Positions 1-64,000 of a DNA stretch of 64,000 nucleotides are shown here, one piece after another. The notes under the pieces are model-generated. The model was not told where the DNA came from, did no database searches, and saw nothing but the letters and a program-made list of their open reading frames with translations. The translations under genes and the position numbers were made by a program. The DNA lies in assembly GCF_002151125.1 (NCBI RefSeq), contig NZ_MDJZ01000015.1, forward strand, positions 62,001 through 126,000, in the 5' to 3' direction. Numbering within the stretch: the stretch's first letter is position 1; each line of letters begins with the position of its first letter. This stretch comes from Clavibacter michiganensis. GTDB taxonomy: Bacteria > Actinomycetota > Actinomycetes > Actinomycetales > Microbacteriaceae.

Positions 1-807
1 GTCGGGCTCGATCCGCACGTCGCGGCCGGCGATCGGGGAGGGCGGCACGATCCACAGCCCGGGCTCCGGGCTCTCGACCACCACGCCGCGCTCCGCGAGC
101 GTGCGGATGGTCATCTCGATGTGCGGCATGCTCGGCAGCGTCGCTCCCGTGTGCCGGAGCCGAAGTCCCTGGGCGAACCGGGGCGCGGCGAGCAGGAGGC
201 CGGAGACGAACTGGCTGGAGGCGGACGCGTCGATGGCGATCTCGCCGCCCGGCACCTCGCCCGTCCCGTAGAGGCTGAACGGCAGCGCGCGTCGCCCGTC
301 GTCGTTGACGTCCACCCCGAGGGCCCGGAGTGCCTCGATGGTGCCGGACATCGGGCGGCGCCGGGCGCTCGGATCGCCGTCGAAGGAGACGGGCCCCAAG
401 GCCAGCGCGGCTACCGGCGGGAGGAAGCGCATCACGGTGCCGGCGAGGCCGCACTCGATGGTGACGCCGCCCGCGAGCTCGGCCGGGGTGATCCGCAGGT
501 CCGGCCCGAACGCGCCGTCCCCGTCGACCTCCTCGATGACCGTGCCGAGCGACCGCAGCGCCTCGACCATGAGGCGCGTGTCCCGCGAGCGGAGAGGCGC
601 GCGCAGCGTCGAGGGGGAGTCCGCGAGGGCGGACAGCACCAGCTCGCGGTTCGTCAGGCTCTTGGATCCCGGCAGCGGCACGGTCGCGTCGAGCGGCCCG
701 TCGGCCACCGGCGCGGCCCAGGGACCGTCGTCCGTCGGCACGGGCGCGTGGGTCCGGTCGTCGTCGTACGGGCTGAAGGTCGGACCGGAATACCTGAAGA
801 TCTCCAT
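1..807 (-). CDS. aroA: EPSP synthase (3-phosphoshikimate 1-carboxyvinyltransferase), 5' part
   Basis: Cytosolic shikimate-pathway enzyme that joins the enolpyruvyl group of PEP to shikimate-3-phosphate. Only the first 269 codons are in the window; the frame is open at base 1, so the C-terminal part lies outside. Seen: the substrate-binding PGSKSLTNR (residues 46-54), [12 protein letters not shown] (120-131) and a later [10 protein letters not shown], all typical of the first EPSP-synthase lobe. The ATG at 807-805 was chosen because a -10 box TACTCT (822-817, minus strand) ends 9 nt before it, giving an almost leaderless mRNA. It diverges from sigR, and a SigR-type promoter on the other strand covers its start codon. 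Confidence 0.95.
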
Positions 808-812
808 GGGTT
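787..812 (+). promoter_or_regulatory. SigR/SigH-type promoter reading toward sigR
   Basis: GGAAT (787-791), an 18-nt spacer, then GTT (810-812). This matches the known consensus of the thiol-stress sigma factors SigR (Streptomyces) and SigH (mycobacteria, corynebacteria). It reads into sigR with a leader of about 115 nt and overlaps the aroA start codon on the other strand. Positive autoregulation is the family norm; here it is inferred. Confidence 0.65.
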
Positions 813-816
813 CACC

Positions 817-822
817 AGAGTA
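817..822 (-). promoter_or_regulatory. aroA -10 box, TACTCT
   Basis: TACTCT on the minus strand, 9 nt before the aroA ATG; predicts a leader of 0-3 nt. No convincing -35. It lies just downstream of the opposing SigR-type promoter at 787-812, so the two promoters face each other. Confidence 0.5.
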
Positions 823-922
823 CCGGGCAGACGTCCGGCAGGCCCGGATCCCGGGCCGGGAAGGATCACCGTGATCACGAGGACAGCACCGGCGGCCCCG
901 TCCGTCGAGCTCGTGCGCGCCG

Positions 923-928
923 TAGAAT
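923..928 (+). promoter_or_regulatory. sigR proximal -10 box, TAGAAT
   Basis: TAGAAT 8 nt before the sigR ATG, suitable for a housekeeping leaderless transcript in addition to the distal SigR-type promoter. Confidence 0.55.
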
Positions 929-936
929 CTGCCTTG

Positions 937-1695
937 ATGGCCACTTCAGGGAACACCAGTCACGACGCGCCGGCCGACACCACCGGGGGCGACGCACCCA
1001 CCGCGGCAGCCGCGCCCGCGGAGCTCGTGGAGGCCGTCGTGCACTCCACCGAGGAGGCCGCGGACCAGCGGGAGGCCGCGCAGGCCGAGGTCGAGGAGCC
1101 GCGCAAGGCCCAGCCCGGCGACAACCGCGAGCTCTTCGAGGAGCAGGCGCTCCCCTTCATCGACCAGCTGTACGCCGCCGGCCTCCGCATGACGCGCAAC
1201 CCCGCCGACGCGCAGGACCTGGTGCAGGAGACGTTCGTCAAGGCCTACACCGCCTTCCACCAGTTCAAGCAGGGCACGAACCTCAAGGCCTGGCTGTACC
1301 GGATCCTCACGAACACCTTCATCAACAACTACCGCAAGAAGCAGCGGGACCCCTACAACGGCACCATCGACGAGCTCGAGGACTGGCAGCTGGGCGGCGC
1401 GACGAGCGCCACGGCCACCACCACGCGCTCGGCCGAGGCGGAGGCCATCGACCACCTCCCGGACAGCACCGTCAAGGACGCGCTGCAGTCCATCCCGGAG
1501 GACTTCCGGATGGCCGTCTACTTCGCTGACGTCGAGGGCTTCTCCTACCAGGAGATCGCCGACATCATGAAGACTCCCGTGGGCACCGTCATGAGCCGCC
1601 TGCACCGCGGCCGCCGGATGCTGCGGAGCCTGCTTTCCGACTACGCGCGCGAGCGGGGCATCTCGACCGCGCACCTCACTGGAGCGACCAAATGA
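937..1695 (+). CDS. sigR: ECF sigma factor, SigR/SigH type (redox stress)
   Basis: 252-residue group IV sigma factor. An Ala/Glu-rich extension of about 60 residues precedes sigma region 2 (from NRELFEEQ, with [15 protein letters not shown] and [14 protein letters not shown]), followed by region 4 near the C-terminus ([20 protein letters not shown]). The SigR/SigH subtype is inferred from the next gene, which overlaps the stop codon (ATGA at 1692-1695) and encodes a zinc-binding anti-sigma factor of RsrA type, and from the GGAAT-N18-GTT promoter upstream. In relatives this sigma factor controls thioredoxin and mycothiol genes. ATG 937 was chosen over further upstream frame because the -10 box TAGAAT sits 8 nt before it. 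Confidence 0.93.
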
Positions 1696-1934
1696 GCGAC
1701 TGCGGCTGCGACAAGGCCAAGAAGGATCTCGAGGAGTACCTGCACCACGAGCTCGACAAGGCGGACGCCGCCGACATCCGCGAGCACATGGCGAACTGCC
1801 CGGACTGCGCGCGGGAGCACCGCGTCGGCGTCGTGCTGCGCGACACCGTGCGGCGCGCCTGCACGGAGGCGGCCCCGGAGGACCTCCGCACGCAGGTGAT
1901 GGAGAGGCTGCGGGCCATCCAGGCCACCCACTGA
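1692..1934 (+). CDS. rsrA: Zinc-binding anti-sigma factor, RsrA type
   Basis: 80-residue protein predicted to hold SigR inactive in reducing conditions and release it when its zinc-site thiols are oxidised. Seen: CGC near the N-terminus (residues 4-6) and the ZAS signature H-x3-C-x2-C (HMANCPDC, residues about 35-42). No membrane segment, so it is a soluble cytosolic sensor. Its ATG overlaps the sigR stop codon (ATGA), which suggests translational coupling and near 1:1 production. Length fits the 80-105 residues usual for RsrA/RshA. Confidence 0.9.
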
Positions 1935-1957
1935 CCGAGGCGGCGCCGAGCGCCCGG

Positions 1958-1963
1958 TAATCT
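1958..1963 (+). promoter_or_regulatory. -10 box TAATCT, leaderless GNAT gene
   Basis: TAATCT ends 6 nt before the GTG start at 1970, so the start codon should be the first or second base of the mRNA. Confidence 0.6.
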
Positions 1964-1969
1964 CGGGAC

Positions 1970-2410
1970 GTGACCAACGCCATCCAGTCCCTCGGGACGC
2001 CCTCGCCTGAAGACCTGACCGTCATCGTCGAGCTGCTCCGGCTGCTCGACTACGAGGTGGATGAGGAGCGCGTCGCCGCACGGCTCTCCCGGATGACGGC
2101 GGCGGCGGGCCACGAGACCTGGGTCGTGCGCGACGACGCGGGCGAGATCGCCGGGCTCGCGGGCGGGCACCTCATGTGGGGCCTCGCCGACGACGAGCCC
2201 ATCGCGCAGCTGATCATCCTGGTCGTGCGCGAGGGGCGCCAGGCCGGCGGCATCGGGTCCGACCTCATCCGCCACTACGAGGCCTGGGCGCGCGAGCACG
2301 GGGCGACGCGGTTCCTCGCCACCAGCGCCGCCGCGCGCGACAACGTCACGCGCTTCTACGCGCGGCGCGGGTACCACGCGTCCGGCATCCGCTACTCGAA
2401 GCTCGGCTGA
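1970..2410 (+). CDS. GNAT-family N-acetyltransferase
   Basis: 146-residue protein with a single acetyl-CoA-dependent GNAT fold. Seen: the beta-4 strand and pyrophosphate loop in LIILVVREGRQAGGIGSDLI (V-x-x-x-R-x-x-G-x-G type) and the C-terminal NVTRFYARRGYHASG that closes the fold. The substrate cannot be told from sequence; protein N-termini, amino acids and antibiotics are all possible. GTG start chosen from the leaderless -10 box TAATCT. It ends against a strong hairpin shared with the convergent kgd gene. Confidence 0.8.
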   Translation: MTNAIQSLGTPSPEDLTVIVELLRLLDYEVDEERVAARLSRMTAAAGHETWVVRDDAGEIAGLAGGHLMWGLADDEPIAQLIILVVREGRQAGGIGSDLIRHYEAWAREHGATRFLATSAAARDNVTRFYARRGYHASGIRYSKLG

Positions 2411-2452
2411 CGCCACCCGGGCGCCGACGCACGTCGGCAGGCTCCGCGGATG

Positions 2453-2493
2453 CGACGAGAGGCCCGATCCCCAGGGGATCGGGCCTCTCGTCG
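2453..2493. terminator. Bidirectional terminator hairpin, GNAT / kgd
   Basis: Perfect inverted repeat with 20-nt arms around one central base. It lies between the convergent GNAT and kgd stop codons and has no clear U-tract, as is common for actinobacterial terminators. Confidence 0.85.
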
Positions 2494-2515
2494 TACGGGC
2501 AGGCGCCCTACCGGA

Positions 2516-5500
2516 TCACTCGGCGGTGGCGCGGGCGATCAGGTCCGTCTGCTCGGTCGCGTGGCGCTTGCTGGAGCCTGCCGCGGGCGATGCCGCCGCG
2601 GGACGGGAGACGACCCGCACCGCGCGGTCGGGCAGGACCCGACTGAGCTCGACGTGCACGAACGGCCACGCGCCCTGGTTCTCCGGCTCGTCCTGCACCC
2701 ACACGACCTCGGCGTCCGGGTACGACTCGACGACCCGCTTCACCTGCTCCTCGGGGAACGGGTAGAACTGCTCGAGCCGCACGAGGGCGACGGACGTGTC
2801 CTGGCGCTTCTCCAGCTCGCCGAGCAGGTCGTAGTGCACCTTGCCCGAGTGGAGCAGCACGCGGCGGACGGCGCCGCGGTCCTCGATCCGCACGTCGTCG
2901 ATCACCGGCTCGAAGCGGCCCGAGGTGAAGGCCTCGAGGTCGCTCGTGGCACCGCGCAGCCGCAGCATCGCCTTCGGCGTGAAGACCACGAGCGGACGGC
3001 GGGGACGCGAGTACGCCTGGCGGCGCAGCAGGTGGAAGTACGACGCGGGCGTCGAGGGGCGGGCGACCGTCATGTTCTGCTCGGCGCAGAGCTGCAGGAA
3101 CCGCTCGATGCGCGCCGAGGAGTGGTCGGGACCCTGGCCCTCGTAGCCGTGAGGCAGCAGGAGCACGACGCTCGAGCGCTGGCCCCACTTCTGCTCGGCC
3201 GAGGAGATGAACTCGTCGATGATGGTCTGCGCGCCGTTCGCGAAGTCGCCGAACTGGGCCTCCCAGAGGACCAGCGCGTCGGGCCGCTCGACGGAGTAGC
3301 CGTACTCGAAGCCCATCGCCGCGTACTCGCTGAGCAGCGTGTCGTAGATCCAGAACCGCGCCTGGCGGTCGCTGAGGTTCGCGAGGGGCAGCCACTCCTG
3401 GCCGTTGTCGCGGTCGTGCAGCACCGCGTGGCGCTGGACGAACGTGCCGCGGCGCGAGTCCTGGCCGGCGAGGCGGACGGGCGTGTTCTCCAGCAGCAGC
3501 GAGCCGATGGCGAGGAGCTCGCCGAAGGCCCAGTCGATGGATCCGCTCCGGCTCATCTCGAGCCGCTTGCGCATGAGCGCCTGCAGCTTGGGGTGGACGG
3601 AGAAGCCCTGCGGCGGGTTGTCGTGGGCGTCGCCGATCGCGTGGACGACGGACTCGGAGACGCCGGTGGTCTCGGGCTCGCCGTGTCCGTCGTCCTGCTG
3701 GGAGTCGGGGCGCTCGAGGTCCGCGATGGCCCCGGCGTCCTCGGTCTGGATGGGGATGGACGAGGTCTGCGCCGCGTGCGTCTCCGCGAAGGCGCGCTCC
3801 AGACGGTCCTGGAAGTCCTTCTGCGCCGCGTCGTACTCCTCCTGCGTGATGTCGCCGCGTCCGACGAGCGCCTCCGTGTACAGCTTCCGCACCGAGCGCT
3901 TGGCCTCGATGAGGTTGTACATGAGCGGCTGCGTCATCGACGGGTCGTCGCCCTCGTTGTGGCCGCGGCGGCGGTAGCAGACGAGGTCGATGACGACGTC
4001 CTTGTGGAACTCCTGGCGGAACTCGAAGGCGAGGTGCGCGACGCGCGCCACGGCCTCCGGGTCGTCGCCGTTCACGTGGAAGATCGGCGCCTGGATGCTC
4101 TTGGCCACGTCGGTCGAGTACACCGACGAGCGGGACTCCGACGGCGGCGTGGTGAAGCCGACCTGGTTGTTGATCACGATGTGCACCGTGCCGCCCGTGC
4201 GGTACGCGCGCAGCTGCGAGAGCTGGAGGGTCTCGAAGACCACGCCCTGGCCGGCCATGGACGCGTCGCCGTGCACGAGGATCGGCAGGACCGAGAACGA
4301 GCCGATGGGCTTCCGGTCCTGCTTGGCGCGGACGATGCCCTCGAGCACACCGTTGACGGCCTCGAGGTGCGACGGGTTCGCCGCGAGGTAGACCGGCATC
4401 TCCTCGCCGTGGACGCCCCGGAAGGTGCCCTCGGTGCCGAGGTGGTACTTGACGTCGCCGGATCCCTGCACGGTGCGGGGGTCCTGCGTGCCCTCGAACT
4501 CGCGGAAGATCTGTCCGTAGCTCTTGCCCGCGATGTTGGTGAGGACGTTGAGACGGCCGCGGTGGGCCATGCCGATCGCGACCTCGTCGAGCCCGTGGTC
4601 CGCCGCGCCCTGGAGGAGCGTGTCGAGGAGCGAGATGGTGGACTCGCCGCCCTCGAGGCTGAAGCGCTTCTGCCCGACGTACTTGGTCTGCAGGAACGTC
4701 TCGAACGCCTCCGACTCGTTGAGCTTGGAGAGGATGCGCATCTGCTCGTCGTGCGTGGGCTTGGCGTAGGGCTGCTCGACCTTGCCCTGGATCCAGCGCC
4801 GCTCGTCGGGCTGTTGGATGTGCATGTACTCGATGCCGATGGTGCGGCAGTACGAGTCGCGCAGGATGCCGAGCACGTCGCGGAGGAGCGCCTGGCGGCG
4901 GCCGCCGAAGCCGTCGGTGACGAACTCGCGGTCGAGGTCCCAGAAGGTGAGCCCGTGGTTCGTGATCTCGAGGTCCGGGTGCGTGCGCTGCTGGTACTCG
5001 AGCGGGTCGATGTCGGCCATGAGGTGGCCGCGGACGCGGTACGCGTTGATGAGCTCCTGCACCCGGCTGGTCTTGGAGACCCGCTCGGAGAGGTCGACGT
5101 TGATGTCGGTGGCCCACTGGATCGGGTCGTACGGGATGCGGAGCGCCGCGAAGATGTCCTCGTAGAAGCCGTGCTGGCCGATGAGGCGCTCGTGCACGAT
5201 CTTGAGGAACTCGCCCGAGCCCGCGCCCTGGATGACGCGGTGGTCGTAGGTGCTCGTGAGCGTGATGGTCTTGCCGATGCCGAGCTCGACGAGGGTCTTG
5301 GGCGAGGAGCCCTGGAACTCGGCCGGGTACTCGAGGGCGCCGGCGCCGATGATGGCGCCCTGGCCCTTCATCAGGCGCGGCACGGAGTGGACCGTGCCGA
5401 TGCCGCCCGGGTTGGTGAGGGAGATGGTGGTGCCGGCGAAGTCGCCCGCGGCGAGCTTGTTGGAGCGCGCCTTCTTCACCAGGTCCTCGTACGCCGACAG

Positions 5501-6334
5501 GAACTCGCCGAAGGTCATGGCCTCGGCGCCCTTGATGCTCGGGACGAGGAGCGCGCGCGTGCCGTCGGGCTTCGGCATGTCGATGGCGATGCCGAGGTTG
5601 ATGTGCGCGGGGGAGACGACGCTGGGCTTGCCGTCGACCTCGTCGTAGTGCACGTTCTGGCTCGGGAACTCCTTGAGCGCCTGGATCAGCGCCCACCCGA
5701 TCAGGTGCGTGAACGAGACCTTGCCGCCGCGGGCGCGCTTCAGGTGGTTGTTGATGACGATGCGGTTGTCGATCATCAGCTTCGCCGGGATCGTGCGGAC
5801 GCTCGTCGCGGTCGGGATGGTGAGCGACGCGTCCATGTTGGTCGCCAGCGACTTCGCCATGCCGCGCAGGGGGGACACCTCGTCCTCGCCGGGCGGGGTG
5901 GGCTCCGCGCCCTTCTTGGCCGGCGCCTTCGCGGGGGCCTGGGCGGGGATCGGCTGCTGCTTCGGCGCGATGCTCGTGGTGCGCGCGGCGGGCTGGGATC
6001 CGGTGGCGGGCTGCTGCGCCTGCGCGTCGGGCTGGCCGTCCGACGCGGGGGCCGGCGTCGATGCCGGGGTGCCCGTGTTGGTCGACGCCGGGGCGGAGGA
6101 GCTCTCCCCGTCGGGGATCTGCGCCTCGGCCGTCTGGTCGCCCGTGGCCGGGTCCGCCTCGCGGCCCTCGATCACGGTGGTGTGGTAGTTCTCCAGGATC
6201 GGCCACCAGCTGCGGTCGACGGAGTCCCTGTCGACCACGAACCTCTCGTACATCTCGTCGACGAGCCATTCGTTGGCTCCGAAGTCGCCCGTGGAACCGT
6301 CATCGGTCCCCGTACCAGTCACCTGGCTCGACAC
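2516..6334 (-). CDS. kgd: Multifunctional 2-oxoglutarate dehydrogenase E1/E2 (Kgd/SucA)
   Basis: 1272-residue TCA-cycle enzyme of the actinobacterial type that fuses an E2-like succinyltransferase domain to a thiamine-diphosphate E1 subunit. Order seen: an N-terminal helical segment (NEWLVDEMYERF), a Pro/Ala/Gln-rich linker (about 60-115), the acyltransferase catalytic domain with DHRVIQGAGSGEFL (about 365-378), then the E1 domain with the ThDP motif starting GDASMAGQGVVFETLQLSQL and containing INNQVGF. It has no lipoyl domain of its own, so a separate lipoylated E2 is expected elsewhere. GTG start at 6334; family N-termini and the overlapping short upstream ORF support it. Related Kgd proteins are controlled by the FHA protein OdhI/GarA, which is not in this window. 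Confidence 0.96.
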   Translation of the reverse strand: MSSQVTGTGTDDGSTGDFGANEWLVDEMYERFVVDRDSVDRSWWPILENYHTTVIEGREADPATGDQTAEAQIPDGESSSAPASTNTGTPASTPAPASDGQPDAQAQQPATGSQPAARTTSIAPKQQPIPAQAPAKAPAKKGAEPTPPGEDEVSPLRGMAKSLATNMDASLTIPTATSVRTIPAKLMIDNRIVINNHLKRARGGKVSFTHLIGWALIQALKEFPSQNVHYDEVDGKPSVVSPAHINLGIAIDMPKPDGTRALLVPSIKGAEAMTFGEFLSAYEDLVKKARSNKLAAGDFAGTTISLTNPGGIGTVHSVPRLMKGQGAIIGAGALEYPAEFQGSSPKTLVELGIGKTITLTSTYDHRVIQGAGSGEFLKIVHERLIGQHGFYEDIFAALRIPYDPIQWATDINVDLSERVSKTSRVQELINAYRVRGHLMADIDPLEYQQRTHPDLEITNHGLTFWDLDREFVTDGFGGRRQALLRDVLGILRDSYCRTIGIEYMHIQQPDERRWIQGKVEQPYAKPTHDEQMRILSKLNESEAFETFLQTKYVGQKRFSLEGGESTISLLDTLLQGAADHGLDEVAIGMAHRGRLNVLTNIAGKSYGQIFREFEGTQDPRTVQGSGDVKYHLGTEGTFRGVHGEEMPVYLAANPSHLEAVNGVLEGIVRAKQDRKPIGSFSVLPILVHGDASMAGQGVVFETLQLSQLRAYRTGGTVHIVINNQVGFTTPPSESRSSVYSTDVAKSIQAPIFHVNGDDPEAVARVAHLAFEFRQEFHKDVVIDLVCYRRRGHNEGDDPSMTQPLMYNLIEAKRSVRKLYTEALVGRGDITQEEYDAAQKDFQDRLERAFAETHAAQTSSIPIQTEDAGAIADLERPDSQQDDGHGEPETTGVSESVVHAIGDAHDNPPQGFSVHPKLQALMRKRLEMSRSGSIDWAFGELLAIGSLLLENTPVRLAGQDSRRGTFVQRHAVLHDRDNGQEWLPLANLSDRQARFWIYDTLLSEYAAMGFEYGYSVERPDALVLWEAQFGDFANGAQTIIDEFISSAEQKWGQRSSVVLLLPHGYEGQGPDHSSARIERFLQLCAEQNMTVARPSTPASYFHLLRRQAYSRPRRPLVVFTPKAMLRLRGATSDLEAFTSGRFEPVIDDVRIEDRGAVRRVLLHSGKVHYDLLGELEKRQDTSVALVRLEQFYPFPEEQVKRVVESYPDAEVVWVQDEPENQGAWPFVHVELSRVLPDRAVRVVSRPAAASPAAGSSKRHATEQTDLIARATAE

Positions 6335-6402
6335 AGTTGATCGCCCGCTCTCTTGCTGTTGGTCGTCTGCCTCGCGCGGCCCGTTCGCGTCCGCGCGTCC
6401 AC
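6319..6402 (-). CDS. Putative leaderless upstream ORF overlapping the kgd start
   Basis: 27 codons from a GTG 8 nt after the kgd -10 box TAGGCT, the spacing used by leaderless genes here. It ends with a TGA 13 nt inside kgd, in a different frame, so a ribosome ending here could reinitiate at the kgd GTG (6334). The product is Arg/Thr-rich with two AGG and one AGA codon. Short ORFs arise by chance; support is only the promoter spacing and the overlap. Confidence 0.35.
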   Translation of the reverse strand: MDARTRTGRARQTTNSKRAGDQLCRAR

Positions 6403-6410
6403 GATGACCC

Positions 6411-6416
6411 AGCCTA
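6411..6416 (-). promoter_or_regulatory. kgd -10 box, TAGGCT
   Basis: TAGGCT on the minus strand about 77 nt before the kgd GTG; predicted start of transcription near 6404, giving a leader of about 70 nt that contains the short upstream ORF. Confidence 0.5.
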
Positions 6417-6528
6417 AACCTTCCTCCGGTCGGGCTGACGGGAGCGGCGCGTCGGGGACAGCGCCTCGGGGACGGCGCGTCGGGAGCGCCGCCTCGTCGG
6501 CGGCCTGGCGCGCGCCCGGACGGCGGTC

Positions 6529-6534
6529 TAGCGT
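6529..6534 (+). promoter_or_regulatory. guaB1 -10 box, TAGCGT
   Basis: TAGCGT ends 6 nt before the guaB1 ATG; predicts a leaderless transcript. It shares the 206-nt divergent intergenic region with kgd. Confidence 0.6.
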
Positions 6535-6540
6535 CGGGGC

Positions 6541-7980
6541 ATGAGGTTCACCGGAGAGGCTCCCGCCCACGACCTGACCTACTCGGACGTGTTCCTGAGC
6601 CCGGGCCGGTCGGATGTCGCCAGTCGGATGGACGTCGACCTCGCCCCGGTCGACGGCACGCCGTGCACCATCCCCGTCGTCGCGAGCAACATGGGATCCG
6701 TCACCGGCCCGCGCCTCGCGGCCGTGCTCGCGCGGCGCGGCGGCATCGGGATCCTGCCGCAGGACCTCCGCCCGCAGGAGCTCGACGCCGCGATCCACCG
6801 GGTCAAGGACCAGCCGGTCGCCTACGACTCGCCGCTCGAGCTGCCGCCCGACGCGACCGCCGGCCAGGCGCGCGAGCTGCTCCCGCCCATCGCCGGCCAC
6901 GGGATCGTGCTGCGCGACGCGGACGGCGAGATGGTCGGCTGCCTCGAGGGCACGCAGCTCGCCGGCGTGCCCGACGGCACCCGGCTCGGCGACCTGCCGC
7001 ACGGCGCCCTCGCCTCCCTCGACGCCGACGACGTGCCCACCGGCCGCGCCGCCTTCGACCTCATGCACGCCGCCGGGATCGACTTCGCGCCCGTGCTCGC
7101 CCACGGCCGGCTGGTCGGCACGCTCAGCCGCCGCAGCGCGCTGCGCTCGACCGTCTACGCTCCGGCGGTCGACGGCCGCGGGCGCCTGGCGGTGGGCGCC
7201 GCGGTCGGCGTGAACGGCGATCCCGTCGGCCGCGCCCGCGCGCTCCTCGCGGCCGGCGTCGACGTGCTCGTCCTCGACACGGCGCACGGGCACCAGGAGG
7301 CGATGCTCCGGGCGATCCGCGACGTGCGCGCCCTCGACCCGCACGTGCCGCTCGTCGCGGGCAACGTCGTCACCGCCGAGGGCGCGCGCGACCTCGTCGA
7401 GGCGGGCGCCGACATCGTCAAGGTCGGCGTCGGCCCCGGCGCCATGTGCACCACGCGCATGATGACGGCCGTCGGCCGGCCGCAGTTCTCGGCCGTGCTC
7501 GACACGGCCGACGCCGCGCGCGCCGCCGGCGCCCTCGTCTGGGCGGACGGGGGAGTGCGGTACCCGCGGGACGTCGCGCTGGCCCTGGCCGCGGGCGCCG
7601 CGAGCGTGATGATCGGATCCTGGTTCGCGGGCACCGTCGAGTCGCCCGGCCGGCTCCTGGTCGACGACGACGGCGGGCTCGCCAAGGAGAGCTGGGGCAT
7701 GGCGTCGACCCGCGCCGTCCAGGAGCGCTTCGGCCGGCGCGAGGCCTTCGAGCTCGCACGCCGCACGCTGTTCGCCGAGGGGATCTCCACCAGCCGGATC
7801 CGCATCGACCCGCTCCGCCCCGGCCTCGAGGACCTGCTCGACACGATCACGTCCGGCGTCCGCAGCGCCTTCACCTACGCCGGGGCGCGTACGCGGGCCG
7901 AGTTCGCCGATCGCGCGGCCGTCGGGATCCAGTCCGCGGCGGGCTACGAGGAGGGCAAGCCGCTGCCGGTCGGCTGGTGA
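6541..7980 (+). CDS. guaB1: GuaB1-family IMP dehydrogenase-related protein (possible GMP reductase)
   Basis: 479-residue purine-nucleotide oxidoreductase of the GuaB1 branch found in actinobacteria. Seen: the N-terminal barrel (LTYSDVFLSPGRSDV), a CBS-type regulatory insert (about residues 100-205), the phosphate-binding VLDTAHGHQEAML, and the catalytic loop GPGAMCTTRMMTAVG with the active-site Cys (near residue 303). The paralogue GuaB2 is the true IMP dehydrogenase in mycobacteria; GuaB1 has been reported there as a GMP reductase, so salvage of GMP to IMP is the likelier reaction (family knowledge, not shown here). Leaderless -10 box supports the ATG. Confidence 0.88.
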   Translation: MRFTGEAPAHDLTYSDVFLSPGRSDVASRMDVDLAPVDGTPCTIPVVASNMGSVTGPRLAAVLARRGGIGILPQDLRPQELDAAIHRVKDQPVAYDSPLELPPDATAGQARELLPPIAGHGIVLRDADGEMVGCLEGTQLAGVPDGTRLGDLPHGALASLDADDVPTGRAAFDLMHAAGIDFAPVLAHGRLVGTLSRRSALRSTVYAPAVDGRGRLAVGAAVGVNGDPVGRARALLAAGVDVLVLDTAHGHQEAMLRAIRDVRALDPHVPLVAGNVVTAEGARDLVEAGADIVKVGVGPGAMCTTRMMTAVGRPQFSAVLDTADAARAAGALVWADGGVRYPRDVALALAAGAASVMIGSWFAGTVESPGRLLVDDDGGLAKESWGMASTRAVQERFGRREAFELARRTLFAEGISTSRIRIDPLRPGLEDLLDTITSGVRSAFTYAGARTRAEFADRAAVGIQSAAGYEEGKPLPVGW

Positions 7981-7987
7981 GCGCCGG

Positions 7988-7993
7988 TATGCT
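7988..7993 (+). promoter_or_regulatory. -10 box TATGCT for the CNNM operon
   Basis: TATGCT 8 nt after the guaB1 stop. It ends 9 nt before the ATG of the short proline-rich ORF (8003) and about 100 nt before the transporter TTG, so the first ORF on this mRNA is the short one. Confidence 0.6.
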
Positions 7994-8002
7994 CGACGGA
8001 CG

Positions 8003-8101
8003 ATGGACGACCCTCCTCCTGCTCATAGACCCCCGCTGCGCGCGCCCCTCCGACTGAAGCCGGCCGTGCGCCCGGCGCCCGGGAGCCGTCCCCTTGCATG
8101 A
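8003..8101 (+). CDS. Putative leaderless proline-rich leader peptide of the CNNM operon
   Basis: 32-codon ORF starting 9 nt after the -10 box TATGCT. The peptide begins MDDPPPAHRPP and contains ten prolines. Codons 4-9 are CCT CCT CCT GCT CAT AGA, all disfavoured in this high-GC sequence, and AGA is among the rarest. Its TGA (8099-8101) overlaps the TTG start (8094) of the next gene, a CNNM/CorC-type Mg/Co transporter. The arrangement resembles proline-codon leaders that control Mg2+ transporters, such as MgtL of Salmonella (known), but function here is inference. CTCC runs inside it could also pair with the downstream GGGAG ribosome site (8081-8085). Confidence 0.5.
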   Translation: MDDPPPAHRPPLRAPLRLKPAVRPAPGSRPLA

Positions 8102-9524
8102 ATGGCTCCTCCTCGCCGTCGGTCTCCTCCTGACCCTCGGCACCGGCCTCTTCGTGGCCAGCGAGTTCGCGCTCGTCAACCTGGACCGATCCGACCTCGA
8201 GAAGCGCCAGGAGCGCGGGGAGAAGCGGCTCGGGCCGCCCATCCGCGCGCTGCGCATCACCTCGACCCACCTCTCCAGCGCCCAGCTCGGCATCACGCTG
8301 ACGACGCTGCTCACCGGGTACACGATGGAGCCGGCGCTCAGCCTGCTCCTCGCCGGCCCGCTCACGTCGGCCGGCCTGGCCGAGGGGCTCGTCCCGCCGG
8401 TCTCGACCGTCGTGGCGCTCGTCGTCGCGACCCTGCTGTCGATGATCATCGGCGAGCTCGTGCCGAAGAACTTCGCGCTGGCGCTGCCGCGCGAGACGGC
8501 CAAGCTCGTGATCCCCTTCCAGGCGCTGTTCACCACGGTGTTCAAGCCCGCCGTGCTGCTGCTCAACAACAGCGCCAACGGGATCCTGCGGCTCGTCGGC
8601 ATCGAGCCCAAGGAGGAGCTGTCCGGCGCCCGGAGCGCCGAGGAGCTCTCCTCGCTCGTCCGTCGATCCGCGCTCGCCGGCCTCCTCGAGGACGACACCG
8701 CGATGCTCCTCAGCCGCACGCTCCGCTTCGCCGACCTCACGGCGTCCGACGTCATGACGCCGCGCCTCCGCGTGAAGTCGGTCGAGCGCACCGACAGCGC
8801 GCAGACCGTGATCGAGCTGGCCATGACCACGGGCTACTCGCGCTTCCCCGTCACGGACGACGGCGTCGACGACGTCATCGGCCTCGTGCACGTGAAGCAG
8901 GCCGTGGCCGTGCCGCGCGAGAAGCGCGCGCAGGTGCCCGTCACCGCGCTGCAGTCCGAGGCGATCCGCGTGCCCGAGACCATGAAGCTCGACGACCTGC
9001 TCGGCGAGCTGCGCGGGCGCGGGTTCCAGATGGCGGTCGTGGTCGACGAGTACGGCGGCACCGCCGGCGTCGCGACGCTCGAGGACCTGGTCGAGGAGCT
9101 GGTGGGCGAGCTCGCCGACGAGCACGACCGCACCCGAGCGGGCGTCGTCCGCTCGCGCGACTCGCTGACGTTCCCCGGCATGCTGCGGCCCGACGAGCTC
9201 CTCGAGCGCACGGGCCTGCGCATCCCGGACGAGGGGCCGTACGAGACCGCGGCGGGCTTCATCATGAGCGAGCTCGGGCGCCTGCCCGTCGTGGGCGACG
9301 AGCTCGAGCTCGAGACCGGCACGCTCCGGGTCGAGCGCCTCGACGGCCGGCGCATCGACCGGATCCGCTTCACGCCCGTCCCCGAGCCCGTCGCCACCGC
9401 GGTGGGCACCACGCGCGCCGAGCGCCAGGCGGACCGCCAGGCCGAGCGGCAGGCCGACCGCGAGGCCGGACGACAGGCGGACGCGGAACGCGCCGCCATG
9501 AGGAAGGAGCCGTCCCGTGGGTGA
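8094..9524 (+). CDS. CNNM/CorC-HlyC family transporter (likely Mg2+/Co2+ efflux), first copy
   Basis: 476-residue membrane protein. Order seen: DUF21/CNNM transmembrane domain with four hydrophobic segments (residues about 1-200), a CBS pair (from about 215, MTPRLRVKSVERT; VVVDEYGGTAGVATLEDLVEELVGE), then the C-terminal CorC/HlyC domain (FPGMLRPDELLERTG). The last 35 residues are a charged repeat rich in RQAD/RQAE. Family members export Mg2+ or Co2+; the old name hemolysin is misleading. TTG 8094 is the only start consistent with the short hydrophobic N-terminus (HEWLLLAVGLLLTLGTGLF) and has GGGAG 8 nt upstream. It overlaps the next gene by 8 nt. Confidence 0.9.
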   Translation: MHEWLLLAVGLLLTLGTGLFVASEFALVNLDRSDLEKRQERGEKRLGPPIRALRITSTHLSSAQLGITLTTLLTGYTMEPALSLLLAGPLTSAGLAEGLVPPVSTVVALVVATLLSMIIGELVPKNFALALPRETAKLVIPFQALFTTVFKPAVLLLNNSANGILRLVGIEPKEELSGARSAEELSSLVRRSALAGLLEDDTAMLLSRTLRFADLTASDVMTPRLRVKSVERTDSAQTVIELAMTTGYSRFPVTDDGVDDVIGLVHVKQAVAVPREKRAQVPVTALQSEAIRVPETMKLDDLLGELRGRGFQMAVVVDEYGGTAGVATLEDLVEELVGELADEHDRTRAGVVRSRDSLTFPGMLRPDELLERTGLRIPDEGPYETAAGFIMSELGRLPVVGDELELETGTLRVERLDGRRIDRIRFTPVPEPVATAVGTTRAERQADRQAERQADREAGRQADAERAAMRKEPSRG

Positions 9525-10560
9525 GTACGCCGGGGGGATCATCGCGCTCGTCGTGCTGCTCGCCGTCAACGCCTTCTTCGTCGGCGCCGAGTTCGCGGTC
9601 ATCTCCGCGAAGCGGTCGCAGATCGAGCCGCGCGCCGAGGAGGGCAGCCGCGCCGCGCGCGTCACGCTCTACGCCATGGAGCACGCGACGCTCATGCTCG
9701 CGACGACGCAGCTCGGCATCACGGTGTGCTCGCTGCTGATCCTCAACGTGTCCGAGCCGGCGATCCACCACCTGCTCGAGATCCCGCTCGGCGCGACCGG
9801 CCTGCCGGAGGAGGCGATCTCCACGATCGCCTTCGTCATCGCGCTCCTGATCGTGTCGTTCCTGCACGTGGTGCTCGGCGAGATGGTGCCCAAGAACATC
9901 TCGTTCTCGGTGCCGGACCGGGCGGCCCTGCTGCTCGCGCCGCCGCTCGTCGGCATCGCGCGCGTCGTGAAGCCGCTCATCGTCGCCCTCAACGGGATCT
10001 CCAACGGCGTGCTGCGCCTGGCCAAGGTCGAGCCGAAGGACGAGGCCGCGAGCGCGTTCACCCTGGACGAGGTGCAGGGCATCGTCGACCAGTCGACGCG
10101 CGAGGGGCTCCTGGAGGACCGGACGGGCGCGCTGACGGCGGCGTTCGAGTTCACGGGCAAGAAGGTGCAGGACATCGCGATCCCGCTGGGCGCGCTCGTC
10201 AGCCTGCCCGAGACCGCGTCGCCGTCGGAGGTCGAGCGCGCCGTCGCCCGCCACGGCTTCTCGCGCTACGTGATCGTCGACGAGGCGGGGGAGCCGACCG
10301 GCTACCTGCACCTCAAGGACGTCATCGACCTCGACGACGCCGACGAGTTCGTGCGGCCGGTGCCGGCCAAGCGGATCCGGCAGCTGGTGTCGGTGTTCGA
10401 GGGCACCGAGCTCGAGGACGCCCTCGCGATGATGCGCCGGTCCGGCGCGCACCTCGCCCGCGCCTTCACCGAGGCGGGGGAGACGACGGGCGTGCTGTTC
10501 CTCGAGGACATCATCGAGGAGCTCGTCGGCGAGGTGCAGGACGCCACCCGGCGCATCTGA
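9517..10560 (+). CDS. CNNM-family transporter (likely Mg2+/Co2+ efflux), second copy
   Basis: 347-residue paralogue of the preceding gene, started from a GTG inside its last codons, so the two are co-translated. Seen: DUF21 domain with four hydrophobic segments and LHVVLGEMVPKNISFSVP (about residues 120-137), then a CBS pair (PTGYLHLKDVIDLDDADE, TTGVLFLEDIIEELVGEV). Unlike the first copy it stops after the CBS pair and lacks the CorC/HlyC domain. Tandem long/short pairs of this kind are common in actinobacteria; a hetero-oligomer is plausible but not shown. Confidence 0.9.
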   Translation: MGEYAGGIIALVVLLAVNAFFVGAEFAVISAKRSQIEPRAEEGSRAARVTLYAMEHATLMLATTQLGITVCSLLILNVSEPAIHHLLEIPLGATGLPEEAISTIAFVIALLIVSFLHVVLGEMVPKNISFSVPDRAALLLAPPLVGIARVVKPLIVALNGISNGVLRLAKVEPKDEAASAFTLDEVQGIVDQSTREGLLEDRTGALTAAFEFTGKKVQDIAIPLGALVSLPETASPSEVERAVARHGFSRYVIVDEAGEPTGYLHLKDVIDLDDADEFVRPVPAKRIRQLVSVFEGTELEDALAMMRRSGAHLARAFTEAGETTGVLFLEDIIEELVGEVQDATRRI

Positions 10561-10564
10561 TCCG

Positions 10565-10613
10565 CACGCACGACGGCGCGGCACCCGCATCGGGTGCCGC
10601 GCCGTCGTGCGTG
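10565..10613. terminator. Bidirectional terminator hairpin, CNNM operon / OYE
   Basis: Perfect 23-bp stem with a CAT loop between convergent stop codons; the longest hairpin noticed in the window. Confidence 0.88.
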
Positions 10614-10629
10614 GAGGAGGGGCGTCGGG

Positions 10630-11709
10630 TCAGGCGGCCCAGCGCGCGCGGTCGTACTGCTTGGGCCAGTAGTCGATCTCGACGCCCAGCTCGTGCGCGG
10701 CCCGCAGCGCGAAGTGCGGGTCGCGCAGCATCTCGCGGCCGAGCATCACGGCGTCCGCGCGGCCCTCGGCGACGACCGCCTCGGCCTGCGCGGGCTCGGT
10801 GATGAGGCCGACGGCGTTGAGCGCCACCTTCGCGTGCTCCTTCACGTACTCGGCGAAGGGCACCTGGTAGCCGGGGGCGACGGGGATCGTGACGCCCGTG
10901 GTGTTGCCGCCCGTGGAGATGTCGAAGAAGTCGGCGCCGTGCTCGGCGGCCCAGCCGGCGACCGTGGCCGTCTGCTGCTCGTCCCAGCCCGCGTCGCCCG
11001 CCCAGTCGGTGGCGGAGAAGCGCACCAGCAGCGGCACGTCGGGGACCTCGGCGCGCACGGCGTCGATCACCTGGATCAGCAGGCGCGCGCGGTTCTCGAG
11101 GCTGCCGCCGAACTCGTCGTCGCGGTGGTTGCTGAGGGGCGAGAGGAACTGGTGCATCAGGTAGCCGTGCGCGGCGTGGATCTCGAGCACGTCGAAGCCC
11201 GCGTCGACCGAGCGGCGTGCGGCGGCGGCGAAGTCGTCGACCACCTTGCGGAGCCCGTCCGCGTCGAGCGCCGTGGGCGTGCCGTAGCCGGGGAACGGCT
11301 CGGCCGACGGGGCGACGGTCTCCCAGCCGCCCTCCGCGGCGGGCATGGTGCCGCGGCCGGAGAAGGAGTAGGTGGAGGCCTTGCGGCCGGCGTGCGCGAG
11401 CTGGATCGCGGCGACCGCGCCCATCCCGTGGATGAAGTCGACGATGGGCTTCCACGCGTCGCGCTGCGCGTCGTCCCAGATGCCGGTGTCCTCGGGCGTG
11501 ATGCGCGCCTCGGGGCTGACGCCCGTGGCCTCGGCCATCACGAGGCCCGCGCCGCCGCGCGCGAACGAGCCGAGGTGCGCGAGGTGCCACGCGCCCGGGA
11601 TCCCGTCGCGCGCGTCGATGCTGTACTGGCACATCGGCGCGACCCAGATGCGGTTGCGGGCGGTGACGCCGCGGACGGTGATCGGCTCGAAGAGCGGGGA
11701 CGTGGTCAT
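10630..11709 (-). CDS. NADH:flavin oxidoreductase, YqjM-like old yellow enzyme
   Basis: 359-residue FMN barrel enzyme expected to reduce activated C=C bonds with NAD(P)H; physiological substrate unknown. Seen: WVAPMCQYS near residue 25 (the Cys that tunes FMN in the YqjM branch), QLAHAGRKAST, and EIHAAHGYLMHQFLSPLSN with the paired substrate-binding histidine region, followed by FGGSLENRARL. ATG 11709 is the first Met fitting the family N-terminus (TTSPLFEPITVRGVTARNRI). It is a single gene divergent from nnrD; no TANNNT box was found upstream. Confidence 0.92.
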   Translation of the reverse strand: MTTSPLFEPITVRGVTARNRIWVAPMCQYSIDARDGIPGAWHLAHLGSFARGGAGLVMAEATGVSPEARITPEDTGIWDDAQRDAWKPIVDFIHGMGAVAAIQLAHAGRKASTYSFSGRGTMPAAEGGWETVAPSAEPFPGYGTPTALDADGLRKVVDDFAAAARRSVDAGFDVLEIHAAHGYLMHQFLSPLSNHRDDEFGGSLENRARLLIQVIDAVRAEVPDVPLLVRFSATDWAGDAGWDEQQTATVAGWAAEHGADFFDISTGGNTTGVTIPVAPGYQVPFAEYVKEHAKVALNAVGLITEPAQAEAVVAEGRADAVMLGREMLRDPHFALRAAHELGVEIDYWPKQYDRARWAA

Positions 11710-11832
11710 GGGGATCCTTCCAGGCGGGCGGCCGCGGATCCGGTGAGGAGGCGCGGCGCGCGGGGACGGGCGGAGGGCGACGGTGGCCCCATCGTCCCAA
11801 GGCCCGCCGCGGTCGCCGCATTCCCGCCCGCC

Positions 11833-11838
11833 TATCGT
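11833..11838 (+). promoter_or_regulatory. nnrD -10 box, TATCGT
   Basis: TATCGT ends 6 nt before the nnrD ATG; leaderless spacing. Confidence 0.6.
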
Positions 11839-11844
11839 GAGGGG

Positions 11845-12726
11845 ATGAGCGACGCGCACCACGACCACGCACCCGACGGCTGGATCCGGCAGGACGCCCG
11901 TCGCACGCGCCGCGCGATCCGTCTCCCGCGGGACGACGACGACAAGTACACGCGCGGCGTGCTCGGCGTCCGCACGGGCTCCGACCGCTACCCGGGTGCG
12001 GCGGTCCTCGGCGTCGAGGCAGCGGCGCGCACGGGCGTCGGCATGATCCGGTACCTCGGGCCCGCGGGCGCCTCCGCCTCCGTGCTCGCCCGGCGCCCCG
12101 AGGTCGTCACGGCCGACGGGCGCGTGCAGGCGTGGCTCGTCGGATCCGGCATGGACCGGGCGCATCGCGACGAGGCGGCGACCGACGCGATAGTCGCCGC
12201 GTTCGAGCAGGGCCTGCCCGCGGTCGTCGACGCCGGCGCGCTCGACCTCGTGGGCCGGGCGACGGGACCCGTGGTCGTCACGCCGCACTTCCGCGAGCTG
12301 TCGCGGCTGCTGGACGGCGCGGGGATCCGGGCCTCTGCGGAGGAGATCGCCGGGGACGCCCCGGGCTGGGCCGAGCGCGCGGCACGGGAGCTCGGCGTCT
12401 GCGTGCTGCTGAAGGGCGCGACGACGCTGGTGGTCGGCGGATCCGCGCGGATCGCGGTGCGCGCGGGGACGCCCTGGCTCGCGACGGCCGGCTCGGGCGA
12501 CGTCCTGGGCGGCGTGCTGGGCGCGCTCCTCGCGGGGGCGTCCGCGCCGATCGCCGAGGCGCGGGATCCCCTCGCAGACCTCGCGGAGGTCGCGGCCGCC
12601 GCGGCGTGGCTGCACGGGCGGGCGGGCGACCTCGCGTCCGGCGGCGGACCGATCACGGCACTCGACGTCGCGGAGGCGATGCCGAGGGCCGTGCGGGAGA
12701 CGCTGGCCGGGGATCCGGAGGGCTAG
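11845..12726 (+). CDS. nnrD: ADP-dependent NAD(P)H-hydrate dehydratase
   Basis: 293-residue repair enzyme that converts damaged NADH/NADPH hydrates back to the cofactors. Seen: DDDKYTRGVLGV (residues 31-42, the KxxRG entry motif of the family), a Rossmann-like core with PVVVTPHFRELSRLL, and the C-terminal catalytic ATAGSGDVLGGVLGALLA, where the GSGD aspartate is the catalytic base. The epimerase (NnrE) domain that is often fused in front is absent, so this is a stand-alone dehydratase. ATG fixed by the leaderless -10 box. Its TAG overlaps the TAG of the convergent YceI gene (12723-12726). Confidence 0.92.
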   Translation: MSDAHHDHAPDGWIRQDARRTRRAIRLPRDDDDKYTRGVLGVRTGSDRYPGAAVLGVEAAARTGVGMIRYLGPAGASASVLARRPEVVTADGRVQAWLVGSGMDRAHRDEAATDAIVAAFEQGLPAVVDAGALDLVGRATGPVVVTPHFRELSRLLDGAGIRASAEEIAGDAPGWAERAARELGVCVLLKGATTLVVGGSARIAVRAGTPWLATAGSGDVLGGVLGALLAGASAPIAEARDPLADLAEVAAAAAWLHGRAGDLASGGGPITALDVAEAMPRAVRETLAGDPEG

Positions 12727-13403
12727 GCCTTCGCCACGTCGAGCGAGAACTCGACCGAGCCGTGGTCCTCGACCGTCACGAAGCCGAGGCTCGGAGCCTC
12801 GACGCCGAAGTCCTGGAACGTGATGGGGATCGAGCCCACGATCTGCCCGCCGTCCGCGGTGAAGGACGCCTGCATCTGCGCGGTCACCGGCTTCGTCACG
12901 CCGTGCAGCGTGAGGTCGCCCGTCACGTCGTAGGTGGCGGGGACGCCGGCCTCGACGCCGTCGGCGGCGATCGGCTGCGTGAGCGTGAAGGTGGCGGTGG
13001 GGAAGTCACCCGTCTTCATGGCCTCGCCCTGGAAGTAGGCGTCACGCGCCGGCTGGTCGGTGTGGATCCCCGTCACGTCGACCGTCATGGTGCCCTTAGT
13101 GACCTGCGATCCGGCGACCGTGATGTCGCCGGTGACGGCGTCCGTCCGTCCGTTCACGGTGACGGGCGTGCCGTTCAGCACCTCGTCGACGCGGTAGCCG
13201 GCGTACGAGGATCCGCCGACCGTCCAGTCGCCGGACAGGTCGCCGAGGGCGCCGCCCGCCGCCGGCGTCGACGCGAGCGTGGGTGCGGCGTCCGGCGTGC
13301 CCGCCAGCTGCTTGTAGATCGGGCCCCCGAACGCCGCGAAGGCGCCGACGAGCACGACCACGCCTCCCGCGATCCCGATGGTGATCTTCGTCTTCCTGTC
13401 CAT
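12723..13403 (-). CDS. Membrane-anchored YceI-family protein
   Basis: 226 residues. An N-terminal signal anchor (ITIGIAGGVVVLVGAFAAFGG, residues about 6-26) is followed by an extracellular Ala/Thr-rich spacer and the lipocalin-like YceI domain (DLSGDWTVGGSSYAGYRVDE to the C-terminus, with LTLHGVTKPVTAQMQ). YceI proteins bind polyprenoid or quinone-like lipids; the ligand here is unknown. Upstream lies an inverted repeat that may be a MarR-type operator. Its stop codon overlaps that of nnrD on the other strand. Confidence 0.9.
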   Translation of the reverse strand: MDRKTKITIGIAGGVVVLVGAFAAFGGPIYKQLAGTPDAAPTLASTPAAGGALGDLSGDWTVGGSSYAGYRVDEVLNGTPVTVNGRTDAVTGDITVAGSQVTKGTMTVDVTGIHTDQPARDAYFQGEAMKTGDFPTATFTLTQPIAADGVEAGVPATYDVTGDLTLHGVTKPVTAQMQASFTADGGQIVGSIPITFQDFGVEAPSLGFVTVEDHGSVEFSLDVAKA

Positions 13404-13452
13404 GGCGCTGCTCCTCCGTGCGATGAGGACGGCGGAGCTGCTGCCCACCGTC

Positions 13453-13467
13453 CTTTGAACTCTCAAG
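13453..13467. promoter_or_regulatory. Possible MarR-type operator upstream of the YceI gene
   Basis: CTTTGA (13453-13458) ACTC TCAAG (13463-13467): an inverted repeat with core TTGA-N4-TCAA about 50 nt before the YceI start. This half-site layout is typical of MarR-family operators. No regulator gene is adjacent. Confidence 0.35.
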
Positions 13468-13535
13468 TACCCGAGGAGTCTCCCGGGGAGCCGACCTCGG
13501 CATCGGCGTCCCTCCACAGGCCGCACCGCCGTCGG

Positions 13536-13541
13536 TAGCCT
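13536..13541 (+). promoter_or_regulatory. -10 box TAGCCT for the thiamine-binding gene
   Basis: TAGCCT about 70 nt before the ATG at 13610; predicts a leader of about 60 nt that is GC-rich and has a GGGGG ribosome site. Confidence 0.4.
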
Positions 13542-13609
13542 GGGCGCACAGCCGGTCGCCGGCCGGGCGCCCGCCCGGGTCACCGCCGCCGTCGATCCCG
13601 GGGGTCCCC

Positions 13610-13927
13610 ATGCTCGTCGCCTTCTCCGTCGCACCCAGCGGGGGCGACGCGCCCGACGCGTCCGTCCACGACGCCGTGGCCGCCGCGGTCGCCGTCGTCC
13701 GCGCGTCCGGCCTGCCGAACCGCACCGACTCGATGTTCACCACGATCGAGGGCGACTGGGACGAGGTCTTCGACGTCGTCCGCCGCGCCACCGAGGCCGT
13801 CGCGCCCTTCGGCACGCGCGTGTCCCTCGTGCTGAAGGCGGACATCCGGCCCGGCTACCAGGGGGAGCTGACGGGCAAGCTCGACCGCCTCGAGCAGGCG
13901 CTCGAGGCGCGCGGCACCGACGCCTGA
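13610..13927 (+). CDS. MTH1187-family thiamine-binding protein
   Basis: 105-residue protein of the MTH1187/YkoF-like fold (DUF77). Seen: LVAFSVAPSG at the N-terminus, VRASGLPNRTDSMFTTIEGDWDEV in the middle and VSLVLKADIRPGYQ, the strands that form the ligand pocket. Members bind thiamine or related pyrimidines and are thought to act as cytosolic carriers or sensors. It is not linked to thiamine genes here; thiL lies 20 kb away. The ORF is complete with a GGGGG ribosome site just upstream. Confidence 0.85.
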   Translation: MLVAFSVAPSGGDAPDASVHDAVAAAVAVVRASGLPNRTDSMFTTIEGDWDEVFDVVRRATEAVAPFGTRVSLVLKADIRPGYQGELTGKLDRLEQALEARGTDA

Positions 13928-13966
13928 CGCGGGGGACAGCGCCCCGGCCCGGATCCCGACCACCGG

Positions 13967-13972
13967 TAGGCT
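13967..13972 (+). promoter_or_regulatory. -10 box TAGGCT, leaderless MFS gene
   Basis: TAGGCT ends 6 nt before the GTG at 13979. Confidence 0.6.
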
Positions 13973-13978
13973 CGTCGG

Positions 13979-15259
13979 GTGAATCCCCCCTCATCCGGGC
14001 AGGCGACGCTGTCGCCGGCTCGCGTCCGCGTCGCCCTGCTCGCCCTCGCGATGGGCGGATTCGCCATCGGGACGACCGAGTTCGTCGCGATGGGGCTCCT
14101 GCCCCAGCTCGCGGCGGACCTCCTGCCCGAGGTGGCCGCGCGCTCGACGGAGGCCGCCAACGCGCAGGCCGGCACGCTCATCAGCGCGTACGCCCTCGGC
14201 GTCGTGGTGGGCGCCCCGACCATCGCGGCCGCGTCGGCCCGGGCGCCGCGCCGGAAGCTGCTGCTCTGGCTGCTGCTGGCCTTCACGCTCGGCACGGTCC
14301 TCAGCGCGATCCTGCCGAGCTTCGGCCTCGTCGTGCTCGCCCGCTTCGTCGCGGGGCTGCCGCACGGCGCCTACTTCGGCATCGCGTCGCTCGTCGCCGC
14401 GCAGCTGATGGGGGAGGGCAAGCGCGCCCGCGGCGTCGCCTTCGTGCTCGCGGGGCTCACCATCGCCAACGTGATCGGCGTGCCGATCGTCACGTGGATC
14501 GGGCAGAACGCGGGCTGGCGGATCGCCTACCTCGTGGTCGCCGCGATCTTCGCCGCCACCTTCGTCGCCGTCTTCCTCGCCGTGCCCGCGCAGGCGGGCA
14601 ACCCCGAGGCGACGCTGCGGCGCGAGCTCCGGGCCTTCACGCGGGTGCAGGTGTGGCTCGCGCTCCTCATCGGGGCGATCGGCTTCGGCGGGTTCTTCGC
14701 CGTGTACACGTTCGTGTCGCCCATGGTCACCGAGGTGACGGGGCTGCCCGAGTGGTCGGTGCCCCTGGCGCTCGTGGTCGTGGGCCTCGGCATGACCACG
14801 GGCAACCTCGCGGGCGGCTGGTGGGCGGACCGCGACGTGAAGGCCGCTCTGCTGTCGCTCTTCGGGCTGCTGATCGCATCGCTCGTGGGCCTGGTGCTCA
14901 CGGCGTCGAATCCGGTGGGGCTCTTCGCGTTCCTCTTCCTCATCGGCGGGTCGGCGGCGGCGCTGTCGCCCGGGATCCAGATCCGCCTGATGGACGTCGC
15001 GCACGACTCGCAGTCCATCGCCGCGGCGCTCAACCACTCGGCTCTCAACACCGGCAACGCGGTCGGCGCCGCGCTCGGCGGGGTCACCGTCGCGGCAGGC
15101 TTCGGCTACACGTCGCCCGCGCTCGTGGGCGTGGGGCTCAGCGTGGCCGGGCTCCTCATCGCGCTCGCGAGCTTCGGGCTGGACCGGCACCGTCGCGGAT
15201 CCCGCGGGCGGGCGGACGGGCAGCGGCCCACGACCCAGCCGATCGCCCTCGGCGGCTGA
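13979..15259 (+). CDS. MFS efflux transporter (DHA1/AraJ-like)
   Basis: 426-residue inner-membrane transporter with twelve hydrophobic segments. Seen: MGGFAIGTTEFVAMGLLPQL in the first helix (the AraJ/YdhP-like signature) and ARFVAGLPHGAYFGIASLVAAQLM in helix 5, where the antiporter-type motif lies. Likely a proton-driven exporter of sugars or drugs; the substrate cannot be assigned. GTG chosen from the leaderless -10 box. Stands alone between the thiamine-binding gene and a minus-strand regulatory cluster, with only 27 nt to the convergent regulator stop. Confidence 0.88.
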   Translation: MNPPSSGQATLSPARVRVALLALAMGGFAIGTTEFVAMGLLPQLAADLLPEVAARSTEAANAQAGTLISAYALGVVVGAPTIAAASARAPRRKLLLWLLLAFTLGTVLSAILPSFGLVVLARFVAGLPHGAYFGIASLVAAQLMGEGKRARGVAFVLAGLTIANVIGVPIVTWIGQNAGWRIAYLVVAAIFAATFVAVFLAVPAQAGNPEATLRRELRAFTRVQVWLALLIGAIGFGGFFAVYTFVSPMVTEVTGLPEWSVPLALVVVGLGMTTGNLAGGWWADRDVKAALLSLFGLLIASLVGLVLTASNPVGLFAFLFLIGGSAAALSPGIQIRLMDVAHDSQSIAAALNHSALNTGNAVGAALGGVTVAAGFGYTSPALVGVGLSVAGLLIALASFGLDRHRRGSRGRADGQRPTTQPIALGG

Positions 15260-15286
15260 GCCGGGGCCGCGGGCGGGCCGCTCGGG

Positions 15287-15943
15287 TCACTCGCCCTGGA
15301 GCAGGATCCCGTCCTGGATCGCGCGCTTGCGGAGGGCCACCTTGGTGCCCACGTCGAAGCCCGCGACGCGGTACTTCTCGCGGATCCGCTTGAGGTACGA
15401 CTTCGCCGTCTCCTCGGAGATGCCGAGGCTGTACGCCACGGACTTCACGGGCTCGCCGCCGCCGTAGAGCGCCATGACACGGCGCTCCTGCGCGCTGAGC
15501 TTCGGCACGCCGCCCACGTCGGTGCTGTTGATCGCGAGGTCGAGCTCCGCGGAGATGTACGACTGGCCGTCGGCCGCGAGGCGGATCGCGTCGACGATCA
15601 TGCTGGCGTCCTCGCTCTTGACGAGGTAGCCCAGGGCGCCGGAGGCCAGCGCCTCGCGCACGACGTTGGGCTCGGAGTAGGTGCTCATCAGCACGGTCTT
15701 CACGCCCGTGGTCTTGAGCGTCGCGATCTTCAGCGAGATCGGCAGGTTGTCCTTGAGGTCGAGGTCGAGGAGGACCACGTCGACGGGGAAGCGCGGATGC
15801 GTCAGCAGCTCGGGCCAGGTGGACACGGCGGCGACCATCTCGATGTCGGACGCGGCGTTGCGGATCCACTCCGTCAGGGCCCCGAGCAGCATCCTGTGGT
15901 CGTCCACGATGGCGAGGGTGATCGGTGGGTTCTCAGCTGACAC
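15287..15943 (-). CDS. LuxR/NarL-family response regulator (first of two)
   Basis: 218 residues. Receiver domain with the acidic pair D14-D15, phospho-acceptor D60 (VVLLDLDL), S87/T88 and K109, all intact, then a C-terminal HTH (LSAQERRVMALYGGG ... SEETAKSYLKRIREKY). Residues after the HTH (KVALRKRAIQDGIL) are shared with the second regulator at 18515, so the two are paralogues. It is the last gene of the minus-strand cluster kinase - kinase-like membrane protein - regulator, 27 nt after the preceding stop, and is probably one of the outputs of that kinase. Confidence 0.9.
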   Translation of the reverse strand: MSAENPPITLAIVDDHRMLLGALTEWIRNAASDIEMVAAVSTWPELLTHPRFPVDVVLLDLDLKDNLPISLKIATLKTTGVKTVLMSTYSEPNVVREALASGALGYLVKSEDASMIVDAIRLAADGQSYISAELDLAINSTDVGGVPKLSAQERRVMALYGGGEPVKSVAYSLGISEETAKSYLKRIREKYRVAGFDVGTKVALRKRAIQDGILLQGE

Positions 15944-15970
15944 GTGCTCTCCGGTCCTTGTGCGCGGTCC

Positions 15971-17203
15971 TCACCGGTCGGCGGGGTTGTCCACTACGCA
16001 GTCGATGGTGATCAGGAGGCTCGTACCGCGGGTGCTCTCGGTGTGCGTGCCGACCTTGTCGATAGCATCCCACGTCGAGGGGTCCAGTCGGGTCCGGGGG
16101 AGACCCGTCGTCGTGATGACGATGGGCACCACGGCGCGACGCAGCGGCACGGGCTGCGCGCCGGGCGGCCGTCCGCGGAGCGGGCCGAGGGCGAGCTGCA
16201 CCGACACCTCGGGCACGCCGTTGCGCCGCTCCGTCGACGTGAGCAGGAGCCAGACCGCCGAGAGCAGGCCGTCGCGCTGGCGCCGGTCGAGGAGCCCCGC
16301 CAGCGCGCTCGGGTCGCTGAGCGTGACGTCCGGTCCGAGGAACTCCGACTCCGTGATGGCGTGGTGCAGCCACGTCTCCCGTCGGCCCTCGATCAGGTGC
16401 AGCCGCAGCTCGGTGGCGAGCGACGCGGCCGTCGAGGCGGCGAGCGGCGACAGCGGCAGCGGCTCGCGCGAGTTGGCGACGTCGTCGAGGAGCTGCTCCG
16501 CCGCGAGGTCGAGGCGCGCCAGCTCCTCCGAGGCCATCATGCCGACGGCGTAGCGCGGTGCGGACACGGTGCTCTGCACGAGGACGCGGTCGAGCTCCAT
16601 CTCGGTCACGCGCCGGAAGCCGCGGACGACCGTGACGCCGAACGCCGCGGGCACCACGGCGCGGGCGATGGCGGAGATCTCGGGGGCGAGGTCGGCGGAG
16701 TGGACGGGATCCGAGAAGAGGAACACGGCGAGCAGCACCGTGCCCAGGGCGACGTCGACGGCCAGCACCTCGCGCGCCGGCCGGTACGTGACGGTGGTGA
16801 GGAGCGCCGCCCCGGCCGCGACGCCCGCGGTGGCGTGCTGCATCACGTCGCCGAGCGGCCACACCGCCGCGAGGTCGAGCGCGACCACGACGCCCAGGCC
16901 GGCGACGAAGACCACCATGAGCGGGCCGGGCATGCGGTCCCGGAGGGCGCGGATGGCACCGACGGCGGCGACGAGGAGGGCCACCAGGAGGATCCACGCG
17001 GTGGCCGTGAGCCCGGGCGACGGCATGGTCCGGTAGTCGAGGGCGAACCGGACGAGGCCGTAGCCCATGGCGATGGCGCAGACGACGGCGGATCCCGCCC
17101 CGAGGTAGCCGAGGCCGATGGACGTCGGCTGCGCGGGCGTCCCGGCGGGCATGCGGATCCGTCGGCCCTCGGGCGTCGGCGCGCCGTCCGCGCGGACGCT
17201 CAC
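15971..17203 (-). CDS. Membrane protein of unknown function, possibly a degenerate histidine kinase
   Basis: 410 residues; I do not recognise a named family. The first half has about six hydrophobic segments (from about residue 30: GLGYLGAGSAVVCAIAMGYG; to about 205). The second half is cytoplasmic and helical (ELARLDLAAEQLLDDVANS, about 225-243) and ends in a strand-rich part (GTSLLITIDCVVDN). Layout and position match a sensor kinase, but no H-box and no N, G1 or G2 ATP-binding motifs are visible. Its GTG overlaps the kinase stop codon (GTGA), so the two are translationally coupled. A decoy, modulator or scaffold for the kinase is an inference. Confidence 0.75.
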   Translation of the reverse strand: MSVRADGAPTPEGRRIRMPAGTPAQPTSIGLGYLGAGSAVVCAIAMGYGLVRFALDYRTMPSPGLTATAWILLVALLVAAVGAIRALRDRMPGPLMVVFVAGLGVVVALDLAAVWPLGDVMQHATAGVAAGAALLTTVTYRPAREVLAVDVALGTVLLAVFLFSDPVHSADLAPEISAIARAVVPAAFGVTVVRGFRRVTEMELDRVLVQSTVSAPRYAVGMMASEELARLDLAAEQLLDDVANSREPLPLSPLAASTAASLATELRLHLIEGRRETWLHHAITESEFLGPDVTLSDPSALAGLLDRRQRDGLLSAVWLLLTSTERRNGVPEVSVQLALGPLRGRPPGAQPVPLRRAVVPIVITTTGLPRTRLDPSTWDAIDKVGTHTESTRGTSLLITIDCVVDNPADR

Positions 17204-18354
17204 TTGGGCACCTCGAGGACGACCGTCGTCCCGGAGCCGGGGGAGGAGAACAGCCGGGCGTTGCCGCCCACGTCGGTGAGGCGCGCCACGACGGACTCCT
17301 TGAAGCCGAGCTTGGCCTGGTCCACGTGCGCGAGGTCGAAGCCGACGCCGGCGTCGGTGACCATGGCGCGCACGGTCGTGTCGTCGTCGGTGATCGTCAC
17401 GTGCGCCTCGGTGACGCCCGCGTGCCGCCGGACGTTCTCGAGGCACTCGGCGAGCGAGAGGAGGAAGGCGTCGAGGATGTCGCTCGGCAGCAGGACCTGC
17501 CCGGTCCCGTGCCAGCTCACCTCGAGGCCCATGCGCCCGAAGCGCTGCTTGACCGACTCCAGCGTGTTGCCGAGCACCGACTGCTCCACGGGCTCGAGCG
17601 TGTAGCCGCCCGACGCCTGCGGGGTCGGGTTCGCCCCGAGGCGGAGCTGGCGGAGGAGGCGCGCGTCGTCGGCCGCCTGCTGCCGCATCGCCTGCGGCGT
17701 GACGCCGACGCCGGAGTGCGCGAGGAGCGTGAGGGTCGCGAGCACCGTGTCGTGCAGGAGACGTGCGCCCTGGCGCCGCTGGGCCTCGAGCTCGCTCGCC
17801 ATGCGCTCGGCGCGGTGGGCCCGCCCGATGTCGGTGATGCGGCGGCCGACCCGGTGCACCGCCACGCTCAGCCAGTAGCCGAGGATCCCGGCGAGGAGCC
17901 AGCCGAACACGTGGACGAGCACGACGTACGGGAACGCGGGGGTGCCCCAGGACGTGCCGACGGCGACCACGCTGGTGAGGACGAAGGCGGCCGCCACGAC
18001 GCGGAGCCGGCCCGGTCGGATCGTCTCCAGGAGCGCGAGCGATCCGACGGCGCCCGCGGAGATGTGGGTGAGCGCCGTGAGCGACGACGCGGAGCGCCCG
18101 GCGAGCTGGGCGACGACCATGGCGGCGAGCCCGGCGACCAGGACGACGACCATCCACCGGACGCGCGCGTCGGTCCCCATCCGCCACTGGGCGACGGCCA
18201 GCACGACCAGGAGCGCGACGCTGCCGGTCGCGGCGGCGACGGGGATCTCGCCCGGGAGCAGGATGCACGCGGCGGCGACCGCGGTGAAGCTGAGTCCGTA
18301 CACGCGTCCGGTCCGCTGCAGCAGGCGCTCGCGCTCGCGCTTCATGCGATCCAT
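17200..18354 (-). CDS. Sensor histidine kinase (NarL-partner type)
   Basis: 384 residues. About five to six transmembrane segments (residues about 18-165) with little extracellular sequence, then a dimerisation helix with H-box RQGARLLHDTVLATLTLLAH and a complete HATPase domain: N-box LAECLENVRRHAG, G1 VTDAGVGFD, G2 FSSPGSGTTVVLEVP. It should phosphorylate one or both LuxR-type regulators beside it. ATG 18354 (MDRMKRERE) was chosen because the sequence before it reads into the promoter region; a -10 box TAGGAT lies about 55 nt upstream. The signal sensed is unknown; the multi-helix sensor suggests a membrane or lipid-borne cue. Confidence 0.9.
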   Translation of the reverse strand: MDRMKRERERLLQRTGRVYGLSFTAVAAACILLPGEIPVAAATGSVALLVVLAVAQWRMGTDARVRWMVVVLVAGLAAMVVAQLAGRSASSLTALTHISAGAVGSLALLETIRPGRLRVVAAAFVLTSVVAVGTSWGTPAFPYVVLVHVFGWLLAGILGYWLSVAVHRVGRRITDIGRAHRAERMASELEAQRRQGARLLHDTVLATLTLLAHSGVGVTPQAMRQQAADDARLLRQLRLGANPTPQASGGYTLEPVEQSVLGNTLESVKQRFGRMGLEVSWHGTGQVLLPSDILDAFLLSLAECLENVRRHAGVTEAHVTITDDDTTVRAMVTDAGVGFDLAHVDQAKLGFKESVVARLTDVGGNARLFSSPGSGTTVVLEVPK

Positions 18355-18409
18355 CGGGTCCCCGCTCGGAGTGCGCCGACGCCGGTGGCGTGCGCTGGGT
18401 GTGCTTCCG

Positions 18410-18415
18410 ATCCTA
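18410..18415 (-). promoter_or_regulatory. -10 box TAGGAT for the kinase operon
   Basis: TAGGAT on the minus strand, predicted start near 18403 and a leader of about 50 nt. This separates the kinase-membrane protein-regulator transcript from the upstream second regulator. Confidence 0.45.
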
Positions 18416-18514
18416 GGCGCGTCCGTCACGCCGCTGGCACGTCCGGCGGAGGCGGCGGGGCGATCCTGCGCGTGTCGTAGGATCCCCGCCATCCGGCCGG
18501 GAGGCGCCCCTGCC

Positions 18515-19195
18515 CTACTCGGGCGCGATCCAGCCGTGGCGGATGGCGTGGCGCCGCAGCAGCAGCTTGCTCCCGAGGTCCGTCCCCGCGTGCAGGTACT
18601 TGCGCCGTCCCCGCTTGATGTACGACTTGACGGTCTCCTCGGTGGTGCTCATGGCCTCGGCGACGTCGCGGATCGATCGCCCGCCCGCGTAGAGCACGAG
18701 CGCACGCTGCTCCTGCTGGCCGAGCCGCGGGTCCTCCTCGGCCTGGAAGTCCTGCATCGCCTGCTGCACGAGCGCGGACTGCCGGGGGGTGCCGTCGGCC
18801 GCGGCGTGGATGCTCGCGATCAGCTCCTCCGACGACTCGGCCTTCGGCACCACGGCGGAGGCGCCCGCGCGCATGGCGCCGTGGATGGTCGACGGGTCCG
18901 CGTGCGTGCTCAGCAGCACGGACGTGAGGCCGACGCCCGTCAGCGTGCGGATCTTCTGGGCGACCGGGACGTCGTCCCGCAGCGCGAGGTCGAGGACGAC
19001 GACGTCGAACGCGTCCGGGAACCGCTCGTCGCGCACGAGCCCGCTCCAGGTGGGGGAGGTGGCGACGACCTCGACGCCCGTGCGGGGACGGGAGAGCCGT
19101 GCGCTCAGGCCGTCGAGCAGGAGGACGTGGTCGTCGACCAGCGCCACGCGCACCCGTTGGCCATGGCCCATCGCGTGCAGCGGACGTCGGCTCAT
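18515..19195 (-). CDS. LuxR/NarL-family response regulator (second of two)
   Basis: 226 residues. Intact receiver (D21-D22, phospho-acceptor D69 in VVVLDLAL, ST in LLSTHADPS, K in VVPKAESS) and C-terminal HTH (LGQQEQRALVLYAGG ... TEETVKSYIKRGRRKY). It is a paralogue of the regulator at 15287 with the same tail (KLLLRRHAIRHGWI). It has its own promoter (-10 TATGCT at 19254-19249) and lies upstream of the kinase. ATG 19195 was chosen for the GAGGGGAG ribosome site 5 nt before it. Confidence 0.88.
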   Translation of the reverse strand: MSRRPLHAMGHGQRVRVALVDDHVLLLDGLSARLSRPRTGVEVVATSPTWSGLVRDERFPDAFDVVVLDLALRDDVPVAQKIRTLTGVGLTSVLLSTHADPSTIHGAMRAGASAVVPKAESSEELIASIHAAADGTPRQSALVQQAMQDFQAEEDPRLGQQEQRALVLYAGGRSIRDVAEAMSTTEETVKSYIKRGRRKYLHAGTDLGSKLLLRRHAIRHGWIAPE

Positions 19196-19248
19196 CGGTG
19201 CTCCCCTCGTACGCCGGCGCCCGGAGGGTGCGGCGCGCTCCCAGGGGA

Positions 19249-19254
19249 AGCATA
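19249..19254 (-). promoter_or_regulatory. -10 box TATGCT for the second response regulator
   Basis: TATGCT on the minus strand, about 47 nt of leader before the ATG at 19195, which carries a good ribosome site. Confidence 0.5.
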
Positions 19255-19315
19255 GGAACGCATGATGTCGCGGGGCGATGCCGCGAGGAGAACTCACCCC
19301 CGGACTGGGGCGCTG

Positions 19316-20527
19316 CTACGCCTCCACGTCGAGCAGGCGGGCGAGCTCGCGTCCCATGGCCTCGCTCTCGATGAGGAACCCGTCGTGGCCGTAGTCGGAG
19401 GAGATCACCACGACCTCGCCGCCGTCGACGGAGCCCGGCACGGCCCGCGCGATGAGCCGCTGGTCGGGGACGGGGAACAGCCGGTCGCTGTCGATGCCCA
19501 CCACGAGGGTCGCCGCCCGCACGCGTCCGAGCGCGGCCTCCACCCCGCCGCGGCCGCGGCCGACGTCGTGCGAGCTCATCGCGTCGATGAGGCGGATGTA
19601 GCTGGTCGCGTCGAAGCGACGCGTGAACTTGTTGCCGTGGAAGTCGAGGTACGACTCCACCGCGTACCTGCCCTCGTCGCCCATCGGGCTGATGCCGCTC
19701 TGCCACGAGCGGGAGAACCGCTGGTTCAGCTCGTCCGGGCTGCGGTAGTTGAGGAGCGCCATGCGCCGCGCGAGGGCGAGGCCGCGGTGGGGGCCTTCGC
19801 CGTCGGCCGCGTCGAGGTAGTCGCCGTCGCGGTAGGCGGGATCCATGCGGATGGCCTCGGCCTGCACGGAGTTGAGCGCGATCTGGTCGGCGCTGGCGAT
19901 GGCGGGCGCGGCGAGCACGGCCAGGCGCCGCATCCGCTCGGGGAAGCCGACGCCCCACTCGAGCGCCTGCATGCCGCCCATGGATCCGCCGACGACCGCG
20001 GCCCACACGTCGATGCCGAGCGCGTCCGCGAGGGCCACCTGCACGGCGACCTGGTCGCGGATGGTGACGTACGGGAAACGCGCCGCCCATTCGGCGCCGT
20101 CGGGCGCGAGGGAGGCGGGACCGGTCGTGCCCTGGCAGCCGCCCAGCATGTTCGGGGCGACGACGAACCAGCGGTCGGTGTCGATCGCGAGGCCGGGGCC
20201 GACGATGCCCGACCACCAGCCGCCCGTCGGCTGCCCGGGGCCGGCGGGGCCGCGGAGGTGGCTGTCGCCCGTGAGCGCGTGCAGCACCAGGACGGCGTTG
20301 CGGCCGTCGGCGTCGCGCTCGCCGAAGGTCTCGTACGCGACGCGCACCGACGGGATCCGCCCGCCCGCCTCCAGGTCGATGCCGCCCACCTGGGCGAACA
20401 GGCGGTCGGCGACGGGGTCGCCCTCGCGCCAGGCGCCGGACGCGGGCGGCCGGCCGATCAGGGAGCGGATCTGCGCGTCCGTCACGAGGCTCGACGGGAC
20501 GGTGTCCTCGGGTGTCTGCCAGTCCAT
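19316..20527 (-). CDS. metX: Homoserine O-acetyltransferase
   Basis: 403-residue alpha/beta hydrolase-fold enzyme that activates homoserine with acetyl-CoA for methionine synthesis. Seen: the nucleophile elbow GGSMGGMQALEW (Ser at about 177), the acid region GIDSDRLFP and the catalytic His in SSDYGHDGFLIE near the C-terminus, plus the signature NAVLVLHALTGDSHL. Second gene of a metY-metX operon, 41 nt after metY, so product and user of O-acetylhomoserine are made together. ATG 20527 fits the family N-terminus. Confidence 0.96.
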   Translation of the reverse strand: MDWQTPEDTVPSSLVTDAQIRSLIGRPPASGAWREGDPVADRLFAQVGGIDLEAGGRIPSVRVAYETFGERDADGRNAVLVLHALTGDSHLRGPAGPGQPTGGWWSGIVGPGLAIDTDRWFVVAPNMLGGCQGTTGPASLAPDGAEWAARFPYVTIRDQVAVQVALADALGIDVWAAVVGGSMGGMQALEWGVGFPERMRRLAVLAAPAIASADQIALNSVQAEAIRMDPAYRDGDYLDAADGEGPHRGLALARRMALLNYRSPDELNQRFSRSWQSGISPMGDEGRYAVESYLDFHGNKFTRRFDATSYIRLIDAMSSHDVGRGRGGVEAALGRVRAATLVVGIDSDRLFPVPDQRLIARAVPGSVDGGEVVVISSDYGHDGFLIESEAMGRELARLLDVEA

Positions 20528-20568
20528 CCCGATCAGTGAAGCACCCGCGACGGACGCACGTCCGAGTG

Positions 20569-21939
20569 TTACGCCCCGACCGGCCGCGGGGCCGCGAGCG
20601 ACGAGTCGATCGCCGCGTCCTTGACCCGGCGCGCGGCCCGAAGCCCGGCCGCGAGGTCCTCGAGGATGTCGTCGACGCTCTCGAGCCCGACCGAGAGGCG
20701 CACGAGCCCCGGCGTGACCCCCGCCGTGAGCTGCTGCTCGGGCGTCAGCTGCGCGTGGGTGGTCGACGCCGGGTGGATCACGAGGCTCCGCACGTCGCCG
20801 ATGTTCGCCAGGTGGCTGAACAGCTGCAGCGAGTCGACGAGCGCGCGCCCCGCGTCCACCCCGCCCTTGAGCTCGAAGGAGAGCACGGCGCCGACGCCGC
20901 GCGGCGCGTACCGGTCCGCGGCCGCGTGCCAGGGGCTGCCGGGGAGGCCCGCGTAGTAGACGTCGGCGATGTCCTCGTGCGCGTCGAGCCACTCGGCCAC
21001 CGCCTGCGCGTTCTGCACGTGCCGCTCGATCCGGAGGCTCAGCGTCTCGATGCCCTGGATGAGCTGCCACGCGCTCGCCGGGGCGATGGACGCGCCGAGG
21101 TCCCGCAGCAGCTGCACGCGCGCCTTCGTGATGTAGGCGACGCCGTCGCCCACGGCCTCGGAGTACGTGACGCCGTGGTACGACGGGTCCGGCGCGGTGA
21201 GGCCCGGGAAGCGCTCGCCGTGCTGCGACCACGGGAACCGTCCGCCGTCGACGACCAGACCGCCGATGACCGTGCCGTGCCCGCCCAGGAACTTCGTCGC
21301 CGAGTGCACGACGACGTCCGCCCCGTGCTCGAACGGGCGGATGAGGTACGGCGTCGCGATCGTGTTGTCCACGATGAGCGGCACGCCCGCCTCGTGCGCC
21401 ACGTCGGCGACGGCGCGGATGTCGAGGATGTTGATGCGCGGGTTGCCGATCGTCTCCGCGAAGAGGAGCTTCGTGTTCGGCCGCACCGCGCGGGCCCATG
21501 CCGCGGGGTCGTCCTGGTCCTCGACGAACGTCGTCTCGATGCCGAGCTTCGCGAGCGTGTACTTGAAGAGGTTGTAGGTGCCGCCGTAGATCGACGAGCT
21601 CGAGACGATGTGGTCGCCCGCCTGCGCGATGTTGAGGACGGCGAAGGTCGAGGCCGACTGCCCGGAGGCGACGAGGAGCGCGGCCGTGCCGCCCTCGAGC
21701 GCGGCGATGCGCTCCTCCACCACGGCCTGCGTCGGGTTCATGATGCGCGTGTAGATGTTGCCGGGCTGCGCCAGCGCGAACAGGTCCTGCGCGTGCTGGG
21801 AGTCGTCGAACACGTAGGACGTGGTCTGGTAGATCGGCGTCGCGCGCGCGTGGGTGGTCGGATCCGGCGCCGCCCCCGCGTGGATCTGCTGCGTCTCGAA
21901 GCGCCAGCCCGCTGCCCGGTCCTCGTCGTGGTCGCTCAT
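20569..21939 (-). CDS. metY: O-acetylhomoserine aminocarboxypropyltransferase (sulfhydrylase)
   Basis: 456-residue PLP enzyme of the Cys/Met-metabolism family that makes homocysteine directly from O-acetylhomoserine and sulfide. Seen: the N-terminal FETQQIHAGAAPDPTTHARA, SSSIYGGTYNLFKYTL and the PLP lysine in VVHSATKFLGGHGTVIGG. First gene of the operon with metX. ATG 21939 has GAGGGAAGG about 7 nt upstream. The leader is about 45 nt, too short for a SAM riboswitch, so regulation is probably at the promoter. Confidence 0.96.
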   Translation of the reverse strand: MSDHDEDRAAGWRFETQQIHAGAAPDPTTHARATPIYQTTSYVFDDSQHAQDLFALAQPGNIYTRIMNPTQAVVEERIAALEGGTAALLVASGQSASTFAVLNIAQAGDHIVSSSSIYGGTYNLFKYTLAKLGIETTFVEDQDDPAAWARAVRPNTKLLFAETIGNPRINILDIRAVADVAHEAGVPLIVDNTIATPYLIRPFEHGADVVVHSATKFLGGHGTVIGGLVVDGGRFPWSQHGERFPGLTAPDPSYHGVTYSEAVGDGVAYITKARVQLLRDLGASIAPASAWQLIQGIETLSLRIERHVQNAQAVAEWLDAHEDIADVYYAGLPGSPWHAAADRYAPRGVGAVLSFELKGGVDAGRALVDSLQLFSHLANIGDVRSLVIHPASTTHAQLTPEQQLTAGVTPGLVRLSVGLESVDDILEDLAAGLRAARRVKDAAIDSSLAAPRPVGA

Positions 21940-21988
21940 CGTCGTGCCTTCCCTCGTGCGTCGGTGCCGCCCGTGCGGGCGCACCACG

Positions 21989-22018
21989 ACAGTAGGAAGC
22001 GCCGCGGCGGCCGGTCAA
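21989..22018 (-). promoter_or_regulatory. metY-metX promoter, TTGACC-N18-TACTGT
   Basis: A clear -35 TTGACC (22018-22013) and -10 TACTGT (21994-21989) with an 18-nt spacer, the most complete housekeeping promoter in the window. Predicted start near 21983. Confidence 0.7.
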
Positions 22019-22061
22019 CGCGGCCCGTCGCGGGGCGTAACCCGCGGGCGCCCGCGTTCCC

Positions 22062-22067
22062 TACGCT
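22062..22067 (+). promoter_or_regulatory. -10 box TACGCT, leaderless SDR gene
   Basis: TACGCT ends 6 nt before the ATG at 22074. Confidence 0.6.
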
Positions 22068-22073
22068 GGGGTC

Positions 22074-22871
22074 ATGTCCAGCAGCAAGAGGGTCGTCGTC
22101 ACGGGTGCGAGCTCGGGGATCGGCGCCGCCACCGTCCGCATGTTCCGGAGCCGGGGGTGGGACGTCGTCGCCGTCGCCCGCCGCGAGGACCGTCTGCGCG
22201 CGCTCGCCGAGGAGACCGGCGCCGCGTACGCCGTCGCCGACCTCACGGTGCAGGCCGACGTCGACGCCCTCCGCGACCACCTCCGCGAGACGGGCGACGT
22301 GCACGCCCTCGTGAACAACGCCGGGGGAGCCGTCGGCACCGACTCGGTCGAGGCCGGCTCGCCGGAGGACTGGGCCTGGATGTACGAGATCAACGTCCTC
22401 GCCGTGAAGCGGGTGACGAGCGCGCTCCTGCCGCTCCTCCGCGCCGGCGTGTCCGCGGGCGGCAGCGCGGACATCGTCACGGTCAGCTCGATCGCCGCGC
22501 ACGTGCCCTACGAGGGCGGCGGCGGGTACAACGCGGCGAAGGCCGCCGCTCACGCCATGCTCGGCGTGCTCCGCCTCGAGCTGGCGGGGGAGCCCATCCG
22601 CGTGATCGAGATCGCGCCCGGCCAGGTGCGCACGGAGGAGTTCTCGCTCGTGCGCTTCCGCGGCGACAGCGCGAAGGCGGACGCGGTGTACGACGGCGTC
22701 CCGGGACCGCTGACCGCGGAGGACGTGGCGGAGGCGATCGTCCACGCCGTGGAGCTGCCGCCGCACGTGAACGTCGACCTGCTCTCCCTCAAGCCCGTGG
22801 CGCAGGCCGCGCCGCACAAGCTGATCCGGCGGCCGCTCGCGGTGCGCGAGGAGTTGACCGACCGCGGCTGA
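22074..22871 (+). CDS. Short-chain dehydrogenase/reductase
   Basis: 265-residue classical SDR with an NAD(P)-binding Rossmann fold. Seen: TGASSGIGAATV (residues 11-22), the structural NNAGG, the catalytic Ser in TVSSIAAHVPYEGG, and Y-x-x-x-K in GYNAAKAAAH. The basic residues after the second strand (ARREDRLR) favour NADP. It resembles YdfG/serine 3-dehydrogenase-like reductases; the substrate is not assignable. Divergent from metY and convergent with the TetR gene, which might regulate it but shares no promoter with it. Confidence 0.88.
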   Translation: MSSSKRVVVTGASSGIGAATVRMFRSRGWDVVAVARREDRLRALAEETGAAYAVADLTVQADVDALRDHLRETGDVHALVNNAGGAVGTDSVEAGSPEDWAWMYEINVLAVKRVTSALLPLLRAGVSAGGSADIVTVSSIAAHVPYEGGGGYNAAKAAAHAMLGVLRLELAGEPIRVIEIAPGQVRTEEFSLVRFRGDSAKADAVYDGVPGPLTAEDVAEAIVHAVELPPHVNVDLLSLKPVAQAAPHKLIRRPLAVREELTDRG

Positions 22872-22904
22872 GCCCGCGCGCCGGGGCGGACGCGGAGAGC
22901 CGAG

Positions 22905-23600
22905 TCAGGCCGCGGGAGCCGAGGCGACGGCGGGGACGTCCGGCAGGGGTCCGGTGAGGAAGCCCTGCACGACGGGCCCGTGCAGCGCGACGACCGTCTC
23001 GCGCGACATGCTCGCGATGGGCTCCATGCGCCAGATGTACCGGGTGATGGCGATGCCGCCGAGCGCGGCGCCGACGAGCGAGTTGCGGATGTCGACCTCA
23101 TCGGCCGGGGTCCCCTCGGGCAGGGCGCCCATCCAGTGCTGCGGTGCCGCCTCCGAGAAGCGCTTGTACGCGGTGCTGTCGTGGTCGGAGGTGACGGTGA
23201 CCCAGCGCATGATGGTCGACCCGACCGGGTGCTCCCACGTGTGCAGGGCCGCGTCGACGAGCGCCGCACCGCGCTCCTCGACGGGCAGCTCGCGGATCCG
23301 GACGTAGGGGGCGATGAGGTCGTCGGAGGGGCGGAGCGCCTCCTCGAGCAGGGCCTCGAGGGAGCCGAAGTAGTAGCGGACGAGGCTCGGGTCGACGCCC
23401 GCGGCGGCGGCGATGCGGCGGGCGCTCACGCGGTCGGCGCCGGACTCGATGAAGAGCATGCGGGCCGCCTCGATGATGCTGGCCCGGGCGTCGCCGGAGG
23501 TGCGGGGGCCGCGACGACGGGGCCCTGCCTCGTCCCCTCCGCTGGTGGATGCATCGAGCTCGTGCGCCAGTACGGCCATGGGGCGTCCCTCTCGTGTCAT
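22905..23600 (-). CDS. TetR-family transcriptional regulator
   Basis: 231 residues. N-terminal HTH of TetR type (ASIIEAARMLFIESGADRVSARRIAAAAGVDPSLVRYYFGS) after a basic, Gly/Arg-rich lead, then a ligand-binding domain with HTWEHPVGSTIMRW. Two in-frame starts are possible. ATG 23600 (MTREGRP...) lies 8 nt after a -10 box TACGGT (leaderless), and ATG 23579 has the ribosome site GAGAGGGA. I give the longer form; the shorter loses 7 residues outside the DNA-binding domain. Target unknown; it diverges from terC, the natural candidate. Confidence 0.85.
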   Translation of the reverse strand: MTREGRPMAVLAHELDASTSGGDEAGPRRRGPRTSGDARASIIEAARMLFIESGADRVSARRIAAAAGVDPSLVRYYFGSLEALLEEALRPSDDLIAPYVRIRELPVEERGAALVDAALHTWEHPVGSTIMRWVTVTSDHDSTAYKRFSEAAPQHWMGALPEGTPADEVDIRNSLVGAALGGIAITRYIWRMEPIASMSRETVVALHGPVVQGFLTGPLPDVPAVASAPAA

Positions 23601-23608
23601 GAGCGACC

Positions 23609-23614
23609 ACCGTA
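23609..23614 (-). promoter_or_regulatory. -10 box TACGGT for the TetR gene
   Basis: TACGGT on the minus strand ends 8 nt before the upstream in-frame ATG at 23600. Confidence 0.45.
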
Positions 23615-23651
23615 ACCGCGGGCCGGCGGCCGGATGCCCCGGATGGGGGAA

Positions 23652-23683
23652 TTGTGAACAACCCGTCGGCCGCCATGTAGTTT
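23652..23683 (+). promoter_or_regulatory. terC promoter region with TTGTGAACAA palindrome and -10 TAGTTT
   Basis: TTGTGAACAA (23652-23661) is a 10-bp inverted repeat, TTGT-GA-ACAA, a plausible operator. TAGTTT (23678-23683) is the best -10. The leader to the GTG is only about 40 nt, with no room for a yybP-ykoY manganese riboswitch. Confidence 0.35.
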
Positions 23684-23729
23684 CGTCGAGGCATGTCCGT
23701 GCCGTCCCCGTGCTGCAGAAAGCCTCCGC

Positions 23730-24764
23730 GTGCCCCAGCTCCCCCTCCTGTTCGAGATCGTCTCGCTGACGATCCTCGTCCTCGTCCTCGTCGCCGACCT
23801 GCTGATCGTGTACCGGCGGCCGCACGTGCCGTCGACGAAGGAGTCCGCCCTCTGGGTCGGCTTCTACGTCGGGCTGGCGCTGGTCTTCGCCGTCATCATG
23901 CTGTTCGTCGGCGGCGGCGAGCACGCGGGCCAGTTCCTCGCGGGATGGCTGACGGAGTACAGCCTCAGCATCGACAACCTGTTCGTGTTCGTCATCATCA
24001 TGAGCCGGTTCAGCGTGCCCCGGAAGTACCAGCAGGAGGTGCTCATGGTGGGCATCATCATCGCCCTGGTGCTGCGCGGGATCTTCATCCTGCTGGGCGC
24101 GGAGCTCATCGAGAGCTACAGCTGGATCTTCTACATCTTCGGCGCGTTCCTGCTCTACACGGCGATCAAGCAGGCCGTGGGCGACGAGGACGAGGAGAGC
24201 GAGGACTCCCTCTTCATCAGGTTCCTCCGGCGCCGCCTCAAGATCGCGCCCGACTTCGACGGCTCCAAGGTGCGCACCGTCATCGACGGCCGCAAGGTGC
24301 TGACGCCCATGGTCATCGTGTTCGTCTCGATCGGCACGACGGACCTCATCTTCGCCCTCGACTCGATCCCGGCGATCTTCGGCATCACGCAGTCGCCGTT
24401 CATCGTCTTCACCGCGAACATCTTCGCCCTGATGGGCCTGCGACAGCTCTACTTCCTCCTCGGCGGGCTGCTCGACCGGCTCGTGTACCTCAAGTACGGG
24501 ATCGCGTTCATCCTCTTCTTCATCGGCGTGAAGCTCGTGCTGCACGCGATGCACGAGAACACGCTGCCCTTCGTCAACGGCGGCGAGGGCATCGAGTGGG
24601 CGCCCGAGATCCCGACGGTCGTCAGCCTCGTGGTGATCCTCGCCTCGATGCTGGTCGCCACGGTCGCGAGCCTCATCAAGATGCGCGTCGACGGGATCCC
24701 CGTCACCGAGGCCCGGGCCGAGCCCATGTCGGTCGAGCGCGACGACGACCGGTCGGGACGGTGA
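23730..24764 (+). CDS. TerC-family integral membrane protein
   Basis: 344 residues with about nine hydrophobic segments. Seen: LTEYSLSIDNLFVFVIIMSRF and IGTTDLIFALDSIPAIFGIT, the two conserved acidic motifs (SxDNxF and DxxFAxDSxPA) of the TerC/Alx family. A soluble loop (about residues 150-190, DEDEESEDS) separates the halves. Relatives export Mn2+ or help metal loading of secreted proteins; here the metal is an inference. GTG 23730 is the only reasonable start. Its stop overlaps the GTG of the phosphatase gene (GTGA). Confidence 0.88.
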   Translation: MPQLPLLFEIVSLTILVLVLVADLLIVYRRPHVPSTKESALWVGFYVGLALVFAVIMLFVGGGEHAGQFLAGWLTEYSLSIDNLFVFVIIMSRFSVPRKYQQEVLMVGIIIALVLRGIFILLGAELIESYSWIFYIFGAFLLYTAIKQAVGDEDEESEDSLFIRFLRRRLKIAPDFDGSKVRTVIDGRKVLTPMVIVFVSIGTTDLIFALDSIPAIFGITQSPFIVFTANIFALMGLRQLYFLLGGLLDRLVYLKYGIAFILFFIGVKLVLHAMHENTLPFVNGGEGIEWAPEIPTVVSLVVILASMLVATVASLIKMRVDGIPVTEARAEPMSVERDDDRSGR

Positions 24765-25582
24765 CCGAGGCGCGCGCCATCGCGCTCGGCGGGCGTCGGA
24801 TCCACGTCACCTGGGCCGCGCGCACCGACGTCGGCAGCGTGCGCGCCGTCAACGAGGACGGGCTCCTCGCCGACCCGCCCGTCTGGCTCGTGGCCGACGG
24901 CATGGGCGGGCACGCGTTCGGCGACCGCGCGAGCGCGACCCTCGTGGAGACGTTCGGGGAGCTGTCCGGCGAGGCCCCGGTCACGCGCGACCTCATCGTC
25001 GAGGCGGTGGATGCGTCCAACGACGCGATCGGCGACCTCATCACGGGCGACGACCCGCCCGGGACGGTCGCCGGCACCACGCTCGCGGGCGTGGCGCTCG
25101 TCCGCGCGGAGGACGGCGAGCCGCTCTGGATGGTCTTCAACGTCGGCGACTCGCGCGTGTACGCCTGGACGGACGGGCGCCTCGAGCAGGTGACCGTCGA
25201 CCACTCGGCGGTGCAGGAGCTCGTCGACCAGGGGCGCATGACCCGCGCGGAGGCCGAGCGGAGCCCGGTGCGCAACCTCATCACGCGCGCCGTCGGGTCC
25301 CACGACGAGGTCGCCGCGGACGAGTGGCTCCTCCCGGTCGCCGAGCACCAGGTGTTCCTCATCTGCTCCGACGGGCTCACCAAGGAGCTCGACGACCAGG
25401 CGATCTCGGGCGTGCTGGAGCTGGCGCACGCGGACGGCGGCGGCGTCGACCGCGCGGCGGACGCGCTCGTGGCCCAGGCGCTGGCGTCGGGCGGCCGCGA
25501 CAACGTGACGGTCGTGGTGATCGAGGCGCACGCGGACGACGATCCGCGGGGCGACGTGTCCGCGGGCGCGCCCACCACCTGA
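24761..25582 (+). CDS. PP2C-family serine/threonine phosphatase
   Basis: 273-residue Mn2+/Mg2+-dependent phosphatase (PstP/PrpC type). Seen: SVRAVNEDGLL, LVADGMGGHAFGDRAS, GTTLAGVAL, NVGDSRVYAW, FLICSDGLTKELDD and GGRDNVTVVVI, all metal-binding and core motifs in order, with no membrane segment. It is translationally coupled to terC by a GTGA overlap, an unusual partner; the main PP2C of actinobacteria normally sits in the pknA/pknB cell-division cluster, so this may be an extra copy. Confidence 0.93.
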   Translation: MTEARAIALGGRRIHVTWAARTDVGSVRAVNEDGLLADPPVWLVADGMGGHAFGDRASATLVETFGELSGEAPVTRDLIVEAVDASNDAIGDLITGDDPPGTVAGTTLAGVALVRAEDGEPLWMVFNVGDSRVYAWTDGRLEQVTVDHSAVQELVDQGRMTRAEAERSPVRNLITRAVGSHDEVAADEWLLPVAEHQVFLICSDGLTKELDDQAISGVLELAHADGGGVDRAADALVAQALASGGRDNVTVVVIEAHADDDPRGDVSAGAPTT

Positions 25583-25607
25583 GGAATAGCCGCGGGCACC
25601 CGGCGTT
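25583..25607 (+). promoter_or_regulatory. SigR-type promoter candidate before leuC, GGAAT-N17-GTT
   Basis: GGAAT at 25583-25587, 17-nt spacer, GTT at 25605-25607, directly after the phosphatase stop codon. Spacer is one shorter than the autoregulatory copy before sigR. It overlaps the housekeeping-like -10 TAGACT. SigR control would fit leuCD, whose product carries an oxidation-sensitive 4Fe-4S cluster. Confidence 0.5.
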
Positions 25608-25612
25608 AGACT
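25607..25612 (+). promoter_or_regulatory. leuC -10 box, TAGACT
   Basis: TAGACT ends 6 nt before the ATG (25619) of a 10-codon ORF, and about 50 nt before leuC. Confidence 0.5.
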
Positions 25613-25618
25613 CCCATG

Positions 25619-25651
25619 ATGCGCGCGGGGACCCTCGCGCCACTGCCATGA
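25619..25651 (+). CDS. Putative 10-residue leader peptide before leuC
   Basis: Leaderless-spaced ORF encoding [10 protein letters not shown], stop 10 nt before the leuC GTG. It has two Leu codons and two rare CCA Pro codons. No terminator/anti-terminator pair follows, so classical Leu attenuation is unlikely; if real it may act by reinitiation. Chance occurrence is possible. Confidence 0.3.
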
Positions 25652-25661
25652 GGAGAGCCGC

Positions 25662-27131
25662 GTGCAGCCTGCGAAGACCCTGGCCGAGAAGGTGTGGGCC
25701 GACCACCTGGTCGCCGAGGGGGAGGACGGCACCCCCGACCTCCTCTACATCGACCTCCACCTCGTCCACGAGGTCACCAGCCCGCAGGCGTTCGACGGCC
25801 TCCGGCTCGCCGGCCGCCCCGTGCGCCGTCCCGACCTCACCATCGCGACCGAGGACCACAACACGCCGACCGTCGGCATCGACCGGCCCATCGCCGACCT
25901 GACGAGCCGCACGCAGATCCACACCCTCCGGAGGAACGCCGAGGAGTTCGGGATCCGCCTGCACTCGCTGGGCGACATCGAGCAGGGCATCGTCCACGTC
26001 GTCGGCCCGCAGCTCGGGCTGACCATGCCCGGCATCACGGTCGTCTGCGGCGACTCGCACACCTCCACGCACGGCGCGTTCGGCGCGATGGCGTTCGGCA
26101 TCGGCACGAGCGAGGTCGAGCACGTCATGGCGACGCAGACGCTGCCGCTCCAGCCGTTCAAGACCATGGCGGTCACGGTCGAGGGCACGCTGCGGCCGGG
26201 CGTCACGGCGAAGGACATCATCCTCGCGGTCATCGCGCAGATCGGCACCGGCGGCGGGCAGGGCTACGTGCTCGAGTACCGCGGCAGCGCCATCCGCTCG
26301 CTCTCCATGGAGGGCCGGATGACCATCTGCAACATGTCGATCGAGGCCGGCGCGCGCGCCGGCATGGTCGCCCCCGACCAGACCACGTACGACTACCTCC
26401 GCGGCCGCCCGCACGCGCCGGCCGGCGCCGACTGGGACGAGGCCGTCGCCTACTGGGACACCCTCGCCACCGACGACGACGCCGTGTTCGACGCCGAGGT
26501 GTTCCTCGACGCCGACACGCTGGAGCCGTTCGTCACCTGGGGCACCAACCCGGGCCAGGGCGTCTCGCTGAGCGAGCCCGTACCGGATCCCGCCCAGGTC
26601 GCCGACCCGAACGAGCGCGCCGCGGCCGAGCGCGCGCTCGCCTACATGGACCTCGCCCCCGGCACGCCCATGAAGGAGATCGCGGTCGACACCGTGTTCA
26701 TCGGCTCCTGCACCAACAGCCGCGTCGAGGACCTGCGCGCCGCCGCCGAGATCGTGCGCGGCCGCACCAAGGCCGAGGGCGTCCGGGTGATGGTCGTCCC
26801 CGGCAGCGCGCGCGTGCGCCTCGAGGCGGAGGCCGAGGGGATCGACAAGGTCTTCACCGACTTCGGCGCCGAGTGGCGCTTCGCCGGCTGCTCCATGTGC
26901 CTCGGCATGAACCCCGACCAGCTGGCGCCGGGCGAGCGATGCGCCTCCACGAGCAACCGCAACTTCGAGGGCCGGCAGGGCAAGGGCGGGCGCACGCACC
27001 TCGTGTCGCCGCTCGTCGCGGCGGCCACCGCGATCCGCGGCACGCTCTCGAGCCCGTGGGACCTGCAGGAGGACGGCGTCGTCGACGCCGACTCCATCCG
27101 CCAGGCCGCCGCCGTCGGACAGGGGGTCTGA
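25662..27131 (+). CDS. leuC: 3-isopropylmalate dehydratase large subunit
   Basis: 489-residue aconitase-family subunit; with LeuD it isomerises 2- to 3-isopropylmalate in leucine synthesis. Seen: [27 protein letters not shown], and the 4Fe-4S ligands in GSCTNSR (about residue 348) and GCSMCLGMN (about 408-416). GTG start with AGGAGAG 6 nt upstream. Followed after 3 nt by leuD. The iron-sulfur cluster makes it a natural target of oxidative damage, relevant to the SigR-like promoter. Confidence 0.97.
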
Positions 27132-27134
27132 GCC

Positions 27135-27749
27135 GTGCAGCCCATCAGCCGCGTCACCGGCACCGCCGTCCCTCTCCGGCAGTCGAACGTCGACACCGAC
27201 CAGATCATCCCCGCCCAGTTCCTCAAGCGCGTCACCAAGACGGGCTTCGAGGACGCGCTCTTCCACCAGTGGCGGCAGGATCCCGACTTCTTCATCAACC
27301 AGCCGGTCTACGAGGGCGCGACCGTCCTCGTCGCCGGTCCGGACTTCGGCACGGGCTCGTCCCGCGAGCACGCCGTGTGGGCGCTGCGCGACTACGGCTT
27401 CCGCGCCGTGCTCAGCCCGAGGTTCGGCGACATCTTCCGAGGCAACTCGGGGAAGCAGGGCCTCCTCACGGGCATCGTGACGGAGGACGACGTCGAGAGG
27501 CTGTGGGCCGCGATGGACGCGGAGCCCGGACTCGACCTCACCGTCGACCTCGTCGAGCGGGTCGCCACGGCACCCGGCCTGACGGTCCCGTTCGAGATCG
27601 ACGAATACACTCGGTGGAGGCTCCTGGAGGGGCTCGACGACATCGCCCTCACCCTCCGGGACGAGGACGCCATCACCACCTTCGAATCACGACGGGCCTC
27701 ATGGCGCCCGCGCACCTTGCCGGCTCGGCCGGCAGCTCTGGAGAACTGA
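27135..27749 (+). CDS. leuD: 3-isopropylmalate dehydratase small subunit
   Basis: 204-residue swivel-domain partner of LeuC. Seen: the N-terminal [20 protein letters not shown], and [20 protein letters not shown], the substrate-recognition loop of the family. GTG start 3 nt after the leuC stop; murA begins at the very next base after its TGA, so leuC-leuD-murA form one transcript. Confidence 0.97.
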
Positions 27750-29120
27750 ATGAACTCACTAGTCAGCGACGCCAAGAAGGCGGGGGAGCGGGTGGGCCTC
27801 CTGTCCGACTCCATCGTGATCAACGGCGGCATCCCGCTGCGCGGCCGCATCGAGGTCCGCGGGGCCAAGAACCTGGCCACCAAGGCCATGGTCGCCTCGC
27901 TCCTCGGCGAGAGCCCCAGCCTCCTGCGCTCGGTGCCCGACATCAGCGACGTCCGCGTCGTGTCCGGCCTCCTCGAGGTGCACGGCGTGACCCTCCGCAA
28001 GGGCGAGCAGGAGGGCGACCTCATCCTCGACCCGAAGGACGTCGAGAGCGCCCACATGGCGGACATCGACGCGCACGCGGGCAGCTCCCGGATCCCGATC
28101 CTGTTCTGCGGCCCCCTGCTGCACCGGCTCGGCGAGGCGTTCATCCCCGACCTCGGCGGCTGCCGCATCGGCGACCGCCCCATCGACTTCCACCTCGACG
28201 CGCTCCGCGCGTTCGGCGCCGTCGTCGAGAAGCTGCCGAGCGGGATCCGCCTCACCGCGCCCGACGGCCTGAAGGGCGCGAACGTCGAGCTGCCGTACCC
28301 GAGCGTCGGCGCGACCGAGCAGGTGCTGCTCACGGGCGTGCGCGCCAAGGGCATCACGGAGCTCAAGAACGCGGCCATCGAGCCCGAGATCATGGACCTC
28401 ATCGCGATCCTGCAGAAGATGGGCGCGATCATCTCCGTGGAGCCGAACCGCGTGATCCTCATCGAGGGCGTCGACCGCCTCGAGGGCTACACGCACCGCG
28501 CGCTCTTCGACCGCAACGAGGCCGCGAGCTGGGCCTCCGCCGCCCTCGCCACGCACGGCGACATCTTCGTCGGCGGCGTGCGCCAGGCCGAGATGATGAC
28601 CTTCCTCAACGTCTTCCGGAAGGTCGGCGGCGCGTTCGACATCGAGGAGGACGGCATCCGGTTCTACCACCCGGGCGGCGACCTCAAGCCCGTGGTCATC
28701 GAGACGGACGTGCACCCCGGCTTCATGACGGACTGGCAGCAGCCGCTCGTCGTGGCGCTCACGCAGGCGCCCGGCGTCTCGATCATCCACGAGACCGTGT
28801 ACGAGAACCGCTTCGGCTTCACGGACGCGCTCAACGAGATGGGCGCCGACATCGTCGTGCACAAGGAGGGCCTCGAGGGCCACGAGCGCCGCGTGGCGCG
28901 TCGCGACTTCGAGCAGGCCGCGGTCATCACCGGGCCGACGCACCTGCACGGGGCCGACATCACGGTGCCCGACCTCCGCGGCGGCTTCAGCCACCTCATC
29001 GCCGCGCTCACGGCCGAGGGCCGGTCCACGGTCAGCAACGTGGGGATCATCTCCCGCGGCTACGAGGACTTCATCGGGAAGCTGCGCCAGCTGGGCGCGG
29101 ACTTCTCCTACGAGGGATAG
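27750..29120 (+). CDS. murA: UDP-N-acetylglucosamine 1-carboxyvinyltransferase
   Basis: 456 residues; first committed step of peptidoglycan synthesis, transferring enolpyruvyl from PEP to UDP-GlcNAc. Seen: RIEVRGAKNLATKAMVASLL (the K-N of the active site), the flexible catalytic loop PDLGGCRIGDRPIDFHL with the Cys attacked by fosfomycin, and DLRGGFSHLIAALTAEG near the C-terminus. The N-terminus is about 20 residues longer than in E. coli. ATG abuts the leuD stop. A terminator hairpin follows. Confidence 0.95.
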   Translation: MNSLVSDAKKAGERVGLLSDSIVINGGIPLRGRIEVRGAKNLATKAMVASLLGESPSLLRSVPDISDVRVVSGLLEVHGVTLRKGEQEGDLILDPKDVESAHMADIDAHAGSSRIPILFCGPLLHRLGEAFIPDLGGCRIGDRPIDFHLDALRAFGAVVEKLPSGIRLTAPDGLKGANVELPYPSVGATEQVLLTGVRAKGITELKNAAIEPEIMDLIAILQKMGAIISVEPNRVILIEGVDRLEGYTHRALFDRNEAASWASAALATHGDIFVGGVRQAEMMTFLNVFRKVGGAFDIEEDGIRFYHPGGDLKPVVIETDVHPGFMTDWQQPLVVALTQAPGVSIIHETVYENRFGFTDALNEMGADIVVHKEGLEGHERRVARRDFEQAAVITGPTHLHGADITVPDLRGGFSHLIAALTAEGRSTVSNVGIISRGYEDFIGKLRQLGADFSYEG

Positions 29121-29152
29121 CCTCGCCGGCGGCGCCCGCGCCGCCTGTGCCG

Positions 29153-29182
29153 ACCGGGCGCGTCCATGAGGACGCGCCCGGT
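29153..29182 (+). terminator. Terminator hairpin after murA
   Basis: Perfect 13-bp stem with an ATGA loop, 32 nt after the murA stop. It separates leuCD-murA from plsC-gpsA-ddl. Confidence 0.8.
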
Positions 29183-29241
29183 CCGCCGCCGGGCGGACCC
29201 GGCGGGCGACCGACGACGACCGCGACCCGACCGGAGGATCC

Positions 29242-29979
29242 ATGGCGAACGAGAAGGCGCGACCGTCGATCTTCTGGGTGCTGGCCGCCCTCGTGCTGCC
29301 TGTCCTGAACGCGGCCGTGAGGTTCGAGATCCGGAACCCGGAGCGACTGCCCCGCACCGGCTCCTACGTGCTCGCCCCGAACCACTACAGCGAGATCGAC
29401 CCCGTCGTCATGGGCGCCGTCGCGTGGAAGCTCGGGCGCCTGCCCCGCTTCCTGGCGAAGGCGTCGCTGTTCGACGTGCCGGTCGTGGGCTGGTTCCTCC
29501 GCCGCTCCGGGCAGATCCCCGTGCAGCGCGACGGCGGCCTCCGCGGCGGCAAGGCGATCGAGGCGGCATCCGACCTCGCCCGCGACGGCCGGATCGTGGT
29601 CGTCTATCCCGAGGGCACGCTCACCCGCGATCCCGACCTCTGGCCCATGCGCGGCAAGACCGGCGCCGTGCGCCTCGCGCTGCAGGCCGGCATCCCCGTC
29701 ATCCCCGCCGCGCACTGGGGCACGCAGCAGCTCATGGGCCGCTACTCGAAGCGCGTGCGGCTCTTCCCGCGGAAGACCATCCACGTGGTCATCGGCGAGC
29801 CCGTCGACCTCGAGCGCTTCCGCGACCGGAGCCTCGACTCCGCGACCCTGTCCGAGGCGACCGCCGTCGTCATGGCCGCCATCACGGAGCTCGTGGAGGA
29901 GCTGCGCGGCGAGACCGCCCCGATCGAGCGGTGGGATCCCCGCTCGAGGAACCAGAAGGAGACCGGCCGATTTGAGTGA
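29242..29979 (+). CDS. plsC: 1-acyl-sn-glycerol-3-phosphate acyltransferase
   Basis: 245-residue membrane-associated enzyme of phospholipid synthesis. Seen: a hydrophobic N-terminus (IFWVLAALVLPVLNAAVRF), the catalytic H-x4-D in NHYSEID (about residues 50-56), VVVYPEGTLTRDP (the EGT substrate motif) and VIPAAHWGTQ. GGAGGATCC ribosome site before the ATG. Its last codons overlap the TTG start of gpsA, which makes the glycerol-3-phosphate for the same pathway. Confidence 0.92.
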   Translation: MANEKARPSIFWVLAALVLPVLNAAVRFEIRNPERLPRTGSYVLAPNHYSEIDPVVMGAVAWKLGRLPRFLAKASLFDVPVVGWFLRRSGQIPVQRDGGLRGGKAIEAASDLARDGRIVVVYPEGTLTRDPDLWPMRGKTGAVRLALQAGIPVIPAAHWGTQQLMGRYSKRVRLFPRKTIHVVIGEPVDLERFRDRSLDSATLSEATAVVMAAITELVEELRGETAPIERWDPRSRNQKETGRFE

Positions 29980-31042
29980 CGCGACCGCGAGCCCGAGCAC
30001 CGCACCGACCGCCCCGACGCGCGAGCCCGACGGAGGGGAGCGGCGCCGCATCGTCGTCCTCGGCGCCGGCAGCTGGGGCACCACGTTCGCCAAGGTGATG
30101 GCCGACGGCGGCAGCGACGTCCTCATGTGGGCCCGTCGCCCCGAGCTCGCCCGGGAGATCACCGAGGCGAAGCGCAACAGCGACTACCTGCCGGGGATCA
30201 ACCTGCCGCAGCGGCTGACCGCCGACCCGTCGCTCGAGCGCGTGCTCCAGGGCGCCACCGACGTCTTCGTGTCCGTGCCCAGCCAGACGCTGCGCGCGAA
30301 CCTCGAGGCGGCGCGCGACCTGATCCCCGCCGACGCCGTGGTCGTCAGCCTCATGAAGGGCGTGGAGAAGGGCACGGGCCTGCGCATGAGCGAGGTGATC
30401 TCCGAGGTGCTCGGCATCGCGCCGGAGCGCATCGCGGTCGCGTCGGGGCCGAACCTCGCGCTCGAGATCGCCCGCGAGCAGCCGACCGCCGTCGTGGTGT
30501 CGTCCGCCGACCAGGCCACCGCCGAGCGCGTCGCCACGATCGCCCGGAGCCCCTACTTCCGCTCGTTCGTGAACACCGACGTGATCGGCACCGAGTTCGG
30601 CGGCGTGCTCAAGAACCTGATCGCCGTCGCGGTCGGCATCGTGGACGGGGTCGGCTACGGCGAGAACACGAAGGCTTCGATCATCACGCGCGGCCTCGCC
30701 GAGATGACCGCGTTCTCCGTCGCCTACGGCGCGCGCGCCGAGACGCTCGCGGGCCTGGCCGGCCTCGGCGACCTCATCGCCACGTGCGAGTCCTCGCTGT
30801 CGCGCAACAACACCGCGGGTCGGCTGCTCGGGCAGGGCTACAGCTTCACCGACGTCGTCAAGAGCATGCAGCAGACGGCCGAGGGGCTCTCCTCCGTCGC
30901 GCCCGTGCTCGAGCTCGCCCGCCAGCGGGACGTGCTGATGCCGATCGTCGAGCAGGTGTCGCAGGTGCTCGCGGGCACGCTGTCGCCGCGCGACATCGCG
31001 CCGCACCTGACCACCGACGACGACACTCCGCAGGGGGAATGA
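29972..31042 (+). CDS. gpsA: Glycerol-3-phosphate dehydrogenase [NAD(P)+]
   Basis: 356 residues; reduces dihydroxyacetone phosphate to glycerol-3-phosphate, the phospholipid backbone. Seen: after an Ala/Pro/Thr-rich lead of about 20 residues, the Rossmann motif VVLGAGSWGTTFAKV, VSLMKGVEKGTGLRMSEV, the catalytic Lys in GGVLKNLIAVAVGI and CESSLSRNNTAG. TTG 29972 is used because no ATG or GTG in frame lies before the dinucleotide fold; it overlaps plsC by 8 nt. The ddl gene follows with overlap. Confidence 0.95.
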   Translation: MSDATASPSTAPTAPTREPDGGERRRIVVLGAGSWGTTFAKVMADGGSDVLMWARRPELAREITEAKRNSDYLPGINLPQRLTADPSLERVLQGATDVFVSVPSQTLRANLEAARDLIPADAVVVSLMKGVEKGTGLRMSEVISEVLGIAPERIAVASGPNLALEIAREQPTAVVVSSADQATAERVATIARSPYFRSFVNTDVIGTEFGGVLKNLIAVAVGIVDGVGYGENTKASIITRGLAEMTAFSVAYGARAETLAGLAGLGDLIATCESSLSRNNTAGRLLGQGYSFTDVVKSMQQTAEGLSSVAPVLELARQRDVLMPIVEQVSQVLAGTLSPRDIAPHLTTDDDTPQGE

Positions 31043-31044
31043 CC

Positions 31045-32154
31045 ATGACCGCACGCACCCGGGTCGTCCTGCTCTTCGGCGGGACCTCCAGCGAGCACTC
31101 CATCAGCTGCGCGACCGCGAGCGGCGTGCTCGGCGCCATCGACCGCGAGCGCTTCGAGGTGATCCCCGTGGGCATCACGCCGCGCGGCGCCTTCACGCTG
31201 CAGGAGGACGACGCGTCCGCCCTCGCGCTCGACGCCGAGGACCTGCCCCGGGTCGTCGACAACGGCACGCGCGTGCGCTGGCCGGAGGACGCGGCCAGCC
31301 GCGAGCTGACGGTGCACGACGCGGACGGCGCCGAGCGCTCGCTCGGCCGGGTCGACCTCGTGTTCCCGATCCTGCACGGCACGCAGGGCGAGGACGGGAC
31401 GGTGCAGGGCATGCTCGAGCTCGCCGGCCTGCCGTACGTCGGATCCGGCGTGCTGGCCTCGGCGCTCGGCATGGACAAGCACTACGCGAAGACCGTGCTG
31501 CAGGCGGCGGGCATCGACGTGGCCCCGTGGACCACGGTGTCGCGCCACGAGTGGGCGGCGGATCCCGCCGCGGTGCGGGAGCGGGCGTCCGCGCTCGGCC
31601 TCCCGGCGTTCGTGAAGCCCGCGCGCGCCGGATCCAGCGTGGGCGTCAGCCGCGTGGCCGAGCCGCACGAGCTCGACGCGGCCCTCGCGACCGCGTTCCG
31701 GGAGGACGACCGCGTGCTCGTGGAGTCGGGGCTCGTCGGCCGCGAGGTCGAGTGCGCGATCCTCGACGACGGCCCGGGGCGCGAGCCGCGCGCCTCCGTC
31801 GCGGGCGAGATCGTGGTCTCCGGCCGCGACTTCTACGACTTCGACGCGAAGTACCTCGGCGCCGACGGGATCGACCTGGTGTGCCCCGCCGACGTGACGG
31901 ACGCGCAGCTCGCCGAGCTGCAGGAGCTGTCCGTGCGCGCCTTCCGGGCAGTCGACGGCCGCGGCCTGGCACGCGTGGACTTCTTCCTCACCGCGGACGG
32001 GTTCGTGCTCAACGAGATCAACACGATGCCGGGCTTCACGCCCATCTCGATGTTCCCCGCGTGCTGGGAGGCGTCGGGCCTCGCGTACCCGGACCTCATC
32101 TCGCGCCTGCTCGACGTGGCGCTCGCGTGGGAGGCGGATGGCGCCCGCGCCTGA
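31045..32154 (+). CDS. ddl: D-alanine--D-alanine ligase
   Basis: 369-residue ATP-grasp enzyme that makes the D-Ala-D-Ala end of peptidoglycan precursors. Seen: VVLLFGGTSSEHSISCATAS at the N-terminus, PILHGTQGEDGTVQG, FVKPARAGSSVGVSRV (ATP-grasp Lys) and NEINTMPGFTPISMFP (metal and substrate site). Two ATGs compete: 31039, which overlaps the gpsA stop, and 31045, which has AGGGGGA 6 nt upstream. The second fits the ribosome site better; the proteins differ by two residues. Confidence 0.95.
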   Translation: MTARTRVVLLFGGTSSEHSISCATASGVLGAIDRERFEVIPVGITPRGAFTLQEDDASALALDAEDLPRVVDNGTRVRWPEDAASRELTVHDADGAERSLGRVDLVFPILHGTQGEDGTVQGMLELAGLPYVGSGVLASALGMDKHYAKTVLQAAGIDVAPWTTVSRHEWAADPAAVRERASALGLPAFVKPARAGSSVGVSRVAEPHELDAALATAFREDDRVLVESGLVGREVECAILDDGPGREPRASVAGEIVVSGRDFYDFDAKYLGADGIDLVCPADVTDAQLAELQELSVRAFRAVDGRGLARVDFFLTADGFVLNEINTMPGFTPISMFPACWEASGLAYPDLISRLLDVALAWEADGARA

Positions 32155-32180
32155 GGCCGGTCGGGCCGGGGCGATGAGCC

Positions 32181-32186
32181 TAGGCT
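32181..32186 (+). promoter_or_regulatory. -10 box TAGGCT, leaderless glycosyltransferase gene
   Basis: TAGGCT ends 7 nt before the ATG at 32194. Confidence 0.6.
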
Positions 32187-32193
32187 CGGACGC

Positions 32194-33183
32194 ATGCTCG
32201 TAGGACGATCCGTCGCCCGGCCCCGCCTCCATCCCGACGCCCGACCCGGTCCGCTCATGCGGACGGGGTCCCGCGGTGGCCGCACGACGCCCCGTCCCGC
32301 GGCGCTCGACGGGGAGGCCCTGCGTGTGCCGTCGATCGTCCGCCCCACCGTCTCCGTCGTCATCCCCGTGCGCGACGACGCCGGCCACCTGCGCGCGTGC
32401 CTCCAGGCCCTGGCCGGGCAGACCGTCGCGCCCGACGAGATCGTCGTCGTCGACAACGCGTCGGGCGACGACAGCGCCGAGGTGGCCCGCCGGGCCGGCG
32501 CGCGCGTCGTCCACGAGCCCGTCGTGGGCATCCCCGCTGCCGCCTCCGCCGGCTACGACGCCGCGCGCCACGAGGTCATCGCGCGCCTCGACGCCGACTG
32601 CGTGCCGCCGGCCGACTGGATCGAGAGGCTCGGCGACGTGCTCGCCGCACGTCCCGACGTCGCCGCGGTCACGGGCGCGGCCCGCTTCCTCGACGGCCCC
32701 CGGGCGCTCCGGGGCGTCGCCGCGGTGGCCTACCTCGGCGCCTACTTCGCCTCGGTGACGCTGGCGCTCGGGCATCCGCCGCTGTTCGGATCCAACTTCG
32801 CGCTCCGCCGCGACGCCTGGCTCCGGGTGCGCGACGAGGTGCACCGCGACGGCACCCACCTGCACGACGACATCGACCTGTCGGTGCACCTCGGACCCGA
32901 GCACCGCATCGTGCTGGATCCGCGACTGCGCATGGGCATCAGCATGCGGCCGCTCACCCGGCCCGCGACCCTGCCGCTGCGCATGAGCCGCGGGATGGCG
33001 TCGCTGACCGTGCACTGGCCGCACGAGCTGCCGTGGCTGCGCTGGCGTCGCACCGGTCGGCGGGTGCTCGACGACCGCCGCGCGCGCCGGACGGGTGCGA
33101 CCGGGACGCCACGGCCCGTGGCGACGGGATCCCCGCTGGTCAGCTCCCCGGAGGCGGCGCGACGCCGAGGTCCTGCGCGCTGA
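32194..33183 (+). CDS. Family 2 glycosyltransferase
   Basis: 329 residues. After a basic lead of about 47 residues comes the GT-A fold: VSVVIPVRDDAGHLRACLQA, DEIVVVDNASGDDS, and the metal-binding DxD-like ARLDADCVPPADW. One hydrophobic stretch (VAAVAYLGAYFASVTLAL, about 175-192) may be membrane-associated. The acceptor is unknown. The C-terminal 40 residues are basic and low-complexity. Its 3' end overlaps the convergent DUF3515 gene by 44 nt. ATG set by the leaderless -10 box, although a later start in the lead peptide cannot be excluded. Confidence 0.85.
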   Translation: MLVGRSVARPRLHPDARPGPLMRTGSRGGRTTPRPAALDGEALRVPSIVRPTVSVVIPVRDDAGHLRACLQALAGQTVAPDEIVVVDNASGDDSAEVARRAGARVVHEPVVGIPAAASAGYDAARHEVIARLDADCVPPADWIERLGDVLAARPDVAAVTGAARFLDGPRALRGVAAVAYLGAYFASVTLALGHPPLFGSNFALRRDAWLRVRDEVHRDGTHLHDDIDLSVHLGPEHRIVLDPRLRMGISMRPLTRPATLPLRMSRGMASLTVHWPHELPWLRWRRTGRRVLDDRRARRTGATGTPRPVATGSPLVSSPEAARRRGPAR

Positions 33184-33649
33184 CGCACTTCGCGGTCTGC
33201 GGGATGACCGAGACGACGCCGCTGAGGTCGGTGAGCGCGGTGTAGCTGGCCTGCGTCGAGTCGATGATGACCTCGACCGCGGGCGTGCGGCCGTACGTCG
33301 TGTAGCGGATGTCGGGGGAGCGCGAGTCGTCCTCGACCCAGTCGACGTCGTCGTAGCTGATGCACGCGTCCGTCGTGGGCCCGGGTGTCGCGACGCCGCA
33401 GCGGAGGATGACCGTGCTCTGCGGGTCGCCCCACGCGCCCGTGCCCTGCGCGTCGGTCTCGCGGATCGGCGCGGTGCCGAGCGTCGCGGGGAGGTGCACG
33501 ACCACGTCGGCGCACAGCGGGTCCGTCGCGCCCGGCGCGGCCTCCAGCGAGACGGCGGGGGAGCAGCCGGCGAGCACGAGGGCGAGGCCGCACGCGGCGG
33601 CGGCTGCGGCGGCGGTGCGCAGGGCGCGGGCGGGGCGGCGGGGAGTCAT
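33140..33649 (-). CDS. DUF3515-family lipoprotein
   Basis: 169 residues. Basic N-terminus, hydrophobic signal (TAAAAAAACGLALVLAGC) ending in the lipobox LAGC, so a secreted lipoprotein is predicted. The rest (PLCADVVVHLPATL ... ISYDDVDWVEDDS ... TYGRTPAVEVIIDS) matches the actinobacterial DUF3515 family, which commonly lies beside thiL; its role is unknown. ATG 33649 lies 7 nt after the -10 box TAGCCT, which shares its TA with the thiL -10 on the other strand. Confidence 0.85.
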   Translation of the reverse strand: MTPRRPARALRTAAAAAAACGLALVLAGCSPAVSLEAAPGATDPLCADVVVHLPATLGTAPIRETDAQGTGAWGDPQSTVILRCGVATPGPTTDACISYDDVDWVEDDSRSPDIRYTTYGRTPAVEVIIDSTQASYTALTDLSGVVSVIPQTAKCVSAQDLGVAPPPGS

Positions 33650-33656
33650 CGAGAGC

Positions 33657-33666
33657 AGGCTACCGT
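33657..33666. promoter_or_regulatory. Overlapping divergent -10 boxes of DUF3515 and thiL
   Basis: The 10-mer AGGCTACCGT contains TACCGT (33661-33666, plus strand, 7 nt before the thiL GTG) and, read on the other strand, TAGCCT (33662-33657, 7 nt before the DUF3515 ATG). Both genes would be leaderless and share one TA base-pair step. Confidence 0.6.
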
Positions 33667-33673
33667 GGCAGTC

Positions 33674-34804
33674 GTGACGACTCCTGGGACCCCCTCCGCC
33701 GCGGATCGGCCCGACGGGGGCGCGGATCCCGACCGACCCGGCGCCCGCGACGCGGCCACCCTCGGGAGCGCGGGGGAGCTCGCGACCCTGGCGCGGATCC
33801 TCCCGCACCTGCCCGCCGGCGACGCCGCCGAGGTCGGCCCGGGCGACGACTGCGCGGTCGTGCGGGCACCCGACGGCCGGTTCGTCATCACGACCGACAT
33901 GATGATCGAGGGCCCCGACTTCCGCCGCGCCTGGTCGTCCTTCCACGACCTCGGGCGCCGCGCCGCGACCTCGAACCTGGCCGACGCGGCGGCCATGGGC
34001 GCACGGCCGACCGCGCTCCTCGTCGCCATCGCCGCTCCCGCGGACACGCGCGTCGCCGACCTCGAGTCCCTCGCGGACGGCCTGCGGGAGGGCTGCCTCC
34101 TCCAGGCGCCGGGCTGCGGCGTCGTGGGCGGCGACCTCTCCGTCTCGGACGCCGTGGTGATATCCGTCACGGCCACGGGCGACCTCGAGGGACGCGACCC
34201 CGTGCTGCGCTCGGGAGCCCGGCCCGGCGACGTGATCGCCGTGGCCGGCGCGCTCGGCATGGCCGCGGCGGGCGTCCGCCTCCTGTTCGACCACGCCAGG
34301 AGCGCCGACGCGGACGGCGCGCTCGTGCCCGACCCGGCGCTCGCCCGGACGCTGCGGGCCGCCCACCCGGACGCGGTGGAGGCGCAGCTGGCGCCCGCCG
34401 CGCCGCTGACCGCGGGCGTCGACGCGGCCCGCGCCGGGGCGACCGCGATGCTCGACGTCTCCGACGGCCTCCTCCTCGACCTCGGCCGGATGGCCCGGGC
34501 GAGCGGAGTGGGCATCGACCTCGGATCCGCCGCCCTCGCCGACGACGCGCGCCGGGTGGCCGCCGCGCATCCGGCGCTGCCTCCCGTCGCGCTCGACCTC
34601 GTGCTCACCGGGGGCGAGGACCACGCGCTCGTCGCGGCGTTCCCGGCGGGCGCGACGCTGCCGGCGCCCTTCCGGGCGATCGGCACGGTCGTCAGCGCCG
34701 GCGCGGACGGGCCCGCCGTGACCGTCGACGGCGCGCCGTACTCCGGCCCGCGGACCCCGCTCGGCGGCTGGGACCCGTACGCGGACTGGGACGGGGCGCG
34801 CTAG
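33674..34804 (+). CDS. thiL: Thiamine-monophosphate kinase
   Basis: 376 residues; phosphorylates thiamine phosphate to the coenzyme thiamine diphosphate, which Kgd and others need. Seen: EVGPGDDCAVVRAPDGRFVI and TTDMMIEGPDFRRAW (metal and ATP site), GARPTALLVAIAAP, GVVGGDLSVSDAVVI, and LDVSDGLLLDLGRMARAS. The first 35 residues are a low-complexity lead (Asp/Pro/Gly). GTG set by the leaderless -10 box. The TAG overlaps the TAG of the convergent rsmD. Confidence 0.94.
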   Translation: MTTPGTPSAADRPDGGADPDRPGARDAATLGSAGELATLARILPHLPAGDAAEVGPGDDCAVVRAPDGRFVITTDMMIEGPDFRRAWSSFHDLGRRAATSNLADAAAMGARPTALLVAIAAPADTRVADLESLADGLREGCLLQAPGCGVVGGDLSVSDAVVISVTATGDLEGRDPVLRSGARPGDVIAVAGALGMAAAGVRLLFDHARSADADGALVPDPALARTLRAAHPDAVEAQLAPAAPLTAGVDAARAGATAMLDVSDGLLLDLGRMARASGVGIDLGSAALADDARRVAAAHPALPPVALDLVLTGGEDHALVAAFPAGATLPAPFRAIGTVVSAGADGPAVTVDGAPYSGPRTPLGGWDPYADWDGAR

Positions 34805-35397
34805 GACGCGTCGTCGTCCGCGGCGTCGGGCGACTCCGCGACCGCCCACCACACGACCGTGTCGCCGTACGCCTTCCGCCGGTCGAGCGCGATGCCCGCC
34901 GGCCACGCCGGCTCGGCGGAGCGGGCGCTGCGCTCGACCATGACCACGGCGCCGTCGACCAGCCGCGGCACGAGCGCCGTCAGCTCCTCCGCCAGCTCGG
35001 CGTCGCCGACCTCGTACGGCGGATCCAGGAAGGCGACGTCGTAGGAGCCGCGGTCGCCGGCGAGGAACGCGTGCACGCTCTGGGCGGCCACGCGGATCGC
35101 GGGCACGGACCCCGCGGGCGCGGCCCGCTCGATCAGCGCGGCGTTATACCGGCAGACCACGGCGGCGGGCACGGCGCGCTCGACGAGGACGACCTCGCGC
35201 GCGCCGCGGCTGGCGGCCTCGAGGCCCAGGGCGCCGGATCCGGCGTACAGGTCGAGGACGCGGGCGCCGTCGAGCGCGTCCCGGGCCTCGAGCCCGGAGA
35301 ACAGGGCCTCGCGCACGCGGTCGCTCGTGGGCCGCGTACCCGTGCGCGGCACGCGGAGGACGAGGGAGCCGGCGTACCCGGCGACGATGCGGGTCAC
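34801..35397 (-). CDS. rsmD: 16S rRNA (guanine-966 N2) methyltransferase
   Basis: 198 residues; methylates G966 of 16S rRNA using S-adenosylmethionine. Seen: RIVAGYAGSLVLRVPRTGTRPTSD at the N-terminus (family signature R-I-x-x-G), the SAM motif LDLYAGSGALGLEAASRG and the catalytic DPPY in FLDPPYEVGD. GTG 35397 forms GTGA with the stop of a short upstream ORF, so translation may be coupled. The usual partner coaD is 7 kb away, beyond recG. Confidence 0.93.
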   Translation of the reverse strand: MTRIVAGYAGSLVLRVPRTGTRPTSDRVREALFSGLEARDALDGARVLDLYAGSGALGLEAASRGAREVVLVERAVPAAVVCRYNAALIERAAPAGSVPAIRVAAQSVHAFLAGDRGSYDVAFLDPPYEVGDAELAEELTALVPRLVDGAVVMVERSARSAEPAWPAGIALDRRKAYGDTVVWWAVAESPDAADDDAS

Positions 35398-35447
35398 GGG
35401 CGGACCCCGGCGGGTCGCGGGACGGCGGCGATCGGAGCGGGGTGCAC
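35394..35447 (-). CDS. Putative leaderless upstream ORF coupled to rsmD
   Basis: 17 codons from a GTG 8 nt after the -10 box TAGCGT, ending in a TGA that overlaps the rsmD GTG (GTGA). Peptide VHPAPIAAVPRPAGVRP, five prolines. No ribosome site is visible before rsmD, so coupling from this ORF is a reasonable way to start it. Inference from spacing and overlap only. Confidence 0.4.
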   Translation of the reverse strand: MHPAPIAAVPRPAGVRP

Positions 35448-35455
35448 GGGCGACC

Positions 35456-35461
35456 ACGCTA
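35456..35461 (-). promoter_or_regulatory. rsmD -10 box, TAGCGT
   Basis: TAGCGT on the minus strand, about 59 nt before rsmD and 8 nt before the short upstream ORF. Confidence 0.5.
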
Positions 35462-35511
35462 CCCGGCCGGCCGCCCCCGGAGGTGGGCCGGACGCTCTCG
35501 GATCCCTGACG

Positions 35512-35517
35512 TATGCT
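35512..35517 (+). promoter_or_regulatory. -10 box TATGCT for the MoxR operon
   Basis: TATGCT with a leader of about 25 nt carrying GGAGGA 5 nt before the GTG: a conventional, non-leaderless start. Confidence 0.5.
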
Positions 35518-35548
35518 GCCAAGACGCCCACGACGCTGGAGGACCTCC

Positions 35549-36625
35549 GTGACGAGTCCCGAGTCCGAGTCCGTTCCCCTGCACTCCGCATCGGGCGCGC
35601 ACCCCGCCCGCATCCGCGCCGCCGCGCGCCAGGCGGACCACGCGAGCGCCATGCCGCTGCCGGAGGTGCGCCGGCTCGCCGACCTGATCCTCGGCAACAT
35701 CGACTCCGTCATGTCCGGCAAGCAGGACGCGACGCGCATGGCGCTCACCGTGTTCCTCTCCGGCGGCCACCTCCTCATCGAGGACGTGCCGGGCGTCGGC
35801 AAGACCATGCTCGCCAAGGCGCTCGCCCGCAGCGTCGACTGCACGGTGAACCGGATCCAGTTCACGCCCGACCTCCTGCCCTCGGACGTCACGGGCGTCT
35901 CCGTCTACAGCCAGGCCGACCACCGCTTCGAGTTCCAGCCGGGCGCGGTGTTCGCGAACATCGTCATCGGCGACGAGATCAACCGCGCGAGCCCCAAGAC
36001 CCAGTCGGCGCTCCTGGAGTGCATGGAGGAGGGGCAGGTGACGGTCGACGGCGTCACGCATCCGCTGCAGCAGCCCTTCACCGTCGTCGCCACGCAGAAC
36101 CCGGTCGAGATGGAGGGCACCTACGCGCTCCCCGAGGCGCAGCGCGACCGCTTCATGGCGCGGATCTCGATGGGCTACCCCGACGCGTCCGCGGAGCTCG
36201 CCATGCTGCGCTCCCGCGACACCGTCAGCCCGCTCGACGAGCTGCGGCCCGTGGTGGACGCCGAGGACCTCGACGCGATGATGCACGCGGCCCGCGGCGT
36301 CTACGTGTCCGACCCCGTGTCCCGCTACACGGTCGCCATCGTGCAGGCGACGCGCGGCCACGAGGACATCCGCCTCGGCGCGAGCCCCCGCGCCACGCTC
36401 CAGCTCATCCGCGCCGCGAAGACCCGCGCGGCGCTCGACGGCCGCGACTTCGTGCTGCCCGACGACGTCGACGCCCTCGCCGCGCCCGTGCTCGCGCACC
36501 GGCTCGTCGCGACCGGGCGCGCGCTCGGGCAGCGCGGTCGAGGCCAGGCCGCGGTGGTCGAGATCCTCGAGCGCATCGTCGCGTCGACGGCCGTGCCGCT
36601 CAGCGCCGCGGGTCGGACGCGCTGA
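35549..36625 (+). CDS. MoxR-family AAA+ ATPase
   Basis: 358 residues; cytosolic AAA+ chaperone-type ATPase. Seen: Walker A EDVPGVGKTMLAKAL, Walker B IVIGDEINRASPKTQSALLE, VTVDGVTHPL, the sensor TQNPVEMEGTYALPEAQRDRFM. First gene of MoxR - DUF58 - transglutaminase, a conserved actinobacterial trio where MoxR is thought to act on the partners or their substrates; the pathway is unknown. GTG 35549 was preferred to the upstream ATG 35513 because GGAGGA lies 5 nt before it and the ATG overlaps the promoter. Confidence 0.92.
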   Translation: MTSPESESVPLHSASGAHPARIRAAARQADHASAMPLPEVRRLADLILGNIDSVMSGKQDATRMALTVFLSGGHLLIEDVPGVGKTMLAKALARSVDCTVNRIQFTPDLLPSDVTGVSVYSQADHRFEFQPGAVFANIVIGDEINRASPKTQSALLECMEEGQVTVDGVTHPLQQPFTVVATQNPVEMEGTYALPEAQRDRFMARISMGYPDASAELAMLRSRDTVSPLDELRPVVDAEDLDAMMHAARGVYVSDPVSRYTVAIVQATRGHEDIRLGASPRATLQLIRAAKTRAALDGRDFVLPDDVDALAAPVLAHRLVATGRALGQRGRGQAAVVEILERIVASTAVPLSAAGRTR

Positions 36626-36629
36626 CCCC

Positions 36630-37958
36630 GTGCCGCGCCTCGCGCGCCTGATGCGCCGGATCGGCATCGAGGCGGTCCCGCATCCGACCCTCCGCGGCAT
36701 CGCCCTGCTCGCCGCCGGGGTCGCCGCGTTCGCGGGCGCCTTCATCGCGGGCCGGCGCGAGTTCGTCTTCATCGGCGTCGCGCTCATCGCCCTGCCGCTC
36801 CTCGCCGCCGCCTGGCTCGTGATCGCCCGGGTGCGGCTGCACGTGGAGCGCGCCTTCACGTCCGAGGTCGTCGAGTCCGGCACGGCGACCACCGTCACCG
36901 TGTCCGTCGCGAACACCGGGACGATGCCCACGCCGCGCTCGTGGGTGCTCGACCTCGTCCCCGGATCCGACGGGGCGACGCCGCCCGCCGAGCTGCCGTC
37001 GCTGCGGGGCGTGCCGCGCGGATCCCGCCGCTCGGCCCCGCGCGCCGTCCTCCGCTACGACCTCACGCCCGAGCGACGCGGGATCCACGAGGTGGGCCCG
37101 CTCGCCGTCGAGGAGCACGACCCCTTCCGCCTGATGGGGCTGCGGCACGTCGCCGGCGGCACCTCCCGGCTCGTCGTGACCCCGCGCCTCGCCGACCTCG
37201 AGGCCGAGCCCGGCGGGCAGGTGTCCTCCGAGGGCGAGTCCGAGCGCGTGCAGCGGCGCGCCGACGGCGGCGAGGACGACCTCGGCACGCGCGAGTACCG
37301 CGCGGGGGATCCGCTCCGCCGCGTGCACTGGCGCGCCACCGCGAGGCACGGCGAGCTCATGGTGCGGCAGGAGGAGCAGCGGTCGAGCCCGCGCTCGCTC
37401 GTGCTGCTGGACACGCGCGCGGCCGGCTTCCCCCTGCACGCCGACGACGACGGCGACGGCGACCGGGCCTTCGAGCGCGCCGTCGCGTTCGCGGCGTCGG
37501 TGGGCGTGCACCTGCAGCGCGGCGGGTACGCGGTGCACCTCGTGGAGACGGCCGCCGGATCCGACCGGCAGGCCGCCGTCTCGGCACGGCCCGGGGACGC
37601 GGCCGCCGAGGGCGACCTGCTCCTCCACCTCGCGGAGGTGCGACCGGCCGCCGTCGACCCCGAGCGCGACGGCGTGCAGGAGGCCCTGGCCGAGCTGCGT
37701 CGCAGCCGCCGCGCCGTCCCGATCCACGCCGTGCTCGGCCACCTCGACGAGCACGAGGCGCACCGGCTCGCCGGGTTCGGCTCCGCCTGCCGCCCCGCCG
37801 TGGCGTTCCTCGCCCACGCGGGCCGCGTCGACGGACGCGACGACCGCGAGGCCCTGCGGATCCTCCGCGAGGCCGGCTGGCGCACCGTCGTCCTCGACGA
37901 GGACACCCGCCCCGCCGACGCGTGGGGCGCGGCCCGCACCGAGGAGATGGCACGATGA
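36630..37958 (+). CDS. DUF58-domain protein
   Basis: 442 residues. Two N-terminal transmembrane segments (IALLAAGVAAFAGAFIAG and VFIGVALIALPLLAAAWLV, residues about 20-65), then an extramembrane beta domain and the DUF58 core GTREYRAGDPLRRVHWRATARHGELMVRQEE (about 215-245), followed by a von Willebrand-A-like part. Typical partner of MoxR. GTG start 4 nt after the moxR stop; its own stop overlaps the ATG of the transglutaminase gene (ATGA). Confidence 0.9.
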   Translation: MPRLARLMRRIGIEAVPHPTLRGIALLAAGVAAFAGAFIAGRREFVFIGVALIALPLLAAAWLVIARVRLHVERAFTSEVVESGTATTVTVSVANTGTMPTPRSWVLDLVPGSDGATPPAELPSLRGVPRGSRRSAPRAVLRYDLTPERRGIHEVGPLAVEEHDPFRLMGLRHVAGGTSRLVVTPRLADLEAEPGGQVSSEGESERVQRRADGGEDDLGTREYRAGDPLRRVHWRATARHGELMVRQEEQRSSPRSLVLLDTRAAGFPLHADDDGDGDRAFERAVAFAASVGVHLQRGGYAVHLVETAAGSDRQAAVSARPGDAAAEGDLLLHLAEVRPAAVDPERDGVQEALAELRRSRRAVPIHAVLGHLDEHEAHRLAGFGSACRPAVAFLAHAGRVDGRDDREALRILREAGWRTVVLDEDTRPADAWGAARTEEMAR

Positions 37959-40492
37959 CCGACCTCGACGCCGTCGGCCTCGGCGGCCGCGAGCACTGGA
38001 CCGTGGAGCCGCGCCCGCTGCCGGGGGAGCGCGCGGGCGGACCCGGGGACCGGTCCGGCGGCCGCGGATCCGGGCCCGGCCGTCGTGGCGGGGGACGGGG
38101 CGCGGGCCGCGCCGCCGCCCGCTGGCCGCTCACCGCCGCCCTGGGCGTCGCCCTCCTCGCGGGCGCCGCCAGCCTCCACCTCCTCGTCGAGCCCGGCGCG
38201 TGGTTCGTGCTCTGCGTCGTGGTGGTCGCCGCCGTGCTCGGATCCGCCGCCCTGCTCCGCTCCGTCGGCGTGCCGCGCCTGCTCGCCTCGCTCGGCGGCC
38301 TCGTCGTCCTCGTGCTCGTCGTGACCCTCGTGTTCGCCGGGCGCACCGCGGTGCTCGGCGTGATCCCCACTCCGGAGACCGTGCGCACGCTCCTCGCCGT
38401 CGGCGACCAGGCCGGCCAGGAGATCTACCGGCGCTCGGCTCCCGTGCCGCCGCTCGCCTCCATCGTCTTCGTCGTCGTGGCCTCGCTCGGCGCGCTCGCG
38501 GTGGTGCTCGACGTGCTCGCGCACGCGCTCCGTCTGCCGGCCGTGACCGGGCTGCCGCTCCTCGTACTCGTCTCCGTCCCCGGCGCCGTGCTCGCGGGCG
38601 AGTTCTCCGTGGCGTCCTTCGCCGTGACGGCGCTCGCCTGGTTCGCGGTGCTCGCCGCGGATGCGCGCGAGACGGACGGGGACGGCGGCTGGCGCGGATC
38701 CGGCCTCCTCGGCGGCGCGCGTCCATCGCCCCCGCCGTCGCCCTTCCGGTCGGCGCCCGGCCGCCGCGCGGGATCCGCCCGGACGACGCTCGCCTCCGCG
38801 GGCGCGCTCGCGGGCGGCGCGGTGGTGCTCTCCCTCGTCGCCCCGGCGATCGTCCCGGGCCTCACGTCCGCGACCTTCCCCACGGCGTCCGGCTCCGGCC
38901 AGGGCGGCTCGCGCGTCGTCAACCCGATCCTCGACCTCGGCGACGACCTCCGCCGCCCCGTCGACGTCGAGGCCCTCCGCTACTCGACCGCGTCGCTGAC
39001 GCCCCTCTACTTCAAGGTCACGACGCTCTCGCGCTTCGAGGGCGACGAGTGGGCGCCGTCGCCCCTGCGGCCGCCGGACGGGAACACCGTCGACGCGATC
39101 GGGCCGGACCTCGGCTCCGGACCCGGCGTCCCGGCCGAGGAGGTCGAGACGCGCGTGCAGGTCGAGGGCTCCTCGAGCGCCTGGCTCCCCGCGCCGTACG
39201 CGCCCCGCAGCGTCACCGGGCTCGAGGGCTCCTGGCGCTGGTCCGAGCAGGGCCTCGCGATCCGCTCGTCTGACTCCGACAGCCGCGACCAGAGCTACAC
39301 CGTGACCAGCGAGCTGCCGCGCCCCGAGCGCGAGCAGCTGAAGGCCGTGGCGCCCGCGACCGACGACGACCTCGAACCGTACCTGCAGGTCCCCGCCGGC
39401 ACCCCGGCCGTCATCGCCTCGACCACGGCGGACGTCCTCGCCGGGATCGACGCGCCGTACGACCAGGCGCTCGCGCTCCAGGAGTTCTTCACCGGCGGGC
39501 AGTTCCGCTACTCGGAGGAGGCGCCCGTCGAGCAGGGCTACGACGGCAGCGGCGTCGACGTCGTGGGGGAGTTCCTCCGCGTCCGCTCGGGCTACTGCGT
39601 GCACTTCGCCTCGGCGATGGCGATCATGGCGCGCGAGGCCGGCATCCCGTCGCGCGTGGCCGTCGGCTACCTGCCGGGCGACCAGGTCGGGCGCGACGGC
39701 GACCTCATCACCTACCGCGTCGGATCCCACGACCTGCACTCGTGGCCGGAGCTGTACTTCTCCGGCATCGGCTGGATCGCGTTCGAGCCCACCCCGGGTC
39801 GCGGCCAGGCGGCGCCCTACGCCCAGCCGTCGGCCGCGCCGACCGCGGCGCCCACGCCGTCCGCGTCGCCGAGCGCGCCCACGGAGGCCGCCCCGTCCGC
39901 GACGCCTGCGCCCACCACGTCGGCCGCGCCCGGCGCGAGCGGCGCCGCGGGCGTCCGGATCCCGTGGGCCGCGCTCGGCACGGTCGCCCTCGTGCTCCTC
40001 GTGCTCGCCCTCCTCGCGACCCCGGCCCTGCTGCGCCGCGCCCGGCGCGCCGGCCGGCTCCGCGCGCTCGAGGCGGGTGACGCCCCGGCGGGCACGGCCT
40101 GGCGCGAGGCCGAGGACCAGGCGGTCGACCTCGGGATCCGCGTGCCGGACACCGACTCGCCGCGGGAGCTCGGCCGTCGCCTCGCAGGCGACGACCCGTC
40201 GCTGGCGGACCCCGTGGCGCTCCTCGTCACCGCGCGCGAGCGGGAGCGGTTCGCCCGGGCCGACGTCCCCGTCGACGCCGCGACGGGCGCCGCGCAGGCG
40301 GCCGCGCTCGGCGCGCTGGCCGACGCGTTGCGTGCCCGCGCGAGCCGCGTCGATCGGATCCTCGCCCTGGCCGCCCCGCGCTCGCTCGTGCGCCGCCGAC
40401 CGCGGTCCGACGACGGGGCCGGCGACGGGACGGCGGCCCCGCCGCCCGCCGGGCCGTCGGCGTCGGACGCCCCTCGTACACTCGGAGGATGA
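37955..40492 (+). CDS. Transmembrane transglutaminase-like protein
   Basis: 845 residues. N-terminal Gly/Arg-rich cytoplasmic lead, about six transmembrane segments (residues about 50-230), an external domain holding the transglutaminase core with the Cys in VRSGYCVHFASAMAIMAREA and the His in VGSHDLHSWPELYFSGIGW, an Ala/Pro/Ser/Thr-rich linker (about 626-668), a further transmembrane helix (ALGTVALVLLVLALLATPALL) and a cytoplasmic tail. The third triad Asp is probably replaced by a downstream acidic residue (FEPTPG). Third gene of the MoxR-DUF58 trio. Its 3' end contains the recG -10 box and its stop overlaps the recG ATG. Confidence 0.9.
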   Translation: MTDLDAVGLGGREHWTVEPRPLPGERAGGPGDRSGGRGSGPGRRGGGRGAGRAAARWPLTAALGVALLAGAASLHLLVEPGAWFVLCVVVVAAVLGSAALLRSVGVPRLLASLGGLVVLVLVVTLVFAGRTAVLGVIPTPETVRTLLAVGDQAGQEIYRRSAPVPPLASIVFVVVASLGALAVVLDVLAHALRLPAVTGLPLLVLVSVPGAVLAGEFSVASFAVTALAWFAVLAADARETDGDGGWRGSGLLGGARPSPPPSPFRSAPGRRAGSARTTLASAGALAGGAVVLSLVAPAIVPGLTSATFPTASGSGQGGSRVVNPILDLGDDLRRPVDVEALRYSTASLTPLYFKVTTLSRFEGDEWAPSPLRPPDGNTVDAIGPDLGSGPGVPAEEVETRVQVEGSSSAWLPAPYAPRSVTGLEGSWRWSEQGLAIRSSDSDSRDQSYTVTSELPRPEREQLKAVAPATDDDLEPYLQVPAGTPAVIASTTADVLAGIDAPYDQALALQEFFTGGQFRYSEEAPVEQGYDGSGVDVVGEFLRVRSGYCVHFASAMAIMAREAGIPSRVAVGYLPGDQVGRDGDLITYRVGSHDLHSWPELYFSGIGWIAFEPTPGRGQAAPYAQPSAAPTAAPTPSASPSAPTEAAPSATPAPTTSAAPGASGAAGVRIPWAALGTVALVLLVLALLATPALLRRARRAGRLRALEAGDAPAGTAWREAEDQAVDLGIRVPDTDSPRELGRRLAGDDPSLADPVALLVTARERERFARADVPVDAATGAAQAAALGALADALRARASRVDRILALAAPRSLVRRRPRSDDGAGDGTAAPPPAGPSASDAPRTLGG
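40477..40482 (+). promoter_or_regulatory. recG -10 box, TACACT, inside the upstream gene
   Basis: TACACT ends 6 nt before the recG ATG, within the last codons of the transglutaminase gene; allows leaderless recG mRNA separate from the trio. Confidence 0.55.
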
Positions 40493-42672
40493 CCGGATCC
40501 GACGCCGCGCTCGCGGGCGTCGTGGGCGGCCGCACCGCCGGCGTCCTGCAGAAGGCCTTCGGGCTGCGCTCGGTCGCCGACCTCCTGGAGCACCTGCCGC
40601 GCCGCTACGCCCGCCGCGGCGAGCTCACGGCCCTCGCGGAGCTGCCCGTCGACCAGCAGGCCACCATCGTCGCCGAGGTGCGCGAGGTGCGGGAGCGCCC
40701 GATGCGGGCGCGGCGCGGCAGCATCCTCGAGGTGCGGATCACCGACGGCCGCGGCTTCCTCACCCTCACCTTCTTCAACCAGGCGTGGCGCGCCAAGGAC
40801 CTCGTGCCCGGCGTCCGCGGGATCTTCGCGGGCAAGGTCAGCGACTACCGCGGCGCGCTCCAGCTCGCCCACCCCGACTACGAGCTCTTCGACGCGCACG
40901 AGGGGCCGGCGCTCTCGGGCGGCGAGCCCGACGCAGCCGCCCGCCGCTGGGCCGAGATGCCCATCCCCATCTACCCGGCCACCGCCTCGATGGCGAGCTG
41001 GCAGGTCGCGAAGTCCGTGGAGCTGGCGCTCGACGCGGTGGACGACCTCGAGGATCCCGTCCCGGCCGACGTGCGTGCCGAGCGCGGCCTCCTCCCGTAC
41101 CGCGAGGCGCTCGAGGGCGTGCACCGGCCCGAGAAGGACGTCGACTGGAGGCGTGGCCGCGACGCGCTCCGATTCCAGGAGGCCTTCGTGCTGCAGACCG
41201 CGCTGCTGCAGCGACGGCAGGCGGCGCGCGCGCTCCCGGCCACGCCGCGGATCCCCACCCCCGGGGGCCACCTCGACCGCCTCGACGCGCAGCTGCCGTT
41301 CGAGCTCACGGGCGACCAGCGGCTCGTCGGCCAGGAGATCGCCGCGGACATGGCGCGCACCTGGCCCATGAACCGGCTCGTGCAGGGCGAGGTCGGCTCC
41401 GGCAAGACGCTCGTCGCGCTCCGGGCGATGCTCGCGGTCGCCGACTCCGGCGGCCAGTCCGCGCTCCTCGCGCCCACGGAGGTGCTCGCGAGCCAGCACC
41501 TCCGCTCGCTCACCGCGTCGCTCGGCCCCGACCTCGCCGCCGAGCTGATGCCCACCCTGCTCACCGGCCAGCTGTCGACCGCCGAGCGGAAGCGCGCGCT
41601 GCTGCGCATCGTGAGCGGCCAGGCGCGCATCGTCGTCGGCACGCACGCGCTCCTCGGGGACCGCGTCGAGTTCCTCGACCTCGGCCTCGTGGTGGTCGAC
41701 GAGCAGCACCGCTTCGGGGTCGACCAGCGCGAGGCGCTCCGGCGGAAGGGCGGCACCCCGCCGCACGTGCTCGTGCTCACGGCCACGCCGATCCCGCGCA
41801 CGGTCGCGATGACGGTCTTCGGCGACCTCGACGTGTCGACCATCGCCGAGCTGCCGAGCGGGCGGCAGCCCATCGAGTCGTTCGTGGTGCCGCTGCACGA
41901 GCAGCCGCGGTGGATCGAGCGGGTGTGGGAGCGCACGGCCGAGGAGATCCAGAAGGGGCGCCAGGCGTTCGTCGTGTGCCCCGCGATCGACCCGCAGGAT
42001 CCCGAGGCGGAGGACGAGGACGCGGGCGGCGGCGACGCGGACGCGCCGACGCGCCCGGCGCTCGCGACCGTCACCGAGGTCGAGGCGCTCCTCGCCGCCC
42101 ACCCGCGCCTCGGATCCGTCCGCCGCGCCGTCCTCCACGGCCGCATGACGGGGGAGGAGAAGGACCGCGTGATGCGCGCGTTCTCCGCCGGCGACATCGA
42201 CCTCATCGTCGCCACGACCGTCATCGAGGTCGGCGTCGACGTGCCGAACGCGTCGACCATGGTGATCCTCGACGCCGACCGCTTCGGCGTCTCCCAGCTG
42301 CACCAGCTGCGCGGCCGCGTCGGCCGCGGCGGCGTGCCCGGCCTCTGCCTCATGGTCACCCACGCCGAGCCCGAGACCGTCGCGCGCGAGCGGGTCGACG
42401 CGGTGGCCGCGACCCTCGACGGCTTCGAGCTCGCGCGCGTCGACCTCGAGCTCCGCCGCGAGGGCGACGTCCTCGGCACGAACCAGTCGGGCGGCCGCTC
42501 GTCGCTCCGGCTGCTGCGGGTCGCGCAGGACGGCGACCTCATCGAGTCCGCCCGCGAGCACGCCCACGACGTGCTCGAGGCGTCGCCGGACCTCGCGGGC
42601 CATCCCGCCCTCGCCCGCGCGCTGGCCCGACGGCTCGACGACGAGGAGCGCGCGTTCCTCGACAAGAACTGA
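40489..42672 (+). CDS. recG: ATP-dependent DNA helicase RecG
   Basis: 727 residues; branch-migration helicase that remodels stalled forks and Holliday junctions. Seen: N-terminal wedge/OB domain (LTALAELPVDQQATIVAEV), Walker A GEVGSGKTLVALRAML, DEQHRFGVDQREALR (motif II DEQH), TATPIPRT (motif III), VVCPAID, HGRMTGEEKDRVM, and the RecG box LRGRVGRGGVPGLC. An acidic insert (EAEDEDAGGGDADA, about 505-518) lies between helicase motifs. The GGAGG before the ATG is too close to act as a ribosome site, consistent with leaderless or coupled initiation. Confidence 0.96.
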   Translation: MTGSDAALAGVVGGRTAGVLQKAFGLRSVADLLEHLPRRYARRGELTALAELPVDQQATIVAEVREVRERPMRARRGSILEVRITDGRGFLTLTFFNQAWRAKDLVPGVRGIFAGKVSDYRGALQLAHPDYELFDAHEGPALSGGEPDAAARRWAEMPIPIYPATASMASWQVAKSVELALDAVDDLEDPVPADVRAERGLLPYREALEGVHRPEKDVDWRRGRDALRFQEAFVLQTALLQRRQAARALPATPRIPTPGGHLDRLDAQLPFELTGDQRLVGQEIAADMARTWPMNRLVQGEVGSGKTLVALRAMLAVADSGGQSALLAPTEVLASQHLRSLTASLGPDLAAELMPTLLTGQLSTAERKRALLRIVSGQARIVVGTHALLGDRVEFLDLGLVVVDEQHRFGVDQREALRRKGGTPPHVLVLTATPIPRTVAMTVFGDLDVSTIAELPSGRQPIESFVVPLHEQPRWIERVWERTAEEIQKGRQAFVVCPAIDPQDPEAEDEDAGGGDADAPTRPALATVTEVEALLAAHPRLGSVRRAVLHGRMTGEEKDRVMRAFSAGDIDLIVATTVIEVGVDVPNASTMVILDADRFGVSQLHQLRGRVGRGGVPGLCLMVTHAEPETVARERVDAVAATLDGFELARVDLELRREGDVLGTNQSGGRSSLRLLRVAQDGDLIESAREHAHDVLEASPDLAGHPALARALARRLDDEERAFLDKN

Positions 42673-42685
42673 CGCGTCCCCGCCC

Positions 42686-42691
42686 TAGGCT
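42686..42691 (+). promoter_or_regulatory. coaD -10 box, TAGGCT
   Basis: TAGGCT ends 6 nt before the coaD ATG. Confidence 0.6.
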
Positions 42692-42697
42692 GGCGGG

Positions 42698-43189
42698 ATG
42701 CAGCGGATCGCCGTCGTCCCCGGATCGTTCGACCCCGTCACGCTCGGGCACCTCGACGTGATCCGCCGCGCCGCCCGCCTCTACGACGAGCTCGTCGTGC
42801 TGGTGGTGCACAACCCGGCGAAGACGCCCATGCTGCCGCTCGAGGAGCGCGTCCGCCTCATCGAGCGCGTGATCCGCGACGCCGGCCTCCCCGGATCCGT
42901 CCGCGTCGACTCGTGGGGCGCCGGCCTCCTCGTCGAGTACTGCCGCGGGATCGGCGCGACCGTGCTCGTCAAGGGCGTCCGGTCGCAGCTCGACGTGACG
43001 TACGAGACGCCCATGGCGCTCGTGAACCGCGACCTCGCCGACGTCGAGACCGTGCTGCTGCTCCCGGATCCCGCGCACGCGCACGTCTCGAGCTCGCTCG
43101 TGCGCCAGGTCGAGGCGCTCGGCGGCGACGTCGCGCCGTACGTGCCGCCGGCCGTCGCGGAGGCGCTGGCCGTCCGGCGCGCCGGCTGA
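42698..43189 (+). CDS. coaD: Phosphopantetheine adenylyltransferase
   Basis: 163 residues; transfers AMP from ATP to 4'-phosphopantetheine, fourth step of coenzyme A synthesis. Seen: [20 protein letters not shown] (T/HxGH nucleotidyl-transfer motif), [20 protein letters not shown] and the C-terminal [17 protein letters not shown]. Normal length. ATG fixed by the leaderless -10. First of the coaD - DUF177 - rpmF - rnc - mutM - smc - ftsY - ffh block. Confidence 0.97.
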
Positions 43190-43196
43190 CGCCCCG

Positions 43197-43202
43197 TAGG
43201 AT
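43197..43202 (+). promoter_or_regulatory. -10 box TAGGAT, leaderless DUF177 gene
   Basis: TAGGAT ends 6 nt before the GTG at 43209. Confidence 0.6.
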
Positions 43203-43208
43203 CTACGG

Positions 43209-43781
43209 GTGTCCAGGTTCCAGAAGACCCCATTCACGGTCCACGTGCACGACATCGTGCACCGCCCCGGGGAGATGCGCGAGCTCGACCTGACCATCGT
43301 CACCCCCGAGCGCATGGGGGAGGGCCTCATCGCCGTCCCCGCCGGCCGGGAAATGCACGTCACCGTGCGCCTCGAGTCCCTCCACGACGGGATCCTGGCC
43401 ACCGGCGAGGTCGACACGGTGGCCGACGGCCAGTCCGCGCGCACCCTCGCCGACATGCAGGAGCGTGTCCAGGTCGATTTCGCGGAGATGTTCGCGTACT
43501 CTCTTGATGAAGCTTTCGACTACCAGGTCCAGGACGAGCACGTGGACCTGGAGCCGGTCATCCGGGATGCGGTGGTCCTTTCACTGCCGTTCCAGCCCGA
43601 AGTGCCGGGCGAGGACCTCGATCTCGATCTGGGTCCCGGCATCAGCCTGGTCCTGGCGGACTCCGACCCGGAGCCCGTGATCGATCAGCGCTGGGCGGCC
43701 CTGTCCGGCTTCCGAGCTTCCGAAGACAGCGGTGCGGCGCGTGAAGACGCCGACACCGAAACGCAGAGAGATGAGAGTTAG
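43209..43781 (+). CDS. DUF177/YceD-family protein
   Basis: 190 residues of the YceD family, which is nearly always placed before rpmF and is linked to 23S rRNA accumulation (known for E. coli and plants). Seen: an N-terminal half ([39 protein letters not shown]) and an acidic C-terminal half ([20 protein letters not shown]). The usual C-terminal Cys pairs are absent, as in many actinobacterial members. The C-terminus is very acidic. The 3' half of the gene is visibly less GC-rich than its surroundings. rpmF follows after 2 nt. Confidence 0.87.
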
Positions 43782-43783
43782 CC

Positions 43784-43987
43784 ATGGCTGTACCCAAGAG
43801 GAAGATGTCCCGATCCAACACGCGCGCGCGTCGCTCGCAGTGGAAGGCCGAGGCTCCCACGCTCGTCAAGACCATCGAGAACGGCAAGGTCGTCTACTCC
43901 ATGCCGCACCGTGCGCGCGTGATCGAGGACGCCGCCGGCACGCCCCTGTACATGGAGTACAAGGGCCGCAAGGTCGCCGACGTCTAG
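43784..43987 (+). CDS. rpmF: 50S ribosomal protein L32 (Cys-free form)
   Basis: 67 residues. The N-terminus [20 protein letters not shown] is diagnostic of L32. The four zinc-ribbon cysteines found in many bacterial L32 proteins are missing, as in other actinobacterial (C-minus) forms. The C-terminus ([19 protein letters not shown]) is a few residues longer than in mycobacteria. Co-transcribed with the DUF177 gene, 2 nt downstream; rnc follows after 25 nt. Confidence 0.95.
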
Positions 43988-44012
43988 TCGCGACCCGCAC
44001 GGTACGTCGGAC

Positions 44013-44729
44013 ATGACCGACACCCAGGGATCCCGCGTCCACGGCGACCGCGACGCGCTCCGGCGCCTCCTCGCCGTGGACGTGAGCCCCGAGCTCCTCG
44101 AGCTCGCGCTCACCCACCGCTCGTACGCGTACGAGCACGGCGGCATCCCGCACAACGAGCGCCTCGAGTTCCTCGGTGACTCCATCCTCGGGCAGGCCGT
44201 CACGGTCATGCTCTACCTCGAGAACCCCGACCTCGACGAGGGCGAGCTCGCCAAGCGGCGCGCCAGCCTCGTCTCGAGCGTCGCCCTCGCGGAGGTCGCC
44301 ACCCGCATCGGGCTGGGCGAGCACCTGCTGCTCGGCCGCGGCGAGGAGCTCACGGGCGGTCGCGCCAAGTCGTCGATCCTCGCCGACACCGTCGAGGCCA
44401 TCATCGGGGCGTCGTACCTCGACGCCGGGGGAGAGGCCGCGACCGGCCTCGTGCTCCGCCTCATCGCGCCGCTCCTCGAGGATCCCGCGCGCTTCGGCGC
44501 CGCCATGGACCCGAAGACCGCGCTCCAGGAGAGCGCCGCGCGCCAGGGCCTGCCCGCGCCCGTCTACGACGTGAGCGACAGCGGACCCGACCACAGCAAG
44601 CGCTTCCACGCCGTCGTCACCGTCGGCGACGCCGTGCGGACCACGGGCGAGGGATCCAGCAAGAAGCAGGCCGAGATGACGGCCGCGCTCGAGGCGTGGA
44701 CGCGCCTCGAGGCGCGCACCACGGCCTGA
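44013..44729 (+). CDS. rnc: Ribonuclease III
   Basis: 238 residues; double-strand-specific endoribonuclease for rRNA and mRNA processing. Seen: THRSYAYEHG, the catalytic signature NERLEFLGDSILGQAV (about residues 49-64), the second acidic cluster ADTVEAIIGASYLDAGGEA, and a C-terminal dsRNA-binding domain from about residue 165 (PKTALQESAARQGLPAPVYD ... GEGSSKKQAEMTAALEAW). Normal length. mutM follows after 6 nt. Confidence 0.96.
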   Translation: MTDTQGSRVHGDRDALRRLLAVDVSPELLELALTHRSYAYEHGGIPHNERLEFLGDSILGQAVTVMLYLENPDLDEGELAKRRASLVSSVALAEVATRIGLGEHLLLGRGEELTGGRAKSSILADTVEAIIGASYLDAGGEAATGLVLRLIAPLLEDPARFGAAMDPKTALQESAARQGLPAPVYDVSDSGPDHSKRFHAVVTVGDAVRTTGEGSSKKQAEMTAALEAWTRLEARTTA

Positions 44730-44735
44730 CCCGCG

Positions 44736-45671
44736 GTGCCCGAGCTCCCAGAGGTCGAGGTCGTCCGCGCGGGCCTCGAGCCCGCCGTGTCCGGTGCTCG
44801 GATCACCGGCGTCGAGATCCTCGACGCCCGGTCGCTCAAACGGCACGACCCGCTCGAGGGCGCGTTCGTCGAACTGCTCGTCGGCCGCGTGATCACCTCC
44901 GCGGTCCGTCGCGGCAAGTTCCTGTGGCTGCCGCTCGAGGCCGACGCCGGACGCGACGGCACCGGCCCACGCGCCCTCGTCACCCACCTCGGCATGAGCG
45001 GGCAGGTGCTCCTCCGGGAGCCCGGGTCCGACCCCGACGGCCTGCTGCGGATCCGCATGGGCATCGAGCACCCGCGGCACGGCGAGCTCGTGGTCGCCTT
45101 CGTCGACCAGCGGATCTTCGGGTCGATGGCCGTCGACCGCCTCGTCCCGACGCCCGACGGGCACGCGGGCGGCCGCGGATCCGCCGCCGCCCTCGTGCCG
45201 ACGCAGGTCGCCCACATCGCGCGCGACCCGCTCGACCCCGCGTTCGACGACGAGCTGCTGCTCGACCGGCTGGCGCGGCGGCGCACGGGGATCAAGCGCG
45301 CGCTGCTCGACCAGACGCTCGTGAGCGGCATCGGCAACATCTACGCGGACGAGGCGCTGTGGGCGGCGAGGATCCACTACGCCCACCCGACGGATCGGCT
45401 CGGTCGGGGCCGCGCGCTGAAGCTCCTCGCCGAGGTGCGGCACGTGCTCGCGAAGGCGTTGGCGGAGGGCGGCACGAGCTTCGACGCGCAGTACGTGAAC
45501 GTCAACGGCGCCTCCGGCTACTTCTCGCACTCGCTCAACGCCTACGGGCAGCAGGGGAAGCCGTGCCCGCGCTGCGGCACGCCGATCGTGCGCGAGGCGT
45601 TCATGAACCGGTCGAGCCACTACTGCCCGCGGTGCCAGGCGCTGCCGGACGCGGTGGTCCGGGCGGACTGA
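44736..45671 (+). CDS. mutM: Formamidopyrimidine-DNA glycosylase
   Basis: 311 residues; bifunctional glycosylase/AP lyase that removes 8-oxoguanine and FaPy. Seen: GTG-started PELPEVEVVRAGLE (Pro2 nucleophile and Glu3 intact), the conserved beta-strand Lys in RRGKFLWLPLEA, GIGNIYADEALWAARIHY, and the zinc finger C-x2-C ... C-x2-C (CPRCGTPIVREAFMNRSSHY then CPRC) at the C-terminus. An insertion around DGHAGGRGSAAALVP makes it longer than the usual 270-290 residues. Confidence 0.96.
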   Translation: MPELPEVEVVRAGLEPAVSGARITGVEILDARSLKRHDPLEGAFVELLVGRVITSAVRRGKFLWLPLEADAGRDGTGPRALVTHLGMSGQVLLREPGSDPDGLLRIRMGIEHPRHGELVVAFVDQRIFGSMAVDRLVPTPDGHAGGRGSAAALVPTQVAHIARDPLDPAFDDELLLDRLARRRTGIKRALLDQTLVSGIGNIYADEALWAARIHYAHPTDRLGRGRALKLLAEVRHVLAKALAEGGTSFDAQYVNVNGASGYFSHSLNAYGQQGKPCPRCGTPIVREAFMNRSSHYCPRCQALPDAVVRAD

Positions 45672-45714
45672 TGCGCAACCCGTCGCGGCTCCCGGATGCC
45701 CGGCGCCCGTCCGG

Positions 45715-45720
45715 TACCGT
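45715..45720 (+). promoter_or_regulatory. smc -10 box, TACCGT
   Basis: TACCGT with a leader of about 27 nt carrying GAGGAGGG before the GTG: a leadered transcript. Confidence 0.45.
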
Positions 45721-45753
45721 GATCCAGACCACGAGGCGAGGAGGGCGGCGGGC

Positions 45754-48700
45754 GTGCACCTGAAGAGCCTGACCCTCAAGGGGTTCAAGTCGTTCGCGCA
45801 GCCGACCACGTTCCAGTTCGAGACGGGGGTCACCTGCGTCGTCGGGCCGAACGGATCCGGCAAGTCGAACGTCGTCGACGCCCTCGCCTGGGTCATGGGC
45901 GAGCAGGGCGCCAAGACCCTCCGCGGCGGCAAGATGGAGGACGTCATCTTCGCCGGCACGTCCACGCGCGGACCCCTCGGCCGCGCGGAGGTCACGCTCA
46001 CGATCGACAACGCCGACGGCGCACTGCCCATCGACTACACCGAGGTCGCGATCCGCCGCACGCTGTTCCGCAACGGCGGCAGCGAGTACGCGATAAACGG
46101 CACGTCCTGCCGCCTGCTCGACGTGCAGGAGCTGCTGAGCGACTCCGGGCTCGGCCGCGAGATGCACGTCATCGTCGGCCAGGGCCGCCTCGACAACGTG
46201 CTGCGCGCGACCCCCGAGGAGCGGCGCGGCTTCATCGAGGAGGCCGCCGGGATCCTCAAGCACCGCCGCCGCAAGGAGCGCACCCTCCGCAAGCTCGAGG
46301 GGATGCAGGCGAACCTCACGCGTCTGAACGACCTGGCCGGGGAGATCCGGCGCCAGCTCAAGCCGCTCGGACGCCAGGCGGAGGTCGCGCGGCAGGCGCA
46401 GACGGTCGCCGCCGTCGTGCGCGACGCCCGGGCGCGGCTCGTGGCCGACGAGGTCGTCACGCTGCGTCGCGCCCTCGCGGAGCACACGCGCACCGAGGAG
46501 GAGCGCACGACCGAGCGCATGGTGCTGCAGGAGAAGCTCGACCGGGCGGTCCTCCGATCCGAGCGCATCGTCGAGGCGCAGGAGGGCGACGAGGTCGACG
46601 GCGCCCGCCGCACGGCCTTCGCGCTCGAGCAGGTGCAGGAGCGCCTGCGCAACCTGCTGTCGCTGGCGCAGCAGCGGCTCGCGCTCCTCGGATCCGCCGA
46701 CGACGCCCCGGAGGCGGCAGCGGGCACGAGCCCGGCGCAGGTGCAGGAGTCCCGCGACGAGGCGGAACGGCTGGTGACGCTCATCGGCGAGGCGGAGGCG
46801 GGGTGGGCGTCCGCGCGCCGGTCCACGGCGGCGGCACGGCAGGCGCTCGACGCGCTCGACGAGGAGATCCAGGCGCAGAGCGCGCTCGTCTCCCGGCACG
46901 ACCTCGAGATCGCCGGGCTCACGGGCCGCGCCGAGACCGCGGGATCCCGGCTGGCCGCGGTCCGCGGCGAGGTGCTCCGCCAGCAGAACGCGCTCGACGC
47001 GGCGCGCGCTCGGCTGGCCGCCGCGGAGGCCGAGCGCGAACGCGGCGAGGCGGAGGGCGAGGCCGACGAGCAGGGCGGGTCCGAGCTGACGCGCGCCTAC
47101 GAGGACGCGCAGGCCGACGTCGCCGCCGAGGAGTCCGCCATCGAGTCCGTGCGCGAGGAGCTGCACGCGAAGGAGCGCGAGCGCGACGCCCTGGCCGCGC
47201 GCGAGCAGGCCCTCGCGAGCGCGCTCGACCAGCGCGACGGATCCAGCGACCTCGTCGCCGCCGGCCTCCCCGGCATCCGCGGCCTCCTCGCCGAGCACGT
47301 GCACGTGCAGGCGGGCTACGAGGCCGCCGTCGCCGCGGCGCTCGGCACCCTGGCCGACGCCGTGCTCGCCGAGACGCACGACGACGCCGTCGCGGCCCTC
47401 CGCCGCGCGGTCGACGACGACCTGGGGCGCGTCGAGGTGGTCGTCGCCGGTCCGGGCGAGGGGGAGGCGGCGGTACCGACCGACGACGCCTCGGGTCCCG
47501 TCCCCGTCTCCTCCGTCGTCGACGCGCCCGACGGCGTGCGGCGGATCCTCGCCGGGGTCGTGGTGGTCGACGACCTCGCGCAGGCGGTCGCCCTCGCGCA
47601 CGGTCCCGACGCCCCCGCCACCGTGATCACGCGCGGCGGCGACGTCGTCTCGGCGCACGTGCTGCGCGGCGGATCCGGCGCCACACGCTCCAAGCTCGAG
47701 CTCGTCGCCGCGCGCGAGGCCGCGGCCGGGACGCTCACCGGCGTCCGCGCCCGCATCGACGACCTGCAGGTGGACCTCGCGGCCGGTCGCGAGCGCCTGC
47801 GCGCCGCCCGGGAGCGCGCCGCCACGGCGCTCGGCGGGCTCCGCGAGGCCGATGCGCGCCTCGCCGCCCACGCCGAGCGACTCAGCCGGTCGCGCGCGCA
47901 GGCTGAGTCGGCCGCGGCCGAGCTCGCCCGCGTGCAGCGCGGCCTCGACCTCGCGAGCGCATCCGTCGACGAGGCCGTCGCCGCGTCCGACGCCGCCCGC
48001 CGCGCGCTCGACGACGCGCGATCCCGCCCCCGCCCCGTCCTCGACGCGAGCGGACGCGACGCGCTGGTCGCCGAATGGGAGGCCGCGCGGGAGGCCGAGA
48101 TCGAGGCCCGCCTGCAGGTCGAGACGGCGCGCGAGCGCGTGCGCGCGGAGCAGGAGCGCACGGTCGCGCTCGAGCGTCGGGTCGCCGCGGAGCGCGCCGC
48201 GGCCGAGGAGGCCGCCCGCCGCCAGGTGATCCGCCGCCGGCAGATCGCGCGCGCCGCGTCCGTCGCCGACGCCCTGCCCGCCGTCGTGCGCGCCGCCGAC
48301 CGCAGCACGGCGGAGGCGCGGCTCCTCCTGGTGCGCGCCGAGGAGGCGCGCTCCGGCCGCAACGCCGAGCTCGCCGCCCTCCGCCGCGAGGAGGCCGAGC
48401 TGCGCGCGCGCCTGCACGGGATCACCGAGGACGTTCACGGCCTCGAGCTCCAGATCTACGAGAAGCGGCTCCAGGTGTCGCAGCTGCTCGAGCGCGCCGC
48501 GAGCGAGCTCGGCCTGGGGGAGGACGTGCTCGTCGCCGAGTACGGACCCGACGTGCCCGTCCCGGACGAGGCGCCGCTCCCGCCGCGGCAGCGTCCGCGC
48601 GCCGATCGCGAGGACGCGGATCCCGAGGACGCCGATCGCGAGGACGCCGACGCGGATCCCGAGGGGGAGTCCCTGCCCGGCTCCGCTCCCGACCCGGCGG

Positions 48701-49539
48701 ACGACGACGCGCGCCCCGCCGAACCGGCGCACGACGACGCATCCGACGCCGAGCCCGTCCCCACCCGGCCCTTCGACCGCGAGGAGCAGCGCGCGCGACT
48801 GCAGCAGGCGGAGCGGAAGCTCGCCCAGCTCGGCCGCGTGAACCCGCTGGCGCTCGAGGAGTTCGCCGCGCTCGAGCAGCGCCACCTGTTCCTCACCGAG
48901 CAGCTCGCCGACCTCACCGCGACGCGGAAGGACCTGCTCACGATCATCGACGACATCGACCGCACCATGCAGGGCGTGTTCGCGGCCGCGTTCGAGGACA
49001 CCCGGCAGGCGTTCGACCGCGTGTTCCCGATCCTCTTCCCGGGTGGCACCGGCAGCATCCACCTCACGGATCCCGAGCAGCTGCTCACGACGGGCATCGA
49101 GGTGAGCGTGCGGCCCGCGGGCAAGCGCATCGAGCGCCTGTCCCTGCTGTCCGGCGGGGAGCGGTCGCTCGCGGCCGTGGCCCTGCTCATCGCGATCTTC
49201 ACCGCGAGGCCGAGCCCGTTCTACATCATGGACGAGGTGGAGGCGGCCCTCGACGACGCCAACCTCGGCCGCCTGCTCACGATCCTCGAGCAGCTCCGCG
49301 ACACGTCGCAGCTCATCGTCATCACGCACCAGAAGCGCACGATGGAGATCGCCGACGCGCTCTACGGCGTCTCGATGCGGCAGGACGGCGTCAGCGCGGT
49401 CGTCGGCCAGCGCGTGAGCCGCGACGAGCGTCCCGCGACGCCGGCCGACGAGGGGACCGACGCCGCGCCCGGTCCGGCCGCCGACGCCGCGCCCGACACC
49501 GCGCCCGGGCCCGCCCGCGAGGAGCCGGCCGCCTCCTGA
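45754..49539 (+). CDS. smc: Chromosome segregation ATPase SMC
   Basis: 1261 residues. Seen: N-terminal head with Walker A VGPNGSGKSNVVDALAWVMG (about 27-46), the first coiled coil, a hinge (about 500-690, with LPGIRGLLAEHVHVQAGYEA), the return coil, and C-terminal head with LSGGERSLAAVALLIAIF and Walker B PFYIMDEVEAALDDANL. Odd: an acidic, Pro-rich low-complexity insert at about residues 935-1005, just before VNPLALEEFAALEQ, encoded by short repeats of GAGGACGC and GATCCCGAG; and a Pro/Ala tail of about 35 residues. GTG start has a strong ribosome site. Condenses and separates chromosomes with ScpA/ScpB, not in this window. Confidence 0.97.
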   Translation: MHLKSLTLKGFKSFAQPTTFQFETGVTCVVGPNGSGKSNVVDALAWVMGEQGAKTLRGGKMEDVIFAGTSTRGPLGRAEVTLTIDNADGALPIDYTEVAIRRTLFRNGGSEYAINGTSCRLLDVQELLSDSGLGREMHVIVGQGRLDNVLRATPEERRGFIEEAAGILKHRRRKERTLRKLEGMQANLTRLNDLAGEIRRQLKPLGRQAEVARQAQTVAAVVRDARARLVADEVVTLRRALAEHTRTEEERTTERMVLQEKLDRAVLRSERIVEAQEGDEVDGARRTAFALEQVQERLRNLLSLAQQRLALLGSADDAPEAAAGTSPAQVQESRDEAERLVTLIGEAEAGWASARRSTAAARQALDALDEEIQAQSALVSRHDLEIAGLTGRAETAGSRLAAVRGEVLRQQNALDAARARLAAAEAERERGEAEGEADEQGGSELTRAYEDAQADVAAEESAIESVREELHAKERERDALAAREQALASALDQRDGSSDLVAAGLPGIRGLLAEHVHVQAGYEAAVAAALGTLADAVLAETHDDAVAALRRAVDDDLGRVEVVVAGPGEGEAAVPTDDASGPVPVSSVVDAPDGVRRILAGVVVVDDLAQAVALAHGPDAPATVITRGGDVVSAHVLRGGSGATRSKLELVAAREAAAGTLTGVRARIDDLQVDLAAGRERLRAARERAATALGGLREADARLAAHAERLSRSRAQAESAAAELARVQRGLDLASASVDEAVAASDAARRALDDARSRPRPVLDASGRDALVAEWEAAREAEIEARLQVETARERVRAEQERTVALERRVAAERAAAEEAARRQVIRRRQIARAASVADALPAVVRAADRSTAEARLLLVRAEEARSGRNAELAALRREEAELRARLHGITEDVHGLELQIYEKRLQVSQLLERAASELGLGEDVLVAEYGPDVPVPDEAPLPPRQRPRADREDADPEDADREDADADPEGESLPGSAPDPADDDARPAEPAHDDASDAEPVPTRPFDREEQRARLQQAERKLAQLGRVNPLALEEFAALEQRHLFLTEQLADLTATRKDLLTIIDDIDRTMQGVFAAAFEDTRQAFDRVFPILFPGGTGSIHLTDPEQLLTTGIEVSVRPAGKRIERLSLLSGGERSLAAVALLIAIFTARPSPFYIMDEVEAALDDANLGRLLTILEQLRDTSQLIVITHQKRTMEIADALYGVSMRQDGVSAVVGQRVSRDERPATPADEGTDAAPGPAADAAPDTAPGPAREEPAAS

Positions 49540-49547
49540 CCCGCGGC

Positions 49548-49553
49548 TACGCT
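49548..49553 (+). promoter_or_regulatory. ftsY -10 box, TACGCT
   Basis: TACGCT ends 6 nt before the ftsY ATG. Confidence 0.6.
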
Positions 49554-49559
49554 GGGCAC

Positions 49560-50435
49560 ATGGCAGCCCGCACCCCCTGGTCCCTCTCCGGCGCGCTCCG
49601 CGGGATGTTCGCGAAGCCCACGATCGACGAGACCACCTGGGACGACCTCGAGACCGCCCTCATCACCGCGGACTTCGGCCCCGACGTCACCGAGGCCACC
49701 ATCGACGACCTCCGCCAGAAGGTCGAGCGCTACCGCACGACCGACCCGCGCGACCTCCAGCGCATGCTCCGCGAGAGCATCGAGGAGCGCCTCGCGAAGC
49801 ACGACCCCACGCTCAAGCTCAGCGCCCGCCCCGCCGTCATCCTCGTGGTCGGCGTCAACGGCGTCGGCAAGACCACCACCATCGGCAAGTTCGCGAAGTT
49901 CCTCCGCAACTACGGCCGCACGGTCGTCGTCGGCGCGGCGGACACCTTCCGCGCCGCCGCCGTCGACCAGCTCGCCACATGGGCCGACCGCGCCGGCGCC
50001 GAGATCGTGCGCCCGCAGCAGCCCGGCCAGGATCCCGCCAGCGTCGCCTTCCAGACCGTCGAGCACGCGATGCGCACGGGCACCGAGATGGTCATCATCG
50101 ACACGGCCGGCCGGCTGCACACCAAGGGCGGCCTCATGGACGAGCTGTCGAAGATCCGCCGCGTGGTGGAGAAGCAGTCGCCCATCGCCGAGGTGCTCCT
50201 CGTGCTCGACGCGACCACCGGCCAGAACGGGCTCGCGCAGGCGCAGGCGTTCATCGAGCACGGCGGGGTCACGGGCCTCGTCATCACGAAGCTCGACGGA
50301 TCAGCCAAGGGCGGCTTCATCCTCAACGTGCAGGAGCGCACGGGCATCCCCATCAAGCTCATCGGCCAGGGCGAGGGCATCGGCGACCTCACGGGCTTCA
50401 CCCCCCACGTCTTCGCCCAGAACCTCGTCGGCTGA
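49560..50435 (+). CDS. ftsY: Signal recognition particle receptor FtsY
   Basis: 291 residues; membrane-side GTPase that receives SRP-ribosome complexes. Seen: N domain (DDLETALITADFGPDVTEAT), GTPase motifs G1 VVGVNGVGKTTTIGKFAKFL, the insertion-box AADTFRAAAVDQLATWADR, G3 IIDTAGRLHTKGGLMDEL, G4 ITKLDGSAKGGF. The long acidic A domain found in E. coli is absent, leaving only about 20 residues before the N domain. Lies between smc and its partner ffh. A degenerate copy of its 3' end follows the stop. Confidence 0.97.
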   Translation: MAARTPWSLSGALRGMFAKPTIDETTWDDLETALITADFGPDVTEATIDDLRQKVERYRTTDPRDLQRMLRESIEERLAKHDPTLKLSARPAVILVVGVNGVGKTTTIGKFAKFLRNYGRTVVVGAADTFRAAAVDQLATWADRAGAEIVRPQQPGQDPASVAFQTVEHAMRTGTEMVIIDTAGRLHTKGGLMDELSKIRRVVEKQSPIAEVLLVLDATTGQNGLAQAQAFIEHGGVTGLVITKLDGSAKGGFILNVQERTGIPIKLIGQGEGIGDLTGFTPHVFAQNLVG

Positions 50436-50501
50436 CCCGGGCGCCGGGGATCCTCGGCCCCCGCGTCGTCGTCCAGGACCTCGTCGGCTGATCCGGGCTC
50501 C
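50402..50501 (+). repeat. Imperfect 44-bp direct repeat of the ftsY 3' end
   Basis: Bases 50402-50445 (end of ftsY, its stop codon and 10 nt after it) match 50458-50501 at 38 of 44 positions, offset 56 bp. The second copy includes a second TGA but is out of the ftsY frame. It looks like an old tandem duplication between ftsY and ffh. Confidence 0.7.
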
Positions 50502-50538
50502 CACCTGGGCGCTGGACCGGCGGCTGGTCCGCGCCGGT

Positions 50539-50544
50539 TAAGCT
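50539..50544 (+). promoter_or_regulatory. ffh -10 box, TAAGCT
   Basis: TAAGCT ends 9 nt before the ffh ATG; a leader of 0-3 nt is predicted. Confidence 0.55.
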
Positions 50545-50553
50545 GGACCCACC

Positions 50554-52125
50554 ATGGCTACCTTCGGAACACTCTCGGACCGCCTCGCCGAGACCTTCAA
50601 GAACCTGCGCGGCAAGGGCAAGCTCAGCGCCGCGGACGTCGACGGCACCGTCCGCGAGATCCGCCGCGCGCTGCTCGAGGCGGACGTCGCGCTCGACGTC
50701 GTTAAGGCGTTCACCGCCTCCGTCCGCGAGCGCGCCCTCGGCGGCGAGGTCAGCCAGGCGCTGAACCCCGCCCAGCAGGTCGTGCAGATCGTCAACGAGG
50801 AGCTCGTCGGGATCCTCGGCGGCCAGCAGCGCCGCATCACCTTCGCCAAGAGGCCGCCGACGGTCATCATGCTCGCCGGCCTCCAGGGCGCGGGCAAGAC
50901 GACCCTCGCCGGCAAGCTCGGCAAGTGGCTCGCGAAGGACGGGCACACGCCCATGCTCGTCGCGGCCGACCTCCAGCGCCCCAACGCCGTGCAGCAGCTG
51001 CAGGTCGTCGGCGAGCAGGCGGGCGTCCCCGTCTTCGCGCCCGAGCCCGGCAACGGGAAGGGCAACCCGGTGCGCGTCGCCAAGGACGCGATGAAGCACG
51101 CGGTCGACAAGCAGTACAGCGTCGTCATCATCGACACCGCCGGCCGCCTCGGCGTCGACCAGGAGCTCATGAAGCAGGCCGCGGACATCCGCAAGGCCAC
51201 CGATCCCGACGAGGTCCTCTTCGTCATCGACGCCATGATCGGCCAGGACGCGGTCGCCACCGCCAAGGCGTTCCAGGACGGCGTCGACTTCACGGGCGTC
51301 GTGCTCTCCAAGCTCGACGGCGACGCGCGCGGCGGCGCGGCCCTCTCGGTCGCCTCCGTCACGGGCCGCCCCATCATGTTCGCCTCCACGGGCGAGGGCC
51401 TCGACGACTTCGAGCCCTTCCACCCCGACCGCATGGCGAGCCGGATCCTCGACCTCGGCGACATCCTCACCCTCATCGAGCAGGCCCAGTCGGCCTTCGA
51501 CGAGGAGGAGGCGATGGAGGTCGCCGCGAAGCTCGCGAGCGACAGCTTCACGCTCGACGACTTCCTCAAGCAGATGCAGCAGCTCCGCGGCAAGGGCTCC
51601 CTCAAGAAGATGATGGGCATGCTCCCGGGCATGGGCGCCATGAAGGAGCAGCTGGAGAACTTCGACGAGAAGGAGATCGTCCGCACCGAGGCGATCATCC
51701 AGTCGATGACGAAGGCCGAGCGCCAGAACCCGAAGCTCCTCAACGGCTCGCGTCGACTCCGCATCGCCCGCGGATCCGGCATGACGGTCACCGACGTCAA
51801 CGGCCTCGTGCAGCGCTTCGAGCAGGCCTCGAAGATGATGCGCACGGTCGCGCGCGGCGGCATGCCGCAGATCCCCGGCATGGGCCCGATGCCCGGTGCG
51901 CACTCGAGCCGCAAGCCCGTGCAGCAGAAGAAGAAGGGCTCGAAGTCCGGCAACCCGGCCAAGCGCGCGCAGGAGAACGCCGCGCTCGCGTCCGGCCAGC
52001 GCATCGGTGGCCCGACGGCTCCCGCGGGCTCGGGCTTCGGCCTCGCCGGCGGTGCGAAGGGCGGCGCGAACGGCGCCCCGAGCGAGGAGGAGCTCGCCTC
52101 GCTGCAGAAGTTCCTCGGGCGCTGA
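50554..52125 (+). CDS. ffh: Signal recognition particle protein Ffh
   Basis: 523 residues; GTPase that binds signal sequences and 4.5S RNA. Seen: N domain (LAETFKNLRGKGKLSAADVD), G1 LAGLQGAGKTTLAGKLGKWL, AADLQRPNAVQQLQ, G3 IIDTAGRLGVDQELMKQ, G4 LSKLDGDARGGAAL, and the Met-rich M domain (KKMMGMLPGMGAMKEQLENF; SRRLRIARGSGMTVTDVNGL). The C-terminus is Gly/Ala/Lys-rich with a KKKGSKSGNPAKR stretch. The stop is followed by a terminator hairpin. Confidence 0.97.
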   Translation: MATFGTLSDRLAETFKNLRGKGKLSAADVDGTVREIRRALLEADVALDVVKAFTASVRERALGGEVSQALNPAQQVVQIVNEELVGILGGQQRRITFAKRPPTVIMLAGLQGAGKTTLAGKLGKWLAKDGHTPMLVAADLQRPNAVQQLQVVGEQAGVPVFAPEPGNGKGNPVRVAKDAMKHAVDKQYSVVIIDTAGRLGVDQELMKQAADIRKATDPDEVLFVIDAMIGQDAVATAKAFQDGVDFTGVVLSKLDGDARGGAALSVASVTGRPIMFASTGEGLDDFEPFHPDRMASRILDLGDILTLIEQAQSAFDEEEAMEVAAKLASDSFTLDDFLKQMQQLRGKGSLKKMMGMLPGMGAMKEQLENFDEKEIVRTEAIIQSMTKAERQNPKLLNGSRRLRIARGSGMTVTDVNGLVQRFEQASKMMRTVARGGMPQIPGMGPMPGAHSSRKPVQQKKKGSKSGNPAKRAQENAALASGQRIGGPTAPAGSGFGLAGGAKGGANGAPSEEELASLQKFLGR

Positions 52126-52143
52126 CCCGCCCCATGTGACCCT

Positions 52144-52177
52144 CGACGGCGTCCTCCCCACGGGGAGGGCGCCGTCG
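52144..52177 (+). terminator. Terminator hairpin after ffh
   Basis: 16-bp stem (one G-T pair) with a 2-nt centre, 19 nt after the ffh stop; ends the smc-ftsY-ffh block. Confidence 0.8.
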
Positions 52178-52266
52178 TCGCATCCCTCGACGCGCGTGCC
52201 CCCGCGTGCCAGCGTGGGGGCAGCATCGCGGCGCCCGGTCGCGGTCCCGCGCATCAGGAGCTCCCC

Positions 52267-52647
52267 GTGTTCGCACCCGTCACCGCCTTCAGCGGCTTCA
52301 GCGTGGACGACGTCCCCGCCGCCCTCGTCTTCTACCGCGACACCCTCGGCCTCGAGGTCGAGGAGATGCCGGAGATGGGCATGCTGCGCCTCGTGCTCCC
52401 CGGATCGGGCGCGCGCGTCCTCGTGTACCCGAGACCGGATCACGTGCCCGCCGAGTACACGGTGCTCAACCTGGCGGTGGGCGACGTGGAGGCTGCGGTC
52501 GACGAGCTGGGCCGCAGGGGCGTCGCGACGGCCCGCTTCGACGGCATGCCCGTGGACGCCGACGGCATCATGCGCGGGCACGGACCGGACATCGCGTGGT
52601 TCCGCGACCCCGCCGGCAACGTGCTCTCGGTGCTCGCCGCCGAGTGA
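52267..52647 (+). CDS. VOC-family (glyoxalase/bleomycin-resistance fold) protein
   Basis: 126 residues with two VOC beta-alpha modules: FSVDDVPAALVFYRDTLGLEVEE (residues 11-33) and a C-terminal FRDPAGNVLSVLA. The metal ligands usual in true dioxygenases are not clear, so the activity (lyase, epimerase, or drug binding) is open. GTG start with GGAG 8 nt upstream. It stands alone between the ffh terminator and the convergent protease gene. Confidence 0.82.
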   Translation: MFAPVTAFSGFSVDDVPAALVFYRDTLGLEVEEMPEMGMLRLVLPGSGARVLVYPRPDHVPAEYTVLNLAVGDVEAAVDELGRRGVATARFDGMPVDADGIMRGHGPDIAWFRDPAGNVLSVLAAE

Positions 52648-52713
52648 TCCACGGCCCGCAGCCCGCAGCCGTCAGCTCGCGGATCGACACGGCGGTCCGT
52701 GCGGTCGCGCGGC

Positions 52714-53907
52714 TCAGACCGCGCAGCGCCCGGAGTCGACCGGGGTCGTGGCCCCCGCCTGCTGCAGGACGGGCGCGATCTCGTCGAGCGTCATGGCGTA
52801 GCCCGTCTGGGAGTCCACGGTCGAGGTCGCGAACACGAGCCCGACGACGCGCCCCTGCTGGTCGAACAGGGCGCCGCCGGAGTCCCCGGGGCGGACCGTG
52901 CCGCGCACGGAGTAGACCTCGCGCGTCACGGGCTGCTCGTGCTGGATGTCCGTGCCGAGGGCCTGGACCACCTCGCGGATGCGGGCTCCCGTCGCCTGGA
53001 ACGGTCCGCCGCCCGGATAGCCGGCGACGACGGCCTCGTCGGATGCGGCGAGCTCGTCGCCGAGCGCGAGCGGAGCCGCGGTGAGGCCGGGCACGGCGAG
53101 GACGGCGACGTCGCGGGCCGGGTCGAACACCACCAGCTCCGCCGGCAGCAGGTCGCCGGTGCCGCCCTGCTGCACGTAGACCTCGTCCGATCCCGTGACC
53201 ACGTGCGCGTTCGTGACGACGCGGTCGCCCTGCACGACCCAGCCGCTCCCGGAGGACGAGGTGCCGCAGGACCGCGCCGACGAGAGGATCTTCACCACGC
53301 TGGCGGACGACCGGCGCACCGCCTCGGGCACGTCGGCGTCGGGCGCGGCCGTGTCCGCGATCGACTCCTCGCCGTTCGCGAAGACCCGCGGGTATCCGAC
53401 GTCGTGGAGGGCCTCGTCGAGCGCGGAGAGCGCGGTGCCGCTGGAAATCGGGCTCACCCGGTCGAGCGCCTGGACGATGCGCGACGACGACGCGAGCTGC
53501 ACCGCGGGGATCACGCCGCTGGAGCCGAGGAACCCGCCGATGAACCAGACGGAGACGGCCCACGCCGCGAGCCCCGCGACGGCGCCGATCCCGCGGTCGA
53601 GCCCGCGCGCCGCGCCGCGGGGACGGAGGAGGCGCGTGAGGACGCTCGCGATCTGGGCGAGGATCCCGCTCACCAGCGACGTGGTGACGAGCATGAGCAG
53701 AGCGGCGGCGATCGTGCGCTGCAACCCGTCGGCCACGCCGAACTGGTCGAGCAGCGCCAGGAAGGCGGGCGTGATCGCGAGCGCCAGGGCCACGCCGAGC
53801 ACGATGCCGGCGAGCCCGGCGACGGTCACAATGGCCCCGCGGCGCCAGCCGGCGAGGGCCGCGAGCACGGCGACGACGAGGATGACGATGTCGACGGCGG
53901 GGCTCAC
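52714..53907 (-). CDS. marP: MarP-type membrane serine protease (CvpA + trypsin-like domains)
   Basis: 397 residues. Four transmembrane segments of the CvpA type (residues about 1-120) and an extracytoplasmic chymotrypsin-like domain with His in VTNAHVVTG, Asp in DPARDVAVLAVP and Ser in RPGDSGGALFDQQ. Two cysteines (RSCGTSS and the C-terminal GRCAV) fit the regulatory disulfide known in mycobacterial MarP, which supports acid and oxidative stress survival. GTG 53907. Likely co-transcribed with the GCS2-type ligase 19 nt upstream. Confidence 0.9.
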   Translation of the reverse strand: MSPAVDIVILVVAVLAALAGWRRGAIVTVAGLAGIVLGVALALAITPAFLALLDQFGVADGLQRTIAAALLMLVTTSLVSGILAQIASVLTRLLRPRGAARGLDRGIGAVAGLAAWAVSVWFIGGFLGSSGVIPAVQLASSSRIVQALDRVSPISSGTALSALDEALHDVGYPRVFANGEESIADTAAPDADVPEAVRRSSASVVKILSSARSCGTSSSGSGWVVQGDRVVTNAHVVTGSDEVYVQQGGTGDLLPAELVVFDPARDVAVLAVPGLTAAPLALGDELAASDEAVVAGYPGGGPFQATGARIREVVQALGTDIQHEQPVTREVYSVRGTVRPGDSGGALFDQQGRVVGLVFATSTVDSQTGYAMTLDEIAPVLQQAGATTPVDSGRCAV

Positions 53908-53926
53908 CTGGACAGTCTGCCCCGGG

Positions 53927-55060
53927 TCACCGTCCCAATCCTGAGCGGAGCTCCTGGACGAGGTGCGTCACGACGGGGGCGAGCGCGCCGTCGTTCTCCT
54001 CGGCGACCCGCAGCTGGCGCTGGTAGCTCGCGCCGCGGTCGACGATGTCGAGGATCCCGCGCAGCTCCGCCGCGCAGCCGAGCGCGTCCGCGGTGGGGGA
54101 GAGGCGCTCCACGAGCGCCCGGGTGTCGTCGCCGACGAGGGCCTCCTCGCCCGCGGCGTCCTGGATGATGATCGCGTCCATGCCGTACCGGGCCGCCCGC
54201 CACTTGTTCTCGCGCACGAACCACGGCTGCATGCGCGGCAGCTCCTCGCCGCGGTCGAGCGAGGCGGACATGTCGTGGACGAGGCACTGCACGAGCGCCG
54301 CGAGCGACGCGATCTCCCCGAGCGTCGAGACCCCGTCGAACACGCGCGTCTCGAGCGTGCCCCACTTGGGCGCCGGCCGGATGTCCCAGCGCAGCTCGCT
54401 GTGGTGGTCGATGACGCCGACGTGCGTCATGTCGCCGACGAGCCGCTCGTAGTCGGCCCAGGTGGTGAGGTCCGGCGGCAGCCCCGCGGTCGGGAGCTGC
54501 TGGAACATCAGCGCCCTGTTGGACGCGTAGCCCGTCTCCTGCCCGGACCAGTACGGGCTCGACGCGCTGAGCGCCTGGAAGCGGGGGAGGTGCACGAGGA
54601 GCGCGTTGAGGATCGGGAGCGCCTTCGACGCGTCGTCGATGCCGACGTGCACGTGCACGCCCCAGATCATCATCTGCCGCCCCCACCACCTGGTGCGGTC
54701 GAGCAGGGTCGCGTAGCGCTCGTTGTCGGGCGTGACGTCCTGGTCGGGCCACGCGCTGAAGGGGTGCGTGCCCGCGCACATGAGGTCGATGCCGAGCGGA
54801 TCCGCGACGCCCACCACGCGCTCGATCAGCCGCGCGAGGTCGTCCACGGCGTCCTCGACCCGCGCATGCGGAGCGCTGACGACCTCGACGGTGTTGGTGA
54901 GGAACTCCCCGGTCACGTGCGGGTGCGCGTCGTCGTGCGGGAAGGAGCGGAGGATCTCGGGCGCGGCTCCGGCGAGCTCGCCGGAACCGCGGTCGACGCA
55001 GGCCAGCTCCCACTCGATCCCGACGCGGGACGGGGGCTGCTGGGCGAAGTCGATCTGCAT
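53927..55060 (-). CDS. GCS2-family carboxylate-amine ligase (YbdK-like; putative glutamate-cysteine ligase)
   Basis: 377 residues, ATP-dependent ligase fold. Seen: VGIEWELACVDRGSGEL (the E-x-E metal site), GEFLTNTVEVVSAPHARVED, MMIWGVHVHVGID and WGTLETRVFDGVSTLGEIA. In databases often called glutamate-cysteine ligase, but YbdK-type enzymes have weak GCL activity and actinobacteria use mycothiol, so the true substrate is uncertain. ATG 55060 chosen from the family N-terminus (MQIDFAQQPPSRVGIEWELA). Divergent from rpsP. Confidence 0.88.
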   Translation of the reverse strand: MQIDFAQQPPSRVGIEWELACVDRGSGELAGAAPEILRSFPHDDAHPHVTGEFLTNTVEVVSAPHARVEDAVDDLARLIERVVGVADPLGIDLMCAGTHPFSAWPDQDVTPDNERYATLLDRTRWWGRQMMIWGVHVHVGIDDASKALPILNALLVHLPRFQALSASSPYWSGQETGYASNRALMFQQLPTAGLPPDLTTWADYERLVGDMTHVGVIDHHSELRWDIRPAPKWGTLETRVFDGVSTLGEIASLAALVQCLVHDMSASLDRGEELPRMQPWFVRENKWRAARYGMDAIIIQDAAGEEALVGDDTRALVERLSPTADALGCAAELRGILDIVDRGASYQRQLRVAEENDGALAPVVTHLVQELRSGLGR

Positions 55061-55112
55061 GCGGGTCCTGCCGTCCACGGGGTCTCGGGGCGCATGCGCC
55101 GGGTGTCGTCCG

Positions 55113-55118
55113 ATCATG
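55113..55118 (-). promoter_or_regulatory. Candidate -10 CATGAT for the GCS2-type ligase
   Basis: CATGAT on the minus strand, about 53 nt before the ATG at 55060; weak match and no -35. Confidence 0.3.
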
Positions 55119-55199
55119 CCACGCGGGTCCCGTCGCGGCCGGGGCACGACGCCGTGCGGCGCGCCGGGAGGCGGGGTCCCGGCCGAGCCCGGCGTCTGC

Positions 55200-55205
55200 C
55201 ATAAT
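55200..55205 (+). promoter_or_regulatory. rpsP -10 box, CATAAT
   Basis: CATAAT (five of six TATAAT positions) with a predicted start near 55212. Confidence 0.5.
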
Positions 55206-55211
55206 GATCTG

Positions 55212-55333
55212 TCGAGTCCGCGAACGTCCGACCCTCTAATCAGGCGCCGCGAGACCCCATCGAACCAATGCCGAGTGTGCCCCCACGCTCACGGCCGTCA
55301 GTTCACCCCACACAAAAGAAATTCAGGAGAATT
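55212..55333 (+). promoter_or_regulatory. Long rpsP 5' leader with hairpin and AT-rich end
   Basis: About 120 nt without a gene. A 7-bp hairpin (GAGTGTG 55271-55277 with CACGCTC) lies in the middle, and the last 35 nt are unusually A-rich and unstructured before AGGAGA. Unlike the leaderless neighbours this layout could host feedback control of a ribosomal-protein operon. Confidence 0.35.
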
Positions 55334-55747
55334 GTGGCTGTCAAGATCCGTCTGAAGCGCCTGGGCAAGATCCGCGCGCCGTACTACCGCATCGTCGTCG
55401 CCGACTCGCGCACCAAGCGCGACGGCCGCGTCATCGAGGAGATCGGCAAGTACCACCCCACCGAGGAGCCCTCGTTCATCGAGGTCCAGTCGGACCGGGC
55501 GCAGTACTGGCTCTCCGTGGGCGCCCAGCCCACCGAGCAGGTCGAGGCCCTCCTCAAGCTCACGGGCGACTGGGGTCGCTTCAAGGGCGACAAGGACGCC
55601 GTCTCCACCGTCCGCACCCGCGAGGCGAAGCCCGCCTACGTCGCGGACGAGAAGAAGAAGCCGGTCCTCAAGCCCAAGACCGAGAAGGCCGCACCCGCGC
55701 CCGAGGCCGCCGCGCCCGAGGCCGAGTCGACCGAGGAGCAGGCCTAG
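55334..55747 (+). CDS. rpsP: 30S ribosomal protein S16
   Basis: 137 residues. GTG-started [31 protein letters not shown] is the S16 N-terminus; core ends near residue 90 ([13 protein letters not shown]), followed by a 45-residue Lys/Ala/Glu/Pro extension typical of Microbacteriaceae-like S16. The in-frame ATG at 55268 would add 22 residues unlike S16, so GTG 55334 with AGGAGA just upstream was chosen. First gene of rpsP-khpA-rimM-trmD. Confidence 0.96.
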
Positions 55748-55750
55748 CCC

Positions 55751-55987
55751 ATGCTCGCTCCCGCGCTCGCTCATCTGGTCAAGGGCATCGTCGAGCACCC
55801 GGACGACGTCTCCGTGACGAGCAAGGGATCCCCCCGTGGCGAGGTCCTCGAGGTGCGCGTGCACCCCGAGGACCTCGGCCGGGTCATCGGCCGAGCGGGT
55901 CGCACCGCGAAGGCCCTCCGGACGCTCGTCTCGGCTCTCGCCGACGGCCAGCGCGTCCGCGTCGATGTGGTGGACACCGATTCCTGA
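55751..55987 (+). CDS. khpA: KH-domain RNA-binding protein KhpA
   Basis: 78-residue single KH domain. Seen: the GxxG loop in GRVIGRAGRTAKALRTLVSA (about residues 44-63). Partners KhpB in other Gram-positive bacteria, where the pair binds many RNAs and affects cell elongation. 3 nt after rpsP and overlapping rimM, so it is part of the ribosome-maturation operon. Confidence 0.94.
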   Translation: MLAPALAHLVKGIVEHPDDVSVTSKGSPRGEVLEVRVHPEDLGRVIGRAGRTAKALRTLVSALADGQRVRVDVVDTDS

Positions 55988-56603
55988 GGACATCGTCCGG
56001 GACCCCGCGGCGTTCCGCGTGGGCCGGCTCACCAAGGCGCACGGGCTCAAGGGCGCCGTGAAGCTCGAGCTGTTCACGGACGACCCCGACAAGCGCTTCG
56101 TCCCCGGAGCCGAGTTCTCGCTCCAGGTCCCCGACACGTCGCCGTGGCACGGGCGGACCCTCACGCTCACCGAGCTCCGCTGGTACAACAGCCACCCCGT
56201 CGGCTTCTTCGAGGGCGTCGCCGACCGCACGGCCGCCGAGTCGCTGGCCAAGGCCATCCTCTGGATGACGCCGCCCGCCGACGAGCCGGACGAGCCCGAC
56301 GCCTGGTACGACCACCAGCTGGTGGGGCTCAAGGTCCTCCGCGACGGCGTCGAGGTGGGCACCGTCTCGCTCGTGGATCACTTCCCGGCGCAGGACCTGC
56401 TGCACGTGGACACCCCGACGGGCACCGTCCTCGTGCCCTTCGTGCAGGCCATCGTCCCGTCGGTCGACGTGGAGGCCGGCACGCTCGTCGTCACCCCGCC
56501 CCTCGGCCTCTTCGAGGAGATCCCCGACGAGAAGCCGCAGGCGGCCGCCACGGACGCTGCGCCCGACGCCGACGCCGCCCCCGAGGGCGACGACGCCCGC
56601 TGA
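55965..56603 (+). CDS. rimM: Ribosome maturation factor RimM
   Basis: 212 residues; helps assemble the 30S head with S19. Seen: [23 protein letters not shown] (RimM N-domain), and the PRC-barrel part [21 protein letters not shown] with [20 protein letters not shown]. The start is uncertain: ATG 55965 overlaps khpA by 23 nt and is the only standard start in frame before the domain; the first 13 residues are outside the fold. The C-terminus is an Ala/Asp-rich tail of about 30 residues. Confidence 0.92.
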
Positions 56604-56604
56604 C

Positions 56605-57291
56605 ATGCGGATCGACATCGTCTCGATCTTCCCGGAGTTCTTCGGGGTGCTCGACATCTCCCTCCTCGGCCGCGCACGGCAGTCCGGCCTCATCGACCTC
56701 CGCGTGCACGACCTGCGCGCCTTCACGCACGACCGCCACCGCACCGTGGACGACACCCCCTACGGCGGCGGAGCCGGCATGGTCATGCGCCCGGAGCCCT
56801 GGGGCGAGGCCATGGACGAGGTCCTGTCGGACGACACCGACCCCGTCGTGATCTTCCCCTCGCCCGCCGGCGAGGTCTTCACGCAGGCCATGGCGCGGGA
56901 GCTCTCCGCGGAGCGTCACCTCGCGTTCGGCTGCGGCCGCTACGAGGGCATCGACCAGCGCGTCGTCGACCACACCGCGACCCGGGCACGGGTCCGGCTC
57001 GTGAGCCTCGGCGACTACGTGCTGAACGGCGGCGAGGTGGCGGTCATGGCGATGATCGAGGCCATCGGCCGGCTCGTGCCCGGTGTCGTCGGCAACCCCG
57101 CGAGCCTCGTCGAGGAGAGCCACTCCGACGGCCTGCTCGAGCACCCCAGCTACACGAAGCCGCCCGAGTGGCGCGGCCTGGTCGTGCCCGACGTGCTCCG
57201 CAGCGGCAACCACGGGGCGATCGCGGCCTGGCGTCGCGAGCAGCAGCTCGAGCGCACGCGTCGCGTCCGCCCGGACCTCCTTCCGGACTAG
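56605..57291 (+). CDS. trmD: tRNA (guanine-37 N1) methyltransferase
   Basis: 228-residue SPOUT methyltransferase that modifies G37 next to the anticodon to prevent frameshifts. Seen: [51 protein letters not shown] (trefoil-knot SAM site) and [20 protein letters not shown], with catalytic Asp/Arg in the C-terminal helices. Begins 1 nt after the rimM stop. Convergent with map, 27 nt apart. Confidence 0.97.
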
Positions 57292-57318
57292 GTCGGCGGG
57301 GCCCGGCCGGCGCCGTCG

Positions 57319-58083
57319 TCAGGAGCGAGCGGTGAGGATCAGCGGGCCGGACTCCGTGATCGCCACGGTGTGCTCCATGTGCGCGCCGCGCGAGCCGTCG
57401 GCGCTGCGGAGCGTCCAGCCGTCCTTGTCCGTGTAGATCTCGTCGGTGCTCTGCAGGAACCACGGCTCGATCGCGACGACGAGGCCGGGACGCAGGGGGA
57501 CTCCGCGGTTCGGCCGGCCCTGGTTCGGGATGTGGGGATCCCCGTGCATGGTGCGGCCGACGCCGTGGCCGCCGAAGTCGGTGTTGACCGAGTAGCCGGC
57601 CTCCGTCGCGACGGCGCCGATGGCGGCCGAGATGTCGCCCGTGCGGCCGCCGGGCTGCGCGGCCCGGATCCCCGCCTCGAGCGCCGCGGTCGTGACCTCG
57701 ATGAGGCGGACGTCCTCCTCGCGGGGCGTGCCGACGATGACGCTGACGGCCGAGTCGCTGACCCAGCCGTCGACGGACACCGCGAAGTCGAGGCTCAGGA
57801 GGTCGCCGTCCTGCAGCCGGTAGTCGTGGGGGAGCCCGTGCAGCACGCCGTCGTTGACGGAGGTGCAGAGGACCTTGCCGAACGGCATCGCGCCGAAGGA
57901 CGGGTGGTAGTCGATGTAGCAGGACTCGGCGCCGCGCGCGCGGATCATGCGGTGCGCCTCCCGGTCGAGGTCGAGCAGGTTGACCCCCACATCGGCCTGC
58001 GCGGCGAGGGCGGTGAGCACGGAGGCCACGAACTCCCCGGCGGGTCGCATCTGGTCCATCTCGGCGGGCGTTCGCAGTTCCAT
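57319..58083 (-). CDS. map: Type I methionine aminopeptidase
   Basis: 254 residues; removes N-terminal Met. Seen: VNDGVLHGLPHDYRLQDGDL (His and first metal Asp region), LDFAVSVDGWVSDSAVSVIVG (both metal-binding Asp), GGHGVGRTMHGDPHIPN (active-site His) and the Glu ligands in VVAIEPWF and HMEHTVAI. No N-terminal zinc-finger extension. ATG 58083 is given, but an in-frame GTG directly before it (58086) lies 7 nt after the -10 TAGGAT and may be the real leaderless start. Confidence 0.95.
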   Translation of the reverse strand: MELRTPAEMDQMRPAGEFVASVLTALAAQADVGVNLLDLDREAHRMIRARGAESCYIDYHPSFGAMPFGKVLCTSVNDGVLHGLPHDYRLQDGDLLSLDFAVSVDGWVSDSAVSVIVGTPREEDVRLIEVTTAALEAGIRAAQPGGRTGDISAAIGAVATEAGYSVNTDFGGHGVGRTMHGDPHIPNQGRPNRGVPLRPGLVVAIEPWFLQSTDEIYTDKDGWTLRSADGSRGAHMEHTVAITESGPLILTARS

Positions 58084-58093
58084 CACGCGAAGG

Positions 58094-58099
58094 ATCCTA
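58094..58099 (-). promoter_or_regulatory. map -10 box, TAGGAT
   Basis: TAGGAT on the minus strand, 7 nt before GTG 58086 and 10 nt before ATG 58083. Confidence 0.55.
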
Positions 58100-58144
58100 C
58101 GGGAGCCGGGCCCCGGGCCTGTCGGGGCGTCCAGGATCCGCTCG

Positions 58145-58150
58145 TAGCAT
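58145..58150 (+). promoter_or_regulatory. -10 box TAGCAT, leaderless membrane-protein gene
   Basis: TAGCAT ends 6 nt before the ATG at 58157. Confidence 0.6.
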
Positions 58151-58156
58151 GAGCCC

Positions 58157-58648
58157 ATGCAGCAGTCCCCGGCCCTCGGTCTCCGTCGCGTGCTCTATCG
58201 CTGGCAGTTCGCCGCGGTCGCCGTCCTCCCCGCCTGGCTCCTCGTGGGCTGGGCGGCCTTCGGCTCGGGGGGATGGGAGCTCCTGCTCGTGATGCCCGCG
58301 GCGGTCGCCCTGGGGATCGCGCTGCTCGCCGCCCTCGGCCTCCTGCTGGCGCGCCGCTCCGTCCGCACCGCGCGCGCCGTGTCCCCGACGGACGCCGTCG
58401 CGATGGGCATCCTGACCCTCGCCGTGATCGGGACGGGCACCTACTCCGTCGTCAGCACCTGGTGCGCCGTGGTGGCGGCGATCGCGGCCGTCGCGCTCGT
58501 CGCGCTGGCCGTCCGGCAGCTGGTGACGGAGGCACGGCAGCGCATGGAGGAGGTCATGGCCGTCATCGAGCGGGACGCCCAGCCGCGCCCGCCCGAGTGG
58601 AAGGCCGCCGAGGGCCCCGACGCCGGGCGCACCATCCGGCTGGACTGA
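58157..58648 (+). CDS. Small membrane protein of unknown function
   Basis: 163 residues; family not recognised. Four hydrophobic segments: WQFAAVAVLPAWLLVGWAAF, LLLVMPAAVALGIALLAALG, VAMGILTLAVIGTGTYSVV and WCAVVAAIAAVALVALAV, then a cytoplasmic amphipathic helix (RQLVTEARQRMEEVMAVIER) and a short polar tail. Codon use and GC match neighbours, and a leaderless -10 fixes the ATG, so it is a real gene. It sits alone between divergent map and rplS. Confidence 0.82.
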   Translation: MQQSPALGLRRVLYRWQFAAVAVLPAWLLVGWAAFGSGGWELLLVMPAAVALGIALLAALGLLLARRSVRTARAVSPTDAVAMGILTLAVIGTGTYSVVSTWCAVVAAIAAVALVALAVRQLVTEARQRMEEVMAVIERDAQPRPPEWKAAEGPDAGRTIRLD

Positions 58649-58665
58649 TCCGCGCTCCCGGCGCT

Positions 58666-58695
58666 TTGCGCTCGACGCGCCCGAGGTGACAGAAT
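58666..58695 (+). promoter_or_regulatory. rplS promoter, TTGCGC-N18-CAGAAT
   Basis: A -35 like TTGCGC (58666-58671) and -10 CAGAAT (58690-58695), spacer 18. Predicted start near 58702, leader about 110 nt. Confidence 0.45.
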
Positions 58696-58703
58696 GGGCG
58701 ATC

Positions 58704-58772
58704 GTGCCTGCCGCCGACCCTGCCACGGGGGAGTCGGCCATCCATGCGGGCCGTTCCCCTTCCAGAACTTGA
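58704..58772 (+). CDS. Putative short ORF in the rplS leader
   Basis: 22 codons from a GTG 8 nt after the CAGAAT box, ending 40 nt before rplS. The first half overlaps a stem-loop GCCGAC...GTCGGC (58713-58738). Composition is not convincingly coding, and the -10 lacks the T, so this is the weakest of the upstream-ORF candidates. Confidence 0.2.
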
Positions 58773-58812
58773 TGCGCAGTCGACCCGTGGCGGTTGCAGA
58801 GAGCGGTACACC

Positions 58813-59157
58813 ATGCACATCCTCGATTCCGTCGACAAGGCGTCGCTGCGGTCGGACATCCCCGACTTCCGCGCCGGCGACACGGTCAAGGTCCACGTCA
58901 ACATCGTCGAGGGCAGCCGCTCGCGCATCCAGGTGTTCCAGGGCATCGTCATCGGCCGTCAGGGCGAGGGCGTCCGCGAGACGTTCTGCGTCCGCAAGGT
59001 CAGCTTCCAGGTCGGCGTCGAGCGCACCTTCCCGGTGCACTCCCCGGTCATCGACCACATCGAGGTCGTGACGCGCGGCGACGTGCGCCGCGCCAAGCTG
59101 TACTTCCTGCGCGACCTGCGCGGCAAGAAGGCGAAGATCAAGGAGAAGCGCTCCTAG
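58813..59157 (+). CDS. rplS: 50S ribosomal protein L19
   Basis: 114 residues. Seen: [60 protein letters not shown] and the basic C-terminus [15 protein letters not shown], all L19. ATG 58813 matches the family; the in-frame upstream ATG (58744) would add 23 unrelated residues. It has its own promoter and a terminator right after the stop, apart from the rpsP-trmD operon. Confidence 0.97.
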
Positions 59158-59180
59158 CGCATCCCCACCTGTCATCCCAC

Positions 59181-59214
59181 TGAGCTCCCGGCGCATATGC
59201 TTGCCGGGAGCTCA
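59181..59214 (+). terminator. Terminator hairpin after rplS, with the lepB -10 in its loop
   Basis: Perfect 12-bp stem (59181-59192 with 59203-59214) closing a 10-nt loop that contains the palindrome GCATATGC. The loop carries TATGCT, the best -10 box for lepB. Confidence 0.75.
59196..59201 (+). promoter_or_regulatory. lepB -10 box, TATGCT
   Basis: TATGCT inside the rplS terminator loop; predicted start near 59208 leaves a 16-nt leader before the ATG at 59224. Confidence 0.5.
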
Positions 59215-59223
59215 GGCGGTTAA

Positions 59224-59976
59224 ATGACAGACAGCACGGCGCCCGTGGAGACGAGATCCTCGGGCAAGCACAGCGGCAGCGCGTCGCGCGGATGGAAGAC
59301 GTTCCTCCGGGACGTCCTCGTCATCTTCGTGGTCGCCCTGCTCGTCTCGATCCTGATCAAGGCGTTCCTGATCCGGTCGTTCTACATCCCGTCGTCCTCC
59401 ATGGAGGACACGCTGCAGATCAACGACCGCATCGTCGTGAACCAGCTCACGCCGCGCCTCATGCCGCTCGAGCGCGGGGACGTCGTCGTGTTCCGCGATC
59501 CGGGCGGCTGGCTCCTCCCGTCCCCCCAGGTCGACAAGCCCCCGATCGCGGCCGCCGTCGACTGGGCGCTCACCACCGTCGGGCTTTCCGCGTCGGACAG
59601 CAACGACCACCTCATCAAGCGCCTCATCGGGCTGCCGGGGGACCACGTCGTGTGCTGCAACTCGCTCGGGCAGATGAGCGTCAACGACGTCCCGCTGGAC
59701 GAGCCCTACCTGAAGCTCGTACCCGGAGACGCGAGGGCTTCGGACGACGACTTCGATGTCACGGTCCCCGCCGACTCGCTCTGGGTCATGGGCGACAACC
59801 GCGGCAACTCCGCCGACTCGCGCTACAACCAGGACGGTCCGACCAAGGGCTTCGTGCCGATCGACCACGTCGTCGGTCGCGCATTCGTGATCACCTGGCC
59901 CATCGACCGCTGGTCGATCCTCAGCGACCACCCCGAGACGTTCGGCGACGTGCCCGAAGCCGCTCCCGCGGGCTGA
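59224..59976 (+). CDS. lepB: Signal peptidase I
   Basis: 250 residues; membrane-bound serine protease that cleaves signal peptides outside the membrane. Seen: one transmembrane helix (DVLVIFVVALLVSILIKAFL, about 37-56), the nucleophile in IPSSSMEDTL (box B), NDRIVVNQL, the general-base Lys in HLIKRLIGLPGD and MGDNRGNSADSR (box E). A C-C pair (VVCCNSL) follows the base. Its TGA overlaps the rnhB ATG (TGATG). Confidence 0.96.
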   Translation: MTDSTAPVETRSSGKHSGSASRGWKTFLRDVLVIFVVALLVSILIKAFLIRSFYIPSSSMEDTLQINDRIVVNQLTPRLMPLERGDVVVFRDPGGWLLPSPQVDKPPIAAAVDWALTTVGLSASDSNDHLIKRLIGLPGDHVVCCNSLGQMSVNDVPLDEPYLKLVPGDARASDDDFDVTVPADSLWVMGDNRGNSADSRYNQDGPTKGFVPIDHVVGRAFVITWPIDRWSILSDHPETFGDVPEAAPAG

Positions 59977-60635
59977 TGCCGGTCGCTGACCCGACCCTCG
60001 AGCTCGAGCACGAGCTCCTCGGGGCGGGTGCGGTGCTGGTGATCGGCTGCGACGAGGTGGGCCGCGGCGCCCTCGCCGGGCCGGTCGCGGTGGGCATGGC
60101 GGCGCTCGGCCTCGATGCCGGCGCGTTCCCGGCGGGGCTGCGCGACTCGAAGATGCTGAGCGAGAAGCGCCGCGAGGCCCTGCACCCCCGGGTGTCCGAG
60201 TGGGTGCGCCACTCCGCGGTCGGCATGGCCTCCGCCGAGGAGGTGGATGCCCTCGGGATCACGGCGTGCCTCGGCCTCGCCGGGCGACGCGCGCTCGTCG
60301 AGCTCCACCACCTCGGCGTGCCGCTCCTCGACAGCGTCGTGCTCCTCGACGGATCGCACGACTGGCTCACCCCCGCGCTCGCGCATCCGGTGCCGGTGCG
60401 GCTGCGCGTCAAGGCGGACCGCGACTGCGCCTCGGTGGCGGCGGCGTCCGTGCTGGCGAAGGTGCACCGGGACCGCCTCATGGTCGCCTGGCACGAGGAG
60501 TCGCCCGAGTACGGCTGGGCGGGGAACAAGGGCTACGGGAGCCGAGCCCACCTCGACGCGATCCGGGCCAGCGGGGCGTCGCGGATCCATCGGCGCACGT
60601 GGCTGGGCGGCGTGCTGGCCGCTCCCGTCGCCTGA
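59976..60635 (+). CDS. rnhB: Ribonuclease HII
   Basis: 219 residues; removes ribonucleotides and RNA primers from DNA. Seen: VIGCDEVGRGALAGPVAVG (D-E catalytic pair), LRDSKMLSEKRRE, KADRDCASVAAASVLAKVHRD with the further acidic ligand, and GNKGYGSRAHLDAI. Normal length, coupled to lepB. A terminator hairpin follows. Confidence 0.96.
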   Translation: MPVADPTLELEHELLGAGAVLVIGCDEVGRGALAGPVAVGMAALGLDAGAFPAGLRDSKMLSEKRREALHPRVSEWVRHSAVGMASAEEVDALGITACLGLAGRRALVELHHLGVPLLDSVVLLDGSHDWLTPALAHPVPVRLRVKADRDCASVAAASVLAKVHRDRLMVAWHEESPEYGWAGNKGYGSRAHLDAIRASGASRIHRRTWLGGVLAAPVA

Positions 60636-60650
60636 GGCCCACCTCGAGGG

Positions 60651-60674
60651 CGGCACCGTCGGACGACGGTGCCG
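60651..60674 (+). terminator. Terminator hairpin after rnhB
   Basis: 10-11 bp stem (CGGCACCGTCG with its complement) 15 nt after the rnhB stop. Confidence 0.7.
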
Positions 60675-60676
60675 TG

Positions 60677-60718
60677 CGGACGGCGCCGCCCGGACGGCGC
60701 CGCCCGGACGGCGGCGGT
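60677..60718 (+). repeat. Three 14-bp tandem repeats
   Basis: Two identical copies of CGGACGGCGCCGCC (60677-60690, 60691-60704) and a diverged third (60705-60718), between the rnhB terminator and the DUF2469 promoter. A small GC-rich satellite; no function suggested. Confidence 0.75.
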
Positions 60719-60730
60719 CACGGGGGCGGT

Positions 60731-60736
60731 TAGGAT
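60731..60736 (+). promoter_or_regulatory. -10 box TAGGAT for the DUF2469 gene
   Basis: TAGGAT ends 9 nt before the ATG at 60746; leaderless or nearly so. Confidence 0.55.
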
Positions 60737-60745
60737 CGACGGACC

Positions 60746-61069
60746 ATGGATGACGACGAGTTCGAGGACTACGACCGCGAGGTGGAGCTGGCGCTCTACC
60801 GGGAGTACCGGGACATCGTGTCCCAGTTCAAGTACGTGGTCGAGACCGAGCGGCGCTTCTACCTCGCCAACGAGGTCGAGCTCGTGCGGCGCGACACGGA
60901 GCACGACTTCTACTTCGAGCTGAGCATGACCGACGTGTGGGTCTGGGACGTCTACCGCTCCGACCGGTTCGTGAAGTCCGTCCGGGTCCTCACCTTCAAG
61001 GACGTGAACGTCGAAGAGCTGTCGGCGAAGGAGTTCGAGCTCCCCAAGGAGCTCGCCATCGACGAGTAG
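60746..61069 (+). CDS. DUF2469-family protein
   Basis: 107 residues, highly conserved among actinobacteria and always next to rnhB/yraN; role unknown. Seen: the acidic N-terminus [39 protein letters not shown] and [20 protein letters not shown]. Soluble, acidic and aromatic-rich. Complete, with the usual family length. Confidence 0.93.
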
Positions 61070-61179
61070 GGCTCCTCCCGGATCCCTCCCCAGGCAGCCG
61101 GTCGGAGCCCACCCCACGGCCTGGTGCTGCGGGCACGCCCATGCGGACGCCGTCGCGCATCCTCCTCGTGGAGGTGCGC

Positions 61180-61536
61180 ATGACACGCGAGCAGGACCTG
61201 GGACGACGCGGCGAGGAGCTCGCCGCGCGACATCTGATCGGGCGCGGCTACGCGCTCGTCGAGCGCAACTGGCGGTGCCGCGAGGGCGAGATCGACCTCG
61301 TGATGACGCACGCGGGGACGACCGTCCTCGTGGAGGTCAAGACCCGGGCGGGGCTCGGCTACGGGCATCCGCTCGAGGCGGTCACGCGCGCGAAGGCCGC
61401 GCGGCTGCGGACCCTCGCGGGCCTCTGGTGCGAGGCCCACCCGGAGCGCCGCGGTCCCGTGCGGATCGATGTCGTCGGCGTGGTGTGGCCGCGAGGCGGG
61501 CAGCCGTCGGTCGAGGTCGTGCGGAGCGCCTGCTGA
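61180..61536 (+). CDS. YraN-family (UPF0102) putative endonuclease
   Basis: 118 residues with a Holliday-resolvase-like restriction-endonuclease fold. Seen: [20 protein letters not shown], then [13 protein letters not shown] and [14 protein letters not shown], giving the E, D and E-x-K catalytic set. ATG 61180 has GGAGG 5 nt upstream. Overlaps comM by TGATG. Role in recombination or transformation is suspected in relatives, not proven. Confidence 0.92.
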
Positions 61537-63086
61537 TGGCGGTCGGCCGTACTCTGGCCGTCGCCCTCTCCGGCCTCGACGGGGCGCTCGTCGACGTGGA
61601 GGCGGACATCACGAGCCAGCTCCCCGGCTTCGTGCTCATCGGGCTGCCGGATGCCGCGCTCAGCCAGGCACGCGAGCGGGTCCGAGCGGCCACGGGCAAC
61701 GCGGGATGCGAGTTCCCGGTCCGCCGTGTCACCGTCAACCTCTCGCCCGCCGTCCTGCCGAAGCACGGGTCCGGCTTCGACCTCGCGATCGCCCTGGCGG
61801 TGCTCGCCGCGGGAGGGTCGGTGTCGGCCGAGTCGGTGGCGGGAACGGTCCACCTCGGCGAGCTGGGTCTCGACGGGAGGCTGCGGCCGACGCACGGCAT
61901 CCTGCCCGCGGTGCTCGCGGCACGTCGTGCCGGAGTGCGCCGGGTCATGGTGCCGCGCTGCCATGCGGACGAGGCGTCCCTCGTGCCGGACATGCGCGTG
62001 ATCGCCGTGGCGGGGCTCCGGGACGCGGCGATCCATCACGGTGCGGAGCTCGAGCCGGAGGAGGACGACAGGCCACCGGTCGCCGTCACGGGAGCCGCGT
62101 CGACGCGGCTGCTGGGGGGTCCGGAGCCCGCGGAGCCCTGCCTGGGCGACGTCGTGGGCAACGAGGAGGCCGTGGAGGCGCTCGTGATCGCGGCGGCGGG
62201 CGGGCACCACATGTTCCTGCTCGGGCCGCCCGGCGCGGGGAAGACCATGCTCGCGCAGCGGCTCCCCGGCCTGCTGCCCGACCTCGACGAGGAGGCGGCG
62301 CTGGAGGTCGGCTGCATCCGCTCGCTGTGCGGTGAGAGGCTGGGGCCCGAGCTGCCCGTGCGACCGCCCCTGGAGGCGCCGCACCACACCGCGAGCGCCG
62401 CCGGCATCGTCGGTGGAGGCAGCGGCCGGATCCGTCCGGGCGCGGCCGTGCGCGCCAGCGGGGGAGTCCTCTTCCTCGACGAGGCGCCGGAGTTCGCGGG
62501 TGCCGTGCTGGACTGCCTCCGCCAGCCGCTGGAGTCGGGCGTCATCAGCATCCACCGCGCCAACGGGGTCGCGCACTTCCCGGGACGCTTCCAGCTCGTG
62601 ATGGCCGCCAATCCGTGCCCGTGCGGTTCGTACGGCGTCGCGGGCTCCGACTGCTCCTGCCCGCCCCAGGCGCGCCGACGATACCTGGCGCGACTCTCCG
62701 GACCGCTCATGGACCGCATGGACATCCGGCTCGGCGTCCGCAGGGTCACGACGGCCGTGCACCTGGCCGCGGGTGACGCGCCGCGCGTCACGACCGCGCT
62801 GGCCCGTGAGCGGGTCGCCGCCGCCCGTGCGGCCGCCGCGGAGCGATGGGCCGCGACGCCGTGGCGCACCAACGCCCACGTCTCCGGCACCTGGTTGCGG
62901 CGCGAGGCGCGCGTCGCCCGGGGCGCGACGGCGGCTCTCGACCGGGCGCTGGACCGCGGGCTCCTCACCATGCGCGGCTACGACCGCGTCCTCCGGATCG
63001 GATGGACGCTGGCGGACCTGGACGGGGCGTCGAGCCCGGATGCGGACCACCTGGGTCGGGCGCTCCTGCTGCGAGGCGCGTCGTGA
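61536..63086 (+). CDS. comM: ComM/YifB-family Mg-chelatase-like AAA+ ATPase
   Basis: 516 residues. Order seen: Lon-like N-terminal domain (LPGFVLIGLPDAALSQARERVRAA), Walker A MFLLGPPGAGKTMLAQRLPG, GVLFLDEAPEFAGAVLDCLR (Walker B), Cys-rich NPCPCGSYGVAGSDCSCPP and a C-terminal helical domain. In Vibrio ComM is a hexameric branch-migration helicase for integration of transforming DNA. Lies between yraN and dprA with overlapping starts (TGATG at both ends), so the three form one unit. Confidence 0.93.
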   Translation: MAVGRTLAVALSGLDGALVDVEADITSQLPGFVLIGLPDAALSQARERVRAATGNAGCEFPVRRVTVNLSPAVLPKHGSGFDLAIALAVLAAGGSVSAESVAGTVHLGELGLDGRLRPTHGILPAVLAARRAGVRRVMVPRCHADEASLVPDMRVIAVAGLRDAAIHHGAELEPEEDDRPPVAVTGAASTRLLGGPEPAEPCLGDVVGNEEAVEALVIAAAGGHHMFLLGPPGAGKTMLAQRLPGLLPDLDEEAALEVGCIRSLCGERLGPELPVRPPLEAPHHTASAAGIVGGGSGRIRPGAAVRASGGVLFLDEAPEFAGAVLDCLRQPLESGVISIHRANGVAHFPGRFQLVMAANPCPCGSYGVAGSDCSCPPQARRRYLARLSGPLMDRMDIRLGVRRVTTAVHLAAGDAPRVTTALARERVAAARAAAAERWAATPWRTNAHVSGTWLRREARVARGATAALDRALDRGLLTMRGYDRVLRIGWTLADLDGASSPDADHLGRALLLRGAS

Positions 63087-64000
63087 TGGCCGCCGGCGAC
63101 GGCGGCGTCGCCGGACCGGGCGCGGCACGTGCGCGCGCCGTCGCCCGCCTCGGCCTGCCGGCGCGCGACATGGACGAGCTGGTCGCCGCGCTCCGACCCC
63201 GACCCGGAGGCTCGGGGGAGGAGATGGACGACGAGGACGGCGTGGATGTGGCAGCGCGCTGCACCTGGTCCGGCATCGCCGAGCCGGGCGACCGCGTCGC
63301 CGGCGCGGTGATCGGCGTGCTCGGCGCGGGCGCCGCTCTCGCCGCCGTGGTCGACGGCTTCACCGCCGATGCCGTCGTGGGGGCGATGCTCGAGGCCGGC
63401 CTCGACCTGCAGGAGGACGGTCGCGCCGCGCTCCTCGGCGAGATCGACGGGGCGCTGCAGCGCTGGCGGCCCCGCGTCGTTCGAACGGAGGCGCTGGCGC
63501 GGCTGCACGCCGCGCGCGCGGTGGGCGCCCGCGTCCTGGTTCCGGGTGATCCGCACTGGCCCGTCGGCGCGGACGACCTGGGGCCGCACGCGCCGCTCGT
63601 GCTCTGGTGCACCGGCGCTCCGGCAGCGCTGGCCGCGCTGCCGAGGTCCGTGGCCATCGTGGGAGCGCGCGCGGCCACGGGGTACGGCGAGCACGTCACC
63701 GCGGAGCTGGCCGCCGGCCTCGTCGACCGCGGTGTGGCGGTCGTCTCCGGCGGCGCCTACGGCATCGACGGCGCCGCGCACCGCGCCGCGGTCGGGTCCT
63801 CGGGTCGGACGGTCGCGTTCCTGGCCGGCGGGGTCGACCGCCTGTACCCGCCCGGCCACACGGAGCTGTTCGCCCGGATGCGACGGGACGGGGCGGTGGT
63901 CTCCGAGCTTCCCTGCGGGGCGTCACCGACCCGATGGCGGTTCCTCCTCCGCAACCGGCTCATCGCGGCGGTCAGCGCGGCCACCGTCGTGGTCGAGGCG
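63086..64000 (+). CDS. dprA: DNA-processing protein DprA, 5' part
   Basis: First 305 codons; the frame is open at the window end. DprA loads RecA on incoming single-stranded DNA. Seen: an N-terminal helical part (about 1-170), then the Rossmann-like core: SVAIVGARAATGYGEHVTAE, SGGAYGIDGAAHRAAV, FLAGGVDRLYPPGHTEL and FLLRNRLIAAVSAATVVVEA. ATG overlaps the comM stop. The N-terminal 60 residues are Gly/Ala/Asp-rich and poorly conserved, so a later start is possible. Confidence 0.93.
   Translation, partial: MAAGDGGVAGPGAARARAVARLGLPARDMDELVAALRPRPGGSGEEMDDEDGVDVAARCTWSGIAEPGDRVAGAVIGVLGAGAALAAVVDGFTADAVVGAMLEAGLDLQEDGRAALLGEIDGALQRWRPRVVRTEALARLHAARAVGARVLVPGDPHWPVGADDLGPHAPLVLWCTGAPAALAALPRSVAIVGARAATGYGEHVTAELAAGLVDRGVAVVSGGAYGIDGAAHRAAVGSSGRTVAFLAGGVDRLYPPGHTELFARMRRDGAVVSELPCGASPTRWRFLLRNRLIAAVSAATVVVEA

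Follow-up and report, generated by a model that had tools for sequence, protein, structure and literature searches.

The window, a stretch of 64,000 nucleotides from Clavibacter michiganensis (contig NZ_MDJZ01000015.1, positions 62,001 to 126,000), contains a divergent gene pair consisting of thiL and a gene for a DUF3515 protein, separated by a short gap (Table 1). The thiL product scored 214.8 bits against TIGR01379 (cut-off 184.15) and the DUF3515 product 71.2 bits against PF12028 (cut-off 27.6). Among named ThiL loci, the nearest are those of Clavibacter, whose best segments are 86% and 89% identical. The translation of the DUF3515 gene contains LAGC, which we take to be lipobox-like. DUF3515 and thiL each overlap a convergent outer ORF, and each therefore seems to be its own transcription unit. 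The ORF that converges on thiL matched TIGR00095 (rsmD) with 116.9 bits, slightly below the cut-off of 117.5, and a D-Ala-D-Ala ligase gene sits before the glycosyltransferase ORF. When the DUF3515 protein was searched for relatives on viral contigs none were confirmed, and as a single-protein query against solved structures it matched no chain up to E = 1. The term DUF3515 was not found in the open-licence literature searched, and no Rfam element was matched at gathering scores in 33000-34400.

Table 1. Features of the DUF3515/thiL locus and of a second two-way promoter; positions are those of the window unless a locus is named
Feature	Position	Strand	Remarks
Glycosyltransferase ORF	32194-33183		Convergent to DUF3515; PF00535; 44-base overlap with DUF3515
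DUF3515 gene, predicted lipoprotein	33140..33649	-	ATG start, predicted leaderless; PF12028 above cut-off
Intergenic gap, read as bidirectional promoter core	33650..33673	both	24 bp between start codons
-10 element TAGCCT of DUF3515	33657..33662	-	7 nt upstream of ATG 33649
TA common to both -10 elements	33661..33662	both	Reciprocal -12/-11
-10 element TACCGT of thiL	33661..33666	+	7 nt upstream of GTG 33674
thiL, thiamine-phosphate kinase	33674..34804	+	GTG start, predicted leaderless; TIGR01379 and NF004351 above cut-off; PF00586
ORF	34801-35892		Convergent to thiL; PF03602; 4-base overlap with thiL
Two-way promoter TAGGGTA, 18-bp type, glgX / cysteine desulfurase	L321:10411-10434		Both sides leaderless-type; on the window's contig, outside the window

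Within the gap, the sequence reads AGGCTACCGT at 33657-33666. The geometry described in the earlier note was borne out: TACCGT on the forward strand and TAGCCT on the reverse strand have a TA in common, and each lies 7 nt from the start codon of its gene in a gap of 24 bp. The -10 elements of the two strands overlap with reciprocal bases, as in a bidirectional promoter. Both also lie within 6-8 nt of a start codon, as in leaderless genes (the spacers are 33667-33673 for thiL and 33650-33656 for DUF3515), and the gap itself has no Shine-Dalgarno-like site. An additional in-frame GTG for thiL is present at 33665, within the -10 element; we favour GTG 33674 as the start because its spacing is kept in relatives. 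From this geometry we infer that transcription in both directions would start at or near the two start codons.

We compared the gap with a 664-kb sample of the 3.02-Mb Clavibacter genome, made up of the window and 30 stretches of 20 kb. Before the candidate starts of the 604 genes called there by a simple coding score, TAnnnT was found 78 times at a distance of 6 nt and 35 times at 7 nt; every other spacing from 0 to 29 nt had 0-9 matches each. Divergent pairs less than 600 bp apart numbered 92, nine of which had a leaderless signal on both genes, and in two of these nine the -10 elements were shared. The pattern CA[TC]-N5-8-ANNNTANNNT-N5-8-[AG]TG had a single occurrence in the sample, the thiL/DUF3515 gap.

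A profile search detected PF12028 in 113 of 120 genomes of the Microbacteriaceae, and the family set comprised 117 PF12028 loci (L009-L125), the window's own among them. The test for shared geometry requires BLAST hits to both genes. These were found at 102 of the 117 loci, and the genes were divergent at all 102; the remaining 15 had no thiL hit within the stretch, some of them being ended by the contig end. With spacers of 3-12 nt permitted, ANNNTANNNT lay between the start codons in 80 of the 102 pairs. Both spacers measured 6-8 nt in 78 of these 80, the combinations being 7/7 (33 pairs), 7/6 (22), 8/7 (8), 8/6 (6), 6/6 (4) and 6/7 (4), with 9/6, 8/8 and 9/7 seen once each. TAnnnT stood 6-8 nt upstream of thiL in 79/80 shared pairs and of DUF3515 in 76/80. 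Because only rows with the motif count as shared, four letters are constant by definition. Two letters that the search did not demand, G at -2 and C at +3 relative to the shared T, were each present in 80/80, and columns -8, +10 and +11 were near background composition. The counts come from related genomes and hence not from independent samples. The conservation of the geometry exceeds chance, given that 80 of the 102 pairs keep it and that several columns of the spacers have near-background composition.

A named set gave a similar picture: among the best 80 ThiL loci listed, which overlap with the first set, 66 were shared, 13 were split and one had no DUF3515 gene in its stretch (66/79 with shared geometry, two of the 13 split rows, L290 and L312, in fact carrying the motif). 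The shared form occurred in records titled Clavibacter, Leifsonia, Cryobacterium, Agreia, Frigoribacterium and Mycetocola, and also in records titled Curtobacterium, Herbiconiux, Rathayibacter, Plantibacter and Microbacterium.

Shine-Dalgarno-like 4-mers were scarce in the shared pairs, being present at 3/80 thiL starts and 3/80 DUF3515 starts; the corresponding figure for the roughly placed starts of the genome was 210/552. We rejected a -35 element: on neither side of the 80 shared pairs did the columns where it would be expected favour TTGACA-like letters, C at +23 (53/80) being the strongest column in that region.

The letters G-2 and C+3 were also favoured in thiL and DUF3515 promoters that are not shared (72/88 and 56/88, respectively). 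When the two promoters are merged, each one's G is base-paired with the other's C, and this may explain why both letters are invariant in the merged form. A general palindromic leaderless consensus, CGNTANCGT, was considered and rejected, since the genome's 113 leaderless-type hits had G-2 in 44 cases and C+3 in 44. Such hits have no G/C preference genome-wide, and the preference is therefore at most a property of the thiL and DUF3515 promoters that we do not generalise.

The 22 family pairs without a shared promoter, one thiL being counted twice among them (L093 and L119), had TAnnnT 6-8 nt upstream of thiL in 19 cases and of DUF3515 in 18. At longer gaps, both genes thus mostly keep a -10 element of their own at leaderless distance, which speaks for transcription in both directions. 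To trace the shared and unshared states we used a quick FastTree of ThiL with 162 rows, four of 166 having been dropped as short (L051, L069, L079 and L148), in which 53 of 158 inner branches were below 80% support. On this tree the states need 15 changes by parsimony. Depending on small weighting changes, these were resolved into 2 gains with 13 losses or 5 gains with 10 losses, and 1 gain and 20 losses were obtained when gains were weighted very costly; some rows that enter as losses (L060, L124 and L029) are not clean splits, having an insertion or a start further downstream instead. Sharing has been lost repeatedly, and it is therefore persistent but dispensable rather than essential.

Several of the deviating loci were inspected by eye. 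L060 keeps the shared motif and the DUF3515 side, and a different reading frame begins at its thiL side. In L029 and L301 (Mycetocola lacteus), AGGTTACCGT is kept 7 nt from the DUF3515 start, and the thiL start seems to lie further downstream with a TAnnnT of its own. A record titled Microbacterium sp. ASV49 has, at L304:1442-1461, -10 elements that are seemingly about 8 bases apart, which looks like a transition between the merged and the split arrangement. The DUF3515 spacer also differed between forms. It was 7 nt in 55/80 and 6 nt in 8/80 shared pairs; separate promoters had 6 nt in 9/22 and 7 nt in 7/22 family pairs, and 6 nt in 19/64 and 7 nt in 4/64 pairs outside the family. This shift may be caused by relatedness.

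Beyond the family, PF12028 was found in 88/119 genomes of an order sample and 122/148 of a class sample, each of which contains some Microbacteriaceae genomes. A set of 99 further loci was assembled (L136-L234, of which L141 is from a family genome). A divergent thiL lay beside DUF3515 in 88 of them; 64 of these were recognised from BLAST hits to both genes and 24 from where the PF12028 match lay. The other 11 had no thiL hit within the stretch. As the earlier note had supposed, the gene pair is conserved, with divergent orientation at 102/117 family loci and 88/99 others. Shared geometry was present in one of the 64 BLAST-tested outside pairs (L159, spacers 10/7). The other 24, scanned for the motif without a frame check, gave one candidate (L165, spacers 9/9) that we did not count. 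TAnnnT was located 6-8 nt upstream of thiL in 28 and of DUF3515 in 24 of the 64 pairs, with peaks at 6-7 nt. The divergent pair is thus as common outside the family as within, whereas sharing is found almost only inside it, and the gene pair therefore predates the shared promoter and is more widespread.

We also looked at genomes without a PF12028 match; the family sample and the order sample together had 38 of them. The 27 that were searched for thiL had it above cut-off in 18 cases; 12 thiL loci were obtained from these 27 genomes and 10 were inspected, without a frame check. By eye, the shared motif was still upstream of thiL in the PF12028-negative family genomes G012, G036 and G094 and absent in G065. 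As the motif precedes thiL in these three of the 27 genomes, DUF3515 may have been missed there. In two order-level loci without a PF12028 match (L373 and L374), thiL appears by eye to follow directly after the end of a ddl-like gene. The link from DUF3515 to thiamine metabolism that the earlier note had drawn found no support beyond gene order, and the neighbourhood also includes the D-Ala-D-Ala ligase gene.

The other sharing pair of the 664-kb sample has a second two-way promoter on the same contig, flanked by glgX and the gene of a cysteine desulfurase (Table 1). The glgX product matched TIGR02100 above cut-off. The desulfurase matched PF00266 above cut-off, and its top NCBIfam match, NifS, was below its own cut-off. 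At a threshold of E <= 1e-90, 56/60 family genomes had the desulfurase, and at the 30 loci that were kept GlgX was divergent in 29. TANNNTA was present 5-8 nt from the GlgX-side start codon in 25 of these 29 pairs; the desulfurase side was leaderless too in five of the 25, and had a longer leader in the other 20.

We consider it highly probable that the thiL/DUF3515 gap is one bidirectional promoter of a known TA-sharing class with starts about 23 bp apart, that both of its transcripts are leaderless, and that it arose by merger in the Microbacteriaceae and was split again repeatedly. RNA polymerase would bind either way round on two -10 hexamers with a common TA, the T-12/A-11 of each strand pairing with the A-11/T-12 of the other, at a promoter of the housekeeping type without a recognisable -35 element. 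Transcription would start at or beside the first nucleotide of either start codon, near 33674 on the forward and 33649 on the reverse strand. The common T-12/A-11 sets the predicted starts 23 bp apart at standard spacing, or 25 bp apart if both are at the codon. The output would be two leaderless mRNAs, for ThiL and for the DUF3515 lipoprotein, and initiation in one direction would presumably exclude initiation in the other. As to its origin, an older divergent DUF3515-thiL pair would have had a separate leaderless promoter for each gene, and loss of the intervening DNA would have merged the two, most likely in the ancestry of the Microbacteriaceae. One two-way promoter with a shared TA and two leaderless genes, as proposed in the earlier note, is thus supported by comparative sequence evidence: the geometry and its conservation, the few Shine-Dalgarno-like sites, the lack of a -35 preference and the retention of both -10 elements at longer gaps.

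What purpose the arrangement serves is a separate matter. One possibility, compatible with the bidirectional promoter and to which we give an even chance, is that the gap reflects plain genome compaction and that sharing serves no purpose in itself. Two hexamers and two 7-nt spacers amount to 26 bp, so that a gap of 24 bp forces an overlap of 2 bp, and on this view nothing but a common TA lets both leaderless -10 elements fit. Lineages have lost sharing repeatedly and hence can do without it, and both genes overlap their outer convergent neighbors as well. On the other hand, compaction has to be weighed against the fact that sharing is kept in 80 of the 102 sampled pairs. It could be speculated that sharing itself is selected, exclusive initiation on one TA setting the ratio of thiL to DUF3515 or damping noise, and that fused leaderless promoters, of both the TA-sharing and the 18-bp type, are a general means of coupling divergent genes in the Microbacteriaceae; this seems to us rather unlikely.

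Another possibility is that only one strand carries a true promoter, the other hexamer being coincidental and the second gene expressed from elsewhere. The exact sequence CAGGCTACCGT has two occurrences in the 3.02-Mb genome, and at the second of these (L235) a leaderless-type start was seen by eye on the (-) side only, as would be the case for a one-way promoter. However, the near-constant spacing on both sides of the shared pairs, the TAnnnT retained before both genes in most of the longer-gap pairs and the scarcity of Shine-Dalgarno-like sites on both sides make this improbable for the thiL/DUF3515 gap. That the conserved core of 10-12 bp is a transcription-factor site controlling both genes, instead of or in addition to two -10 elements, would account for the invariant letters beyond TAnnnT but is very improbable, as just two exact matches to CAGGCTACCGT are not regulon-like, the constant 6-8 nt to both start codons suits a -10 element, and unshared thiL and DUF3515 promoters independently favour the same G and C.

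The bidirectional promoter that we favour would be a minimal and apparently fully leaderless one, with dozens of natural variants in merged and split form. Comparison of merged and split relatives would allow the effect of -10 sharing on two real genes to be assessed, and the gap is thus a good natural test case for one promoter run both ways in bacteria. If sharing is selected, these relatives would constitute a natural experiment in promoter fusion.

Warman and colleagues reportedly described bidirectional promoters with symmetric -10 elements in 2021. In the available part of a later study (Warman et al. 2026, PMC12825309), the commonest distance between bidirectional starts is 18 bp, and 10 and 23 bp are frequent too. 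The same part states that opposing polymerases are unable to bind such promoters simultaneously, and that the five promoters tested there had too little basal activity for competition to arise; by analogy, mutual exclusion need not matter at the thiL/DUF3515 gap. Bidirectional promoters are defined by divergent transcription start sites 7-25 bp apart in the available part of PMC10268837, and the 23-25 bp that we predict from the sequence would fall within this range. As far as these excerpts go, the thiL/DUF3515 promoter is like those of PMC12825309 and PMC10268837 in having predicted divergent starts within 25 bp, overlapping -10 elements and reciprocal bases. It differs in that both mRNAs are predicted to be leaderless, a word absent from the main text of PMC12825309.

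A search of the titles and abstract openings of open-licence literature returned no description of two leaderless genes on one shared -10 element. For Mycobacterium tuberculosis, a figure legend indicates that closely juxtaposed divergent promoters are common and that Rv1130/Rv1129c is a divergent pair with both mRNAs leaderless (Cortes et al. 2013, PMC3898074); the main text of that article does not contain the word 'bidirectional' and, in its available part, two leaderless genes on one -10 element are not mentioned. Judging from the same part, the thiL/DUF3515 promoter resembles the M. tuberculosis leaderless promoters in having TANNNT without a conserved -35 element. The thiL/DUF3515 case extends the idea of the symmetric promoter to high-GC actinobacteria without leaders. 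The promoters of PMC12825309 and PMC10268837, in their available parts, are from E. coli and Salmonella, whereas the thiL/DUF3515 form is kept across many genera of the Microbacteriaceae, which suggests that such a promoter can last across a bacterial family.
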